DNA of 54,753 bases. Source: Gammaproteobacteria bacterium. Lineage in GTDB: Bacteria; Pseudomonadota; Gammaproteobacteria; GRL18. Of the stretch, positions 1-54,753 are shown piece by piece. Position 1 is the first letter of the stretch; each line of letters begins with the position of its first letter. Position numbers and translations under genes: made by a program. The DNA lies in the NCBI GenBank assembly GCA_026196615.1, contig JAPHSW010000004.1, positions 1 through 54,753 of the forward strand, in the 5' to 3' direction. The notes under the pieces were generated by a model, which was not told the DNA's origin, did no database searches, and saw only the letters and a program-made list of their open reading frames with translations.

Positions 1-17
1 CCTATAATTTTAGTCAT
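1..17 (-). CDS. 5' end of a divergent gene running off the left edge
   Basis: Reading the minus strand from position 17 gives an ATG and the residues MTKII before the window ends. Eight bases upstream of that ATG is a strong Shine-Dalgarno sequence, AAAGGAG, seen on the plus strand as ctccttt at about 26-32. The ribosome binding site is much better than most in this window, so a real gene start divergent from mazG is likely. Too little is present to say what it encodes. Confidence 0.45.
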
Positions 18-122
18 GATGGATGCTCCTTTTTACTTAATCGTTTCACTTTAAGTATGGCACATTGTGATGCCGATCCTGGGGTGTCCATCTCATCACA
101 CATATATAGGAATATTTTCAGT

Positions 123-953
123 ATGCAACAATTGACACGTCTACTTGATATTATGTCTAAGCTTAGAGATCCAGAAAATGGTTGTCCCTGGGATCTGAAA
201 CAGGACTATAAATCTCTGGTTCCCTATACACTGGAAGAAGCCTATGAGGTGGCTGAAGCCATTGAATTAGGTGATATGAATGAAGTTAAAAAAGAACTGG
301 GTGATTTGTTATTTCAAGTTGTCTTTTATGCACAACTGGCTAAAGAAGAAGGTTTGTTTGATTTTGATGAGATTGCGGGAGGGATTGCAGATAAAATGGT
401 TTCCAGACATCCCCATGTATTTTCTGATCATCAATATGAGAGTGAAGATGCTTTTTTAAAAGCCTGGGAAGAACAGAAAGAAGTTGAAAAAGCACAGGAA
501 AAAATGTCAAAATCTGAAGAACATTCTGAGCATTTTCAATCACCTGAAAATGTCAGTTTGATGGATGGTATCAGCAAGATCTTACCTGCGATGACCAGAG
601 CAGTAAAAATACAGAAAAAAGCTACCCAGGTTGGTTTTGATTGGGAATCAGCAGAACATGTCTTACCGGTGATTTCAGAAGAAATAGAGGAGCTATCGAC
701 TGAATTAAAAGAATCAGAACGTTCTCTTGATAGGATAGAAGATGAACTGGGTGATGTTTTATTCAGTTGTGTGAATCTGGCTCGAAAGCTTAAACTGGAT
801 CCGGAAAAAGCTTTGCGTATGAGTAATTATAAATTTTCCCAGCGTTTTAGAAAAATGGAACAATATTATCAATCAGATAGGCAACAGATGGAAAAAGCTT
901 CGCTTGAACAAATGGAACAAGTTTGGCAATCTGTTAAGGAAGTCACTCAATGA
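123..953 (+). CDS. mazG: Nucleoside triphosphate pyrophosphohydrolase MazG
   Basis: MazG hydrolyses nucleoside triphosphates to monophosphate and pyrophosphate, cleaning the nucleotide pool and affecting ppGpp levels. The protein has the duplicated all-alpha MazG architecture. The N-terminal repeat contains RDPENGCPWD, then TLEEAYEV and ELGDLLFQVVFYA; the C-terminal repeat contains KKATQVGFDW, EEIEEL and DELGDVLFSCVNLARKL. The EExxE and ExxD metal-binding pattern is visible in both. An in-frame ATG at 57 would add 22 residues with no counterpart in MazG proteins I know, so I place the start at 123, where the sequence begins MQQLTRLLDIMSKLRDP as expected. A roughly 20-residue Ser/Glu-rich linker between the repeats is longer than in the E. 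coli protein. It is the first plus-strand gene, with the RND genes 42 bases downstream. Confidence 0.93.
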   Translation: MQQLTRLLDIMSKLRDPENGCPWDLKQDYKSLVPYTLEEAYEVAEAIELGDMNEVKKELGDLLFQVVFYAQLAKEEGLFDFDEIAGGIADKMVSRHPHVFSDHQYESEDAFLKAWEEQKEVEKAQEKMSKSEEHSEHFQSPENVSLMDGISKILPAMTRAVKIQKKATQVGFDWESAEHVLPVISEEIEELSTELKESERSLDRIEDELGDVLFSCVNLARKLKLDPEKALRMSNYKFSQRFRKMEQYYQSDRQQMEKASLEQMEQVWQSVKEVTQ

Positions 954-995
954 GAAAGTATCTTCAGGTTCTCTTAATTGTTTAAAGGCTTACAA

Positions 996-2078
996 ATGAT
1001 AAAAACAATGTGTATTGGACTGCTCATAATATTGAATCTCTTATGTAATGTGCCAGTTTTTTCAGCTAAAGATAATACGATACCTGTGACCGTTAAACCT
1101 CTTGAGCAACTTGTCTTTCATCCTGTAAAAAAAGCGCCAGCTCAGGTTGTGACTTTACAAAACAGTTTACTCAGTTCTGAAATATCAGCATTAGTCGATA
1201 AAATTTATGTTCAAATTGGAGAACGAGTTGAAAAATATCAATTATTGATCAGTCTGGAATGCGATGACTATGAACTGAATTATCAGCAAATTATTTCAGA
1301 AAAAAATGTTTTGTTGGCAGAACGACAGTTTACAGATTATCAGTTTGAACGTTCAAAAAAATTAATAAAAAGTAACAGTGTTTCTAAAGAGGCACATAAA
1401 AGATTATCAACAAAAGTTGCAAAAAATTCAGCGCAAATACAATTATTGAATAACAAATTAAAACAATCAGAAAAAAATATTTCACGCTGTCAGATCAAAG
1501 CTCCTTTTTCAGGTGTCATTGCTGAACGCTTAGTTCATCTTGGTGAACATGTTTCACCACACACTCCATTAGCCCGTTTGATAGATACTGAAAATTTGGA
1601 AGTTGAAGTTCAGGTACCTATTGTACTGATTGATAATATAGACTATAGCTCATTAAACTTTATTTATCGTAATAAACAATATCCACTAAAGATTAGAGCG
1701 ATAATACCGAGTATCGAAACTCGTGCTCGTCATCAGAAAGTTCGTTTAAGTTTTTTGTCTGAAAAAACTTTACCTGATGCTTATGGCATTGTTGAAATTA
1801 CTTTGCGTGCAATGCATATTCCTGCCAATTATTTAGTATCGAGAAATTCTCAAACTGGTATTTTCTTACTTAAGAAATTAAATAATACAGAAAATCATAT
1901 TAATGAAGCAGAAGAAGGATTATTTAAAGCACAGTTCTATCCTATTGATAATGCATTGACGGGGCGAGCTGCAATTATTGACTTACCTCTAAATACCGAG
2001 GTGATCATTTCCGGTCGTAATGCTTTGTCTGATGGGCAACATGTCTCCTTAAAAAAAATAGATTCTAAAGAAAAATAA
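996..2078 (+). CDS. RND efflux periplasmic adaptor (membrane fusion protein)
   Basis: This is a periplasmic adaptor of the HlyD/AcrA class that would couple the following RND permease to an outer-membrane channel. The N terminus is a signal peptide (MIKTMCIGLLIILNLLCNV, cleavage near FSA-KDN). A lipoyl-like half (SALVDKIYVQIGERVEKYQLL), a coiled-coil hairpin over about residues 85-150, and the second lipoyl half (CQIKAPFSGVIAERLVHLGEHV) follow in order, then beta-barrel strands. I chose ATG 996 because AAAGG lies 7 bases before it; a TTG at 978 is in frame but lacks such a site. It sits 39 bases before the permease, so the two should be co-transcribed. No TolC-like gene is adjacent, so the outer channel must be encoded elsewhere. 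Confidence 0.88.
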   Translation: MIKTMCIGLLIILNLLCNVPVFSAKDNTIPVTVKPLEQLVFHPVKKAPAQVVTLQNSLLSSEISALVDKIYVQIGERVEKYQLLISLECDDYELNYQQIISEKNVLLAERQFTDYQFERSKKLIKSNSVSKEAHKRLSTKVAKNSAQIQLLNNKLKQSEKNISRCQIKAPFSGVIAERLVHLGEHVSPHTPLARLIDTENLEVEVQVPIVLIDNIDYSSLNFIYRNKQYPLKIRAIIPSIETRARHQKVRLSFLSEKTLPDAYGIVEITLRAMHIPANYLVSRNSQTGIFLLKKLNNTENHINEAEEGLFKAQFYPIDNALTGRAAIIDLPLNTEVIISGRNALSDGQHVSLKKIDSKEK

Positions 2079-2117
2079 ATATTTCAATGAAAACTATCCA
2101 GTCAGAAAAAAGCTAAT

Positions 2118-5100
2118 ATGCCGACGTCATTATTTCAACAATTCCTACAGCATCATGTATTAGCCAACTTAACTTTCATCTTAATTTTAGTCATGGGGTT
2201 TTTGAGTTACACGGCAATGCCTAAAGAAAAAGACCCTTCGATGAACTTTAACTGGATTCAAATTAATACCATTTTAATGGATGCCTCACCTGAAGATATT
2301 GAAAAAAGAATTACAGATCCTCTGGAAGAGGGAATTGCCAAGGTCTCAGATATTCGTTTTATTTCTTCAAGTTCCAGAGAATCTATGTCCAGTATTTTAG
2401 TGCGTTTTGAAGACCTGGATGAGCGAGCTTTTGACAAGCGTGTTGCGGATTTACGTCGTGAAATTCAACATATTGAAAATACTCGTTTACCAGAAGAATC
2501 AGAATCACCTTTAATACTTGAATTGACATCATCAAGTGCATTTCCCACAGCTACTCTTGTTTTACAAGGGCAGGCATATGATGAAAATCTTCGCTTTTAT
2601 GCTCAGGCTTTTGATAAAGAAATGGAGCGTTTATCCTATATTGAACGGGTTGATCTGCTGGGTAGTAGTGATCCTGAACTTATAGTTGAAGTTGATCTTG
2701 AACGGCTTACCGGACTGGGCTTATCCCCAGCGATTGTTGCTCAAACAATTCAGGCACAATTCAAAGATACTGCAGCAGGTACGATGAATATAGAAGATCA
2801 GCAATGGTTAATTAGTGTTAAAGGTACCAGTAATGATCCAGAATATTTAGCAAAGTTGCCTATTCTTGGCATTGAGCATCAGGTGCTGTTAGGAGATGTT
2901 GCAAAAATTTATATGGGACAGGATAAATTGAGCACAAAATCCCTTTATAATAATCGACCAGCCATCATACTCTCGGTTTTCAAAAAGGATAATATCAATA
3001 CATTGAAAATGATTGATGACTTGAAAATCTTTATTGAACAAAAAAATCAATTAACTGAAGTGACAGGCATTGCAGTTACTTTATTGGATGACAATACGCT
3101 GTTGACACGAAAAGCAATGGATATTATGCAGAATAATGCACTTATTGGTTTGTTCTTAGTGCTTTTTGTTACCTGGTTTTTTCTAGGCACTCGTATTGCT
3201 ATTTTTACCACGATTGGAATTCCTTTTACTTTATCGGCCACATTCTGGATTTTACATGCTTTAGGTTTGACACTGAATAATGCCGTATTATTGGGTGTAG
3301 TAATTGTGTTGGGTATGCTAGTTGATGATGCTATTGTGGTTGTTGAATCAATGTACACTCGAATGCGTCATGGTGTTAATACGACTCTGGCAGCAATTGA
3401 AGCAATCAAAGAAGTCATTTCTCCTGTGACAGCCTCAGTACTAACGACAATGGCTGCTTTTTTGCCTTTGATGTTATTACCTGGAATTATTGGAAAATTT
3501 ATGTTGGTGATTCCTTTGGTGGTTACAATTGCTCTTGCTATTAGTTTAATTGAAGCCTATTGGATGCTGCCAGCTCATATTATTGCGAGCAATCCTGTTT
3601 ATTCATCTTCAGGCGAAGAACCTAAAAAAAATCATATGCAGATATTTCGGGAATCATTTACTCATAAACTGAAAATTGTTTATATTCGTTTATTGATAGG
3701 CTCTTTAAGAAGACCGAAAATTATGTTACTCAGTCTTATACTACTTTTTTGCAGTGCCATTTATGCTTTAAAGAGTGGAGAAATTACGGTTAATTTTTTT
3801 GAAGGTGAACCGTTTCCACTTATATATGTCAATGTAAAAATGCAAGAAGGCACACCAATTGATTACACATTAAGAAAAGTCAATCAATTGGAAAATAATA
3901 TAAAACTTGTATTTGAACGTAGTGATTATAGAGAAATGGCTTCGTATGCAGGCTTCTATTTTACCCAGGTGGAACCACTATTTGGTGAGCATTATGGTCA
4001 AATTATTATTTCATTGCCTGATACCTCTCAAGAAAAACTTAAAATATTACATAAAAAACTAAATGTCGAATTTTCTCGAATGACAGGTGTGGAAGAGGTG
4101 TCTTTATTACAGCTTGAAGATGGACCTCCTGTGAGTCGAGCAATAAGTATGAAAGTTCAAGGTTCAGAATTTCGTTTAATACAAGATGCAGTAGCAGATT
4201 TAAAACAGATTTTTGAGCAAATGGGTGATATCGAAAATGTCACAATTTTAGACAGTGCAGGGACAATGGAGTTAGCTTTACAATTGAATCAGGATGCTGT
4301 TCATAGAGCCGGTATTCCACCAAATCAGATCATGCGTGATATTCGCCTTTTAGCGGGTGGTGAAATAGTTAGTAGCTTTCAGTATCGAGGTGAAGAAGTT
4401 AATATCAGAGTCAAAGCGGGTCTGAATTCAAGCTCTAAACTTCAGGAGGATAAGGAAATGACTCCTAATATGATTTCAAGTTGGCTGCAAACACCCATTA
4501 GCTTTTTTGATCAACAAACTGAAAAAGTACTATCGATACCTTTGAGTGAATTGGTGCAGGAAAAATATCAATTATCAAGAAGTAATATACGTCATTATAA
4601 TTTGCAGCGTGTGGTATTGGTTGAAGCTGATATAAAAAAAGGTGGACCTAATACTTTGGAAATGAATCGTTTGATTCAGGAAAGCTGGCAAAAAATTAAA
4701 ATAAAACATCCAGGAATAAGTTTGGATTTTTCTGGTCAGTTAGATGACTTAAAGGAAACACTGGATGTTATGCCCTACCTTTTTTTGATGGGAGTTGGTC
4801 TGATTTATCTCATTATTGGCACACAATTTAGAAGTTATTTTCAACCTTTATTGATTATAGCGACCATTCCTTTGGCATTTACGGGCGTTGTCATAGGCTT
4901 GTTTTTGACAAAAAATCCACTGAGTCTCTATACTCTTTACGGAATCGTAGCCTTGGTTGGAATAGCAGTTAATGCCTCAATTGTCTTAATTTCAGCGGCT
5001 AATACACGATTGAGACAAGGTATGAGTGTCAATCATGCGATTATTTTTGCCGCCAGAAGGCGGATCATTCCTATCCTAATTACATCTCTCACCACTATTG

Positions 5101-5267
5101 CAGGTCTTTTTTCACTGGCCAGTGGATTTGCAGGAAAGTCCTTGATCTGGGGACCGTTGGCAACAGCTATAGTCTGGGGGCTGGCATTTTCTACAATGTT
5201 GACTCTATTTGTTATTCCATTGCTATATAAATTTTTTATGAAACCTGCAACTTTAAAGGTACCATAA
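2118..5267 (+). CDS. RND family efflux permease (AcrB/MdtB-like)
   Basis: An inner-membrane proton-driven exporter of 1049 residues, the usual length for the HAE/AcrB family. TM1 is near residues 15-32, followed by the first porter/docking domain, TM2-6 at about 335-480 (including GMLVDDAIVVVESMYTRMR, which holds the paired Asp of the proton relay), TM7 near 535, a second large periplasmic domain, and TM8-12 from about 885 to the end (YLIIGTQFRSYFQPLLIIATI, NASIVLISAAN). The N-terminal sequence MPTSLFQQFLQHHVLANLT and the phrase MPKEKDPSMNFNWIQI resemble the MdtB/C-like or CusA-distant branch rather than AcrB itself. The substrate cannot be read from sequence. It pairs with the adaptor immediately upstream. 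Confidence 0.93.
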   Translation: MPTSLFQQFLQHHVLANLTFILILVMGFLSYTAMPKEKDPSMNFNWIQINTILMDASPEDIEKRITDPLEEGIAKVSDIRFISSSSRESMSSILVRFEDLDERAFDKRVADLRREIQHIENTRLPEESESPLILELTSSSAFPTATLVLQGQAYDENLRFYAQAFDKEMERLSYIERVDLLGSSDPELIVEVDLERLTGLGLSPAIVAQTIQAQFKDTAAGTMNIEDQQWLISVKGTSNDPEYLAKLPILGIEHQVLLGDVAKIYMGQDKLSTKSLYNNRPAIILSVFKKDNINTLKMIDDLKIFIEQKNQLTEVTGIAVTLLDDNTLLTRKAMDIMQNNALIGLFLVLFVTWFFLGTRIAIFTTIGIPFTLSATFWILHALGLTLNNAVLLGVVIVLGMLVDDAIVVVESMYTRMRHGVNTTLAAIEAIKEVISPVTASVLTTMAAFLPLMLLPGIIGKFMLVIPLVVTIALAISLIEAYWMLPAHIIASNPVYSSSGEEPKKNHMQIFRESFTHKLKIVYIRLLIGSLRRPKIMLLSLILLFCSAIYALKSGEITVNFFEGEPFPLIYVNVKMQEGTPIDYTLRKVNQLENNIKLVFERSDYREMASYAGFYFTQVEPLFGEHYGQIIISLPDTSQEKLKILHKKLNVEFSRMTGVEEVSLLQLEDGPPVSRAISMKVQGSEFRLIQDAVADLKQIFEQMGDIENVTILDSAGTMELALQLNQDAVHRAGIPPNQIMRDIRLLAGGEIVSSFQYRGEEVNIRVKAGLNSSSKLQEDKEMTPNMISSWLQTPISFFDQQTEKVLSIPLSELVQEKYQLSRSNIRHYNLQRVVLVEADIKKGGPNTLEMNRLIQESWQKIKIKHPGISLDFSGQLDDLKETLDVMPYLFLMGVGLIYLIIGTQFRSYFQPLLIIATIPLAFTGVVIGLFLTKNPLSLYTLYGIVALVGIAVNASIVLISAANTRLRQGMSVNHAIIFAARRRIIPILITSLTTIAGLFSLASGFAGKSLIWGPLATAIVWGLAFSTMLTLFVIPLLYKFFMKPATLKVP

Positions 5268-5335
5268 AAATAAATAAGTGCTCTGCTAATTTTTCTACTT
5301 TCCTATGTCTTAAAATGGTGCAAAATGACCTGTTT

Positions 5336-5352
5336 TGAACCATTATGGTGCT
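5336..5352 (+). promoter_or_regulatory. NtrC-type enhancer site upstream of amtB
   Basis: The sequence TGAACCATTATGGTGCT is an inverted repeat of 7-3-7 form that differs by one base in the left arm from the NtrC-type half site TGCACCA. Additional TGGTGCA (5316-5322) and TTGCAC (5367-5372) half sites flank it. Its centre is about 110 bases upstream of the predicted sigma-54 start point, a normal distance for an NtrC enhancer. Identification rests on the motif and its position only. Confidence 0.6.
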
Positions 5353-5428
5353 TCCAAAAAATAGCATTGCACAATATAAGATCAATAAAAATTAGTAAGT
5401 TTTTGATTTTATAGATTTTGAGCAGTTA

Positions 5429-5444
5429 TGGTGCAATAATTGCT
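5429..5444 (+). promoter_or_regulatory. Sigma-54 (RpoN) promoter of amtB
   Basis: TGGTGCAATAATTGCT matches the -24/-12 consensus TGGCAC-N5-TTGCW, with GG at 5430-5431 and GC at 5442-5443 exactly 12 bases apart. The predicted transcript starts near 5455, 29 bases before the amtB ATG at 5484 and upstream of its GAAGG ribosome binding site. This arrangement also rules out a TTG at 5418 as the amtB start, because it would lie upstream of the promoter. Confidence 0.78.
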
Positions 5445-5483
5445 TATTTAAAGAATCTAAAAATTTTTTTGAAGGCTTTATCA

Positions 5484-6800
5484 ATGACAAAACATCATAA
5501 ATTATCAGGTATTAGCCTGATTTCACTCTTATTACTTATCTTTTCGGGTAATGCCATGGCTGCTGATGCCATAAATGGTGCAGACACTGCCTGGATAATG
5601 ATTTCAACTGCATTGGTTCTATTCATGACACTGCCGGGTCTGGCTCTTTTCTATGGCGGTCTGGTTCGCACAAAAAACGTTTTATCTATATTGATGCAGT
5701 GTTTTGCTATCACCAGTATCATGTCGATACTGTGGCTGATTGCAGGGTATTCTCTGGCATTCAGTGACGGTGGTTCGATGAATGCTTTTATCGGTGGGTT
5801 TGACAAAGTGCTTTTTGCTGGCGTAATGGAAGGCAGTGTTTCGGGCACAATTCCTGAAGGACTCTTTGCTTTGTTTCAGATGACGTTTGCAATTATTACT
5901 CCAAGCTTAATTGTTGGTGCTTTTGCTGAACGTGCTCGCTTTTCAGCGATGATGCTTTTCAGTTCTATCTGGTTGTTTGTTGTCTATATTCCAATTACTC
6001 ATTGGGTTTGGGCAGAAGGTGGCTGGTTATTTGAAATGGGCTTATTGGATTTTGCCGGAGGTACCGTTGTTCATATCACTGCGGGTGTTGCTGCACTGGT
6101 AGCAGCATTAGTTATTGGTAAACGTAAGGAGTTTGGAGTCCATGCATTACCACCACATAACTTAACAATGACTGTTATTGGTGCAGGTATGTTATGGGTC
6201 GGTTGGTTTGGTTTTAATGGCGGAAGTGCACTGGCTGCAGATGGTAATGCTGCAATGGCCATGTTGGTAACTCATATTTCTGCTGCTGCAGGTGCTGCAA
6301 TGTGGGCTGCAATTGAATGGCTGAAACATGGCAAACCTTCTGTTTTAGGTATTGTTACAGGCATGGTTGCAGGCTTAGGTACCATTACACCAGCTTCTGG
6401 CTTTGTTGGTCCAGCAGGTGCATTAATTATTGGCTTAACTGCAGGTTTTGTTTGTTATAATGCGACTCAAATTATGAAGGTAAAACTGAAGCTGGATGAT
6501 TCTCTGGATGTTTTCCCTGTTCATGGGGTTGGCGGTATTTTAGGGACTTTTCTTGCTGGAATTTTTGCTTCAGCAGGTCTGGGTGTTTTTTCTGGACAGG
6601 GTTATGCTGAAGGCATGAATATGATAAGTCAGGTCTGGGTGCAGTTAATTGGTATTGGCTCAACCATGCTTTATACCGCTGTGATGACCTATATTATTTT
6701 AAAAGTGGTTGCACTATTTGTAGATTTACGTGTGGAGCGTGAAGAAGAGACTGAAGGTCTGGATATCGCATCTCACGATGAACGTGGTTACGACTTCTAA
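5484..6800 (+). CDS. amtB: Ammonium transporter AmtB
   Basis: An inner-membrane channel for ammonium uptake. The N terminus is a cleavable signal peptide (MTKHHKLSGIS to NAMA-ADA), followed by 11 predicted membrane helices. Family signatures are visible: GLALFYGGLVRTKN, FAFFERARF-like FAERARFSAMM, FAGGTVVHITAGVAALVAAL carrying the first pore histidine, and DSLDVFPVHGVGGILGTF carrying the second. The C-terminal cytoplasmic tail (RVEREEETEGLDIASHDERGY) matches the segment that contacts the PII protein GlnK. The start at 5484 is set by GAAGG 8 bases upstream and by the sigma-54 promoter between it and the alternative TTG. glnK, which usually sits next to amtB, is absent here. Expression should be nitrogen-controlled. 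Confidence 0.96.
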   Translation: MTKHHKLSGISLISLLLLIFSGNAMAADAINGADTAWIMISTALVLFMTLPGLALFYGGLVRTKNVLSILMQCFAITSIMSILWLIAGYSLAFSDGGSMNAFIGGFDKVLFAGVMEGSVSGTIPEGLFALFQMTFAIITPSLIVGAFAERARFSAMMLFSSIWLFVVYIPITHWVWAEGGWLFEMGLLDFAGGTVVHITAGVAALVAALVIGKRKEFGVHALPPHNLTMTVIGAGMLWVGWFGFNGGSALAADGNAAMAMLVTHISAAAGAAMWAAIEWLKHGKPSVLGIVTGMVAGLGTITPASGFVGPAGALIIGLTAGFVCYNATQIMKVKLKLDDSLDVFPVHGVGGILGTFLAGIFASAGLGVFSGQGYAEGMNMISQVWVQLIGIGSTMLYTAVMTYIILKVVALFVDLRVEREEETEGLDIASHDERGYDF

Positions 6801-6823
6801 TAATATAATGCCCTTTTAAAAGT

Positions 6824-6863
6824 AATATGACAGCAAGTGAAATTGACTACTTGCTGTCATATT
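6824..6863. terminator. Bidirectional terminator between amtB and the cyclase operon
   Basis: A perfect 15-bp inverted repeat (arms 6824-6838 and 6849-6863, beginning AATATGACAGCAAGT) encloses a 10-base loop between two convergent genes. The flanks are AT-rich rather than a clean T run, but placement between convergent 3' ends fits a shared terminator. Confidence 0.75.
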
Positions 6864-6913
6864 CATTCAGAATAATTTAACATTTAACATTGTTACTACT
6901 AGTTACACTCTAT

Positions 6914-8998
6914 TTATTTACTGGTTAATACAGTTGTTCCATCCCAGTCATCAGGTAATTCACTCTGATGTTCATTATAGTGATTACAACGAGCTATCAT
7001 TAATAGCACGGCCTTATCGTGAGCATCATATTCAAGTAATGAGTTTAAAATGTTTAAAGCTTCTGACCATTGTTGATTAAGATAGGCTGAAAAGGCTTTT
7101 TCATAATTCTCATAGTAATCAAGTGGTTTGGGTAAATCATTTGGAATGTTGTCTTTCTCACAAATTAACTCATAAATCTGAACGCCTTTGGTTTTACCTT
7201 TAACGGCAACAATATCCAATAAGCGACAGAAAAAATCATTACTCACTTGATAAAAAGTAGTTTCACTGATAATAATACTGGTGCCATAAAGCTTATTGAT
7301 TCCTTCCAAACGTGCGGCCAGGTTTACTGAATCACCCAGAACCGTATAATTAATGCGCTCATTAGAGCCCATATTTCCAACAACTGTTCTACCTGTATGG
7401 AGACCTATGCGAGTTTGTAAAATAGGTTTTCTTTCTTCAGCCCATACGGCATTTAATTCCTGATTTTTTTTCTGGCAGTTCAGCGCTGCTTTACAGGCAG
7501 AATAGGGGGTATTTTTTTGGGCTAATGGTGCCCCCCAAAAAGCCATAATGGCATCACCAATGTATTTATCAATTGTGCCATTCTCAAGCATAATAATATG
7601 ACTGAGCTCTTCGAAGTATTGAGATAAATGCAAGGTTAGATCTTCTGGGTGCATGCTTTCAGCAATGGTTGTAAAACCGGCAATATCAGTAAATAGCAGA
7701 GTTAATTCGGTCTCTTTGCCTCCAACATGTGCTTCTTCACCCAGTTCCACTAGTTGTTTAACCAATTCTGCTGGTACATATTTTTTAAATGATTGTAAGC
7801 CTGTGGTTGCTGAAACAATAGATTGGCTCATCAAGTCAATTTCTTTAATGTTGGTATCAACTTTTACTACATCATCCAAATCAAAATTCTTAATTTTTTG
7901 CGTTTCAAGTGAGAGTTGTTTAATTGGCCGAGTAATTCTCAGTGAGAAAAAGTGTACGATGAGCAATGAAACTAAGAATATGCCACCAAATACGGCTAGA
8001 GTTTGAAAAAAGACTTTGTTAACGGAACCTAATACATCTTCTTCTGGGATGACTACAAAAATCTGCCATTCAGATGGAAAAGATTTTGGAAAAGCAACTA
8101 CATTAGTAATATATCGTTGATTGTTTGTGGTGCTGACAAAACGCTTTTCCATTGTTGAGCGGTAGTGATCATAAGCGTCTCTAAGCCATTTTTGTGGTAA
8201 CTCATAAACTAAGGCCATTCGTCTGATACCACTATTGGGTAAAATGGTGGTTAATAGACTGGTATCAGGAAATGCAATAATTTCATGATTTGTATTGGTT
8301 ATGAAAACCAGCCCATTTTCACTGACTTCCTGTTTTGATAAAAAATCGGATAAACTGTGTAATGGGCTGTTAATTCCAACCACAGCCATCTTTTTGCCAT
8401 CTTGATCCAATACTGGAAAGGTTGCTGAAATACCAGGTGTTTGTGCAGTGGTAAATAAATAAATATCTGTCCAGTACACTTTTTGTGTCTCAAACGTATT
8501 TTTATACCAGGGGCGTCGTCGAGGATCAAAAACTGAATTTTTTGTTTTTTCACCTAAAATATTATAATTATTGTCTCGAAATAACCATTTTTCGGTTACG
8601 CTTTCATCTGTATGATTAATATAACGCGTTGCAAGTTCTGGTTCTCTTCTCACTTGTACATAGTTGCCAAAAGTATCAGCAATAAAAATTGACTGGACTT
8701 GAGGTAAAACATTCATTTGTTCCCACATATAACGCCAGAGTTGCTCGTGGTTATCCATAATATTTGGGGAGCTCACGAGTTGACTGACAACGCGTGATTG
8801 TAATGCGGGTGCATTTAAATAGGAGGTGGTTCGGTTGATGATTTTATCAGTTAATTGCTTAGTGACATTGTCCGAATATTCTAAAACAATTTTTGTTGTA
8901 CCATAATAAAAACTGGCTGCCGCCGCCGCCATTGTAATGAGTACTAAAATAGAAAAGTATTTTAAAATAATTATGTTTAGAGATTGCTTTTTTTTCAT
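6914..8998 (-). CDS. Membrane class III adenylate cyclase with Cache and HAMP domains
   Basis: Makes cyclic AMP in response to a periplasmic signal. Order: TM1 (about residues 13-33), a large periplasmic Cache-like domain (about 40-330, with DPRRRPWYKNTFET typical of dCACHE), TM2 (about 338-358), HAMP, then the catalytic domain (about 425-600). Metal-binding Asp438 lies in LFTDIAGFT and Asp482 in DKYIGDAIMAFWG. The purine-selecting pair Lys478 and Asp556 (VLGDSVNLAARLE) points to ATP rather than GTP, and Asn559 and Arg563 are the transition-state residues. All catalytic residues are therefore present. A C-terminal tail with a TPR-like stretch (YEKAFSAYLNQQWSEALNIL) follows. The ATG has no clear ribosome binding site. 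It lies 56 bases after the sensor-MFS gene, so all three minus-strand genes probably form one operon. Confidence 0.93.
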   Translation of the reverse strand: MKKKQSLNIIILKYFSILVLITMAAAAASFYYGTTKIVLEYSDNVTKQLTDKIINRTTSYLNAPALQSRVVSQLVSSPNIMDNHEQLWRYMWEQMNVLPQVQSIFIADTFGNYVQVRREPELATRYINHTDESVTEKWLFRDNNYNILGEKTKNSVFDPRRRPWYKNTFETQKVYWTDIYLFTTAQTPGISATFPVLDQDGKKMAVVGINSPLHSLSDFLSKQEVSENGLVFITNTNHEIIAFPDTSLLTTILPNSGIRRMALVYELPQKWLRDAYDHYRSTMEKRFVSTTNNQRYITNVVAFPKSFPSEWQIFVVIPEEDVLGSVNKVFFQTLAVFGGIFLVSLLIVHFFSLRITRPIKQLSLETQKIKNFDLDDVVKVDTNIKEIDLMSQSIVSATTGLQSFKKYVPAELVKQLVELGEEAHVGGKETELTLLFTDIAGFTTIAESMHPEDLTLHLSQYFEELSHIIMLENGTIDKYIGDAIMAFWGAPLAQKNTPYSACKAALNCQKKNQELNAVWAEERKPILQTRIGLHTGRTVVGNMGSNERINYTVLGDSVNLAARLEGINKLYGTSIIISETTFYQVSNDFFCRLLDIVAVKGKTKGVQIYELICEKDNIPNDLPKPLDYYENYEKAFSAYLNQQWSEALNILNSLLEYDAHDKAVLLMIARCNHYNEHQSELPDDWDGTTVLTSK

Positions 8999-9054
8999 AA
9001 TATAAATGCCATGTTAACTCTTTCTCTTTGTTTGTGTTTTTATCTAAGGTAATG

Positions 9055-11586
9055 TTAGATTTTTCGGGAAACAAAAATAAAAATAATTCCTAAGAACAAA
9101 ATAATAAACCCAAAGACTGAAAGTGCAATATTACTTTGAAGAGCCATTGTTAATAAATACCCAATAACAAGCGGTCCCATCATATGGCCACCACGTTCTA
9201 AAAAGGTATAAGTTGCAGTAACAGATTTTACACCCTGTTGCTCAGCAACCTGTGTTTTGTTTATATGGGTGACAACAGGTGATGTCAACAAACCATTGGA
9301 AATTCCTGCAAAAATAAGACTAAGCATAATGATTGCTGTTGGTAGCCAGTGAATTTGAGTTTGTATTAATAATTGATTAAATAAAATAGCTATCTGGGCA
9401 ATTTGTTCTCCGCCAAGCCAGGATAGGCTGCCATTCCATTCGTTCACACCAGAGAAGCCTAAAATAATTATACTTATGCCTGCAATTATAGTACTTATAA
9501 ATAGAATAAACCTGGAGATGTCTAAAGAATCAACCAGACGTGATGCATAATGAGTCATGACAATTGATGCAATATAGTAGAGCATTAAAGCCTGACCTAT
9601 TTCACCAGCACCAAACCCATGTGACATTAATAGTAGAGGTACGGCGAACATGATAACGCCTGTAATAGCCATTTTTCCAGGCATGGCAACCAGTAGTAGT
9701 GATTTTACAAATTCAGCATCTTTAAAAACAATAATGACATTATGAAAAAGGCCAGAGGATGTTTGTTGTTTATTGACTGGAGGAATATTTTCTCCCTGTA
9801 GCGTTTTTTCTTTAGGGACGAGTATCCATAAATAAATCATACCAACAATACTCAATGCTGAGCCAATCATAAAGACGGTTGTGTAATCAGTAAAAGAAAA
9901 GATCAAAGCACCGATTGATGTTCCAGCGATTAAACCTGCATTACGGCCAATCACTTTGACGGCAGCTCCCTGAGTTCTTTGGTCTTTTGGTGTTATAACC
10001 AATAAGTATGATTGTAAGCCAATAAGGAAAAAGCCTTGTCCTGCACCTGAAAAAGCACGAGCGATAACGAGTAACCAATAGTCAGATGTGAATGCTATCA
10101 AGCTCAGGCCAACTACTTCTAAAAGACACCCAATTGCCATGATCCATTTTAATGATCCTTTTTCTGTGTAATGACCTGCTGGAATCAGAACCAAAGCAAA
10201 TAGAGCATAATAAAGTGTAAAAGGTAGAGATAAGGTAGCAAATGATGAGTGACTGGCATCAGCTAGATGATTGACCATGCTGGGCAAAAATGAAATGGAG
10301 AGTGCATGAACAAAGACAATTAAAAAATAAGCGGGCTTTATCATACTCAGGCCAAGACGAAAATCCTGAGGTTCATCATTTTGAATTTTCTTTGATGCAG
10401 TTTTATTTTTTAAATGACCCCTACGAGTTAGCACGTTGGATATGCCTGTACTGGCATCAATAAATATAAGTGAAATTAAACCACAAGCAATCATTAATGT
10501 TATAAATTCATTGGCACTGGATAATACGGCTTTATGCACAATATTGACTGGAAGAGAAACGGATACAAATAATTCTCGGTTATGTTGATCGTTTGACTTG
10601 AGTTCAACAAGATATTCATAAACATCATTTTGTGTTGTATGTTGTTTTCCAACTAACGTAGCTTCGGTGTGATACTTACACATTCCATCTTCTATCAAAG
10701 CAATTTCACGAATATCGGGATTACTGATTTTGTATTTTGTAAAAGCTTCATTGATGCCTGAAATATCTTCAATTTTGATTCCAAGTTCCAGTACTGAATT
10801 TAATCGAGAAACCATGGAATCAGTGAGAGCTTTAGTTTTTGCCTGTGCTCCTTGTTCATAAATTTGGAAAACAACGGCAACAATGACTCCGGACATGAGT
10901 AAAAAGCTAAGGGCATAAACGGTTTTCAGAATTGACTTTTTATGTTTAGAATGACTGAAATAATGTTCATAGATAATAGTGAATAAAGCAAAAAATAGAA
11001 TAATGAGACCATAGACGATAAAGACATTATGATACTCTTTTTCAAAAACCATAAATAAAGAGGTCTTATCTGCCTCAATAATCAGGGTGCCTGCTTGTCC
11101 AAATTTACTATTAAGAGGTAACGTGAGTTTAAGGCTGCTATTTGATTCTTCGATTAAATAATTCTTTAATTCTAACTTTGTTTCGCTGAGGTGATATTGG
11201 CGTTGGGACAGTTTTTTCTTAAAGGAAGTATTCTGATTTTCTGTTAATGTTTTATCTTTATCAGCAAGAGAAGATTGTTGATTAAAAAAAACTAATTGAT
11301 TTGATGAATCAAAAACGCTTAGATGTTCAATGCTGTTATCAGATTCCAGTAGTGTTTCACTGAGTTGATGAAAACCACTGTATTGATTGATAGGTAAGCC
11401 TGCCTGTAGATATGATTCAATTGAATTTGTTATTATTTCTCCCTGGGTTGCCAGCTTAGATGCCTGAAATACAGAATACTGACGACTGGCTTCCCAGGAA
11501 CCAACATAAGTTAGCAATAATAGGGTTAAAGCTGAGACAAAAATAATGGGTAAACTAATACGTATATCAAGGAATAATTGTTTCAT
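9055..11586 (-). CDS. MFS transporter with two N-terminal periplasmic sensor-like regions
   Basis: An unusual 843-residue membrane protein. TM1 (about residues 8-28) is followed by a periplasmic region to about 190, then two adjacent TM segments (about 192-212 and 222-244), a second periplasmic region (about 246-362, containing SVLELGIKIEDISGINEAF and DIREIALIEDGMCKYH, Cache-like in style), another TM, and then a full 12-helix major-facilitator domain from about 415 to 840. The MFS half shows GHYTEKGSLKWIMAIGCLLEVVG and ARAFSGAGQGFFLIGLQSYL, like drug/proton antiporters. It starts inside the stop of the upstream gene (ATGA overlap at 11583-11586), so translation is coupled. I infer a transporter or transceptor that senses the same ligand as its neighbours. 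The substrate is unknown. Confidence 0.82.
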   Translation of the reverse strand: MKQLFLDIRISLPIIFVSALTLLLLTYVGSWEASRQYSVFQASKLATQGEIITNSIESYLQAGLPINQYSGFHQLSETLLESDNSIEHLSVFDSSNQLVFFNQQSSLADKDKTLTENQNTSFKKKLSQRQYHLSETKLELKNYLIEESNSSLKLTLPLNSKFGQAGTLIIEADKTSLFMVFEKEYHNVFIVYGLIILFFALFTIIYEHYFSHSKHKKSILKTVYALSFLLMSGVIVAVVFQIYEQGAQAKTKALTDSMVSRLNSVLELGIKIEDISGINEAFTKYKISNPDIREIALIEDGMCKYHTEATLVGKQHTTQNDVYEYLVELKSNDQHNRELFVSVSLPVNIVHKAVLSSANEFITLMIACGLISLIFIDASTGISNVLTRRGHLKNKTASKKIQNDEPQDFRLGLSMIKPAYFLIVFVHALSISFLPSMVNHLADASHSSFATLSLPFTLYYALFALVLIPAGHYTEKGSLKWIMAIGCLLEVVGLSLIAFTSDYWLLVIARAFSGAGQGFFLIGLQSYLLVITPKDQRTQGAAVKVIGRNAGLIAGTSIGALIFSFTDYTTVFMIGSALSIVGMIYLWILVPKEKTLQGENIPPVNKQQTSSGLFHNVIIVFKDAEFVKSLLLVAMPGKMAITGVIMFAVPLLLMSHGFGAGEIGQALMLYYIASIVMTHYASRLVDSLDISRFILFISTIIAGISIIILGFSGVNEWNGSLSWLGGEQIAQIAILFNQLLIQTQIHWLPTAIIMLSLIFAGISNGLLTSPVVTHINKTQVAEQQGVKSVTATYTFLERGGHMMGPLVIGYLLTMALQSNIALSVFGFIILFLGIIFIFVSRKI

Positions 11587-12860
11587 TGTTTACCTTTTGT
11601 TAGAACATTTTGTCCAAATAAGCGAGCGGGTTGGCCTTGATAATCATAGATAAATGAGGCACTTTCAAAAAATTGAAATGGAATTTTAAGACCAATTTTT
11701 TTAGCAATTAGAAAATTAATCGCAATATCTGGTGGTGTGACAACTCCCACTTTTAATTCGCTGGCTGTTGACTGATCTTTTAATATTTTAACGGCATACA
11801 GACTGGCAAGGTGAGCATTATTGCGTCGGTCAATGCCAATGGCTAATACTGCACTGTCTTTACCTTCAGTCACAATGTTAGGAATAGAACCTAAGACGGG
11901 TACACTAGCTGAAAATTGGTTCACAGTAACTATTTGTGCAAATACTGCTGTACTACTGGTGATCCACAATAAGCTATTTTCTGAACCTGGATCAATAAAT
12001 GCCATATCTGTCATTGCCTGAGGCATTCTCTCAAGTAAATCCTTCTGAGCACTTGAACGAGAACTAACCGCAATATCCACTGTTTTTAGTCCCAGTTCTT
12101 TAAACTTTTTCTTTAAGGGGATGACTTCGGTTGCCATGACTTGTTTATGATTTTTGTTGTATAAAATCCCTATAACCTTGAGATTAGGTCTAAGAGTAAA
12201 TAAATAATTCATTTGGACGTCAATTGGAATGTTTAATGAGGTATAAGCAATATTATGACCGCTTCCTTTGTCGTAGTCGGCTAACATTCCAAGTTGCACA
12301 GGATCTTTATTCGTCGATGTGACCACAGGAATGCTGTTATTTTTAAAGTGCTGATTAGTGAATGTGGCGGTCTCAGAGCCAATAGAGAAAATGAGATCTG
12401 CTTGCTCCGATTCAGCTCTTGCCAGTGCTGCTTTGCCTCTGTCTGTATCTTTATTGAAATGAATGAGGGTAACGTCTGCAACAATTGAATTTTGTTCCAT
12501 GACATGTAAGAATTCTTCAGTTGCTAATAAGTAACTGCCTGATTTTTTTGGTAAAAGAATAAATATTTTTTTCTGAGTAGGATATTTAAATGGTTTTCCG
12601 ATGTATTTGATATACATTACTCCGGAATCATTTTCATCAATGGTGCTTTGCCAATGCTTTAATGTCTCAGTCTTAAATTTTAACCAGTTTAAAGAAATTG
12701 AAGGTATTTTTTTTTCCTGGTTTTGTATGTGTTCTTGTTTATTTTCTACGTTTGCTTCATTTTGAGCTATAGCAAGATGAGGTAAAAATAAGGAACAAAG
12801 CATCATGAACCTAACGGGATAAAAAAACGAATAGGAACATTGAGTTAAATGAAAGATCAT
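11583..12860 (-). CDS. Periplasmic binding protein, ABC_sub_bind family
   Basis: A secreted substrate-binding protein of the ABC_sub_bind (DUF534) type: signal sequence ending MMLCSLFLPHLAIAQ, then a two-lobed fold with GKAALARAESEQADLIFSIGSETA, VVTSTNKDPVQLGM, and RPNLKVIGILYNKNH followed by a C-terminal lobe with VGVVTPPDIAINFLIAKKIGLKIP, which is the family hallmark. I place the start at 12860 because TAAGGA lies 6 bases upstream; an in-frame ATG at 12878 would add six residues without a ribosome binding site. No ABC permease or ATPase gene is nearby. Instead it overlaps by 4 bases the sensor-MFS gene that is followed by an adenylate cyclase, so it may present a ligand to those proteins rather than feed an ABC importer. 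Confidence 0.82.
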   Translation of the reverse strand: MIFHLTQCSYSFFYPVRFMMLCSLFLPHLAIAQNEANVENKQEHIQNQEKKIPSISLNWLKFKTETLKHWQSTIDENDSGVMYIKYIGKPFKYPTQKKIFILLPKKSGSYLLATEEFLHVMEQNSIVADVTLIHFNKDTDRGKAALARAESEQADLIFSIGSETATFTNQHFKNNSIPVVTSTNKDPVQLGMLADYDKGSGHNIAYTSLNIPIDVQMNYLFTLRPNLKVIGILYNKNHKQVMATEVIPLKKKFKELGLKTVDIAVSSRSSAQKDLLERMPQAMTDMAFIDPGSENSLLWITSSTAVFAQIVTVNQFSASVPVLGSIPNIVTEGKDSAVLAIGIDRRNNAHLASLYAVKILKDQSTASELKVGVVTPPDIAINFLIAKKIGLKIPFQFFESASFIYDYQGQPARLFGQNVLTKGKQ

Positions 12861-12915
12861 CGATTTCCTTAATTTCATTGTTTAATAAATGAATAATTTA
12901 TAATAATAGTGATTG

Positions 12916-12921
12916 ATTATA
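12916..12921 (-). promoter_or_regulatory. Possible -10 element for the binding-protein/MFS/cyclase operon
   Basis: On the minus strand this reads TATAAT, a perfect -10 hexamer, 38 bases before the ATG at 12878 and 56 before the preferred start at 12860. No good -35 sequence lies 16-18 bases further upstream, so an activator may be needed or the call may be wrong. Confidence 0.3.
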
Positions 12922-13048
12922 CAATTGTAGCCAATAAAGTAACTAAGTTAAATGATGAGTCACCCTTTTCTTGACCTCAATAGGACACAGATTATCTTAT
13001 GAACTTTGTGCTATGATTGAATTCACCTAATTATTACAACTAAACTGA

Positions 13049-13945
13049 ATGAAAAAAAAATATATAATACTGTCTGGTTTTGCAATACTTGTAATTGTCA
13101 TTGTTTTTTTTGCCAGAATTACTTACGACCACAAAATTGAGAAACTTGTTCAAAGCCAAATAAGAAAAGTTGTTGCTATCTTTCCCTGGATAAAAATTTC
13201 TTATCAATCACTGGAAACAAAATCAAATGGTGATGTAATCCTTCGAAATTTAAAAATTGACAATTCAAAATCTGGGCGATTTGTCATTGCTAAGAACATG
13301 ACATTTCATCGCTTTGACCGTTTTCATTCTGTACCTCAATATCTTGATTTGACTATTGAGCAATTACAACTTTCTTTACTACCTCCCGATAACCTCAAAG
13401 AAAATTTTATTGGTTTTACTCAGCTTGGAGCAGAAAATTTACTTTTATCTATGTCTATTGCGTATGAATATGATGATTTTACTCACACGATTCAGTTTAG
13501 CTCTAGTATTGATGTAGATAATATAGCTCAGGCCAGTTTGAACCTGAATTTTGCCAATGTTGATTATGACCAGTTAAGATACTATCGCTCCAGTATGAAT
13601 GATATATTATTTATTGGTGGAGAAGCACTTTATGTTGAAAAGGGAATTTTACCTAAGTTTATTACATACAAAGCAAAGCAAATGCAACTAACTGAAAAGC
13701 AGCTTCTGATTCATATGAGTGATAAACTGGATAATTCAAGTCAACAGGCTATTAATAATAAGCAACCGAATATTAGTCGATTTTATCAGTCAGGGAAGCT
13801 TTTTTTACAGCAACAAAAAACGCTTAAATTGAGTGCATATAACAGGCAGGGTATTTCATTTAAAAGATTGAAGGAGTTATTGAAAAGTAATTCAGACAGA
13901 GAAAAACTTGCCTCAATATTAAATGTTCAATTGACCGCACAATGA
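13049..13945 (+). CDS. Single-pass membrane-anchored protein, unknown function (paralogue 1)
   Basis: I do not recognise a named family. The protein has an N-terminal membrane anchor (about residues 5-22) and a mainly beta extracytoplasmic region. It aligns by eye with the next gene at several points: YQSLETKSNGDVILRNL versus YQDLDLELNGDIVLQEL, FTQLGAENLLLSMSIAYEYDDFTHT versus LYELGYRQVNANIHFAYHFSDFSNT, and ANVDYDQLRYY versus ANVDPEQWRYY. The fold looks AsmA/DUF-like, but that is only an impression from the alternating hydrophobic pattern. It is divergent from the binding-protein/MFS/cyclase operon and 51 bases before its paralogue, so the two should be co-transcribed. Confidence 0.75.
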   Translation: MKKKYIILSGFAILVIVIVFFARITYDHKIEKLVQSQIRKVVAIFPWIKISYQSLETKSNGDVILRNLKIDNSKSGRFVIAKNMTFHRFDRFHSVPQYLDLTIEQLQLSLLPPDNLKENFIGFTQLGAENLLLSMSIAYEYDDFTHTIQFSSSIDVDNIAQASLNLNFANVDYDQLRYYRSSMNDILFIGGEALYVEKGILPKFITYKAKQMQLTEKQLLIHMSDKLDNSSQQAINNKQPNISRFYQSGKLFLQQQKTLKLSAYNRQGISFKRLKELLKSNSDREKLASILNVQLTAQ

Positions 13946-13996
13946 GTGGCATCAGACAAAAAACTACTATAAAAAAGACAAAAGAGTAAAAAAACT

Positions 13997-14860
13997 ATGA
14001 AGAAGTTTGCACTACCGATATTTTTTATTCTTAGCATGATTGGAATCATTAAATTTTATTTCCATATTCAGGCACAGGAACAAATCCAGCTTATGATCAC
14101 ACAAGCTGCACCTTTTGTTCAGATAAAATACCAGGATTTAGATTTGGAGTTAAATGGTGATATTGTTTTGCAAGAGCTCGTCGCCTATGATTTACGAGGT
14201 CGACCTATTATTCAGATAAAAGAACTGGTTGTGCATGATTTTCAGCAAACTAATGGATATTTATCAAGCATTGATCTGGATGTGAAAGATCTACTTGTCA
14301 ATATGAAACCAACAAAGAAGCCGGGCAAGTTTGGATTGTATGAATTGGGTTACCGACAAGTGAATGCCAATATACACTTTGCTTATCACTTTAGTGATTT
14401 TTCCAATACCCTGAATTTACAGCTAGGGGTCTTACTGGATGGCATAGCAGATGCTCAATTTGAATTAGAGTTAGCGAATGTTGACCCTGAACAATGGCGT
14501 TATTATATGCAGAATTCAGATTCACTTTTACTGATTCGTACTGAATTGAATGCACAAAACTTTTCATTAGCTGAAAAAATTGTTGCTTATTTAGCGAAGA
14601 GAAAAAATCAGACGGTAGAAGATGTATATCAGCAACTTGAAAGTAAATTGAATTTTTATAAACAGCAGGCCAGTGAAGGAGATAAGCAATGGCGAGAAGA
14701 ATTAGCTAAAAAATGGGAGATGTTTGTGAAGAATCCTGACAGAATCCGTTTGAGAGCACATATTGATGAAGGAGTATCACTAAGAAAATTGCGTTCAGGG
14801 GGTATAAGTAGATTACCTGAATTGCTGTCTTTATCAATTGATTTACCAGGAACTGAATAG
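13997..14860 (+). CDS. Single-pass membrane-anchored protein, unknown function (paralogue 2)
   Basis: The tandem paralogue of the preceding gene, with the same layout: a short N-terminal anchor (about residues 4-20), a short helix, then beta-rich sequence, and a C-terminal segment with a predicted helical stretch (about 190-250). The shared landmarks are NGD(V/I)(I/V)L, an (I/F)xYxF/YDDF-type strand and ANVDxxQxRYY. The divergence between the copies is large, so the duplication is old. The gene ends 164 bases before the Flp pilin gene, whose own promoter lies in that gap, so it is probably not part of the pilus operon. Confidence 0.75.
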   Translation: MKKFALPIFFILSMIGIIKFYFHIQAQEQIQLMITQAAPFVQIKYQDLDLELNGDIVLQELVAYDLRGRPIIQIKELVVHDFQQTNGYLSSIDLDVKDLLVNMKPTKKPGKFGLYELGYRQVNANIHFAYHFSDFSNTLNLQLGVLLDGIADAQFELELANVDPEQWRYYMQNSDSLLLIRTELNAQNFSLAEKIVAYLAKRKNQTVEDVYQQLESKLNFYKQQASEGDKQWREELAKKWEMFVKNPDRIRLRAHIDEGVSLRKLRSGGISRLPELLSLSIDLPGTE

Positions 14861-14956
14861 TCAATTTTTTTTGGTAATATTACCATAACTTTTGTGGCTT
14901 TGTTCATTGTAAATACTAAACTGTACGTCTATACTTGCACTATAGTGATATATTAT

Positions 14957-14986
14957 TTGAGATAAATAGTATGATATTTATATAAT
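14957..14986 (+). promoter_or_regulatory. Sigma-70 promoter of the Flp pilin gene
   Basis: TTGAGA at 14957-14962 (5 of 6) and TATAAT at 14981-14986 (6 of 6) are separated by 18 bases, placing the start point near 14993, about 32 bases before the pilin ATG. A 10-base palindrome CACTATAGTG at 14938-14947 sits just upstream of the -35 element and could be an operator. Confidence 0.65.
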
Positions 14987-15024
14987 AATATATTAAAGTC
15001 TTAATAAACAATGGGTATTAATAA

Positions 15025-15285
15025 ATGAAAATGAGTAGCCGTAAACGTTCCCTTGGTCAGGGCATGACAGAGTACATTATTATTGTTGCACTGATTGCAA
15101 TTGCAGCGATTACAGTTTACACCCTTTTTGGTAAAACCATTCGTGGTCAAGTGGGCGGTCTGGCAGAAGAGCTATCAGGTCAGGATGCTTCGGCAACAAT
15201 TGGTGTTGCTCAGGGTGAAGCTACAACAGCAGCAGCAGAAGGTAGTGTTGATAAGAAAATGGGTACTTATAATAACACTCAGTAA
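15025..15285 (+). CDS. flp: Flp-type pilin, major Tad pilus subunit
   Basis: A small type IVb pilin that polymerises into the Tad/Flp adhesion pilus. After a basic leader (MKMSSRKRSLG) comes the prepilin cleavage motif G-QGMTEY (cleavage after Gly11, Glu at +5, Tyr at +6) and the hydrophobic helix IIIVALIAIAAITVYTLFG. The rest is an Ala/Gln/Thr-rich tail (about 40 residues) longer than in the shortest Flp pilins. It has its own sigma-70 promoter and is followed by a stable hairpin, as expected for a subunit needed in far greater amounts than the assembly machinery. The prepilin peptidase is not encoded in this window. Confidence 0.93.
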   Translation: MKMSSRKRSLGQGMTEYIIIVALIAIAAITVYTLFGKTIRGQVGGLAEELSGQDASATIGVAQGEATTAAAEGSVDKKMGTYNNTQ

Positions 15286-15306
15286 ACAAGTCGCTTAAAA
15301 AATAAT

Positions 15307-15341
15307 TTAAGAATCTTTAGTCAATGATTAAAGATTCTTAA
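15307..15341 (+). terminator. Hairpin after the Flp pilin gene
   Basis: A perfect 13-bp inverted repeat (TTAAGAATCTTTA and its complement, arms 15307-15319 and 15329-15341) with a 9-base loop begins 21 bases after the pilin stop. No uridine run follows, so it may act as an mRNA-stabilising or partial-attenuation hairpin rather than a full terminator. Confidence 0.6.
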
Positions 15342-15461
15342 TAATAATATCTTGCATATTTCTTGCACATTTTTCTTGTATGATTTTTAAATGGGTCTCT
15401 ACTTTACCCCTCTAATCAATGACTAGTAGATAGAATAATATTAATTTGTTTGAGGCTGTTA

Positions 15462-17270
15462 ATGCTTTTACGTTTTAAATCTCATCAATTCACTAAACAA
15501 CTTTCTCAGAAAATGCCTCAAAAGCAAAAGGGTCAGGCCATTGTTTATGTTCTGGTCTTTACTACTGTGTTGCTGATGTCTATGTTGATGCTTTATAATT
15601 CGGGTAAACTGACCTCTGAAAAAATGCAGCTGCAAAATGCCGCAGATGCTACCGCCTATAGTATTTCCCTGCTTGAAGCCCGCGAACTTAACTTCACCGC
15701 CTATACCAACCGTGCCATGATTGGCAATGAAATTGCCATTGCTCAATTGGTGGGTTTGTACTCCTGGTTCGATATGTGGAGTTCCACTATGGATTTTTTT
15801 GATCTCTATATCATTCAGCCACTAGACATACTGGCCGCTTCTTCTGGAGGGCTTTTATCTGCATTGACAACTGCAATGGGAGTCATTCTGGATGCATTAC
15901 AGGCAGGTGTTGATATCATAAAAGCAGGCATTGCTGCTTTGTCAAAAATTGCAACAATCGGGGTAGCAGCGATTAATCTGGTTTATAGTTATGCTCAGGA
16001 GGGCATGCACTATGTCACCATATTCATGACAGTTTCAACACTCAATGAAGTGATCACCGATAATGCCCCCAATGCAAAATTGTCTGAATTTGGCTTTTTT
16101 GCACTGGCAGCTCATATGATGACCTACTATGCCAGCTCAGTGAACCCAGTGAGTTTTGTTCAGCATAATGATTCAACTGAAAGTGAAGATTTCGGTAAAT
16201 TTATGCGTCAGCAATATGCCGCAACAGTAAATGGTAGCAGAGATGATTTCAGTCTGGATCGGGATGGTGGTTTTTCCTATAACCTTTTTACTTTATCTGA
16301 TCTTGGTCTTTTCCCCATAAGTGCGGAGCTTAATTTGGGTTTGGTTGCAACACGTTTCGAGATAGATATGGATATGGGAATTGATCTGGAGCGCCGAGGT
16401 GGGACTGATTTACGATATAAAGAATCGGGTGGTAAGCAATATTACAGCTGGAGTGGTGTTGATATCATTGCGATGGAGTTCTGGTATCTTTTTCAATTGA
16501 CTGTTGATGTCTATACTATTCTAACAGGCTGGGACAATATAATAGACTGGGATCTGGATTTTAGCTTTGATATACCTCTTGGTATTGGTACCGGGCAAAT
16601 TGCTGCTTCTAGTGGAGTGCTTAATCAAAGTGATATGTGGGATGCTGAAGATGAAGAATACGGTGGTGCACCAGGTGATTTGCCTGTCACTTATAATTTT
16701 ATAATGGTCGACCCTTATCAGGGGGCTGCACAAAAAATGGCGGAAACTGGCTCTAAAATATACACTAAACATAAAGGTCTACCAGGGTTTAATAGCGTTA
16801 CTCCAGTGGAAGCTATTGATGCTCTGCAAGATGCCCACCCCTCTTTTGATTTTCAGGAAGATCTGGGTTTTACAGCACCTTATCTTGTTATTGGACTGGT
16901 TGCTGAAAAAGAGGATATCACCACATCAGAAGATGTGCTTAATAGTAATTCAAGTAATAGTCTGAATATGGATAATGACTTACAGGATGATGAATTGGGT
17001 ACGCTTGCCAAATCTGAAGTTTATTTTAGTCGCCCTACAGATTCTTTGGCAACTCATTTTAATCGAGATGATGGACGCACAGAATACGGTAGTACTTATA
17101 ATCCTTTCTGGCAGGCTCGTTTAGTGGATACAGGTATTGCAGAGCGAGTATTGGCTTTGTTGGTCCAGCAAAAACAAATCTGGGCATTGAGTGGTGTTTC
17201 TTTTGAGCTGCCTGGTGGATTGGGTGAATTTGATCTGAATGATATTTTACAAGATCTGGGGCTTATATAA
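15462..17270 (+). CDS. TadG-like pilus assembly protein
   Basis: A 602-residue membrane-anchored protein of the putative Flp pilus-assembly TadE/G type. Near the N terminus is QKG-QAIVYVLV, a prepilin-like motif in which the usual Glu at +5 is replaced, followed by the single helix VFTTVLLMSMLMLYNSG and the conserved stretch EKMQLQNAADATAYSISLLEARELNFTAYTNRAMI. The remainder is a large extracytoplasmic region with several hydrophobic stretches (about 115-200) and an acidic C-terminal half. I place the start at 15462, six bases after TTGAGG. It is the largest of four TadE/TadG-like proteins in the locus, probably a minor pilin or tip/anchoring component, and ends 13 bases before the next gene. 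Confidence 0.82.
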   Translation: MLLRFKSHQFTKQLSQKMPQKQKGQAIVYVLVFTTVLLMSMLMLYNSGKLTSEKMQLQNAADATAYSISLLEARELNFTAYTNRAMIGNEIAIAQLVGLYSWFDMWSSTMDFFDLYIIQPLDILAASSGGLLSALTTAMGVILDALQAGVDIIKAGIAALSKIATIGVAAINLVYSYAQEGMHYVTIFMTVSTLNEVITDNAPNAKLSEFGFFALAAHMMTYYASSVNPVSFVQHNDSTESEDFGKFMRQQYAATVNGSRDDFSLDRDGGFSYNLFTLSDLGLFPISAELNLGLVATRFEIDMDMGIDLERRGGTDLRYKESGGKQYYSWSGVDIIAMEFWYLFQLTVDVYTILTGWDNIIDWDLDFSFDIPLGIGTGQIAASSGVLNQSDMWDAEDEEYGGAPGDLPVTYNFIMVDPYQGAAQKMAETGSKIYTKHKGLPGFNSVTPVEAIDALQDAHPSFDFQEDLGFTAPYLVIGLVAEKEDITTSEDVLNSNSSNSLNMDNDLQDDELGTLAKSEVYFSRPTDSLATHFNRDDGRTEYGSTYNPFWQARLVDTGIAERVLALLVQQKQIWALSGVSFELPGGLGEFDLNDILQDLGLI

Positions 17271-17283
17271 TGGTGCCAATCTC

Positions 17284-18246
17284 ATGAAGCTAAATAACAA
17301 AAGAAAAGTTCAGAATGGTCAGGCCATGGTTGAATTCATTATTACTTCAAGCTTTATATTGATACCACTCTTTTTAATGTTACCTCTACTGGCAAAATAC
17401 ATTGATCTTCAACACAGTACAGTACAGGCAGCACGTTATGAGGTTTGGGAATATACTGCCTGGTTTAGTCAAAGTTCAGATGTTTCAACCAGTTTTAATG
17501 TCACCTCTGTTATTGAAGCGACCAAGTCGACTTCAGAGGTTCAAAACGAGAGTCGACAGCGTTTTTTTTCAAATACAAATCTGGAACTTTCAAGTAGTGA
17601 TAAAAATGGCTGGGATGCTGATGATAAGAACCCAATGTGGCGTGATTATCAGCTCAGTAGTTTTTATAGTGGTGCAGTTGATGGTTCGCTGGACTATAGT
17701 GAAGACACTCCGGATTTGACCTCAGCCTTGTTTGGTTTTGGTATTGTTAATACTTTAATTGATCTGATGGAAGGAATACCTGCTTTTTTAATCTCTGTAC
17801 TTTCCGCAGGTACTCTGGACCCGGGTTTTACCGCCTTAAACAGCGGTGGTTATAACAAATCAACAGTCCAAGTTTCAGTCATTAATGCTCCAGACTATAC
17901 TACTATGAACGGTTCATCGGAACCTTTATTTGAACAGGACCTTGATTTAGAGTTTGGCGCTCAAGCCGCTGTGCTTTCGGATGGTTGGAATGCAGGCGGA
18001 GGCGAACATGCCAAAACGGAAGAGGAAGGGCTTGTACCTACTATCTTGCTTAGAGAGCCTTTTGATTTTGTCGTTGACATACTTGACTATATTCCATTTA
18101 TTCCTGCAGGTGAATTAGACAGCCTTGAATGGGGGCATACTGATGCTGAAGCCATACCACCAGAATATATGGAAGATTATGATCCTGATAGTAATGCGAC
18201 AGAATGTGGTGATGACAGTGGTTACTGTTCTTACCCCACGTTTTGA
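17284..18246 (+). CDS. TadE-like pseudopilin with large extracytoplasmic domain
   Basis: The N terminus carries a class III prepilin-like motif, QNG-QAMVEF, followed by the helix IITSSFILIPLFLMLPLLAKY and then an acidic exported domain of about 270 residues that ends with a Cys pair (ATECGDDSGYCSYPTF) able to form a disulfide. TadE-family pseudopilins are processed like Flp and are needed for pilus biogenesis. The ATG at 17284 follows the stop of the TadG-like gene by 13 bases; an earlier in-frame ATG at 17239 would overlap that gene and add residues before the normal leader. The exported region is much larger than in classic TadE. Confidence 0.78.
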   Translation: MKLNNKRKVQNGQAMVEFIITSSFILIPLFLMLPLLAKYIDLQHSTVQAARYEVWEYTAWFSQSSDVSTSFNVTSVIEATKSTSEVQNESRQRFFSNTNLELSSSDKNGWDADDKNPMWRDYQLSSFYSGAVDGSLDYSEDTPDLTSALFGFGIVNTLIDLMEGIPAFLISVLSAGTLDPGFTALNSGGYNKSTVQVSVINAPDYTTMNGSSEPLFEQDLDLEFGAQAAVLSDGWNAGGGEHAKTEEEGLVPTILLREPFDFVVDILDYIPFIPAGELDSLEWGHTDAEAIPPEYMEDYDPDSNATECGDDSGYCSYPTF

Positions 18247-18261
18247 TAGGATATAGACGAA

Positions 18262-18963
18262 ATGATATTTAAACAGAGTATTCTTATTTTTCTCGGCCTT
18301 TATTTAAGTTTGGCTCAGGCTGCTATTGCAGCTAACTGGAGTTTTCCAGGGCCGCCTGATGCCAGAGTTGAGTGGGTAACATCAGATGCTCAGGTTAATA
18401 ACATAAATGTTAAAGGACGAATATTTCACTCTAAACAATCGATGGAAAGAGTTCTGCAGTTTTATCGCAATCTTTGGGAAGGGAATTATGCTGAAATTGA
18501 ATATGGTCCCTGGATATTAATCACCGCAAAGACCGAAAAACTGGTCTATACTGTTCAGGTTCAGCCAAAATCAGGTGGTAAAGGTTCGTATGGTATTTTA
18601 GGAGTGACCGATATTTCTGAAAAACTTGAGGCTGGTGCTGTTTTTAATGAACTGGCTAAAGATTTCCCTAAAATGCAAGACAGTGACGTCACCTCTGAAA
18701 TGAAAATGGATGATCCCGGAAAGAAAGGTAAAGTTATTTTATTAAGTAATAAGTATTCATTATCCAGTAATGTTGTCTATTATAAAAACTATTATCAGAG
18801 TCGTGACTGGAATACTCAAATAGACTATTCGACTGGATTTAATGCGCCGCATACCTTAGTTTTTACCAAAGGACGAGAAAGCGTTAACCTGGTCATAGCA
18901 CGTGCAGATGGAGCAACTAATATTGTGGCGAATGTCGTTGATAAGGGAGTTTTAAGCTGGTGA
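18262..18963 (+). CDS. Secreted protein of unknown function within the Tad locus
   Basis: I do not recognise a family. A signal peptide (MIFKQSILIFLGLYLSLAQAAIA) precedes a mature domain of about 210 residues with several aromatic strands (VLQFYRNLWEG, YGPWILITAKTEKLVYTVQV) and no Cys. It lies between two TadE-like genes, 15 bases after one, and overlaps the next by 4 bases, so it is translated as part of the pilus operon. The likely site is the periplasm, perhaps as a partner of the pseudopilins on either side; that is inferred from position only. Confidence 0.75.
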   Translation: MIFKQSILIFLGLYLSLAQAAIAANWSFPGPPDARVEWVTSDAQVNNINVKGRIFHSKQSMERVLQFYRNLWEGNYAEIEYGPWILITAKTEKLVYTVQVQPKSGGKGSYGILGVTDISEKLEAGAVFNELAKDFPKMQDSDVTSEMKMDDPGKKGKVILLSNKYSLSSNVVYYKNYYQSRDWNTQIDYSTGFNAPHTLVFTKGRESVNLVIARADGATNIVANVVDKGVLSW

Positions 18964-19361
18964 AATCTTCATTCATAAGTAAAAAGTTAATAAATAAAAA
19001 AAGCCCTTCAAGACAAAAGGGGCAAAGCATGGTGGAATACATTGTTGTAATAACAGCTTTGCTGGGGGTATACGTTTCTACTCCCTTGATGGATGAGATG
19101 GCTAATCTTGAAACTGCCATGAATAATAAAAATAAAGGATATGCGTATGCAATCTCTTTGTCTGATTATCTGGACTCAGAAGATATCAACGATCTTATCA
19201 GTTATTATCCTGAAGCTGAGGAACAGTATAATAAATTGCAGGATGCTTATGATGAGTTTGAAACATTCTTTAGTAATGATTTGCCTAGTGGGCTGAGTCT
19301 TGATGGAGTGACTGATATTATAGATATTGATATTAATGATATTTATGATGCTTTATTCTAA
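18960..19361 (+). CDS. Small TadE-like pseudopilin
   Basis: A 133-residue protein with a GTG start that overlaps the preceding stop codon (GTGA), preceded by AAGGGAG. The leader is basic (KKLINKKSPSRQKG) and is followed by the cleavage motif G-QSMVEY and helix IVVITALLGVYVSTPL. The mature part is short and acidic, ending in a run of Asp/Ile-rich repeats (TDIIDIDINDIYDALF). The perfect G-x4-EY motif makes it more pilin-like than the two larger neighbours. It could be a minor pilin. After it a 128-base gap precedes the assembly machinery genes. Confidence 0.78.
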   Translation: MKSSFISKKLINKKSPSRQKGQSMVEYIVVITALLGVYVSTPLMDEMANLETAMNNKNKGYAYAISLSDYLDSEDINDLISYYPEAEEQYNKLQDAYDEFETFFSNDLPSGLSLDGVTDIIDIDINDIYDALF

Positions 19362-19489
19362 ATGAGTGTTTATTTGTAAATTACTGTTACTTTAGCTTTT
19401 TCCTTAAATTAATAAAGATGAGCTGAAGTGCAAAAATGATAATAATTAAATTTAAACTTTAACTTAATTTTAACAACGGGAATAAAATT

Positions 19490-21634
19490 TTGGGTGAGAA
19501 AAAAACAAGTCCGGTACTGCTATTAGCAGGTGCTGTGTTGTTTGGGATTGTAGCGGTTGTTCTAGCCATTACCTATTTAAATAACAAAGAGGCGGAGCTT
19601 AAGTTAAGCATTAAAGGTCCTAAAATTGATAAAATTGAGGTAGTAGTTGCCAAAGAAAACCTGCCTCGTGGGGTCAAGATTGGTTATCATAATATGGTGA
19701 CCCGGTTAATACCTATCGAATTTGTTCATCCCTCAGCAATTACTCTGAGAAGTTTTGACCAGTATAATGGCAAAATACTGACTGAAAGCCTGCCTGTGGG
19801 CAAACCACTCTTGTCCAGTTTTGTATCAAAAACATTTCCCAAAGATTTTTCAGATACGATTCCTGTAAAAAAACGAGCAATGACCATTCAGGTAGATGAC
19901 ATTAATTCCATCTCCGGCATGATTCGCCCTGGTAATTTTATTGATTTATTTGCTTTAATGCCAGGTAAAGTCATAGATAATGAAGATCAAGATGCTGTTA
20001 TGCCCATACTTCAAAATATTGAAGTGCTGGCAACCGGTGCTCGTTCTTCTAAAGAACATGAAGAACAGCTTCTAATGTTAGCTCGTGGACAGCTCAATAA
20101 GCTCAAAAAATATTCTTCCATCACTGTAAATGTCACCCCTAAACAGGCTGCTTTATTAGCAACTGCACAGGACAAAGGTGATCTTCTTGCCTTATTGAGA
20201 AATCGTAAAGATAAGAGTGGTGCAACTTTTACCAAGATAGAAGTTGCTGATCTGTTAAGCAATGCAGATACCCTGGCAAAAAATAATAAAATGATTGATG
20301 AGCAAAATGCTCTGGGCGGTGCTGCTGTTGCTGAAGAAGGTGATATATTGTTGGCTGATGGGACAATATTAAAAAAAGGGGATTATACGGTTGATAAAAA
20401 TGGCAACATTGTAACCAAAGACGGTAAGGTTATTAATAAACACAATGTCACCAAGCTTGAAGCGGGTCAGATTGTGACCAGTGATGGTAAAGTGCTTAAA
20501 GATAAAAATCTCATTGTTAAAAACGGTGTGATTATGACTAAAGATGGTGTGGTGTTATCTGGACGTGGTTTATCGGTTAATGATAATGGGGAGCTAGTTG
20601 ATGCAAACGGTAATGTTGTTAGTACTGATGGCTTAAAAGTCGCTGCTGATGGCTCTTTGGTCACTAAAGATGGTGTTGTGTTATCAAGTGGTGATCAAGT
20701 GGCTTCAAGTGCTGGTGTAACCGTTGCTAAAGAAGGTGACATATTATTAGCTGATGGTACGATTTTAAAGAAAGGTGATTACACCGTTGATAAAGATGGC
20801 AATATCGTCACTAAAGATGGAAAAGTAATCAAGAAAGATGATGTTACTCGATTAGCTGCAGGACAACTTGTTACGAAAGACGGTATTGTTTTAGATACAG
20901 GCAAAAAAGCACGTGTTGCAGAAGAAGGTGATATCCTCCTGGCTGATGGAACTGTCTTGAAAAAAGGTGATTACACTGTTGATAAAGACGGTAATATTGT
21001 GACCAAATACGGTAAAGTGATTAAAAAATCTGATGTTACTAAATTGGCTGCAGGTCAGGTTATACCAGATAGTGAACCTAGAGTTGCAGAAGAGGGTGAT
21101 ATTTTATTGGCAGATGGCACGATTCTCAAAAAAGGTGATTATACCGTTGATAAAGACGGCAATATTGTCACTAAAAATGGAACTGTTATTAAGAAATCTG
21201 ATGTTAAAAAGTTGGTTGCTGGACAGGTAGTACCAGATGGAGGTCTAATCGTTGCAGAAGAAGGTGATGTTATGCTGGCCGATGGTACGGTTCTCAAGAA
21301 AGGCAGTTTTACCATTGATAAAGATGGCAATATCGTAACTAAAGACGGTAAAGTTATTAGTAAGAATGAAGTTACTCGTTTGAAAGTGGGTCAGCTTGTG
21401 ACTGCAGATGGTAAAGTGGTGAATCCTGAAGACATTGTTGTTATGGCTGATGGTACCGTTCGAACTAAAAATGGTGATGTGATTTCTGGTGTAACAGGTG
21501 ATACCGCTGACATAGCAGAAACATTGGCTCGAACAATTGAAGGCGAAAAGATTGATTTTCTTGCAGGTGGCAATAGTAAAGATGGTGTTGCAGAAGTGGG
21601 TGAATTACCAGTATTAGAAACTAATCAGAATTAA
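19490..21634 (+). CDS. cpaB: Flp pilus assembly protein CpaB/RcpC with a C-terminal repeat array
   Basis: CpaB is a periplasmic, membrane-tethered component that associates with the Tad secretin. An N-terminal membrane anchor (about residues 8-28) precedes an SAF-type domain (about 48-112, VVVAKENLPRGVKIG) and the RcpC domain (about 125-240, ending in VNVTPKQAALLATAQDKG). These 260 residues are a normal CpaB. The remaining 430 residues are extra: five copies of a 56-residue unit beginning at residues 280, 412, 476, 532 and 588, with core EEGDILLADGT(I/V)LKKGDYT followed by VDKDGNIVTKDGKVI. The start is TTG. I know of no CpaB with such a tail. Family assignment is secure; the tail function is unknown. 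Confidence 0.9.
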   Translation: MGEKKTSPVLLLAGAVLFGIVAVVLAITYLNNKEAELKLSIKGPKIDKIEVVVAKENLPRGVKIGYHNMVTRLIPIEFVHPSAITLRSFDQYNGKILTESLPVGKPLLSSFVSKTFPKDFSDTIPVKKRAMTIQVDDINSISGMIRPGNFIDLFALMPGKVIDNEDQDAVMPILQNIEVLATGARSSKEHEEQLLMLARGQLNKLKKYSSITVNVTPKQAALLATAQDKGDLLALLRNRKDKSGATFTKIEVADLLSNADTLAKNNKMIDEQNALGGAAVAEEGDILLADGTILKKGDYTVDKNGNIVTKDGKVINKHNVTKLEAGQIVTSDGKVLKDKNLIVKNGVIMTKDGVVLSGRGLSVNDNGELVDANGNVVSTDGLKVAADGSLVTKDGVVLSSGDQVASSAGVTVAKEGDILLADGTILKKGDYTVDKDGNIVTKDGKVIKKDDVTRLAAGQLVTKDGIVLDTGKKARVAEEGDILLADGTVLKKGDYTVDKDGNIVTKYGKVIKKSDVTKLAAGQVIPDSEPRVAEEGDILLADGTILKKGDYTVDKDGNIVTKNGTVIKKSDVKKLVAGQVVPDGGLIVAEEGDVMLADGTVLKKGSFTIDKDGNIVTKDGKVISKNEVTRLKVGQLVTADGKVVNPEDIVVMADGTVRTKNGDVISGVTGDTADIAETLARTIEGEKIDFLAGGNSKDGVAEVGELPVLETNQN
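20327..21418 (+). repeat. Coding tandem repeat: five 168-base units in cpaB
   Basis: Units begin at 20327, 20723, 20915, 21083 and 21251. The last three are exactly 168 bases apart; unit 2 is 192 bases long, and unit 1 carries an inserted stretch of about 76 codons that contains shorter degenerate copies (KDGVVLSG, ADGSLVTKDGVVLSSG). Units differ mainly at third codon positions, while the protein core is nearly constant. That indicates selection on the protein and an array old enough to have lost DNA identity. The short xDGxV(L/I) strands suggest a beta-solenoid or similar stacked fold. Confidence 0.88.
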
Positions 21635-21648
21635 TAGTAGAGATAAGA

Positions 21649-23127
21649 ATGAAAACAATGACTAAAATTATATTTTTTCTAATGGGATTGACTCTCAGCC
21701 AGGCTTTGATGGCAGCTCCAAGCAATTATTTTATGTTTGTGGGTGAAGTCAAAGTCTACCAGATTGATGAACCTGTCGAACGGGTTGCAGTTGGTAATGG
21801 TAAATTACTTAGCACTTCAATTACAGATAAAGGGGAATTAATTCTTATTGCGGAATCAAAAGGTGATACCAATATTCATATCTGGATGAAGAATGGTAAT
21901 GAGCATCGATTGAAAGTCTATGTGACTGAAAAAGATATTGCTCGTGTTGTTTCTGAATTAAAACAAGCACTTTCAGGGGTAAAAAAACTTAAAATTAAAA
22001 AAGTAGGTGATTTTATTGTTCTGGAAGGTGAGGTTGAGAAAAAATACCAAACAGTGATTGAAGAGGTTGGGAAAAAATATGACTCACTGATTAATCTCGT
22101 CGAATACAATGATTTTCTTGGTGATAATTTTAGTGAATTACAATCTGCACTTAAAGCCGTTCCAGGCTTAAGTATCAGAAAATTGGGCGACCGCATTTTG
22201 CTCGAAGGTGATGTTGATGAAAAATATAAACTGATAATGGCAGCAGTGCTTGAAGCATTTGGTGGCAGTAATATTCTTAATTTGACAAAAACTCCCACTG
22301 TTTTAAATAATAAAATGATTTATATGAATGTTAAAATTACTGAATTTGCAACCAGTGATTTAGATGAGTTGGGTATTGACTGGGATTCACAAGTTAATGG
22401 GCCTTATGGTGGTTATATTGGTGGTAATAAAATACCTCGTGGACTTTCTGGCGGTGATGGCTCCAGAACAATCTCAGATCTTGCTGATGCCGGTTATACT
22501 GGAGGTTATTTTGGTATCGCGACAGAAATAACTTCGCGGATTAATTTACTGGTCTCCAGTGGTGATGCGCTTTTATTGGCTGAGCCTAGATTGAGCGCTT
22601 ATAGCGGTGGTGAAGCAGAATTTTTAGCAGGTGGTGAACTGCCAATTCCGTTTACTAATTCAGATGGTTCAATTTCAGTAGAGTATAAAGAATACGGCAT
22701 TATTTTAAAGATAAACCCTATTGCTGATGAACAGGGAAATATCAGTGCTCATGTTGAAACAGAAGTCAGTTCAGTAGATGAATCAGTCTCCGTTGAAGGT
22801 GTGCCAGGTTTTAAAACAAGAAGAACTTATACTGATGTTCGTATGAAAGATAAACAGACTCTAGTTCTGTCCGGCCTTATAAATAATGAAATTTCTAAAG
22901 ATAAAAGTGGGCTTCCTGTTTTAGGAGAAGCATTTGAGGGAATTCCTGTTTTAGGGCGTTTATTTCAGTCCGAAGGTTTTAATAGCTCTCAAACCCAACT
23001 GGTTATTTTTGTCACACCAACTATTTATGATGCTGATTCAGAGTTAAATAAACAAGAAGAAGCACGCGCAAAAAGCCTGGTTGATAGCTTTAAGTCTAAA
23101 ACCGGTATTGAAGAGATCATTGACTAG
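21649..23127 (+). CDS. cpaC: Tad pilus outer-membrane secretin (CpaC/RcpA)
   Basis: Forms the outer-membrane ring through which the Flp pilus exits. A signal peptide (ending ALMA-APS) precedes the CpaC-type N domain (about 27-95, FVGEVKVYQIDEPVERVAVGNG) and two BON-like repeats that align with each other (LKIKKVGDFIVLEGEVEKKYQ- and LSIRKLGDRILLEGDVDEKYK-type strands, about 108-205). The secretin core follows, with LLAEPRLSAYSGGEAEFLAGGE, VEYKEYGIILKINP, VPGFKTRRTYTDV and PVLGRLFQS, ending in the usual TQLVIFVTPTIY. The length of 492 is typical. It begins 14 bases after cpaB with AGAGATAAGA as ribosome binding site. No RcpB/TadD-type pilotin other than the downstream TPR lipoprotein is present. 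Confidence 0.93.
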   Translation: MKTMTKIIFFLMGLTLSQALMAAPSNYFMFVGEVKVYQIDEPVERVAVGNGKLLSTSITDKGELILIAESKGDTNIHIWMKNGNEHRLKVYVTEKDIARVVSELKQALSGVKKLKIKKVGDFIVLEGEVEKKYQTVIEEVGKKYDSLINLVEYNDFLGDNFSELQSALKAVPGLSIRKLGDRILLEGDVDEKYKLIMAAVLEAFGGSNILNLTKTPTVLNNKMIYMNVKITEFATSDLDELGIDWDSQVNGPYGGYIGGNKIPRGLSGGDGSRTISDLADAGYTGGYFGIATEITSRINLLVSSGDALLLAEPRLSAYSGGEAEFLAGGELPIPFTNSDGSISVEYKEYGIILKINPIADEQGNISAHVETEVSSVDESVSVEGVPGFKTRRTYTDVRMKDKQTLVLSGLINNEISKDKSGLPVLGEAFEGIPVLGRLFQSEGFNSSQTQLVIFVTPTIYDADSELNKQEEARAKSLVDSFKSKTGIEEIID

Positions 23128-23141
23128 GGAATAGTTTAATT

Positions 23142-24803
23142 ATGTTTGAAATTTCAGTAGCAACGAATAATGGTAAATCAGTTGATAAAGTTCGCTGTAT
23201 GGTCAATAAGTGCACTTTGGGAAAATCAAGAGACAACCTGGTTCAGCTTCGTGGTTGGAAAATGGCTCAAGTGCATGCAGAAATCGAACAAAACCCAGAT
23301 GGCTTATATGTTAAGGATATAAGTGATGGTAGTGGAATAAAAGTCAATGATAAAACGGTTGAACACTATGGACCGTTAAATGAAAAAGACGAAATTATGA
23401 TTGGCAGCTATGTGATCAGACTTTCAGCGGAAGAAAAAGAAGAAGAAATTCCTGTTCTTGGAGCATCTTCTGATCAAGAGACCGCCGACGAAATGGAATC
23501 AGAAGAGCTGGCTCAGAGAAAATTGAATAAAGAATATATCCGATGGCGTACGCAGATACATAGTGAGTTGCTTACGATGATGGATATTCGACGTACAGAT
23601 GTTGGGGATATGACTGATCGTGAATTACGCCTCAGTGTTTCAAAATATATTGATCAGATCGTTGAAAATATGGCGGCAGCAATACCTCCTCATATTGAAA
23701 AAGAAAAGCTGTCAAGGGATGTATTGGATGAAGCTGTAGGTCTTGGACCTCTTGAAGCATTACTCGAGCAAGATGATATTACTGAAATTATGGTTAATAG
23801 TTTTGATGATATTTATGTGGAAAAATCTGGGAAGTTGATTCAAAGTGGCGTAACTTTTAGTGATGACCATGCCGTACTTTCAGCGATTGAACGTATTGTA
23901 TCACCTTTAGGACGACGTATTGATGAAAGTTCACCAATGGTTGATGCACGACTTAAAGATGGTTCTCGTGTTAATGCGATTATTCCTCCGCTTGCATTAC
24001 GCGGACCCTGTATTACAATTCGTAAATTTGCCAAGGAAAAACTGACGGGTGAAGATTTAATTGCATATAATTCAATCAATACAAATATGGTCGCCTTCCT
24101 GAAAACCGCCGTAGAAGAGCGTTGTAATATTGTGATTTCAGGTGGTACAGGTTCGGGAAAAACAACTTTATTAAATGTGATGTCAAACTTTATTCCACAT
24201 GAAGAACGCGTGGTTACTGTGGAAGATGCTGCGGAGTTAAAATTGAGCATGCCGCATATTGTTTCTCTGGAATCCAGACCACCCAATCTGGAAGGTAAAG
24301 GTGCCGTTCCTATTCGTGATCTAGTCAAAAACTGTTTACGCATGCGACCTGATCGCATTGTTGTGGGTGAGTGTCGTGGTGGCGAAGCTCTGGATATGTT
24401 ACAGGCAATGAACACTGGTCATGATGGTTCTTTGACCACAGCACATGCCAATACACCCAGGGATGTCATTTCTCGCCTTGAAGTTATGGTGATGATGGCT
24501 GGTATGGACTTACCTGCTTCCGCAATCAGAGAACAAATTGGTTCAGCAGTTGATATTATTGTTCAGCAAACTCGCTTTGCGGATGGTAGTAGAAAAATTA
24601 CTCATATTTCAGAAATAACAGGAGTTGAAAGCGGAAAAATTTCCTTGCAGGATATTTTTCTGTTTAAGCAGTCAGGCTATGATGATAAAGGTAAGGTTAC
24701 TGGCAAATTTGTTGCAACAGGTCTGGTTCCATATTTTTATGAAACATTGAGAGAGCGAGGGATCAAAGTGGATATGAGCCTGTTCGAAACTGGGGCATCA
24801 TAA
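23142..24803 (+). CDS. cpaF: Tad pilus assembly ATPase CpaF/TadA with N-terminal FHA-like domain
   Basis: The cytoplasmic motor for Flp pilus assembly. Residues about 1-95 form an FHA-like domain (CTLGKSRDNLVQ, QVHAEIEQNPDGLYVKDI, DGSGIKVND), followed by the helical N domain (about 125-185) and the secretion ATPase core. Walker A is GGTGSGKTTLLN (Lys340), the Asp box is ERVVTVEDAAEL, Walker B is RIVVGECRGGEALDML and the His box is TGHDGSLTTAHAN. FHA domains bind phosphothreonine, but the usual Ser-x-x-His signature reads AQVHAE here, so the key serine is missing and binding may be lost or changed. Most CpaF proteins lack this domain, and here no TadZ/CpaE gene accompanies it. It starts 14 bases after the secretin gene and ends 1 base before tadB. 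Confidence 0.94.
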   Translation: MFEISVATNNGKSVDKVRCMVNKCTLGKSRDNLVQLRGWKMAQVHAEIEQNPDGLYVKDISDGSGIKVNDKTVEHYGPLNEKDEIMIGSYVIRLSAEEKEEEIPVLGASSDQETADEMESEELAQRKLNKEYIRWRTQIHSELLTMMDIRRTDVGDMTDRELRLSVSKYIDQIVENMAAAIPPHIEKEKLSRDVLDEAVGLGPLEALLEQDDITEIMVNSFDDIYVEKSGKLIQSGVTFSDDHAVLSAIERIVSPLGRRIDESSPMVDARLKDGSRVNAIIPPLALRGPCITIRKFAKEKLTGEDLIAYNSINTNMVAFLKTAVEERCNIVISGGTGSGKTTLLNVMSNFIPHEERVVTVEDAAELKLSMPHIVSLESRPPNLEGKGAVPIRDLVKNCLRMRPDRIVVGECRGGEALDMLQAMNTGHDGSLTTAHANTPRDVISRLEVMVMMAGMDLPASAIREQIGSAVDIIVQQTRFADGSRKITHISEITGVESGKISLQDIFLFKQSGYDDKGKVTGKFVATGLVPYFYETLRERGIKVDMSLFETGAS

Positions 24804-24804
24804 T

Positions 24805-25653
24805 ATGATTTGGACTCTGACTCTTGCCTGTACTTTGATTTCAGCCTTACTTTTTATTTATGTGGTTATCACCAGTTCAACCAGGTTTTTTAAGGAGTAT
24901 AGAAGTACATTTCAGGAAGCTGCTGATGTCAACATGGCAGATATGTTTATGTTTATCGATCCTGCCAAACTCTTCTTATATAATCTGGCGGCATTGTTTG
25001 TTTTGCCCGTTGTTATTTGGATCTTAACAGGGGATATGTTAATTGCGGGCTTTGCTTTTACTTTCTTTTTGATTTTGCCTCCTGTGGTTTATAAAACCAT
25101 GTATACTAATCGATTAAAAAAAATAGAATCACAGTTACCCGATGCTCTGGTGATGATTACAGGTGCTCTAAAGGCAGGAGCTAGTTTGAATATGGCATTA
25201 GAATCACTGGTCAGAGAGCAACCTGCCCCTATTAGTCAGGAGATGGCTTTGCTCGTTCGACAGCAGAGATTAGGTATTGATTTTGATAAAGCATTGGATT
25301 CAATGGAAGCAAGGGTGCCTATTCAAAGTTTTTACATGTTGGTTGCAGCTTTAAAAATTTCTCGTGAAATTGGTGGAAATCTGGCTGAAACATTAGAAAT
25401 ATTAGCTGAAACTTTGCGTCGTAAAGTGACGATGGAAGGAAAAATTGAAAGTTTAACCTCTCAAGGGAAAATGCAAGGTATTGTGATGACAGGCTTACCT
25501 GTATTATTGGCGGTTATGCTTTCTTTTATTGAACCTGAAAATATGGCGAAACTCTATACCACTCCAGCTGGGTGGGTAGTCCTTGGCGTTATCATTGTGA
25601 TGGAAGTGCTGGGTTATATCTTTATTAATAAAATTACCTCAATCGACGTTTGA
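24805..25653 (+). CDS. tadB: Tad pilus inner-membrane platform protein TadB
   Basis: An integral inner-membrane protein of the GspF/T2SSF class that forms the pilus assembly platform with TadC. Helices lie at about residues 5-22, 52-72, 75-95, 230-248 and 255-275. The cytoplasmic T2SSF domain (about 110-220) shows LPDALVMITGALKAGASL and RQQRLGIDFDKALDSMEARVP. A length of 282 is normal. It starts one base after cpaF. The next start overlaps or directly follows its stop, so the block is translationally tight. Confidence 0.92.
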   Translation: MIWTLTLACTLISALLFIYVVITSSTRFFKEYRSTFQEAADVNMADMFMFIDPAKLFLYNLAALFVLPVVIWILTGDMLIAGFAFTFFLILPPVVYKTMYTNRLKKIESQLPDALVMITGALKAGASLNMALESLVREQPAPISQEMALLVRQQRLGIDFDKALDSMEARVPIQSFYMLVAALKISREIGGNLAETLEILAETLRRKVTMEGKIESLTSQGKMQGIVMTGLPVLLAVMLSFIEPENMAKLYTTPAGWVVLGVIIVMEVLGYIFINKITSIDV

Positions 25654-25655
25654 TT

Positions 25656-26537
25656 ATGAATTCAATTATTTTTATGTCTGCTGTTGCTAGTGTCGGAATC
25701 AGTGTCTTTCTTTTTACCTGGATGAGTATTTTAGTTAATCCGGAAAAAGCAGATAGTAACCGTGATTATATGGATCCTTTACCAATGATGCTTAAGCCTG
25801 TTTGGGGGCTGGTAAAAATTATCGAATATTACATTGCTTCAAACCTACCGTTTGAATATCTTGACTCAGTGGATAAAAAATTACAGAAATCAGGGGTCAG
25901 TTATGTTGTTTCGGCAGAGGAATTTTTTGCCATACGTATTGTTGTTTCACTATTATCATTGTTTGGCAGCGCTTATGTCATGATGTTGACTGATAAATTT
26001 GAACCTGTTTTTTTTCTTGTTGTGCCAGTATTGGCTTTCTTTTTTCCTCTGGTTTGGCTTAGCGATACAAAAAAACGTCGTCATACTCAAGTTATCAGAG
26101 ATCTACCTGTCTATCTCGATTTTATCACTATGGCTGTTGAAGCAGGATTAAACCTCAGTGGTGCACTACAGCAAAGTGTTGAAAAGGGCCCAAAGGGACC
26201 GTTAAGAAATGAATTTGGGATTGTTTTACGTGATCTTCGCTATGGTTTGACTCGTACAGAAGCATTAAGTCGCATGGCAGAGCGTCTGGATGTTCCAGAT
26301 GTTTCTAATTTTGTTAATGCCATGATGCAATCTGAAAAAATGGGTTCAAGTATGGCATCAACTTTAAGAATTCAGTCAGAACAAAGACGAAATGAACGTT
26401 TTCAACGAGCAGAAAAGATGGCAATGGAAGCTCCTGTCAAGCTGGTTTTTCCTCTTATTGTTTTTATATTTCCTGTGACTTTTATTATTCTGGGTTTCCC
26501 AATTGTTATGAAATTCATGAGTGAAGGTCTGTTTTGA
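25656..26537 (+). CDS. tadC: Tad pilus inner-membrane platform protein TadC
   Basis: The second GspF-class platform protein. N-terminal helix (about 4-24), further helices about 95-140, the T2SSF domain with LPVYLDFITMAVEAGLNLSG, ALSRMAERLDVPDVSNFVNAM and SEQRRNERFQRAEKMAMEAPVKLVFPL (the TadC hallmark), and a last helix near the C terminus. I use ATG 25656; a TTG at 25650 is in frame and would overlap the tadB stop. Its stop overlaps the start of the DUF192 gene. Confidence 0.92.
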   Translation: MNSIIFMSAVASVGISVFLFTWMSILVNPEKADSNRDYMDPLPMMLKPVWGLVKIIEYYIASNLPFEYLDSVDKKLQKSGVSYVVSAEEFFAIRIVVSLLSLFGSAYVMMLTDKFEPVFFLVVPVLAFFFPLVWLSDTKKRRHTQVIRDLPVYLDFITMAVEAGLNLSGALQQSVEKGPKGPLRNEFGIVLRDLRYGLTRTEALSRMAERLDVPDVSNFVNAMMQSEKMGSSMASTLRIQSEQRRNERFQRAEKMAMEAPVKLVFPLIVFIFPVTFIILGFPIVMKFMSEGLF

Positions 26538-26893
26538 TCGATTGTTCTTTGCAAGATAAATCAACAGGAGATGTTTTGCTCAAATCAGTTGCTTTAACGA
26601 CAACTGCATGGGAACGAATGAAGGGCTTGTTAGGTAGTGACCAGCTAGATAATAATGATGGTTTGATTATTAGCCCATGTAATTCAGTTCATACATTATT
26701 TATGAAGTATTCAATCGATGTCATTTATCTGGATAAAAACGGTATAGTAAAAAAAATTGTCCCACAACTTAAACCCTGGCATTTTTCTTTTTGCTTAGGT
26801 GGTAAGACAACATTAGAACTGGCATCGGGTATGGCTGAAAAAATTAATTTACGTACGGGACAACAAATACAATGGAATAGAACAAATGATTAA
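26534..26893 (+). CDS. DUF192 family protein in the Tad operon
   Basis: A 119-residue protein matching the DUF192 family: ERMKGLLGSDQLDNNDGLIISPCNSVHTLFMKYSIDVIYLDKNGIV is close to the diagnostic G-L-(M/L)-xxxxL and P-C-xx(I/V)HT-x-(F/G)M motif, and the C-terminal half has the Leu-rich strand LELASGMAEKINLRTGQQI. Some family members carry a signal peptide; this one does not. The molecular function is not established. The start is TTG 26534, overlapping the tadC stop, and the end overlaps the tadD start by 8 bases, so its translation is coupled on both sides. Confidence 0.8.
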   Translation: MIDCSLQDKSTGDVLLKSVALTTTAWERMKGLLGSDQLDNNDGLIISPCNSVHTLFMKYSIDVIYLDKNGIVKKIVPQLKPWHFSFCLGGKTTLELASGMAEKINLRTGQQIQWNRTND

Positions 26894-27335
26894 GCAAGTA
26901 ATAATATTGTGTTGTTTTTTATTAATAAGTGGTTGTCAAACCGTATCACAATCTGTTCGTACGGGAAATACTCTGATAGAGGATCAGGACATTGCGGATA
27001 AAGCTTATTCTCAAGGTAATTATTCAGAGGCCGAACGAGCCTATAGACGAATGACAATCGATAGTCCCCAAGATTCTTATAACTGGTTTAAGCTGGGTAA
27101 TATTTATGCAAAAACCAATCGTCCTGAAGAGGCAAAAAAGACCTACAAAGAAGCTCTGATAAGAGATCCTGATCATGCAAAGTCATGGCATAATCTTGGT
27201 GTGATTCAATTACGTGAAGCTGCATTGAGCTTTATTCGGGTGAAGCATAACTCAAAATCTGATACTTATATTTATCAACACTCTGAACAAATACTTGGGT
27301 TGCTTGAAGAAGTAATTGAAATTGGTGAAGAATAG
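26886..27335 (+). CDS. tadD: TPR lipoprotein TadD
   Basis: A lipoprotein of the Tad system, probably helping secretin assembly as pilotin-like TadD does. Signal sequence with lipobox ISG-C (Cys17) precedes tetratricopeptide repeats over about residues 35-100 (ADKAYSQGNYSEAERAYRRMTIDSPQDSYNWFKLGNIYAKTNRPEEAKKTYKEAL...). The +2 residue is Gln, consistent with outer-membrane sorting. It overlaps the DUF192 gene and is 2 bases from the next TadE-like gene. Confidence 0.85.
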   Translation: MIKQVIILCCFLLISGCQTVSQSVRTGNTLIEDQDIADKAYSQGNYSEAERAYRRMTIDSPQDSYNWFKLGNIYAKTNRPEEAKKTYKEALIRDPDHAKSWHNLGVIQLREAALSFIRVKHNSKSDTYIYQHSEQILGLLEEVIEIGEE

Positions 27336-27337
27336 TA

Positions 27338-28063
27338 ATGTTTGTTGTTAACTATACTGGACGGTTTATACAACAAAAAGGCCAGAGTGTGGTGGAATTT
27401 ATTATTATTTTTCCTGCACTGATGATACTGACCTTAGGTGTTTTTCAATTGGCTTTAATATATCAAGCAAAAGTAACATTAAATTATGCGACTTTTCATG
27501 CGGCTCGCTCAGGTGCAGTTAACAACGCGGATAAAACTATGATAGAGCTGGCATTCTATCGTGGACTTGCTCCCTTGTATACTACTGTGGATAACAGTGA
27601 TAGTGATAGCGATGTGGAAGAGTTACAAAAAGGCAGGGATAAAATACGTGAAATTCATGAGGCAGGATATATCTGTATGGAACGAGTCAGTCCAAGTGAA
27701 GAAGCTTTTCTTGATTTTAGTGATGATGATGGTGTGATACCCAATAATAATTTAATCTATCGGACTGCTGAAATTGGTGCGAATAGTAATGTTTCAATTC
27801 AGGATGCAAATTTATTGAAATTAAGAATCACTTATTGTCATGAATTAATTGTGCCATTTTTTCCTGTGATGTTGAGTGGTTTTGTGGATGGCACAGATGC
27901 CGATGGTATTACCATCACCACAGCTGGAGCTTATCAGGACAGTTGTTATGCTGCTGATAGGATTCCCATTGTTGCACAGGCTATTGTTCGTATGCAGTCT
28001 GATGCAGAAAATGATGAATTTCCGAACAAGTCCATTCACTCAGGATTATCAAGCTGTGATTAA
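27338..28063 (+). CDS. TadE-like pseudopilin, third copy
   Basis: The leader MFVVNYTGRFIQQKG precedes a class III prepilin motif G-QSVVEF and the helix IIIFPALMILTLGVFQLALIY. The conserved TadE sequence follows (YATFHAARSGAVN). An exported domain of about 185 residues includes three cysteines. It is the third TadE-type gene of the locus, alongside 17284-18246 and 18960-19361. It starts 2 bases after tadD and ends 44 bases before the Crp-like gene. Confidence 0.84.
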   Translation: MFVVNYTGRFIQQKGQSVVEFIIIFPALMILTLGVFQLALIYQAKVTLNYATFHAARSGAVNNADKTMIELAFYRGLAPLYTTVDNSDSDSDVEELQKGRDKIREIHEAGYICMERVSPSEEAFLDFSDDDGVIPNNNLIYRTAEIGANSNVSIQDANLLKLRITYCHELIVPFFPVMLSGFVDGTDADGITITTAGAYQDSCYAADRIPIVAQAIVRMQSDAENDEFPNKSIHSGLSSCD

Positions 28064-28107
28064 AAAACAAATTATTTCTATTGATGGTTTTGGAGAACAC
28101 CGATAAT

Positions 28108-28755
28108 ATGTATGATCTTTCCAATATTTCTTTGTTTTCAGGCATATCACTTGATGAACAAATGGCAATTTCTGAAGTAATGACCCCGATGCAATGTCCT
28201 CCGGGGAAACTTGTTATTCAGGAAGGGGAACTATCACAAGTTTTTTATATTTTGGTGAATGGTAAGGTTGAAGTTTTTATAAATAATAGTAGTGGCGACA
28301 AGTATGTTTTGAATATACTTGGTGATGACTCTTATCTTGGGGAATTGGCTTTTTTAGATGAAGAGGAGCGTTCTGCGTCTGTTATGACATTAGAAGATAG
28401 TTTATTCTTATCAATTAATAAGGATGACTTTACAAAAATATTACGCCAATATCCTGATATTTATGATTCACTAGTAAAAAATCTTGTGGGTATGATACGA
28501 AGCTTAAATAATACCGTTAGAAAACTGGCAATGAAGGACACGTATGGCTGTTTGAGAGACTTTTTAATGGAGCGAAATGATATTACGGGATTTAGAAAAA
28601 GACCCCCCAAATTGACCCCTGAATTTATTTCAGAGCAAATAGGAGGTTCCAGAGATATTGTGGCGAGGTTACTAAATAAGCTCGTAGAAAAAAATTATAT
28701 CAGCATTGATAATGATGTCATTTATATACATGTTGTGTTGCCCGAATCTCTTTAA
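28108..28755 (+). CDS. Crp/Fnr family transcriptional regulator
   Basis: A DNA-binding regulator of about 215 residues with an N-terminal cyclic-nucleotide-binding beta barrel and a C-terminal winged helix. In the nucleotide pocket, LGELAFLDEEERSAS keeps the Gly-Glu-Leu and Arg-Ser of CRP (Glu79, Arg88, Ser89), but the segment equivalent to CRP Thr127-Ser128 reads Leu-Asn, so cAMP affinity is uncertain. The recognition helix GGSRDIVARLLNKL has Arg/Asp/Arg at the positions of CRP Arg180/Glu181/Arg185, which predicts TGTGA-type half sites. No Cys cluster for FNR iron-sulfur chemistry is present. I chose ATG 28108; ATG 28084 is also in frame. It ends the Tad operon, so it may regulate the pilus genes. 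Confidence 0.85.
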   Translation: MYDLSNISLFSGISLDEQMAISEVMTPMQCPPGKLVIQEGELSQVFYILVNGKVEVFINNSSGDKYVLNILGDDSYLGELAFLDEEERSASVMTLEDSLFLSINKDDFTKILRQYPDIYDSLVKNLVGMIRSLNNTVRKLAMKDTYGCLRDFLMERNDITGFRKRPPKLTPEFISEQIGGSRDIVARLLNKLVEKNYISIDNDVIYIHVVLPESL

Positions 28756-28808
28756 AATTGGTTTATGCAATAACAACCAATGAATAACTTAAAAGATTGC
28801 TTTCTGAT

Positions 28809-29177
28809 TTATTTTTCTAATACTTTACGTTCCTCGGGAGTTAATTTGTCTAACCATTCCTGATGGCGTTTTTCATCTCGTTTAACTTCTTTTTTTGAAC
28901 GATTTTCTAACTTTTCTTGTTGGTATTTTTCTCGTTCTTCCGCACGTTTATTCATTTTCTCAATCTGTTTTGGTGACATTCTATCCAGACGTTTTTGATA
29001 GCGTTCTTCCATTGCTTTTTTTTCTTTATCCGTCATTTTATCCAGACGTAATTTTTTTTGATCTTCGGTGATTTCACCCCGTGGCCCCATAAATCGAGGT
29101 CCAGTTTCTGTTTCAGAGAAACTTTGGCTGCTCAATAAGAACAAAGGAGCAATCATAAATATATATGGCTTAGACAT
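28809..29177 (-). CDS. Small secreted Lys/Glu-rich protein, unknown function
   Basis: A signal peptide (MSKPYIFMIAPLFLLSSQSFS) precedes about 98 residues dominated by Lys, Arg, Glu and Asp, with a repeated phrase of the form D(K/R)M(T/S)xxxxxxME/K (DKMTDKEKKAMEERYQKR, DRMSPKQIEKMNKR, DKLTPEERKVLEK). The pattern predicts charged alpha helix, similar in style to periplasmic Spy-like or coiled-coil proteins, but the LTxxQ motif of Spy is not evident. A good ribosome binding site (AGGAAAAGACC-ATG) supports expression. It lies 24 bases after the gene at 29202-30038 and shares its operon. Confidence 0.7.
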   Translation of the reverse strand: MSKPYIFMIAPLFLLSSQSFSETETGPRFMGPRGEITEDQKKLRLDKMTDKEKKAMEERYQKRLDRMSPKQIEKMNKRAEEREKYQQEKLENRSKKEVKRDEKRHQEWLDKLTPEERKVLEK

Positions 29178-29201
29178 GGTCTTTTCCTATAGAGTAATTT
29201 T

Positions 29202-30038
29202 TTATTTGCTGATTTTATCAAAAAAAGTTTTTATTTTATTTTTTACATTATTTATTTCTTGTTTTTTCCGTTCATTTTCTTCTCTAATTGCAGCAGCTCT
29301 TAATTCATCTGCATGTGCCTTCTTTTGAAGGTTGATTTGTTCTCTTATTTTTTCTTTAGAAGCATCGTCTATTTCCATTCGCAGAAAATCGTCGTCTTTT
29401 CTTAAAATATAACGAGCTAATTTATCAAGATTATCTTCATCAATTTGATTAGGATTGATTACAATATTTCTTTGTTCAAAATTTTCATGATTTTGAATAT
29501 CCAAAACAATGAGTGAGTTTTCATAATCAACTGAGAATTTAAAGAGAACTGGAATTTTTCGGCTAATTTGAAAAGTAACAGCCCCTCCCTTGTTACTACC
29601 AAAGCTTTGGTCGTAGTTAAAAGGTATTTTATGACTGGATAAAAACTCTTTTTCGAGATCGGCTTCAACCTTATGTTGGATATGATGGCTGAAGGTTTCT
29701 TCATTGTCATCGTTACCGAGACAGTTAAATCTGAGATAAATTTCTGTCAGTTTATCATAGTGAGAGAGACCACCATGCTTATCTGTACTCAGTCGGTAAT
29801 TTTGTTGATAAAGCATACCCATTTGAGGATAACGTTTTGAATATTCTGGAATTTCAATGGGGTTTTCAATAATGCTTAAATAGTCAATCAGTTCTTTAAA
29901 ATAAGAAAATAATTGCTGCATTTTAGGCAATATTAAAATTTGGTAATTATGTTCAAGTTTTTCTTTCAGAAGGGTATCTTCTTGAAGATCAATCTGCTTT
30001 TGACTCGCTTCTTCTCGCAAATCATCTAAAATTCCCAT
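29202..30038 (-). CDS. Cytoplasmic protein of unknown function
   Basis: A 278-residue protein I cannot assign. No signal peptide or membrane segment is seen. The first 45 residues are a charged helix (MGILDDLREEASQKQIDLQEDTLLK), the centre (about 60-215) is mixed alpha/beta with several aromatic residues and motifs such as SFGSNKGGAVTFQISRKIPVLFKF, and the last 60 residues form a charged helix with RAAAIREENERKKQEINN. The coiled termini suggest oligomerisation. It is the first of two minus-strand genes that face away from the TraB/GumN gene. Confidence 0.72.
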   Translation of the reverse strand: MGILDDLREEASQKQIDLQEDTLLKEKLEHNYQILILPKMQQLFSYFKELIDYLSIIENPIEIPEYSKRYPQMGMLYQQNYRLSTDKHGGLSHYDKLTEIYLRFNCLGNDDNEETFSHHIQHKVEADLEKEFLSSHKIPFNYDQSFGSNKGGAVTFQISRKIPVLFKFSVDYENSLIVLDIQNHENFEQRNIVINPNQIDEDNLDKLARYILRKDDDFLRMEIDDASKEKIREQINLQKKAHADELRAAAIREENERKKQEINNVKNKIKTFFDKISK

Positions 30039-30206
30039 AGGCTTACTCTGCGTTGTTTATCATTTTGGGGGTATTTGATTTATGTTACTTGATAAGTAAA
30101 TAGTATATATGGAGATAAATATATCTGCTATAGTCAATTCGTGAATTAATTCTGCTCTAATAAGACCTATTAAAAGAATGGGATGTCATCAGAATATGAG
30201 GAATAT

Positions 30207-31082
30207 ATGAAAAGTTTAATATTAAAGTGCTGTGTCTCAGTAGTGATTTTGATTATTTCACTCCCTGTTTTTGCTCAGACTTCACTTTGGCAGATCAGTA
30301 AGGGAGATAAAATTCTTTATCTGGGGGGGACTATCCATATCCTTGGAGAGGAAGATTATCCACTACCAGAAGAGTTTCAATACGCTTTTCAAAAATCAAA
30401 AAAGATTGTTTTTGAGACGGATATTGCTAAGGCAAAAGAGCCTGAATTTTCTCAAAAAATGATGCAGCAAATGATTTATCCCGCTGGTGAGACTCTTAAA
30501 GACAGCCTAAGTGAATCAACCTATCAACGTCTGGAAAAATATTTTTCAGATAAGATGGTGCCAATGGAGAAAATTGATATTATGAAGCCAGGCATGGTGT
30601 CGATTATGTTATCTGTTATGGAGTTTCAACGCATGGGAATGGTTTCTGTAGGTGTTGATGAACACTTTTGGCAACTGGCTAAGCAAGATGGAAAAACAAT
30701 AGGTTTTCTTGAGTCTCTGGATGAGCAATTGAGCTTTCTGGTTAATATGGGAATAGGCAATGAAAATGAGTTGATTTTAAATACACTAAATGATCTAAAA
30801 GATGTGACTTCGATGATTAATTCATTAAGAGCAGCCTGGCGTTCTGGAAATGAACTTGAAATGAAAAAAATTGTCTTACAAAGTATGATTGATGACTATC
30901 CTAAACTCTATCAAAATATGCTTGTTGTACGAAATAATAACTGGCTTCCCCATATTGAAGAAATGATTGAAGATGAAGCGGAGACTTTAGTTTTAGTGGG
31001 TGCTTTGCATTTGGTTGGGGATGATGGCTTATTGCAATTATTACGGAATAAAGGATATGAAGTAGAGCATTACTTGCTTTGA
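30207..31082 (+). CDS. TraB/GumN (Tiki-like) family protein
   Basis: A secreted member of the TraB/PrgY/GumN family; relatives include the Tiki metalloproteases. A signal peptide (MKSLILKCCVSVVILIISLPVFA) precedes the conserved opening LWQISKGDKILYLGGTIHILGEEDYPLP, an FETD motif, and a C-terminal VGALHLVGDDGLLQLLRNKGYEVEHY. The paired GTIH and GALH histidines and the Glu of FETD are the proposed metal/active-site residues and are all present. I chose ATG 30207 because GAGG lies just upstream and the signal peptide starts there; ATG 30183 would add eight polar residues. It is a stand-alone gene by spacing (96 bases to the next). Confidence 0.87.
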   Translation: MKSLILKCCVSVVILIISLPVFAQTSLWQISKGDKILYLGGTIHILGEEDYPLPEEFQYAFQKSKKIVFETDIAKAKEPEFSQKMMQQMIYPAGETLKDSLSESTYQRLEKYFSDKMVPMEKIDIMKPGMVSIMLSVMEFQRMGMVSVGVDEHFWQLAKQDGKTIGFLESLDEQLSFLVNMGIGNENELILNTLNDLKDVTSMINSLRAAWRSGNELEMKKIVLQSMIDDYPKLYQNMLVVRNNNWLPHIEEMIEDEAETLVLVGALHLVGDDGLLQLLRNKGYEVEHYLL

Positions 31083-31177
31083 GGCTCATTTGAAAAAATT
31101 CCATAAATCAGCATTTGCACCTATACTCTTAGAATGCGATGTTATTAAATCCATGTCTGAAATTGAAGAGAAGTGTA

Positions 31178-31969
31178 ATGTGGCAAGTAATACAGTTTGA
31201 TGTTCTATTTAAAATTGTGATTGTTCTCATTTTGTCTTTGAGTATGAACGCCTGTATCACGACACAAGCACCGAAAATTTCTCATGTTCATATCGGTCAC
31301 GCCATGACTGCATGGCGAAGCACACCTGATGAACAAGGGTTATTTGTAGTTGCCGAAAAAGAAGCAGCAATTGCATCTGAACATGCTCAATATGCGGTAG
31401 AAAACTCACATGATTTAAGCCTGGTGAAAATGCATACCATGCATGTTCTTCATACAATGAAGCCTGAATTAGTGCCTGATATGTCTAAAAATGGTCCCGG
31501 ACTTGGTTATGGTTTTGTGAAAGCAATGAACGACTCTAATGATCATATCTTGTTTGCAGCTGATTCAGCAGATGCCAGTACCAATATCAAAACGTCAGCC
31601 TTGCTTTGGTCAGAACATACTCAAGTGGTTATCGAACGGAGTGAATTGCTCATCACTTTGGGCCAGGCATTATTAAAATCAAACTCTCATGAGGAGATTA
31701 TTGTTTTAGCTGATGAAATTCTGTTACTCACACAGCAAAATATTAATGGTTATGATTCAGATGGAGATGGCACTATAGGTAATGTAAAAGATGATTATGG
31801 TTTGATTCAGCTTAGAAAAGATATTAATAGAATGATCAATAATGAAAATCCACCGTATCAAACAGTAGAAAAGAAATATTTATTTGGTCTGATTCAATTG
31901 TCTTCAGGTGAATGGACTTTTAGTCAGGACAAAAATACGAGTCAAGGTTCAGGAGCTTTTCAATATTAG
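31178..31969 (+). CDS. Lipoprotein with a calcium-type Asp loop, unknown family
   Basis: A lipoprotein of 263 residues whose signal sequence ends SMNA-C (Cys26). The mature part begins with a His-rich segment (ISHVHIGHAMTAWRSTPDE) and continues as predominantly helical sequence (AAIASEHAQYAVENSHDLSLVKMHTMHVLHTM). Near residues 205-220, NGYDSDGDGTIG has the DxDxDG pattern of an EF-hand loop, which suggests calcium binding. His spacing (HxxH twice, plus MHTMHVLH) may also bind metal or haem. I recognise no named family. ATG 31178 follows GAGAAG closely; ATG 31139 lacks this. Confidence 0.72.
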   Translation: MWQVIQFDVLFKIVIVLILSLSMNACITTQAPKISHVHIGHAMTAWRSTPDEQGLFVVAEKEAAIASEHAQYAVENSHDLSLVKMHTMHVLHTMKPELVPDMSKNGPGLGYGFVKAMNDSNDHILFAADSADASTNIKTSALLWSEHTQVVIERSELLITLGQALLKSNSHEEIIVLADEILLLTQQNINGYDSDGDGTIGNVKDDYGLIQLRKDINRMINNENPPYQTVEKKYLFGLIQLSSGEWTFSQDKNTSQGSGAFQY

Positions 31970-32008
31970 GTTTTATTTGCACAATTAAAGAGGTTTTTAC
32001 AAAAGAGT

Positions 32009-33865
32009 ATGTTGATAAAATATAACCGACTCAGAATATGTGAACATTCCTTTTGCCATTTATTATCCATAATAAGGGCAGGAGCTTTTGTCTGCTTCAA
32101 TTTTGTATTTTTGGGTTTTGTGTTTTTCAACAATGCCTATGCTACGTATCCTCCTTCTTTTTCAGATTGTCTTACAGGAGATGGTGAGGAATATGATCAG
32201 GTGGATGCTTGTCGGCAACTTTTACAATCAAATTCTAAAAATTATAAATTACATGTTGCTTTGACTAAGACGCTAGATAAACGTCAAAAATATAAACAGT
32301 CATTGGATGCATATCATAAGGCTCTCCAGGCTTTTCCTAATGATGATTATTTTTTGAAAAAACGTTTAATTGCTGAAAGTAACTATAAAGAACAGCAGTG
32401 GTTACGAAATAAAAAACAGGGGACAAATACTAAGCCTGTAATATCAAAAGCTGAAAGCCAGTTTAAACTGAATAAAATTCGCTGCACTCGTATGACAGGT
32501 AAAGCTGCATTAGAGGCTTGTGAAAAGGCTATTAAAGTAAATGATAAAGATTCTATTTTATTTGTTTCGATGGGGGATATTCATGCCTCCCAACAACAAA
32601 ACAAGCAAGCGATTATTGCATATAAAAGTGCTATAAAACTCAATCCTGATGATAAACTAACATCTCAAAAGTTAAAAAAATTAACGCAAAGAAAAGAGCT
32701 TACAAAGAAGAAACAAACCTCTCAAAAGCCTGCTCAAACAAAAAAGGTTCAATCAGTTAAAAGTAAACCAGTTAAAAATACTGATTCTGTAAATACTAGT
32801 GCTCCTATCAGTAAGAAAGTAGTAAGTAAGCCGGAAAAAATTCAAGTTACCAGTCATTTGGATAAAACAGTTAAACAATCGTCTTCAAAACCTTCTTCTG
32901 CAAAAGTATCTTCTTCAAAAAAAGCACAGAGCAACACGCTTAAACCCGAACAACAGCAATTTCTTGAGCAATTAAACCTTTTGCGTTCCTTAAAAGAACA
33001 GGAAATTATCTCTCAGGCTGAATATGAACAACGTAAAAATGCTCTGCTTGATAAAACGTTCAGGGTAGCAACTCAAGAGAAAGAAAAAACTGTAAGTAAA
33101 GTAATAAGCCAACCGGCTAAAAAAACAATAGATAGCTATAAAGGCTTGAATTTTGGCAATTATCACGCATTGATCATTGGCAATAATCAATATAAACATT
33201 TACCTAAACTTGAGACTGCGGTAAATGATGCAGAGAGTCTGGCAGAGCTACTTAAAGAAAACTATGGATTTAAGGTAAAATTGCTACTTAATGCGAATCG
33301 ATATGATACGCTTAAAGCAATGGGAGAATATAGAAATACCCTCTTGAAAGATGATAATTTACTGATCTATTATGCTGGACATGGTGTTCTGGATAAGGCT
33401 TCCGAAAGAGGTTATTGGTTACCAACTGATGCAGAACGCGATTTTACCTCTAACTGGATTTCAACAGCTGAAGTGACGGATACCTTAAAAGCTTTAAAGT
33501 CCTGGCATGTTCTGGTGGTCGCTGATTCCTGTTATTCAGGCACTTTAGCCAGAAGCATTTCAATAAAATTTAATAATCCGGAAAAGAAACATTCATTGAT
33601 TGAACGTTTATTGAAGAAAAAGTCCAGAACAGTCATTACTTCAGGAGGTCTAGAACCTGTCACAGATTCAGGTGGTGATAACCATTCTGTTTTTTCAGAA
33701 GCATTGCTGGATGTACTGAGAAATACCAATGATGTGATAGAAGCTGAAGAAGTATTTTCCCGACTTAGAGACAATGTCATTCTTAATGCCGATCAAACCC
33801 CAGAATATTCAAATGTTAGAAAAGTGGGCCACAATGGCGGTGATTTCATTTTTCGTAGACAATAA
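32009..33865 (+). CDS. Exported TPR and caspase-like (peptidase C14) protein
   Basis: A 618-residue protein with an N-terminal signal or anchor (about 22-45). Two TPR-like blocks follow (about 60-110 and 160-205), then a Lys/Ser-rich low-complexity linker (about 215-305), a short SHOCT-like helix pair (LEQLNLLRSLKEQEIISQAEYEQRKNAL, about 312-345), and a C14 caspase-like domain to the end. The catalytic dyad is present: His458 in YYAGHGVL and Cys508 in DSCYSGTLAR. The domain opens with HALIIGNNQYKHLPKLETAVNDA, as in metacaspase-like proteases. Substrate and role are unknown. It is not in an operon with miaB, which starts 134 bases on behind its own GAGGATG site. Confidence 0.87.
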   Translation: MLIKYNRLRICEHSFCHLLSIIRAGAFVCFNFVFLGFVFFNNAYATYPPSFSDCLTGDGEEYDQVDACRQLLQSNSKNYKLHVALTKTLDKRQKYKQSLDAYHKALQAFPNDDYFLKKRLIAESNYKEQQWLRNKKQGTNTKPVISKAESQFKLNKIRCTRMTGKAALEACEKAIKVNDKDSILFVSMGDIHASQQQNKQAIIAYKSAIKLNPDDKLTSQKLKKLTQRKELTKKKQTSQKPAQTKKVQSVKSKPVKNTDSVNTSAPISKKVVSKPEKIQVTSHLDKTVKQSSSKPSSAKVSSSKKAQSNTLKPEQQQFLEQLNLLRSLKEQEIISQAEYEQRKNALLDKTFRVATQEKEKTVSKVISQPAKKTIDSYKGLNFGNYHALIIGNNQYKHLPKLETAVNDAESLAELLKENYGFKVKLLLNANRYDTLKAMGEYRNTLLKDDNLLIYYAGHGVLDKASERGYWLPTDAERDFTSNWISTAEVTDTLKALKSWHVLVVADSCYSGTLARSISIKFNNPEKKHSLIERLLKKKSRTVITSGGLEPVTDSGGDNHSVFSEALLDVLRNTNDVIEAEEVFSRLRDNVILNADQTPEYSNVRKVGHNGGDFIFRRQ

Positions 33866-33999
33866 AATCTAGTGGAAAAAATCTCTAAAATATGTTATTT
33901 TTGCCCGTCTTTTCTGGCTTATGTCCACCATAATTAACGCTAGATAATAAATTAAACCCTTTATGTCAGTCCATTAACAGAATGTGAGGATGCATCCTG

Positions 34000-35355
34000 A
34001 TGCCCGGTAAGTTGTATATTCAAACCTTTGGTTGCCAGATGAACGAGTATGACTCGGCTAAAATGGCGGATGTTTTAAATGAATCTCATGGTGTTGTTCT
34101 GGTTCAAGAACCCAAAGAAGCTGATATTCTTTTGCTAAACACTTGTTCCATTAGAGAAAAAGCTCAGGAGAAAGTTTTTTCTCTATTGGGACGTTTTCGT
34201 CAATTGAAAGAGCTTAATCCCAATATTGTTATCGGGGTAGGTGGTTGTGTCGCCAGTCAGGAAGGTGAATTGATCCGCAAGAGAGCCCCTTATGTGGATC
34301 TAGTTTTTGGGCCTCAGACCTTACATCGTTTGCCACAAATGCTGGATGAAGTTTCAACCATTCATCATCCAGTGATGGATATTTCTTTTCCTGAAATTGA
34401 AAAATTCGATAATTTACCAGAACCTCGTGCAGATGGCCCTAGTGCCTTTGTTTCCGTCATGGAGGGTTGTAGTAAGTATTGTACCTTTTGTGTTGTGCCT
34501 TACACTCGAGGTGAAGAAATTTCTCGCCCTCTGGATGATGTGATTGCAGAAATTGCTTCTTTGGCAGGACAGGGGGTTATTGAAGTCAATTTATTGGGGC
34601 AAAACGTTAATGCATACCGAGGTGAGACACACGAGGGTGATATCGCTGATTTGGCGCTATTGATTCATTATATTGCCCAGGTAGAGGGTATTCAGCGCAT
34701 ACGTTACACCACCTCTCATCCCAATGAATTTTCAGATTCACTGGTGGAAGTTTACCGTGAAGTACCAGAACTCGTAAGCTTCCTGCATTTACCAGTACAA
34801 AGTGGTTCAGATCGTATTCTTAGTTTGATGAAACGAGGGCATTCTGCGTTGGAGTATAAAAGTAAGATCAGACGCATTCGTGAAGCTCGCCCAGATATTC
34901 ATTTGTCCTCGGATTTTATTATTGGCTTTCCTGGTGAAACTGAAGCGGATTTTCAGGCAACCATGCAATTAATTGAAGATGTCCGTTTTGATCAAAGTTT
35001 TAGTTTTATTTATAGCCCTCGACCAGGCACACCTGCAGCTTCATTACCTGACGATGTACCGATGGAAGTGAAAAAACAACGATTAAGTCAGTTACAGGCT
35101 CGCATTAATGAATTTGCGAATGAATATTCACTACAAATGGTTGGCAGTGTACAAAAAGTATTAGTGCACGGTATTTCCAAAAAAGATACTTCTGAAGTTT
35201 CTGGGCGAACGGAAAATAATCGTGTGGTTAATTTTGACCCACAGGGACACGATCTCATCGGAAAAATTATTTCTGTTAAAATAACAGATGCTTATAGCAA
35301 CTCACTACGCGGTGAACTTGTTTTAGATGATACTCTTTCAGGTAATAAAAAATGA
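34000..35355 (+). CDS. miaB: tRNA-2-methylthio-N6-dimethylallyladenosine synthase MiaB
   Basis: A radical-SAM methylthiotransferase that modifies A37 of tRNAs reading UNN codons. The N-terminal UPF0004 domain supplies Cys12 ([10 protein letters not shown]), Cys49 (NTCSIREKA) and Cys83 (GGCVASQEG) for the second iron-sulfur cluster. The radical-SAM cluster is C157-x3-C161-x2-C164 in [10 protein letters not shown], the same positions as in E. coli. A C-terminal TRAM domain (from about 375) completes the protein. The length of 451 is standard. The start has a GAGG site 11 bases upstream, and the stop overlaps the ybeZ start (ATGA), the normal gene order in gammaproteobacteria. Confidence 0.97.
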
Positions 35356-36389
35356 CAGCAGCACAACTGGTTATTGAGCCAGTCGATAATAACCGTTTAG
35401 TAAACCTTTGTGGTCAATTAGATGAACATTTGCGTTTGATTGAACGACGTCTTGCAGTGCAAATTTCAAACCGTGGCAATCAATTTAAAATCACGGGTAA
35501 ACCAAAAGACAGAGATGCAGCTGTTTCAGTTTTGGAAGCTCTCTATGAAGAAAGCGCGGATGCTCTATTGGATCCAAAGCGAGTTCATCTTTTTTTACAG
35601 GCATCAGGCATCGAAACCCAGCTTAAAGAAGAAGCTAAAGAGCCTCATGACGAAAAGAATGACGATATTTCTATTTTAGCTGGTCGTAGTTTAATTAAGC
35701 CTCGTGGTCAAAATCAGCAAAGCTATTTAAAAGGTGTGTTGCTGAATGATATCAGTTTTGGAATTGGTCCAGCGGGTACTGGAAAAACATTTTTAGCGGT
35801 TGCCTGTGCAGTACAAGCATTGGAACGCGATGATGTCAGACGTATTATTTTGACTCGCCCTGCGGTTGAAGCAGGAGAAAACTTGGGCTTTTTGCCGGGT
35901 GATTTATCCCAAAAAATTGATCCTTATCTCAGACCTCTTTACGATGCTTTATATGAAATGCTGGGGTTTGAGAAAGTGAGTAAACTGATCGAGCGTAATG
36001 TTATTGAAGTTGCACCATTAGCTTTTATGCGTGGCAGAACCCTTAATGAATCTTTTATCATTTTGGATGAAGCACAAAATACCACACAAGAGCAGATGAA
36101 AATGTTTTTAACTCGTATTGGTTTTGGTTCAACAGCAATTGTGACAGGAGATATCACTCAAATTGACTTACCAGGTGGTCGACCTTCCGGTTTAAAACAT
36201 GCAATAAAAGTATTATCAAAAGTGAAAGGGATCAGTTTTACTCATTTTAATTCCAAAGATGTCGTCAGACATGCTTTAGTTCAGAGAATTGTTGATGCTT
36301 ATGAGAAGAATGATCTTCTAGAAGAAGCTCATGCAACATCATCTGAAAAAAGTCAGGCTAAAAAAAGACATTATTCTAAAGGTAAATAA
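35352..36389 (+). CDS. ybeZ: PhoH-like ATPase YbeZ
   Basis: A cytoplasmic PhoH-family ATPase/helicase-like protein that partners with YbeY in ribosome quality control. The N-terminal half is a KH-like domain (about 20-90); the PhoH core follows. Walker A is [14 protein letters not shown] and Walker B is [17 protein letters not shown], with [32 protein letters not shown] as family signature. 345 residues is the usual length. It overlaps the miaB stop by 4 bases and ends 8 bases before ybeY. Confidence 0.96.
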
Positions 36390-36397
36390 ACATCAAA

Positions 36398-36892
36398 ATG
36401 AATGATGACTTTAAACTCTATGTTGATCTGCAACAAATTGTTTCTTCAAAAAATATTCCAACGCAAGATAAAATTGAATCATGGGTTCGACAGACTCTTA
36501 TTACAGAAGCTGACCCCGCCCTAAATAATGATGAATACGAGTTGACGATTCGAATTGTTGATAAAGAAGAAGTGCAGTCTCTAAATCGAATGTATCGTGA
36601 CAAGGATAAACCCACGAATGTTCTCTCATTTCCTTATGAAGATTTTCCTTTTGATACACCTCCTGAAATACACTTACCTTTACTAGGTGATTTAGTGATT
36701 TGTCACGATATCGTGGTTGAAGAAGCAAGTCAGCAGGGTAAAACGATTGAAGCTCATTGGGCTCATATGGTTGTCCATGGTGTCTTACATTTGAAGGGCT
36801 ATGATCATATTGATGATTCAGATGCTCATATTATGGAGTCATTGGAAATCAAAATACTTCATCAACTTAAAGTTAAAAACCCTTATAATTAG
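36398..36892 (+). CDS. ybeY: Endoribonuclease YbeY, 16S rRNA maturation
   Basis: A single-strand endoribonuclease that matures the 3' end of 16S rRNA. The metal site is in [15 protein letters not shown] (H-x3-H-x5-H within [11 protein letters not shown]), and the family signature [20 protein letters not shown] precedes it, with [11 protein letters not shown] between. 164 residues is typical. It closes the block translated together with miaB and ybeZ. In many gammaproteobacteria corC follows immediately; here a chemoreceptor gene intervenes. Confidence 0.95.
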
Positions 36893-37044
36893 TATGCATT
36901 TATTATAAATGTTACTCCCTCCTCTAAGGTTCTAAATAAAAATCAGAGCTGTTATTAGCATTTTTATTCTATTCATATTTACAAGCTGTTAATTATAGAA
37001 ATATTGAACTACTATTAATTATGTGCATCATAGTGATTGTTTAT

Positions 37045-37071
37045 TAAAGATATTTTTTTTATTGTCGATAA
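37045..37071 (+). promoter_or_regulatory. Sigma-28 (FliA) promoter of the CZB chemoreceptor
   Basis: TAAAGATA at 37045-37052 and GTCGATAA at 37064-37071 are separated by exactly 11 bases. The FliA consensus is TAAAGTTT-N11-GCCGATAA, so the matches are 6 of 8 and 7 of 8 with exact spacing. The predicted start point is near 37078, leaving a short leader with a GAGAGGA ribosome binding site before the ATG at 37099. Confidence 0.78.
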
Positions 37072-37098
37072 AAAAGAATAACGAGAGAGGACATTCAA

Positions 37099-38205
37099 AT
37101 GGTTTGGTTTTTTAATAAAAAAAATGATAAGCATATTACTGAGTTAATGCAAGAGCAAGACAGACTCGTCAATGAAAATGAAGAACTGAAACATGAGTTG
37201 GAAGAGCTTAAAAAGCAATTAATATCATCTGAGAGCCAAGATTCTGAATTACATCAGATGGAAGAGTTGGTTAAGTTTGAAAATGAACATATGAAATCTG
37301 GATTGTTGGATATTCAAGGAAGTTTAGCAAGCTCGGTTGAAGCTGCCAAAGAAACCTTGAAATGTGTGGCGACACTCAAGGGTGAATTCGTTACCAGAAC
37401 TAAAAGCCTGTCAAGTATTAATGCGGAAATTAAAGGGCTTTCTGAAATTTCTGATGAATCGGGGAGCGCTGTAGAAGGGATGTCTTCCAGAGCTGAAGAA
37501 ATCAGCTCTATTCTTACTCTGATTCGTGGTATTGCTGAGCAAACTAATCTATTAGCTTTAAATGCTGCAATTGAAGCTGCAAGAGCTGGTGAAGCTGGAC
37601 GTGGTTTTGCTGTTGTGGCGGATGAGGTCAGAGGTTTAGCAGATAAAACACAAACAGCAATTACTGAAATCAATGATGTAATTACATCACTTAAGGATAA
37701 CGTTACATCTGTTTCTAATATGTCGTCTCAGCTTATTGATAATATCAATACTGTGTTTAATAATATGTCCGATTTTGAAGGTCATATGAGTGAAGTTGAC
37801 AATCAGGTTCATGAACACTTTGGAGAAATTAATTTAATGACAGATAGTGTTTTCATGAGTCTTGCAAAAACTGATCATATGTTATGGAAAATTAATACCT
37901 ATCTTTCTATTAATAATAGAGAACCTGTTTTTCAATTTGTCGATCATCATAATTGTCGCTTGGGCAAATGGTATTATGAAGGTGAAGGTAAAGAATTTTT
38001 CTCCCAATCAAATCATTATCAAGCTTTAGAAAAGCCACATTCTATTGTACATAATGGCACTAAAGATATTTTTGAGTTGATTACAAATGAAAAACTTGAT
38101 TACAGCAAATTAATGCAGGCTGTAAAATTAATGGAAGATTCAAGCCAGGAAGTCTTCGACAGTCTTTCTGAAATTGCTCAAGATTCCCAACGTGATTATA
38201 GTTAA
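37099..38205 (+). CDS. Soluble methyl-accepting chemotaxis protein with C-terminal CZB domain
   Basis: A cytoplasmic chemoreceptor of 368 residues with no membrane segment. Residues about 12-55 form a coiled coil ([23 protein letters not shown]). The MCP signalling domain contains the hairpin tip [19 protein letters not shown] and [18 protein letters not shown], the site of CheA/CheW contact. The C-terminal CZB (chemoreceptor zinc-binding) domain shows [20 protein letters not shown] and [11 protein letters not shown], giving the His/Cys/His/His zinc ligands. CZB receptors sense zinc or oxidants such as hypochlorite in other bacteria. A sigma-28 promoter and strong GAGAGGA site precede it, so it belongs to the motility regulon. 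Confidence 0.92.
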
Positions 38206-38640
38206 TTGATTGTAATATCTTTATTTTTATCAGTATCATTTATTAATGAATATACGACATAGGTAAAATATAAATAAAGAAATGCCCTCCCTCATTTTTA
38301 TATAATAATATTATTTTGTCAGTAATATTTAATAGTGTCGAATATCTGGATAATTAACCTTAAACTCTAAAGATAATAACTGTTTTATAGATACTTTTAT
38401 CCTTATAAGTCAAAAGTTTACTTCAGTTTAATTCAATAAAATATTGGTGTTGTAGTTGAAATATGTTCATCTCTTATAGACCACAGGGATTCTATTGGAA
38501 GTCAATGATGGGGAAACTTACCGTTTAATTGAGAGTTTTCTATAATGATTGGCTAATATTGGTATTTTGCATGTTGTTGTGAGCTATTGTAGAATTACTT
38601 ATCTTATGAGCAGCGCATAGAAACTGGTTTACAGCAGACA
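38206..38640. other. 435-base intergenic region before corC, with candidate promoters
   Basis: No gene is supportable here; the longest ATG-initiated plus-strand frame I checked (from about 38463) is about 21 codons. Two promoter candidates for corC-lnt lie in it. One is TTACCG-N17-TATAAT at 38518-38546 with a perfect -10. The other is TTGCAT-N17-TAGAAT at 38567-38595. The region is strongly AT-rich in its first half. These candidates suggest corC-lnt is transcribed separately from ybeY after the chemoreceptor insertion. Confidence 0.4.
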
Positions 38641-39513
38641 ATGAAAGAAGAACGACCTAGTAGGACTTCTGCCTTGAAAAGCAGAAGTCGAAAGCTATTA
38701 CAACGGATTGGACACGCCTTAATTGGTGAAATTAGTGATAAATTCCGCCTGATGGAAATTTTGCGTGACGTTCAGCACCGCAATATCATCAGTAGTGAAA
38801 CTCTCTCCATGATCGAAGGGGTTATGGAAGTTACCGATATGCAAGTGCGAGAAGTCATGATTCCTCGCTCGCAGATGACGGTGATTGACCGAGATGCCAA
38901 CGCAGAAGACATTCTTGCCTGTATTATTGAATCCGCACATTCCCGCTTCCCTGTCATTGGTGATAATCGAGATGATGTAGAAGGTATTATTCTAGCCAAA
39001 GATATGCTCAACTTTTTTGCTAAGGAAGATCATCTTTCACTAGACTTGAAAGAATATATGCGTCCAGCCGTTTTTATTCCTGAAAGTAAACGTTTGAATG
39101 TTTTGCTGAGAGATTTTCGTACTAATAGAAATCACATGGCCTTAGTCGTTGATGAGTATGGTGGTGTGTCGGGATTAGTAACCATTGAAGATGTTCTGGA
39201 GGAAATTGTTGGCGAAATTGAAGATGAACATGATGTGGAAGAAGATAGCAATATTACCTCTCACGGTGAGGGGGTTTATACTGTCCAGGCATTGACTGAA
39301 ATAGATGAGTTTAATGATTTCTTTAAGTCTGATTTTAGAAATGATAAATTTGATACGGTTGGTGGCATTGTAATGAATGCCTTTGGGTATATGCCTCAAC
39401 GCGGTGAAGAAATTGAACGCGGTAACTTTCGATTTAAAGTCAGTCGAGCTGATCATCGCCGTATCCATAGTCTAAGAGTGATTCGTGTTTCAGTTACAGG
39501 CTCATCCAGTTAG
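38641..39513 (+). CDS. corC: CorC/YbeX CBS-domain protein (HlyC/CorC family)
   Basis: A cytoplasmic protein of 290 residues, the length of E. coli YbeX/CorC, associated with magnesium/cobalt efflux and, in newer work, with ribosome metabolism. Two CBS domains (about 68-195; MIPRSQMTVIDRDANAEDIL and SRFPVIGDNRDDVEGIILAKDML) precede VDEYGGVSGLVTIEDVLEEIVGEIEDEHD, the family signature, and a CorC_HlyC transporter-associated domain (about 205-288). It lies 35 bases before lnt, the usual partner. The ribosome binding site before the ATG is weak. Confidence 0.95.
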   Translation: MKEERPSRTSALKSRSRKLLQRIGHALIGEISDKFRLMEILRDVQHRNIISSETLSMIEGVMEVTDMQVREVMIPRSQMTVIDRDANAEDILACIIESAHSRFPVIGDNRDDVEGIILAKDMLNFFAKEDHLSLDLKEYMRPAVFIPESKRLNVLLRDFRTNRNHMALVVDEYGGVSGLVTIEDVLEEIVGEIEDEHDVEEDSNITSHGEGVYTVQALTEIDEFNDFFKSDFRNDKFDTVGGIVMNAFGYMPQRGEEIERGNFRFKVSRADHRRIHSLRVIRVSVTGSSS

Positions 39514-39548
39514 TCTCATATTTAAGATAATACCTCTACGAGAAGTAA

Positions 39549-41147
39549 ATGCTCCAATCAAACTATGAATCTGGTTATTTTCGACAAGAAAGTTTACTTG
39601 AGTATTTACCTGAAAGTTTACTGAAATGGGTGTCAGAAGGGCGCATATCCTGGTTTGTTGCCCTTCTTTTGGGGGCTTTAGTACCTCTATCCTTTGCTCC
39701 ATTTAATATCCAATCTGCACTGTTTTCCTATCTGATATTTTTTCCACTGAGCCTTTTTTTATATCAGGTACTTCAAAGCTCTACAGCCAAAGAAGCATTT
39801 TATAAAGGATATTTTTTTGGTATTGGCTTATTCAGTGTGGGAGTATCCTGGCTGTATGTTGCTATCCATGATTTTGGTTCAGCTCATTGGGCATTGGCGA
39901 CTTTTTTTACAGGAGGCTTTATTGTATTCCTGTCTACTTTTTATGCGGGTTTTGCCTGGAGTCTTTTTAAGGTAAGGGAAATATTTTCCGCTCAGGCTTT
40001 ATCTCAAACAATTGTGATTTTGTTTTATTTACCAATACTTTGGGTATTATTTGAATGGTTGCGTAGTTGGATTTTAACAGGCTTCCCCTGGCTACTATCG
40101 GGTTACCCTTTGATCGAAACCCCTTTGGCTGGTTATGCACCTATTGTTGGAATTTATGGCTTATCGTTATTAACCATTTTAGTATCTGCATGCCTTGTAA
40201 TACGTGTGAAGCCTGTTTTTAGCCTGGTGAGTATTTTTTTGTTTTTTTTATGTGGTATCCTTCTAGGGCAAATTCAATGGAGTGAGCCTCAGGGTGAGCC
40301 GCTGTCTGTAGCTATGATTCAAGGCAATATTAATCAATCAATTAAATGGGATCGTTTACAATTAGAAAAAACCAAACAGCTTTATGTTTCTATGAGTGAA
40401 GAACACTGGCAAGATAATGACCTGATTGTTTGGCCAGAAAATGCAGTACCCGTTTTTTATCATACTCTGGAACAGAATTTTTACCGAAAGCTGGCTTTAA
40501 AAGCAGAGAAAACTCAGACTGAATTAATAACAGGTTTACCTGTCTTTGATGATAAAACCCAGCAATACTACAATTCAATGACGAATTTGGGTGGAGAACA
40601 GGGATATTATTATAAAACACACCTTGTACCATTTGGAGAGTATGTCCCACTGGCGGCCTTAATCCGGGGCTTAATTAAATTTTTTGATATACCCATGTCT
40701 GGTTTTAGTGTAGGTGGGTCGGATCAGCCGCCTCTTTTCATCAAAGGGCATAGAGTTGTGGTAACACTTTGTTATGAAGATGTTTTTCCACAAGATATGA
40801 TGAGCAAAATTCCAGAATCTCAATTCATGATCAATTTGTCTAATAATGGATGGTACGGAGATTCTTTTGCTCCTCACCAGCATTTAGAAATGGCTCGTAT
40901 GAGAGCGCTTGAAAGTAGTCGAGAATTAATTCGAAGTACCACGAGTGGAATTTCTGCTTTAATTGACTCTAAAGGTCGTGTTTTAGTAAGTGGTCCACAA
41001 TTTAAACAAGCGGTTATTAAGGGGCAAATACAACCTAGAATGGGAACAACACCGTATGTCTTTTGGGGTAATTATCCAATAATATTATTTTTTATTGTCG
41101 CTTTCTTATTGTTCTGGAAACAAATTAAATTCTTTCCCAACAAGTAA
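39549..41147 (+). CDS. lnt: Apolipoprotein N-acyltransferase Lnt
   Basis: Completes lipoprotein maturation by N-acylating the lipidated cysteine at the inner membrane. Five or more helices occupy about residues 35-245 before a periplasmic nitrilase-type domain. The catalytic triad is Glu297 (IVWPENAVP), Lys356 (YYKTHLVPFGEYVPL) and Cys408 (VTLCYEDVFP), matching E. coli Glu267/Lys335/Cys387. A final helix (about 510-528) returns to the membrane. The first 35 residues are longer than in E. coli Lnt, but GAGAAG before ATG 39549 supports this start. It fits the lipoproteins elsewhere in the window, such as TadD, the MCE lipoprotein and the lipocalin. Confidence 0.96.
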   Translation: MLQSNYESGYFRQESLLEYLPESLLKWVSEGRISWFVALLLGALVPLSFAPFNIQSALFSYLIFFPLSLFLYQVLQSSTAKEAFYKGYFFGIGLFSVGVSWLYVAIHDFGSAHWALATFFTGGFIVFLSTFYAGFAWSLFKVREIFSAQALSQTIVILFYLPILWVLFEWLRSWILTGFPWLLSGYPLIETPLAGYAPIVGIYGLSLLTILVSACLVIRVKPVFSLVSIFLFFLCGILLGQIQWSEPQGEPLSVAMIQGNINQSIKWDRLQLEKTKQLYVSMSEEHWQDNDLIVWPENAVPVFYHTLEQNFYRKLALKAEKTQTELITGLPVFDDKTQQYYNSMTNLGGEQGYYYKTHLVPFGEYVPLAALIRGLIKFFDIPMSGFSVGGSDQPPLFIKGHRVVVTLCYEDVFPQDMMSKIPESQFMINLSNNGWYGDSFAPHQHLEMARMRALESSRELIRSTTSGISALIDSKGRVLVSGPQFKQAVIKGQIQPRMGTTPYVFWGNYPIILFFIVAFLLFWKQIKFFPNK

Positions 41148-41203
41148 TATTCAGAACTACTTTTTGAACGACTCTTTGTCGTTTAATTTCAAAAAGAGCC
41201 GTA

Positions 41204-42511
41204 ATGACAGACAAACTTATCTTCAGCTTATTTTTATTTATACAAGTACCTATGGTTTGGGCACAGGTTTCAGCAACTTATACCTTAACATCAGCGCCTA
41301 TCTGTTCTAGTGATGAAAGTCTGGTTGTGATTTCAGGCAAAGATATTCCTCAAATAATCGGGAATCAAGTTAAAAATCTCTCTCTGGTAAGCTTCAAGCA
41401 GGGAAATAAACAGGCGATTGTATTTCAAATCGATCAAAAAGATTCTCAAGACCGCTATATATTTAAAAACAACTCAGTTGAAAAAAACGAGTCATTGACT
41501 GTTTTTGACCATTTTGATGAACTGGTTTTAAGAAAAAAAGATCTGGGTGAACGATGGGATATGTCATCTAATCCTTTTAAAAAGGACATAAAATCTTCTT
41601 TATTCATAGAAATTGAAATCAAAATAAAACAGGAAAATACTGGACAAAATAATTCAGGGCAAAAAGAAACATCTGGTTGGCTCTATATTATTCAGAATGA
41701 AGCTGTTTCATTTCAAGACAAGGCAGTTGTTTATAATTCAAAACAAGACAGTATTATTAGCCCTCTATATAAAATGGTGTTTTCAAAAGAAAAACCTTTT
41801 TTACTCAATGCCTTTCATTGGCGTATGCATAAGCCATCATCAGAATTATTTTCCATGGACTCAGAATGGAGTCCAGATGCAACGGATACCATGAAAATTC
41901 GTCATATAGGTAAATTTTTTGGCTTTTCATTTAAACGTACTGATGATGATTATTATTCACAATTAGTGGATGTCAAAAAAGGGCCTTTACGTGTTATTCG
42001 ACGGACTGAAAATAAAGTAAAGGTTTTTTGGAAGTTAAAAAGCCCAGCACTTTATATTGACTATGTCATGATGCCTGATGGCTTTGTTATGGATAGTATG
42101 ATTGATATACCATTTAACATTTCTTTCTTTTTTAGTGAATTGGCGACAATGACGACTATGGATTGGAATAATGAGTTTGAAGGACAAAACTTGATAATTA
42201 ATACTGATAAGGCTCAATTGGATTTGCCTGTAAATGGCAAGACTTCAGATGATAAGAAAGCATTTAATGAAATTACCGCAACAAACTTTTCAGTGGATAG
42301 TAAGCTGGGGAAATTTGACGTTATGTTAGATCTCCCTGAAGATTTTCCTATTCATTCTCAACTTTTCTTAAAAGATGCTCTGAATGAAATAGATTTACCA
42401 GAAAATCATCCAGGTCAATTTGGAAATGTGGGTTTTAAGACGACTGGCTGGGAAAAAATTGATAGTAAGCTACACCATTTAAGATTTACGGTTTGTGTTG
42501 ATAAAATGTAG
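41204..42511 (+). CDS. Secreted protein of unknown function, 435 residues
   Basis: I do not recognise a family. A signal peptide (MTDKLIFSLFLFIQVPMVWA) precedes a beta-rich mature protein with many aromatic and Lys residues. The middle part (about 195-330) alternates strands such as PFLLNAFHWRMHKPSSEL and FWKLKSPALYIDYVMMPDGFVMDS. A single Cys pair is suggested by Cys33 and the penultimate-region Cys431. An imperfect hairpin (CTCTTT and AAAGAG arms) just before the ATG could pair with the AGAG ribosome binding site. It lies 56 bases after lnt and 17 bases before a CRP-type site. Confidence 0.72.
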   Translation: MTDKLIFSLFLFIQVPMVWAQVSATYTLTSAPICSSDESLVVISGKDIPQIIGNQVKNLSLVSFKQGNKQAIVFQIDQKDSQDRYIFKNNSVEKNESLTVFDHFDELVLRKKDLGERWDMSSNPFKKDIKSSLFIEIEIKIKQENTGQNNSGQKETSGWLYIIQNEAVSFQDKAVVYNSKQDSIISPLYKMVFSKEKPFLLNAFHWRMHKPSSELFSMDSEWSPDATDTMKIRHIGKFFGFSFKRTDDDYYSQLVDVKKGPLRVIRRTENKVKVFWKLKSPALYIDYVMMPDGFVMDSMIDIPFNISFFFSELATMTTMDWNNEFEGQNLIINTDKAQLDLPVNGKTSDDKKAFNEITATNFSVDSKLGKFDVMLDLPEDFPIHSQLFLKDALNEIDLPENHPGQFGNVGFKTTGWEKIDSKLHHLRFTVCVDKM

Positions 42512-42528
42512 CTAACAAGCACGATTTA

Positions 42529-42544
42529 TGTGACATTTTGCACA
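42529..42544 (+). promoter_or_regulatory. CRP-type binding site before the Mla-like operon
   Basis: TGTGACATTTTGCACA is TGTGA-N6-GCACA, nine of ten positions of the CRP core TGTGA-N6-TCACA, with AT-rich flanks. It lies about 110 bases before the STAS-permease gene. Candidate -10 elements TATACT (42577-42582) and TATACA (42593-42598) place the site about 52 or 68 bases upstream of a start point; only the second distance fits a class I CRP promoter well. Confidence 0.6.
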
Positions 42545-42645
42545 CTTGTAAGTTCGTAAGTTACGACTTTCTCGGCTATACTCTATGTGATTTATACAAA
42601 TAAGTTGGCTAATGCTCATTAATGCATAATGCTAACCAATAATGA

Positions 42646-43818
42646 ATGATAAACGGGTTTGCTTTGAATAACATGGTTCCAGAATTTCAAATTGCTTACA
42701 ACAACTCATTGCTTGAAATCGAGTTAAAAGGAGATTGGACTCTTGACTCAGATTTTTCTGCTTCAAGAGTATCTGATGATTTTGAAACTGAATTAAATCA
42801 ACAATTTAATAATAATTCTGAAATACAAACTGTAACCATTGCAATGGATCAGGTAAGCGCCTGGAACTCTGCTCTATTAACTGCAATTCTTTCTTTGACC
42901 GAACTATGTGAACATCATCAAGTGATATTTGAGAGAACGCAACTCCCACGTGAAATGAATCGCTTGATTGAGCTCTCTTCAAAAATCTCCCCAAGAGAGA
43001 ATAAAAATTATCTAGTAAAAAATTCATCTTTTTTGCATAACGTTGGTAGTAACGTTATTGCATCAATTAAAGATGTTGGAGATGTCATTACATTTATTTC
43101 TGAAGCGGGTGTTGCATTTATTTCCATGCTTAAGGGTAAAGCTGTTTATCGTTCATCAGACACCTGGTTAATTATGCAACAGACAGGTGCAGAAGCGATG
43201 CCTATTGTGAGTCTGTTAAACTTTTTAGTTGGTGCTATCTTAGGCTATATTGGTGCGATGCAATTAGAAAAATTTGGAGCTGAAATTTTTATCGGAGATA
43301 TGGTTGGTGTCGCAATGACAAGGGAAATTGCAGCTATTATTACAGCCATTATTATGGCTGGACGATCAGGGGCGGCTTTTGCGGCTCAATTGGGAACGAT
43401 GAAAGTTAATGAAGAAATTGATGCTCTGAGAAGTATGGCTATACCACCAATGGAATTTCTGGTTTTACCTCGAATGATAGGTATGATGTTAATGATGCCT
43501 CTATTAGCTATTTATGCTAATTTTATGGGTATTTTAGGTGGTGCTTTAGTCGCTTATGCTATGTTGAATATCACTCTTGAGCAATATCTTGATGTTGTTA
43601 TTAAATCAGTAGGGCTTAATGATATTGCTGCTGGTGTTTTTATGTCTTTAGTGTTTGGTGTTATTGTTGCTGTAGTTGGATGTCAAAAAGGAATGAGTTG
43701 TGGTAATAGTGCTGAAGCAGTGGGAGCATCAACGACATCAGCTGTGGTGACAGCAACGGTTATTATTTTTATTTGTGCAGCTATCTTAACCGTAGTTTTT
43801 GGTGTATTAGGAATATAG
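42646..43818 (+). CDS. MCE-type ABC transporter permease with N-terminal STAS domain (MlaE-like)
   Basis: The inner-membrane permease of an MCE lipid transport system. An STAS-like domain (about residues 10-115; IELKGDWTLDSDF, VTIAMDQVSAWNSALLTAIL) is fused to an MlaE/YrbE permease (about 130-390). The permease shows the family stretch VGVAMTREIAAIITAIIMAGRSGAAFAAQLGTMKVNEEIDAL and RMIGMMLMMPLLA. In E. coli these are separate MlaB and MlaE proteins, so this single gene supplies both functions. The DSD/WNS region would be the STAS contact. ATG 42646 lacks a clear ribosome binding site; TTG 42664 behind AACGGG is an alternative. It heads a four-gene operon. Confidence 0.92.
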   Translation: MINGFALNNMVPEFQIAYNNSLLEIELKGDWTLDSDFSASRVSDDFETELNQQFNNNSEIQTVTIAMDQVSAWNSALLTAILSLTELCEHHQVIFERTQLPREMNRLIELSSKISPRENKNYLVKNSSFLHNVGSNVIASIKDVGDVITFISEAGVAFISMLKGKAVYRSSDTWLIMQQTGAEAMPIVSLLNFLVGAILGYIGAMQLEKFGAEIFIGDMVGVAMTREIAAIITAIIMAGRSGAAFAAQLGTMKVNEEIDALRSMAIPPMEFLVLPRMIGMMLMMPLLAIYANFMGILGGALVAYAMLNITLEQYLDVVIKSVGLNDIAAGVFMSLVFGVIVAVVGCQKGMSCGNSAEAVGASTTSAVVTATVIIFICAAILTVVFGVLGI

Positions 43819-43820
43819 TC

Positions 43821-44687
43821 ATGAATGAATATGCTATCAATAATAGTTTAGACGTCCATTCAGGTACTGCTATCAATCAAGCATGCTTATCTAAAGACGC
43901 CATTGTCGTTGAAAATCTGACTATGGCCTATGAAAATCAAATTATTCAAAAGAATTTAAACTTTACTATTAAACGAAATGATATTTTTATTATTATGGGT
44001 AATAGTGGGAGTGGTAAAAGTACATTAATGAGAGCGATGACTGGCCTTAGTAGGCCATCAAGTGGTGATATATTTTACCAATGTGATAATCAGCATCAGG
44101 GGTTTTGGCAATCGCCTAAAAAAACACAAGTAAACATTATGGAACAGTTTGGTGTTATGTTTCAAAATGGTGCTTTATTCAGCTCAATGACACTCCTGGA
44201 AAATGTATCCTTGAGACTGACACAAGTTACCCAATACAGTCCTGCTCGGATTCGTAAAATTGCAGCCTTTAAATTATCTTTGGTAGGTCTTAAAGGCTTT
44301 GAACATTATTATCCTTCAGAAATAAGTGGTGGTATGCAAAAGCGTGTGGCTATTGCCAGAGCAATGGCTATGGACCCACCGATTTTATTCTTTGATGAGC
44401 CTTCAGCTGGCCTTGATCCTCTCAGCTCAAAGTTATTGGATGATCTTTTATTGGAATTACAGGACAGTATGGGAATTACTATGATTGTTGTGACCCATGA
44501 ATTGGATAGTATTTTTGCAATTGGCAATAATGCTATTTTTCTAGATCATGATCAAAAAACAATTATTGCCAGAGGTAATCCAAAAGAGATGCTGTCAAAT
44601 AGTGAACATGAGCAAGTAAGAGCTTTTCTTAACAGAGGTAACTCTCCTATTAATAAAGCAAAGGAAGCAGGAGAACAGAGAAAATGA
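43821..44687 (+). CDS. MCE-type ABC transporter ATPase (MlaF-like)
   Basis: The ATPase that powers lipid transport across the envelope with the permease upstream. Walker A is MGNSGSGKSTLMRAM, the Q-loop region is EQFGVMFQNGALFSS, the ABC signature is EISGGMQKRVAIARAMA, and Walker B is ILFFDEPSAGLDP. A 40-residue N-terminal extension precedes the domain, and the C-terminal tail after the H-loop (VVTHELDS) ends ERAFLNRG-like (EQVRAFLNRGNSP). I chose ATG 43821, 2 bases after the permease stop; an earlier in-frame start at 43773 would overlap the permease. It overlaps the MCE gene by 4 bases. Confidence 0.95.
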   Translation: MNEYAINNSLDVHSGTAINQACLSKDAIVVENLTMAYENQIIQKNLNFTIKRNDIFIIMGNSGSGKSTLMRAMTGLSRPSSGDIFYQCDNQHQGFWQSPKKTQVNIMEQFGVMFQNGALFSSMTLLENVSLRLTQVTQYSPARIRKIAAFKLSLVGLKGFEHYYPSEISGGMQKRVAIARAMAMDPPILFFDEPSAGLDPLSSKLLDDLLLELQDSMGITMIVVTHELDSIFAIGNNAIFLDHDQKTIIARGNPKEMLSNSEHEQVRAFLNRGNSPINKAKEAGEQRK

Positions 44688-45703
44688 GTGTAAAAGCAAA
44701 CCCAACAGTTGTCGGTGGTTTTGTCATCGGTGCTATAATTTTAATCGTGATCAGTTTTCTGGTTTTAGGTTCGGGACGTTTTTTTAAAAATGATATGAGA
44801 TTGATGGCTGTTTTTCCAGGTACTGTCAATGGTCTTCATGTAGGCTCTCCTGTTTTATTTCGTGGCGTAAATATTGGTTCTGTTGCTCAAATCAAACTCT
44901 ATCATAACCATAAAACTCAGCAAAGCCTGGTACCTGTTTACATTGACTTGAAACAGGAGGTTATGGAGCTAATGATTCAGGAAGATGATACTAATCTAAC
45001 TGAAGAGCAAGCACTTGAACTTATGGTTGATATGATTAAGGCAGGCCTTCATGCAAGGCTAACCCTGGAAAATCTGATCTCCGGTCGTCAAGTAGTAGAG
45101 TTTGAATTTGATGAAAATATTCCAATAGAAGTTACAGGAATTGACAAAAAATATTTGGAAATTCCAACGGTTGAATCTGAACTGGATAAGTTGCAAAACT
45201 TATTTAAAACGATACCACTGAAAGAGTTAACAGAAAGTCTTATTGTAACAGTAACAGAAATTAATAAATTATTTGCTAATAAAGACAGTAAAGAAATTTT
45301 CAATAATATTAATTCAGCTATTATTGGTAGTCGTCAATTGATTGACAATCTGAATGAACAAGTAGTACCACTAGCTAATTCCACACAGGAGCGACTAACA
45401 GAAGTGCAGGTTTTATTAAAGAATACAGAAATGCAGCTGACAGAAACCTTAGTTGAATTAACAAAACTATCATCGACTGTGAATAAGAACCTAACGAATT
45501 TAACCGCATCTGCAACCATTGCATTTGACAAAAGTAATGTGGTTTTATCAAATATGAATACGATTGTTGATGAAAAAAGTAGTGTTCGAAATGAGTTGGA
45601 TCATAGTTTGAAGGAATTATCCAGAGCTGCTAAATCAATGCGTGTATTTACTGAATATTTAGAGCGTCACCCGGAAGCGTTAATTAAAGGAAAAAAATAT
45701 TAA
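44684..45703 (+). CDS. MCE domain protein (MlaD/PqiB-like)
   Basis: A periplasm-facing lipid-binding protein anchored by one N-terminal helix (about residues 10-30). A single MCE domain (about 40-145; LMAVFPGTVNGLHVGSPVLFRGVNIGSVAQIKL, AGLHARLTLENLISGRQVVEFEF) is followed by a long helical tail (about 165-320) with leucine heptads, as in MCE proteins that form tunnels. At 339 residues it is longer than E. coli MlaD because of the tail. Start ATG 44684 overlaps the ATPase stop (ATGA). Confidence 0.95.
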   Translation: MSVKANPTVVGGFVIGAIILIVISFLVLGSGRFFKNDMRLMAVFPGTVNGLHVGSPVLFRGVNIGSVAQIKLYHNHKTQQSLVPVYIDLKQEVMELMIQEDDTNLTEEQALELMVDMIKAGLHARLTLENLISGRQVVEFEFDENIPIEVTGIDKKYLEIPTVESELDKLQNLFKTIPLKELTESLIVTVTEINKLFANKDSKEIFNNINSAIIGSRQLIDNLNEQVVPLANSTQERLTEVQVLLKNTEMQLTETLVELTKLSSTVNKNLTNLTASATIAFDKSNVVLSNMNTIVDEKSSVRNELDHSLKELSRAAKSMRVFTEYLERHPEALIKGKKY

Positions 45704-45747
45704 CGTTTGTTATCTATTGCAAAATATATTCATAGGAGGTTGATTTG

Positions 45748-46356
45748 ATGAGTTTATCAAGGTACTACAAAATTATTTTTTTTATCCCTTTTTTTATCGG
45801 TATTTTTAGTATTTCTGGTTGTGGAACATCACAAAAATCAGACTTTTATCAATTGGGTGAAACCACAAATGTTTCACTATTAGGTGTTGAGAAAGGTCGA
45901 ATTATTGGTGTTGGTCCTATTCATATTCCTGAATACATCAATCGTCCTCAGATAGTAACTCGAAGCTCAAAGCATCGCCTTAATGTTTCAGAGTTTAATC
46001 GTTGGATAGAACCTGTTACAGATAGTATGAGCCGTTTACTAGTGATTAATTTATCAAACAATCTCAATTCCAACAGAGTTTATTGGGTACCAAGAGTAGA
46101 TCGTCAATATCCTCTTGATATTCGAATTGCTATTGATATTGGTCGATTTGATGGTCAGTTGGGAAAAAGCGTTGATCTAGAAGCACGTTGGAGTATTTTT
46201 GATAAAAATGATCGAACAGTTCTCACCAAAGTTTCTTTAATCAAGGAGCCTGTCAATGGAGGCTCTTATGGTGATCTTGTGATGGCAATGAATAAAGCTT
46301 TGAAGTTATTAGGTAAAGAAATATCAGAAGCATCTGTTCCTTTTCTTTCTGAGTAA
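45748..46356 (+). CDS. ABC-type transport auxiliary lipoprotein (PqiC-like)
   Basis: An outer-membrane lipoprotein of the ABC_trans_aux/PqiC family that pairs with MCE systems. The signal sequence ends ISG-C, then GPIHIPEYINRPQIVTRSSKHRLNVSEFNRWIEP is diagnostic, followed by a C-terminal half with LVMAMNKALKLLGKEI. ATG 45748 is preceded by a perfect AGGAGG eight bases upstream, the best ribosome binding site in this region; a TTG three bases earlier is not needed. The gene completes an operon of permease, ATPase, MCE and lipoprotein. MlaC-type periplasmic carrier genes are absent. Confidence 0.93.
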   Translation: MSLSRYYKIIFFIPFFIGIFSISGCGTSQKSDFYQLGETTNVSLLGVEKGRIIGVGPIHIPEYINRPQIVTRSSKHRLNVSEFNRWIEPVTDSMSRLLVINLSNNLNSNRVYWVPRVDRQYPLDIRIAIDIGRFDGQLGKSVDLEARWSIFDKNDRTVLTKVSLIKEPVNGGSYGDLVMAMNKALKLLGKEISEASVPFLSE

Positions 46357-46435
46357 AAAAAATCATTTTTAATATTATCTTTTAGATGTATATTTTTTAG
46401 CGTATGAGCGGATATTAAATCAATAGGAGTCATTT

Positions 46436-46681
46436 ATGAATAGTCTTGATAGTTTGACTACTTTTTTTGGATGGTGTTCTATTTTAAATATCAGTCTTCT
46501 GATACTAACGACAATTATTTTATTGTTATTTAAAAATTCAATCTCTAGTCTTCATAGTCAACTATTCGGATTGAATCAGGAAAATTTATCTGAGATTTAT
46601 TTTCAATATCTAGCCCATTATAAAATAGCCATAATAATATTTAATTTGGCTCCTTATATTGTGTTGAAGCTAATGAGTTAA
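46436..46681 (+). CDS. Small two-helix membrane protein, unknown function
   Basis: An 81-residue protein with two predicted membrane helices, about residues 12-32 and 60-78, joined by a short loop (SQLFGLNQENLSEIYFQYL). AATAGGAGT lies 6 bases before the ATG. It contains no motif I can place in a family. It is followed by an 8-bp hairpin that overlaps its stop. Confidence 0.65.
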   Translation: MNSLDSLTTFFGWCSILNISLLILTTIILLLFKNSISSLHSQLFGLNQENLSEIYFQYLAHYKIAIIIFNLAPYIVLKLMS

Positions 46682-46695
46682 TTATTAAACTCATT
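46672..46695 (+). terminator. Weak hairpin at the end of the small membrane gene
   Basis: AATGAGTT and AACTCATT (arms 46672-46679 and 46688-46695) enclose an 8-base loop and are followed by ATAATTTTA. The stem is short and AT-rich, so termination is only plausible. Confidence 0.35.
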
Positions 46696-46748
46696 ATAAT
46701 TTTACTTAATCTACGCTATTTAAAATTTACTTATTATAGGTTTTTCGT

Positions 46749-47606
46749 ATGGATATTGAATTATTAAAAACATTTCTTGAAGTTAAAAAAACAAGACATT
46801 TTGGTAAAGCTGCAGAGAATCTTTATCTTACCCAGGCTGCCGTTAGTGCAAGAATTAAACAACTTGAACAATATATGGGGACATCTTTATTTACTCGTTA
46901 TCGAAATAATTTACAATTAACTGCTGTTGGTGAACGACTCACTCATCATGCTGAAACCATTCTTATTGCTTGGGATAGAGCGCAAGCTGAGGCACATTTA
47001 CGAGATAATCAAAGAAAAATTATAGCCATTGGTGGAACAAGCGGATTATGGGATTTAATACTTCAGGGTGCATTAAATGAAATTCATAAACACTTGCCTG
47101 ATATTGCATTACGAGCAGAGTCTCATGGCCAGGATATATTGATACGTCGTCTTGTAGAAAGAACGATGGACTTAGGATTGTTGTATGAACCAACAAAAGT
47201 ATCTGATTTGATCTCAGTACCTGTTACACAAGCTGAACTTATTCTGGTGTCAACGGAAAAACATCAGGACATACATGAGGCATTGAATCAGGATTACGTC
47301 TCAATTGACTGGGGGACAGCGGTTAATATTGCTCATACTCAAATTTTTCAAGATATAAGATCACCTGTTTTGTATACAACATTGGCAAAAATTGCTCTAG
47401 AATTTATTTTATATAATGGTGGTAGTGCTTATCTCCCTTTACAACTTGTAGACCACCTTTTAGAAAAAGAATTGTACCATATTGAGTCAGCACCTGTAAT
47501 TAATCGACCAATTTATGCTTGCTATCATAAAGAAAATTTAAATGAAGATTTGATAAAGGATATTATAAATATTATTAATGATATGAGTGAGCCTGAATTA
47601 AATTAA
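46749..47606 (+). CDS. hdfR: LysR-family regulator HdfR
   Basis: A 285-residue LysR-type transcription factor. The helix-turn-helix covers about residues 2-62 (MDIELLKTFLEVKKTRHFGKAAENLYLTQAAVSARIKQLEQYMGTSLFTR is typical and close to E. coli HdfR), and the ligand domain begins near residue 88. HdfR represses flhDC in E. coli and lies next to maoP there. The same pairing here, 133 bases apart, supports the name. In this window they are on the same strand. Confidence 0.9.
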   Translation: MDIELLKTFLEVKKTRHFGKAAENLYLTQAAVSARIKQLEQYMGTSLFTRYRNNLQLTAVGERLTHHAETILIAWDRAQAEAHLRDNQRKIIAIGGTSGLWDLILQGALNEIHKHLPDIALRAESHGQDILIRRLVERTMDLGLLYEPTKVSDLISVPVTQAELILVSTEKHQDIHEALNQDYVSIDWGTAVNIAHTQIFQDIRSPVLYTTLAKIALEFILYNGGSAYLPLQLVDHLLEKELYHIESAPVINRPIYACYHKENLNEDLIKDIINIINDMSEPELN

Positions 47607-47739
47607 TATAATCAGATCGGTTATTTTTTTGATAAAAATTGTTTGTTAAAACCATAAAAAACAGTAATTGTACTAAAAAACTATTTGAATGATACTTAGC
47701 CTGATTTCTTTGTTTTTAACTTTTAATAGGGCTGCTACT

Positions 47740-48084
47740 ATGTCATTAAATAGTTTTTATTCAGGTATAAAATTTTATGATAGTAAGAATTTCCCATATC
47801 AATTTTCTCGAAGTGGTGACTTTACATTCAATGAAGCTGAGCTGTTAAGTAATTGTGGCTTTATAATGCAACAATTACACAATAAAGAAATAGCTCCAGA
47901 AAATGAAGAGCAAATACATTTTTTAAGTGTTTTAGAAAAGAAAAATAAACCTCTATACAGTCATGAGCATGTTTATCTAAAATATCTTCAGTTGATTAAG
48001 AAAAAAAAGCAGCTTATACCTAGTGTAAAAAAAGTTAATAGAAGCGAAACCTCTTCTGATGATTATTTCCCAGAAGATACATAA
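47740..48084 (+). CDS. maoP: Macrodomain Ori organisation protein MaoP (DUF413)
   Basis: MaoP acts with the maoS site to organise the chromosomal Ori macrodomain in E. coli. FYDSKNFPYQFSRSGDFTFNEAELLSNCG matches YifE/MaoP strongly, and the rest follows the family to a short variable C terminus with an acidic tail (SSDDYFPEDT). ATG 47740 gives 114 residues, against 112 in E. coli; an in-frame start at 47689 would add 17 residues and is less likely. It follows hdfR, the same neighbour as in E. coli. Confidence 0.9.
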   Translation: MSLNSFYSGIKFYDSKNFPYQFSRSGDFTFNEAELLSNCGFIMQQLHNKEIAPENEEQIHFLSVLEKKNKPLYSHEHVYLKYLQLIKKKKQLIPSVKKVNRSETSSDDYFPEDT

Positions 48085-48191
48085 GTATATGTATTGTATA
48101 AATGAATTTAAATTTTTATGTGATAATTATTTATTAGAGTATACTTAGATGTTGATGTTCTATTAAATTAACAATACATGAGCTGCTGATA

Positions 48192-49220
48192 ATGAATATA
48201 TTATTTTTAATGTACCCATGGGAAAAAATTAACCCAGATGATGATTCTACCATTAGAATTATTCATGAATGTGTTATTAGAAAACATACTGTGGCATTGG
48301 CAACAGTACAAAATCTAACAATGCGTGAATCCTCAGCTTTGGCTTTTTGTAAAGTTTTTGTGAAATCCGATCAGGTTTCAAATAATGTAAAAACTTTTTA
48401 TAATAAAGCACGCTTTCGAAAGTTAAAATTACCATTAGGAGGCTTTGATGCCATCATCATGCGTTCTAATCCTCCATTGGATGTCACTTCTCTAAATTTT
48501 CTTGATTCAGTAAGAGACGATGTTTTTATTATGAATGATATTGATGGTTTGCGAATTGCCAACAATAAACTTTATACCTCTTCCTTTGATGATCCTAAAA
48601 ATCGTTTTATTCCTAAAACCTATGTATCTAAAACTCCAGAATACCTAGAAACGGTTTTAAACGAATCCTCTACAGATAAAATGATCATGAAACCTCTTGA
48701 TGGTTTTGGTGGGCATGGTGTGATTATGGTTGAGAAACAGGCCATCGATAGTTTTCGTTCTCTTGTTGAGTTTTACATAAGTAATAGTGAACGTGGAAAT
48801 TATGTTATTTTACAAGAATATGTTGAAGGTGCTGAACAAGGTGATGTTCGGATATTAATGCTTAATGGAGAGCCTATCGGAGCAATGAAGCGTATACCTG
48901 CAACTGGTGAAGTTCGTGCCAATATTCATGCAGGTGGTAGTGTTGTAAAGCATTCATTAAGTAAAGACGAGAAAGAGCTTTGTAAATTAATAGGTCCAAA
49001 ATTAGTTAGAGATGGTCTTTTTTTTGTAGGTATTGATGTAATTAATGGTAAATTGATTGAAGTTAATGTCTTGAGTCCTGGTGGTATTATGCGTATTAAT
49101 AAACTTAATCGTACTAAACTTCAGGCTAAAGTCGTTGATTTTATTGAAAATGTTATTAATGCAAAAGAGACAATACAAGCTCGAAAAACGGAATTTTTGA
49201 AGGCTATTACTGATGCATGA
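48192..49220 (+). CDS. GshB-like ATP-grasp ligase
   Basis: A 342-residue ATP-grasp enzyme related to glutathione synthetase GshB. The N-terminal part has GGFDAIIMRSNPPLD, matching the DVILMRKDPP region; the ATP-grasp core has MIMKPLDGFGGHGVIMV, ILQEYVEGAEQGDVRIL, RIPATGEVRANIHAGG and VGIDVINGKLIEVNVLSPGGIM, supplying the adenine, phosphate and metal contacts. In true GshB the end of this core is LTEINVTSPTCIREIE, so the acceptor pocket is altered. The gene overlaps the amidohydrolase/QEGLA gene by 8 bases. I infer it forms an amide or peptide bond on a substrate handled by that protein, not bulk glutathione, though glutathione cannot be excluded. Confidence 0.88.
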   Translation: MNILFLMYPWEKINPDDDSTIRIIHECVIRKHTVALATVQNLTMRESSALAFCKVFVKSDQVSNNVKTFYNKARFRKLKLPLGGFDAIIMRSNPPLDVTSLNFLDSVRDDVFIMNDIDGLRIANNKLYTSSFDDPKNRFIPKTYVSKTPEYLETVLNESSTDKMIMKPLDGFGGHGVIMVEKQAIDSFRSLVEFYISNSERGNYVILQEYVEGAEQGDVRILMLNGEPIGAMKRIPATGEVRANIHAGGSVVKHSLSKDEKELCKLIGPKLVRDGLFFVGIDVINGKLIEVNVLSPGGIMRINKLNRTKLQAKVVDFIENVINAKETIQARKTEFLKAITDA

Positions 49221-51204
49221 AATTTCAGAACAAAGCTGTTTAAATTTTATTCAAAATGGACAATGTTTTCAGGCCATTATTGAAAATTCATTTGAAATAA
49301 AAATAGAAGATTACGGTTTTTTTATTTGTACTGCTATTCATGATGGTCATCAATTAAGAGAAGAACTTAAAAAAAAATGCTTACTAGATGAAACTGAACG
49401 ATTATATGAAGAAGCTCCCTGTACAGGAGAAATGATTTGTTCGATGCCAATCACTTTAATTGGTTTAAACTCACGCTATGAGTATGACTTAAACCGTCCA
49501 TTGGAGTCATGTATTTACGAAGAACCATGGGGAAAAACTGTGTGGAAGACCCCTTTATCTTCAAGAGAAATAAAAATCAGCCAGAAAAAGCATGCCTTAT
49601 TTTATCGAATACTTGGTGCTTTAATAAAAAAAATAGAAACAATTCATGGAAATTGTTTAATCTATGATATTCATTCATATAACCACCATCGATTTGAGGA
49701 GGAAGCGCCTACCTTTAATATCGGTACAAAACAAGTACAAGCAAAAAAATGGAATAAGGTTGTCAAGCATTGGGGCAAAAGCCTTGCTGTGATCCAATTG
49801 CCAAACTTAGAAACTCGTTCATCAATTAATGAGACTTATTTAGGTCAGGGATATTTAGCTTCTTTTGTAAAAAAATATTATAAGAAGACCTTGATTTTAC
49901 CAACGGAAATAAAAAAAATTTACATGGATGAAAATTCAGGAGAAATATATCACCTCGTTATAAATGATCTTAAAATTGGTTTAAAAGAAGTCATATTGGC
50001 GAATGCATTATTCTTTTCAAAACAAGCTAAACCCAAAACACCCAAACGAAGATCACAACTATTATCATCTAAAATTGATCCCGGTTTGGTGAACCTCGAT
50101 AAAAAACTATTTAAATTATGTCGTGGAATTGAAACACTTAGTTATATTAATCCTAAAAATATTGTTAAAGAAAAAAAACAATTTTTTTTAAAAAATTTTA
50201 ATTACACTCCTGAGTTTACTTATCGCCAATTAGAAATTAATCCATTTGAATTTCGTGAAAAGCTTTATCGCCTACCTGAGTACAATGTTACAGATATCAG
50301 CATTCAAAAAATGTATCGTGATGTCATTGATTCTTTTGCCACAAAGATTGATCTTTTGGCAACTATTGGAACTGAAAAATTTCTTTATAATTCATTAAGA
50401 TATTATGGTGAGCCCAGTGTTGAAGATATTGATGCTGCTCATTTTTTGCTCTACGCTAAAGAATATGAACAAGATGTTGTTCCAACTATTGATGCTACAG
50501 AAGCAAAAGACCGTTTTATTTTGAGTTTAAAAGAATATGATATTGACTGTAAGGTTGTTGTTACTAATAAAATTATAGCTTCTGCCATGGTAGATAATAG
50601 TAAAAAAACAATATTGATAAACAAATCTATTCGTATTAATGAAATGGAACTTCAAGCATTGATACATCATGAATTAGGTGTTCATATGGTAACAACAATG
50701 AATAGCCGAGAACAACAACTTAACGTGTTCAAGCTTGGTCTTCCTGGCAATACCTATACACAAGAAGGATTAGCCATTTTATCCGAATATATGACTGGAA
50801 ATTTGAGTCTACAACGTTTAAAAACATTGGCTTTGCGAGTAATTGCTGTAAAATTGATGGTAGACAATTATGATTTTAGTCATACATTTAAAACATTAGT
50901 TAATGATTATAATGTTAAATATAACGAGGCATTTAAGCTGACTGCTCGTGTTTATCGCGGAGGTGGTTTTACAAAAGATTTTTTATATCTCCGTGGTTTA
51001 AAGGACGCGTTAAAATTAACTCAAGTAGAATCTCTTTCAAATCTGTATGTTGGAAAGACCAGTTTTGAGTATTTGAAAGTAATTAATGAGATGATTGAAA
51101 GAGAATTAGTCTCTTGCCCCAAACACTTACCAATGTATTTACGAAAAGATGTGCGACCAAAAGAAAATCCTATTCTGGATTACTTACTGGATTCTGCAAT
51201 CTAA
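49213..51204 (+). CDS. N-formylglutamate-amidohydrolase-like and QEGLA metallopeptidase fusion
   Basis: A 663-residue protein with two domains. Residues about 20-270 resemble N-formylglutamate amidohydrolase: TAIHDGHQLRE, NRPLES, and YDIHSYNHHR with Asp152 and His154 where zinc ligands are expected. Residues about 285-660 are the QEGLA (DUF1704, MATCAP-like) family: HHELGVHMVTTMNS supplies the HExxxH zinc motif (His486, Glu487, His491), and QEGLA itself is at 517-521. Eukaryotic relatives of this family are tyrosine carboxypeptidases acting on tubulin. The family is also annotated as flavohaemoglobin expression-modulating. The bacterial target is unknown. It overlaps the ATP-grasp gene by 8 bases. 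This fusion puts two hydrolases beside a ligase. Confidence 0.9.
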   Translation: MHEISEQSCLNFIQNGQCFQAIIENSFEIKIEDYGFFICTAIHDGHQLREELKKKCLLDETERLYEEAPCTGEMICSMPITLIGLNSRYEYDLNRPLESCIYEEPWGKTVWKTPLSSREIKISQKKHALFYRILGALIKKIETIHGNCLIYDIHSYNHHRFEEEAPTFNIGTKQVQAKKWNKVVKHWGKSLAVIQLPNLETRSSINETYLGQGYLASFVKKYYKKTLILPTEIKKIYMDENSGEIYHLVINDLKIGLKEVILANALFFSKQAKPKTPKRRSQLLSSKIDPGLVNLDKKLFKLCRGIETLSYINPKNIVKEKKQFFLKNFNYTPEFTYRQLEINPFEFREKLYRLPEYNVTDISIQKMYRDVIDSFATKIDLLATIGTEKFLYNSLRYYGEPSVEDIDAAHFLLYAKEYEQDVVPTIDATEAKDRFILSLKEYDIDCKVVVTNKIIASAMVDNSKKTILINKSIRINEMELQALIHHELGVHMVTTMNSREQQLNVFKLGLPGNTYTQEGLAILSEYMTGNLSLQRLKTLALRVIAVKLMVDNYDFSHTFKTLVNDYNVKYNEAFKLTARVYRGGGFTKDFLYLRGLKDALKLTQVESLSNLYVGKTSFEYLKVINEMIERELVSCPKHLPMYLRKDVRPKENPILDYLLDSAI

Positions 51205-51215
51205 ATAAACTTGAT

Positions 51216-51255
51216 GTTATAAATATTGATTTTTATCTTATAACAAAATTTTTTT
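51216..51255 (+). terminator. Terminator-like hairpin after the QEGLA gene
   Basis: GTTATAA (51216-51222) and TTATAAC (51238-51244) form a 7-bp stem followed by AAAATTTTTTT. It lies 11 bases after the stop of the fusion gene and before the convergent amidohydrolase. Short AT-rich stem, but the T run supports it. Confidence 0.45.
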
Positions 51256-51335
51256 ACTAGAAACATCATATTATTCATATGATTTTGTCTGAGTGTATGG
51301 AAGTGAACATATAGAGTATCATAAGCAGAAAGCGG

Positions 51336-52250
51336 TTATTCCTGGGTACTATCGTTAGATGAAAAGAAATCTTGGGCATTTGTCCAAAGAATCTTTTTTG
51401 CCACTTCTTCAGGTAGAAATGATAACCATGTTCGATGAAAATTGATAAAGCGTTGTAACTCCATCCAACCACTATCTGCTTCATCCCAACTGGAACCTTT
51501 ATCTACAGGCCATACAGGATCAGAACCCACCATAAAACGATCACTATAACGAAGAATTAATGCTTGCCATTTGGGTAATAATTTACCTTTTTGATCAGTG
51601 ATTGGGTTATTCACATAGCGCCAGGGATCTCGTGCAGCTAAATCCATAACCACATTAGGACAAGCTTTCAAGATTTGTTCTACTTGTCTGGTATTAATGA
51701 CTGCTCCGGCATGGGCTAATAGAAAACGGTTGTCTGGATTTCCCTGACAAATAGATAAGGTGGGCTTGATTGAAGAATATTCACTATGAACCATTAATGG
51801 GACATCATATTCATTGGCAAGTTTTAATAAGGCAACAAATACTTTGCTTTGCTTCCAGGGGACAGCCATGCCTCCAATTAAATGTAGTTCACCGATACCC
51901 CTATAGAGTCCACTACTCAGCCCCTTGCGAACTTCTTCAATCAATTCTGTACGAAACTGCCATGTTAGCTTTTCATTACCTGTTCGATATGGGCCATAAA
52001 TGGGAATGATACGTTCTGGTGCTAATTGCTGAAGCTGTAATGCCATATCAGCTGGTCGGCCAATTACGACGGCTTTTTGTATTCCGGCTTTATCCAATAT
52101 ATCCAGAGCCTGTTGTGGTGAAGTGATTTCAGCCTGGTCCCATTTGTAATGTACATGTACATCAAAAAAAGGCTGAAGATTTTGAGCGGGTAAAGAAAGA
52201 CTAAAACTAAAAAAAGCAAGTACAGAAAAGTAACGGTAGATAATTTTCAT
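51336..52250 (-). CDS. Secreted amidohydrolase (amidohydrolase_2 family)
   Basis: A periplasmic metal-dependent hydrolase of the TIM-barrel amidohydrolase_2 class. The signal peptide ends SLSLPA-QNL. Metal ligands are visible: FFDVHVHYKW (His32, His34), VPLMVHSEYSSIK, RFLLAHAGAVI and FMVGSDPVWPVD with the catalytic Asp. The sequence RGIGELHLIGG is a family feature. Most relatives lack a signal peptide, so export is notable. Substrate is unknown. It is a single gene on the minus strand, convergent with the QEGLA gene. Confidence 0.85.
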   Translation of the reverse strand: MKIIYRYFSVLAFFSFSLSLPAQNLQPFFDVHVHYKWDQAEITSPQQALDILDKAGIQKAVVIGRPADMALQLQQLAPERIIPIYGPYRTGNEKLTWQFRTELIEEVRKGLSSGLYRGIGELHLIGGMAVPWKQSKVFVALLKLANEYDVPLMVHSEYSSIKPTLSICQGNPDNRFLLAHAGAVINTRQVEQILKACPNVVMDLAARDPWRYVNNPITDQKGKLLPKWQALILRYSDRFMVGSDPVWPVDKGSSWDEADSGWMELQRFINFHRTWLSFLPEEVAKKILWTNAQDFFSSNDSTQE

Positions 52251-52774
52251 TATGCCTATAATCTTTTTTAAGAGTTAATGATATTTTAAGTTTCATATAC
52301 TGCTTAATTCAGTTTTAAGGATAAGGAATTTAAGAATACATTTCAAGCGGTAAATTAATCATACTCAGTTATCTGAGTTGAGTTTGAGTAAAATAATTTT
52401 TTAGCGAACGACGATATTTAATTCTGAACAAAATTGAATGTTTTTTAATAAAGTATGTACTGCTTTCTCAGTATATTCCAGATTCATTGGAATAGTATCA
52501 AAAGAATGATTTTCAATACACCCAAAAAAACCCGTCTTTGATATTATGCTCGGGGTTCATATTATTGATCTCTTCATTATCATGAGTATGAATGGAAGTG
52601 AGTTATTTATTTATTCATTTTTGCTCAAGTTAAATATCTAAAAAATTAAATAATTATAAGTTTTCAAATTACTTATACTCTATAAAAAGTTATACATACT
52701 GATGTATAATATTAATTAATTTCAGAAAAAATATATCTCAAAATAGAACTATAAATTCCGGAGCTTATCAATAA
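52251..52774. other. 524-base region between the amidohydrolase and CbiX-like genes
   Basis: It contains promoters for two divergent genes and a small broken gene described separately at 52401-52560. A perfect TATAAT at about 52706-52711 lies about 65 bases before the CbiX-like ATG, without a convincing -35 element. The remainder is AT-rich with no other coding potential that I can support. Confidence 0.4.
52401..52560 (-). pseudogene. Small gene split by a frameshift in a T7 run
   Basis: On the minus strand an ATG at 52560, preceded by GAAGAG, reads MNPEHNIKDGFFWVY and stops. If one T is removed from the run of seven (plus strand A7 at 52524-52530), the frame continues as GFFGCIENHSFDTIPMNLEY and on through TEKAVHTLLKNIQFCSELNI to a TAA at 52401-52403, giving about 52 residues of normal composition. 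The second half is open in its own frame without the change. This could be a decayed gene, slippage-controlled expression, or a sequencing error in a homopolymer. I recognise no family. Confidence 0.45.
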
Positions 52775-53596
52775 ATGCCAGTTATTTTACTTACAGATAA
52801 TGGTTCAGTTCGAGAAAATGCAACCAGGCAACTTCGTAAACTGGCTGATAATTTAAGTCATAAAACAGGGTATTGTATTCATCCAGTATCACTTAAACAT
52901 GCTGATCGTATCCCAGCTGAAAAACTGGATGGAAGTCCGGCTCAAATATTTCAGAAATTCATGGTTGAAAAACTTTTAGATGGTGAATTAGAATTTATTT
53001 TGCTCCCTATTTTTTTTGGTGAAAGTAAGGCTTTGACTTCATTTGTTGCTGAAGAGATCATTTTATTAAAGCAACGATTTGGTGATTTTAAATTTGAAAT
53101 TGCAGAAGTAATATATCCATTGCCAACTGGAGAAGAGTTACTCACTCAGATTATTTATGAACATATAATGCTGACTCAAAAGCATAATAATCTGTCTATG
53201 GATAATATTGTTCTGGTTGATCATGGTTCACCAAATCCTAAAGTAACTGAAGTACGTCAGCATTTGGCAAGCATGGTGCAAAAACTCCTACCTGAAGACT
53301 GCTTATTAGAGCAAGCTGTTATGGAGCGACGTGAAGAGAAAAAATATGATTTTAATGGTCGACTATTGAAGGACTGGCTTTTAGATAAAATCAATGCAGG
53401 TGAAAAGAGCGCTATTGTGATCTTGATGTTTTTCTTACCTGGGCGGCATGCAGGAAAAGGGGGAGATATTGTCGAAATCTGTCAATCGGTAATGGTTCAG
53501 TATCCTGATTTTAAAATTAGTATTAGTCCTTTAATTTCTGAGCATTCTGAGTTTATATCAATCCTGGAAAAACGACTAAAAAATAAGATTTCATAA
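52775..53596 (+). CDS. CbiX/SirB-like sirohydrochlorin chelatase family protein
   Basis: A 273-residue protein with two CbiX-like halves. The second half has the active His in VLVDHGSPNPKV and a second His in FFLPGRHAGKGGDIVEI, as in sirohydrochlorin cobalt/iron chelatases. The first half aligns with VILLTDNGSVREN, where the His is replaced by Asn, and has LPIFFGESKALTSFVAEEI as the counterpart of FFLPGRHAGKGGDI. So one active site and one degenerate copy are predicted. Its neighbours give no cobalamin or sirohaem pathway. No tight operon is visible; the next gene is 25 bases on. Confidence 0.82.
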   Translation: MPVILLTDNGSVRENATRQLRKLADNLSHKTGYCIHPVSLKHADRIPAEKLDGSPAQIFQKFMVEKLLDGELEFILLPIFFGESKALTSFVAEEIILLKQRFGDFKFEIAEVIYPLPTGEELLTQIIYEHIMLTQKHNNLSMDNIVLVDHGSPNPKVTEVRQHLASMVQKLLPEDCLLEQAVMERREEKKYDFNGRLLKDWLLDKINAGEKSAIVILMFFLPGRHAGKGGDIVEICQSVMVQYPDFKISISPLISEHSEFISILEKRLKNKIS

Positions 53597-53621
53597 ATCG
53601 AAAGCAATCGAATTACATATA

Positions 53622-54179
53622 ATGGTGAAGCATATTATGCCCAATAGCAAGCAGATCACTTTATCTTTACAATATATCATTACTTGTCTTTTACCATTAC
53701 TATTATCAGCATGCATTTCTTATCCTGAAACGATACAACCTGTAAAAGGATTCGAATTGAATCGATATCTAGGAAAATGGTATGAAGTTGCACGTCTTGA
53801 TCATTCTTTTGAAAGAGGAATGAATAAGGTAACAGCTGAATATAGTCTTCGAAAGGATGGTGGTGTCAAAGTTATTAATAAAGGTTGGCACAGTTCAAAA
53901 AAGCAGTGGCAAGAAGCGATAGGAAAAGCGTATTTTGTCAGGGAAGTAGATGAAGCCTATTTGAAAGTTTCATTTTTTGGCCCATTTTATGGTGCTTATG
54001 TTATCTTTGAAATGGATAAAGAAAATTATCAATATGCTTTTATTTCTGGCCCCAATCATGAGTATCTATGGTTATTGTCAAGAACACCAGAGATTACTGA
54101 TGAATTACAGGAGTATTTTCTTAAACGTTCTGAAACTCTTGGTTTTAATACTAATAATATTATTTTTGTTAAGCATTAA
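53622..54179 (+). CDS. blc: Outer-membrane lipocalin lipoprotein (Blc-like)
   Basis: A bacterial lipocalin that binds lysophospholipids or fatty acids at the outer membrane. The signal peptide ends LLSA-C, followed by the lipocalin signature LGKWYEVARLDHSFERGM (GxW motif), then KAYFVREVDEAYLKVSFFGPFYGAYVIFEMDKENYQYAFISGP and YLWLLSRTPEI. These mark strands of the eight-stranded barrel. The 185-residue length is close to E. coli Blc. ATG 53637 is an alternative start that keeps the signal peptide. The stop overlaps the convergent gene at 54176-54544 by four bases. Confidence 0.92.
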   Translation: MVKHIMPNSKQITLSLQYIITCLLPLLLSACISYPETIQPVKGFELNRYLGKWYEVARLDHSFERGMNKVTAEYSLRKDGGVKVINKGWHSSKKQWQEAIGKAYFVREVDEAYLKVSFFGPFYGAYVIFEMDKENYQYAFISGPNHEYLWLLSRTPEITDELQEYFLKRSETLGFNTNNIIFVKH

Positions 54180-54544
54180 TTAAATGAATAAGTTTGACTA
54201 ACGCGATTTTTTTCATTAATAATAATTCCCAAATCTAGTGGTGGCAACCGTAGGTCATCATACTCTGACATATCTATGGCAATAAAGTCAGTTATATAAT
54301 CTAAAGTATTTTTATTATACAATTCAGTTTCTTCGTCGATGTTGTTTAATGCTGTTCTGGCCTTTTTACACACAGACTGTTTATCAAGTTGTGTTGTCAT
54401 TAAGAACATTCTTTTATCAAAATGAAACCCTGCAATACGCATACTACGTATAATATCATTCCAGATCTCTCTGCATTTATTTTCAGATTGATGAAAATAA
54501 TCCATATTGATTATGATGCCATAAGTTCTAATTGTATTATTCAT
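54176..54544 (-). CDS. Small cytoplasmic protein of unknown function
   Basis: A 122-residue protein without signal peptide or membrane segment. It begins MNNTIRTYGIIINMDYFHQSE with a possible GAGAG ribosome binding site upstream. A predicted alpha/beta fold includes FHFDKRMFLMTTQLDK and DFIAIDMSEYDDLRLPPLDLG. The two cysteines are not clustered. It could be a small domain of the virulence-associated VapD type (the opening, size and the phrase RxFxFxKRM-like sequence recall it), but I would not assign it. It ends inside the 3' end of the lipocalin gene. Confidence 0.65.
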   Translation of the reverse strand: MNNTIRTYGIIINMDYFHQSENKCREIWNDIIRSMRIAGFHFDKRMFLMTTQLDKQSVCKKARTALNNIDEETELYNKNTLDYITDFIAIDMSEYDDLRLPPLDLGIIINEKNRVSQTYSFN

Positions 54545-54610
54545 AATGTTTACTCTCGAATTTTATTTGCTTAGTCGCTCTAAGTTTTTTATCAATGTTG
54601 ATAAAAAATA

Positions 54611-54634
54611 ACCGCAGAGTATTAACTCTGCGGT
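54611..54634 (-). terminator. Rho-independent terminator for the gene at the right edge
   Basis: ACCGCAGAGT and ACTCTGCGGT (arms 54611-54620 and 54625-54634) form a 10-bp GC-rich stem with a 4-base loop. On the minus strand it is followed by TATTTTTTAT, the expected T run, so it terminates the minus-strand gene that ends at 54656. Confidence 0.85.
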
Positions 54635-54655
54635 AACACAAATTATACTAAAATA

Positions 54656-54753
54656 TTACTGATGATAGCCCCAAAATGCTGTGCCTTTATGTTTGTCTTC
54701 ATCAAATGAAGCTACCTGTTCCATCTTTGGCGTTTGTTTAGACTTACTAGTGC
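54656..54753 (-). CDS. 3' end of a gene running off the right edge
   Basis: The minus strand has an open frame from the right edge to a TAA at 54656-54658. The visible C-terminal residues are TSKSKQTPKMEQVASFDEDK followed by HKGTAFWGYHQ. A strong terminator sits 22 bases beyond the stop, which supports a real gene end. The polar Lys/Gln-rich tail with an aromatic end is not diagnostic of any family I know. Confidence 0.6.
   Translation of the reverse strand, partial: TSKSKQTPKMEQVASFDEDKHKGTAFWGYHQ

Follow-up and report, generated by a model that had tools for sequence, protein, structure and literature searches.

A DG-repeat array between the core and the C-terminal hairpin of CpaB in a branch of Tad pilus machines

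Results

A CpaB protein with a repeat array in a tad operon

The window, i.e., the whole stretch of 54,753 nucleotides analyzed here, carries a tad operon whose cpaB gene encodes a long array of DG repeats (proteins and loci with such an array are called tailed below, for short). The order of genes is TadG-like, a second TadE/G-like gene, a 233-aa secreted protein, a pilin-like protein, cpaB, cpaC, and FHA-TadA, followed by two TadB/C-like genes, a small protein, a TPR protein (TadD-like), and TadE, so that cpaB has its tad context of secretin and ATPase present downstream. The neighbors of cpaB considered here are:

18262 to 18963, + strand: 233-aa secreted protein, unassigned to a family, conserved in tailed and many untailed loci of this Tad type
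18960 to 19361, + strand: pilin-like protein directly upstream of cpaB, with a QKGQSMVEY prepilin-type motif read from the sequence
21649 to 23127, + strand: cpaC/rcpA secretin with N-terminal pilus domain (PF00263, E=2.6e-37; PF13629, E=5.3e-15), the expected docking partner
23142 to 24803, + strand: TadA/CpaF ATPase with N-terminal FHA domain (PF00437, E=3.6e-62; PF00498, E=6e-9)

Searches of Pfam and NCBIfam returned no match for the 233-aa secreted protein. FHA-TadA is common to untailed Burkholderiales loci too and is therefore not a marker of the array. A search of the window's own genome found no DG array beyond CpaB. In the related genome G018, a DG-repeat insert is present in the TadG-like protein (L025:676-2001, minus strand; also L081) but absent from the window's counterpart, and a pilin-like open reading frame of G377 (L068:2210-3076, 288 aa) contains DG-like stretches.

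The gene itself and the parts of its product are the following:

19490 to 21634, + strand: cpaB/rcpC, 714 aa with a TTG start
19511 to 19612, + strand: N-terminal transmembrane helix (aa 8-41), a hydrophobic helix in the AF2 model, positioned as in RcpC/CpaB
19637 to 20200, + strand: SAF-like D1 and RcpC D2 domains (aa 50-237)
20243 to 20305, + strand: helix after D2 (aa 252-272) in the AF2 model, positional counterpart of RcpC alpha7 in linker L3
20330 to 21487, + strand: DG-repeat array (aa about 281-666), with about 17 scored 21-residue units and five core superunits
21551 to 21616, + strand: C-terminal hairpin motif IDFLAGGNSKDGVAEVGELPVL (aa 688-709), the predicted secretin-docking hairpin

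Membership in the CpaB family is established by profile searches (TIGR03177 at aa 10-265, E=3.8e-40, 137.8 bits against a cut-off of 71), which also place an RcpC domain at aa 120-237 (PF16976, E=4.8e-22, 78.5 bits, cut-off 28.8) and an SAF domain at aa 50-110 (PF08666, E=2.6e-7, 31.5 bits, cut-off 21). The AF2 model has a single N-terminal transmembrane helix and a D1/D2 fold like that of RcpC, whose structure 9gzr is its best Foldseek match (E=2.1e-11 over 196 columns), while the helix after D2 aligns across tailed CpaBs with the pattern D[IL]..NA..M. Both sequence and fold identify the gene product as CpaB (= RcpC), a subunit of the Tad alignment complex. An earlier note, made from this DNA alone, had described it as an ordinary CpaB followed by repeats, and this description was borne out, with the direct repeats coming after the region matched by TIGR03177.

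An array built on seven-residue elements

Direct repeats cover about 20293-21413 of the window (TRF score 491, period 168 nt). The array had originally been read as five 56-residue repeats; five core copies are indeed there, but their spacing is not uniform, as the anchor GD[IV][LM]LADGT occurs at aa 284, 416, 480, 536, and 592 (spacings of 132, 64, 56, and 56 residues). Strict 56-mers are thus limited to the last three core copies, and four further DG units occupy the first gap. Self-similarity of the array at lag 56 is 0.33 versus 0.09 in shuffled sequence, and the leading autocorrelation lags are 56, 21, 120, 112, 132, 64, 49, 7, 77, 42, 35, 70, 28, and 98, of which all those below 112 are multiples of 7 except 64. 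In the tailed branch as a whole, the strongest enrichment of glycine pairs is at lag 7 (3.6-fold), followed by lags 14, 40, 21, and 28. Because the lags are mostly multiples of 7, the elementary unit is 7 residues long; three of these make up the 21-residue repeat xxxGxhhTxDGxhhxxxxhxh, and the 56-mer is a higher-order multiple of eight.

The divergence of third codon positions between units that the earlier note had pointed out was confirmed: the five core copies of the window are 67-88% identical in protein and only 39-57% at third positions, with pairwise dN of 0.08-0.24 and dS above 1 where it can be calculated. Since the protein is conserved while third positions have diverged and dS exceeds 1, the copies are old and selected rather than products of recent duplication or of assembly stutter. 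An assembly artefact is ruled out as the origin of the array because independent MAGs of several related species have in-frame, diverged units of the same kind; the exact copy number given for the window is that of the assembly.

The array precedes a conserved C-terminal hairpin motif

The array lies between the core and a C-terminal hairpin and does not form the C terminus itself, so that the label "tail" used in the earlier note does not hold. The hairpin motif IDFLAGGNSKDGVAEVGELPVL is kept at the same place after the array in all 35 complete tailed proteins (35/35, counting L003 and L004, for which the search pattern caught another stretch although the motif is in their sequences), while the remaining 3 of the 38 tailed proteins end at contig ends and are outside this count. 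In the AF2 model, two weak strands are placed here, at residues 688-691 and 703-706, with low confidence. The motif aligns with the VTVYRG strand of RcpC through an untailed CpaB, and untailed CpaBs mostly finish in a [VI]x[IV][IL].GG-type strand (e.g., VEIIRGG or VTVIRGT) after a short linker. As the array precedes this conserved hairpin, it is an insertion in linker L3, between the helix after D2 and the C-terminal hairpin.

In MAG SJ809, a separate open reading frame between cpaB and cpaC (L090:6674-7291; also L069) combines DG units and the same CpaB hairpin motif with a start that resembles a signal peptide, as would be expected if array and hairpin form an autonomous docking module; if real, this frame would mean that the two are able to act apart from the ring. 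In L097, from a Chromatiales MAG, an apparent frameshift interrupts cpaB and leaves core and DG array in different reading frames. At the contig end of L068, the reading frame finishes in SLIHISEPTRPLYIS, which resembles adapter read-through in that assembly.

A predicted beta-rich fold

AF2 modeled the full-length protein with a mean confidence of 67.6 and a 227-residue fragment, with 31 aligned relatives, with a mean of 72.4. In the fragment model, the first 120 residues of the array have a pLDDT of about 80-93, and short strands recur every 7 residues. Foldseek found no significant solved fold for the fragment model (best E=0.015), and VIA-align of the array gave only small-barrel matches with Z under 3.5. 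The resemblances of the fragment model to glucan-binding repeats, clostridial toxin oligopeptide repeats, the phi92 spike, and flagellar rod proteins were rejected, with E values of 0.015 or worse, and a toxin-repeat match of the full-length model (E=1.5e-5) is distrusted at a TM of 0.07. We regard the array as beta-rich and folded, and it is probably folded in the cell as well. The solenoid proposed earlier is plausible in view of the strands every 7 residues, but no significant match to a solved fold stands behind it. By arithmetic, the array would reach about 9-10 nm with 21 residues per coil and up to about 30 nm with one strand for every 7-residue element.

Single DG units are matched above cut-off by the Pfam profiles LlgE_F_G_D1 (PF22692), DUF3659 (PF12396), and DUF6799 (PF20606). 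What is matched are short strands with glycine turns, in proteins that have no other relation to CpaB. These matches suggest a local beta-turn structure and not a function.

One lineage with variable unit number and conserved units

An array of this kind is not unique to the CpaB of this genome, as had first been supposed. In an even sample of the class Gammaproteobacteria, CpaB was found above cut-off in 54 of 369 genomes, and DG arrays in 13 of these 54, counting the genome of the window. When 84,980 species genomes were scanned with a core alignment, 40 loci were recovered, most of which have arrays; they belong to Gammaproteobacteria (Thiohalobacter, Thiotrichaceae, Pseudomonadales, and MAGs) and to Desulfobulbaceae/Desulfocapsaceae. 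The pattern used had been built from tailed proteins, and the scan is therefore biased toward them. Altogether, 38 distinct arrays were gathered from Gammaproteobacteria and Desulfobulbales. In a phylum sample, none of the best-scoring CpaBs listed exceeds 393 aa, and tailed ones are expected among the weaker matches, so that this sample yields no frequency of tailed CpaBs. Long open frames in G295, G277, G301, G280, and others were rejected because their sequences are not DG arrays.

On a maximum-likelihood tree built from 63 cores without the array, of which 38 come from tailed and 25 from untailed proteins, the distribution of tailed and untailed states needs a single change, while shuffled states need 19.9 on average and none of 500 shuffles was as low. 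The tailed clade of 36 rows is supported at 96/95, which falls to 71/31 with the short-array pair L006/L054. Tailed CpaBs thus appear to form essentially one lineage, weakly supported once L006/L054 are included, and the simplest reading of the tree would be one gain, long retention, and transfer between phyla.

Within this lineage, the length of array plus C terminus ranges from 120 to 540 residues (median 338), and close relatives differ by whole units. Among species of the window's own family, there are four superunits each in L003 and L004, five in the window, six in L002, and eight in L005. The array is under purifying selection, with an omega of 0.080 for L003 versus L004 compared with 0.061 for the core, i.e., as strong as that on the core. 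A drifting number of units whose sequence is held would be expected of a folded part rather than of an idle linker.

Discussion

We consider it somewhat probable that the array is a folded, modular part of variable length that tethers the CpaB ring to the secretin in the periplasm. As in RcpC, the CpaB core would build a ring in the periplasm with its anchor in the inner membrane, and the C-terminal hairpin would bind the N domain of CpaC, the secretin of the outer membrane; the array, as a folded spacer made of modules, would carry the hairpin up to this secretin, and the distance between ring and secretin would vary between species through gain and loss of units by recombination. By analogy with RcpC, the ring and the docking of the hairpin on the predicted partner CpaC are probably conserved in the tailed branch, and the property of the array under selection may be reach or tethering. 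The array is not a strict ruler because its length spans 120-540 aa, and extra reach is not obviously needed because the RcpA:RcpC model of P. aeruginosa nearly spans its periplasm without an array (PMC12307814). Of the places of action considered in the earlier note, the periplasm is the probable one. The array precedes a hairpin whose RcpC counterpart attaches to the secretin N domain, which argues against action outside the cell; an extracellular adhesin tail is likewise disfavored by the predicted secretin-docking hairpin standing after the array.

The main alternative, though an unlikely one, is that the arrays (presumably twelve) pack side by side as a tubular wall, by which the RcpC conduit would be lengthened and peptidoglycan kept away from the pilus. 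The 5 nm pore of RcpC suits the 4.5 nm pilus that it is thought to shield (PMC12307814), twelve rods of about 2.2 nm width would by estimate enclose a lumen near 6 nm, and the strong purifying selection on the array would agree with such a wall, yet its staves would need lateral contacts and array length differs 4.5-fold across the branch. It is equally doubtful that a whole branch of Tad machines has a length-adjustable periplasmic sleeve, in which repeat rods would rise from the CpaB ring to the secretin and the conduit itself, beyond a mere tether, would be extended or retuned between species by gain and loss of units based on 7 residues. Other readings appear less likely than this one. Binding of the array to peptidoglycan or another envelope component, which would anchor the machine in the wall, has only a small chance of being right: in Caulobacter, the link between secretin and alignment complex is associated with peptidoglycan through CpaI (PMC13170226), and Foldseek detects a weak resemblance to glucan-binding and oligopeptide-repeat domains (E of 0.015 and worse), but these resemblances are not significant and no known peptidoglycan-binding family was matched.

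We find it more improbable still that the array recognizes cargo passing through the ring, e.g., pilin-like or TadE/TadG-like proteins of the operon, some of which bear DG repeats. Almost every tailed locus has a homologue of the pilin-like gene that stands directly upstream of cpaB in the window, and one untailed locus has a weak one, but this co-occurrence may simply mirror one conserved operon; the DG stretches of the G377 pilin-like protein and the DG insert of the G018 TadG-like protein would point the same way, but the latter is confined to one lineage. Least of all do we expect a neutral expansion in a permissive linker that has no function. Many CpaBs have short linkers instead and unit number shifts quickly between close species, as such an expansion would have it, but array omega (0.08) is low like that of the core, the protein is conserved between units with dS above 1 where calculable, and all 38 sampled members of the branch have retained the array.

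How the inner- and outer-membrane halves of Tad machines are joined became an answerable question only in 2025-2026. The tailed branch has 120-540 extra residues exactly at the link between ring and secretin, and related species differ there by whole units. These proteins are therefore a natural test set for asking whether CpaB sets the distance between ring and secretin, the length of the conduit, or the spacing of the envelope. As the earlier note had surmised, no description of a CpaB DG array was found in the open-access papers searched, nor was a function, and tailed CpaBs are a widespread and apparently undescribed branch of this alignment-complex subunit.

Comparison with known systems

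In Caulobacter crescentus, CpaB belongs to the same family, and its C-terminal hairpin is modeled as the outer-membrane-side contact. Unlike in our case, this contact is made through CpaI, on which the hairpin is modeled, and the passages considered here describe no repeat array; the published discussion holds that the link between inner and outer membrane of Tad machines differs between species (PMC13170226).

For RcpC of Pseudomonas aeruginosa, the layout D1-D2-L3(alpha7)-hairpin is experimental. RcpC forms a dodecameric ring about 15 nm wide in which L3 contributes an amphipathic helix packed on the neighboring subunit, followed by the hairpin that completes the sheet of the secretin N domain. 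Secretin binding and pilus function both depend on this hairpin, and biofilm formation and aggregation are lost when it is removed; the RcpA:RcpC model measures 21 nm in a periplasm of 24 nm (PMC12307814). The CpaB of the window resembles RcpC (9gzr) in its transmembrane helix, SAF-like D1, RcpC D2, L3 helix, and predicted C-terminal hairpin strand; however, RcpC has 303 aa with a short L3, whereas the window's CpaB has about 390 DG-repeat residues between helix and hairpin.
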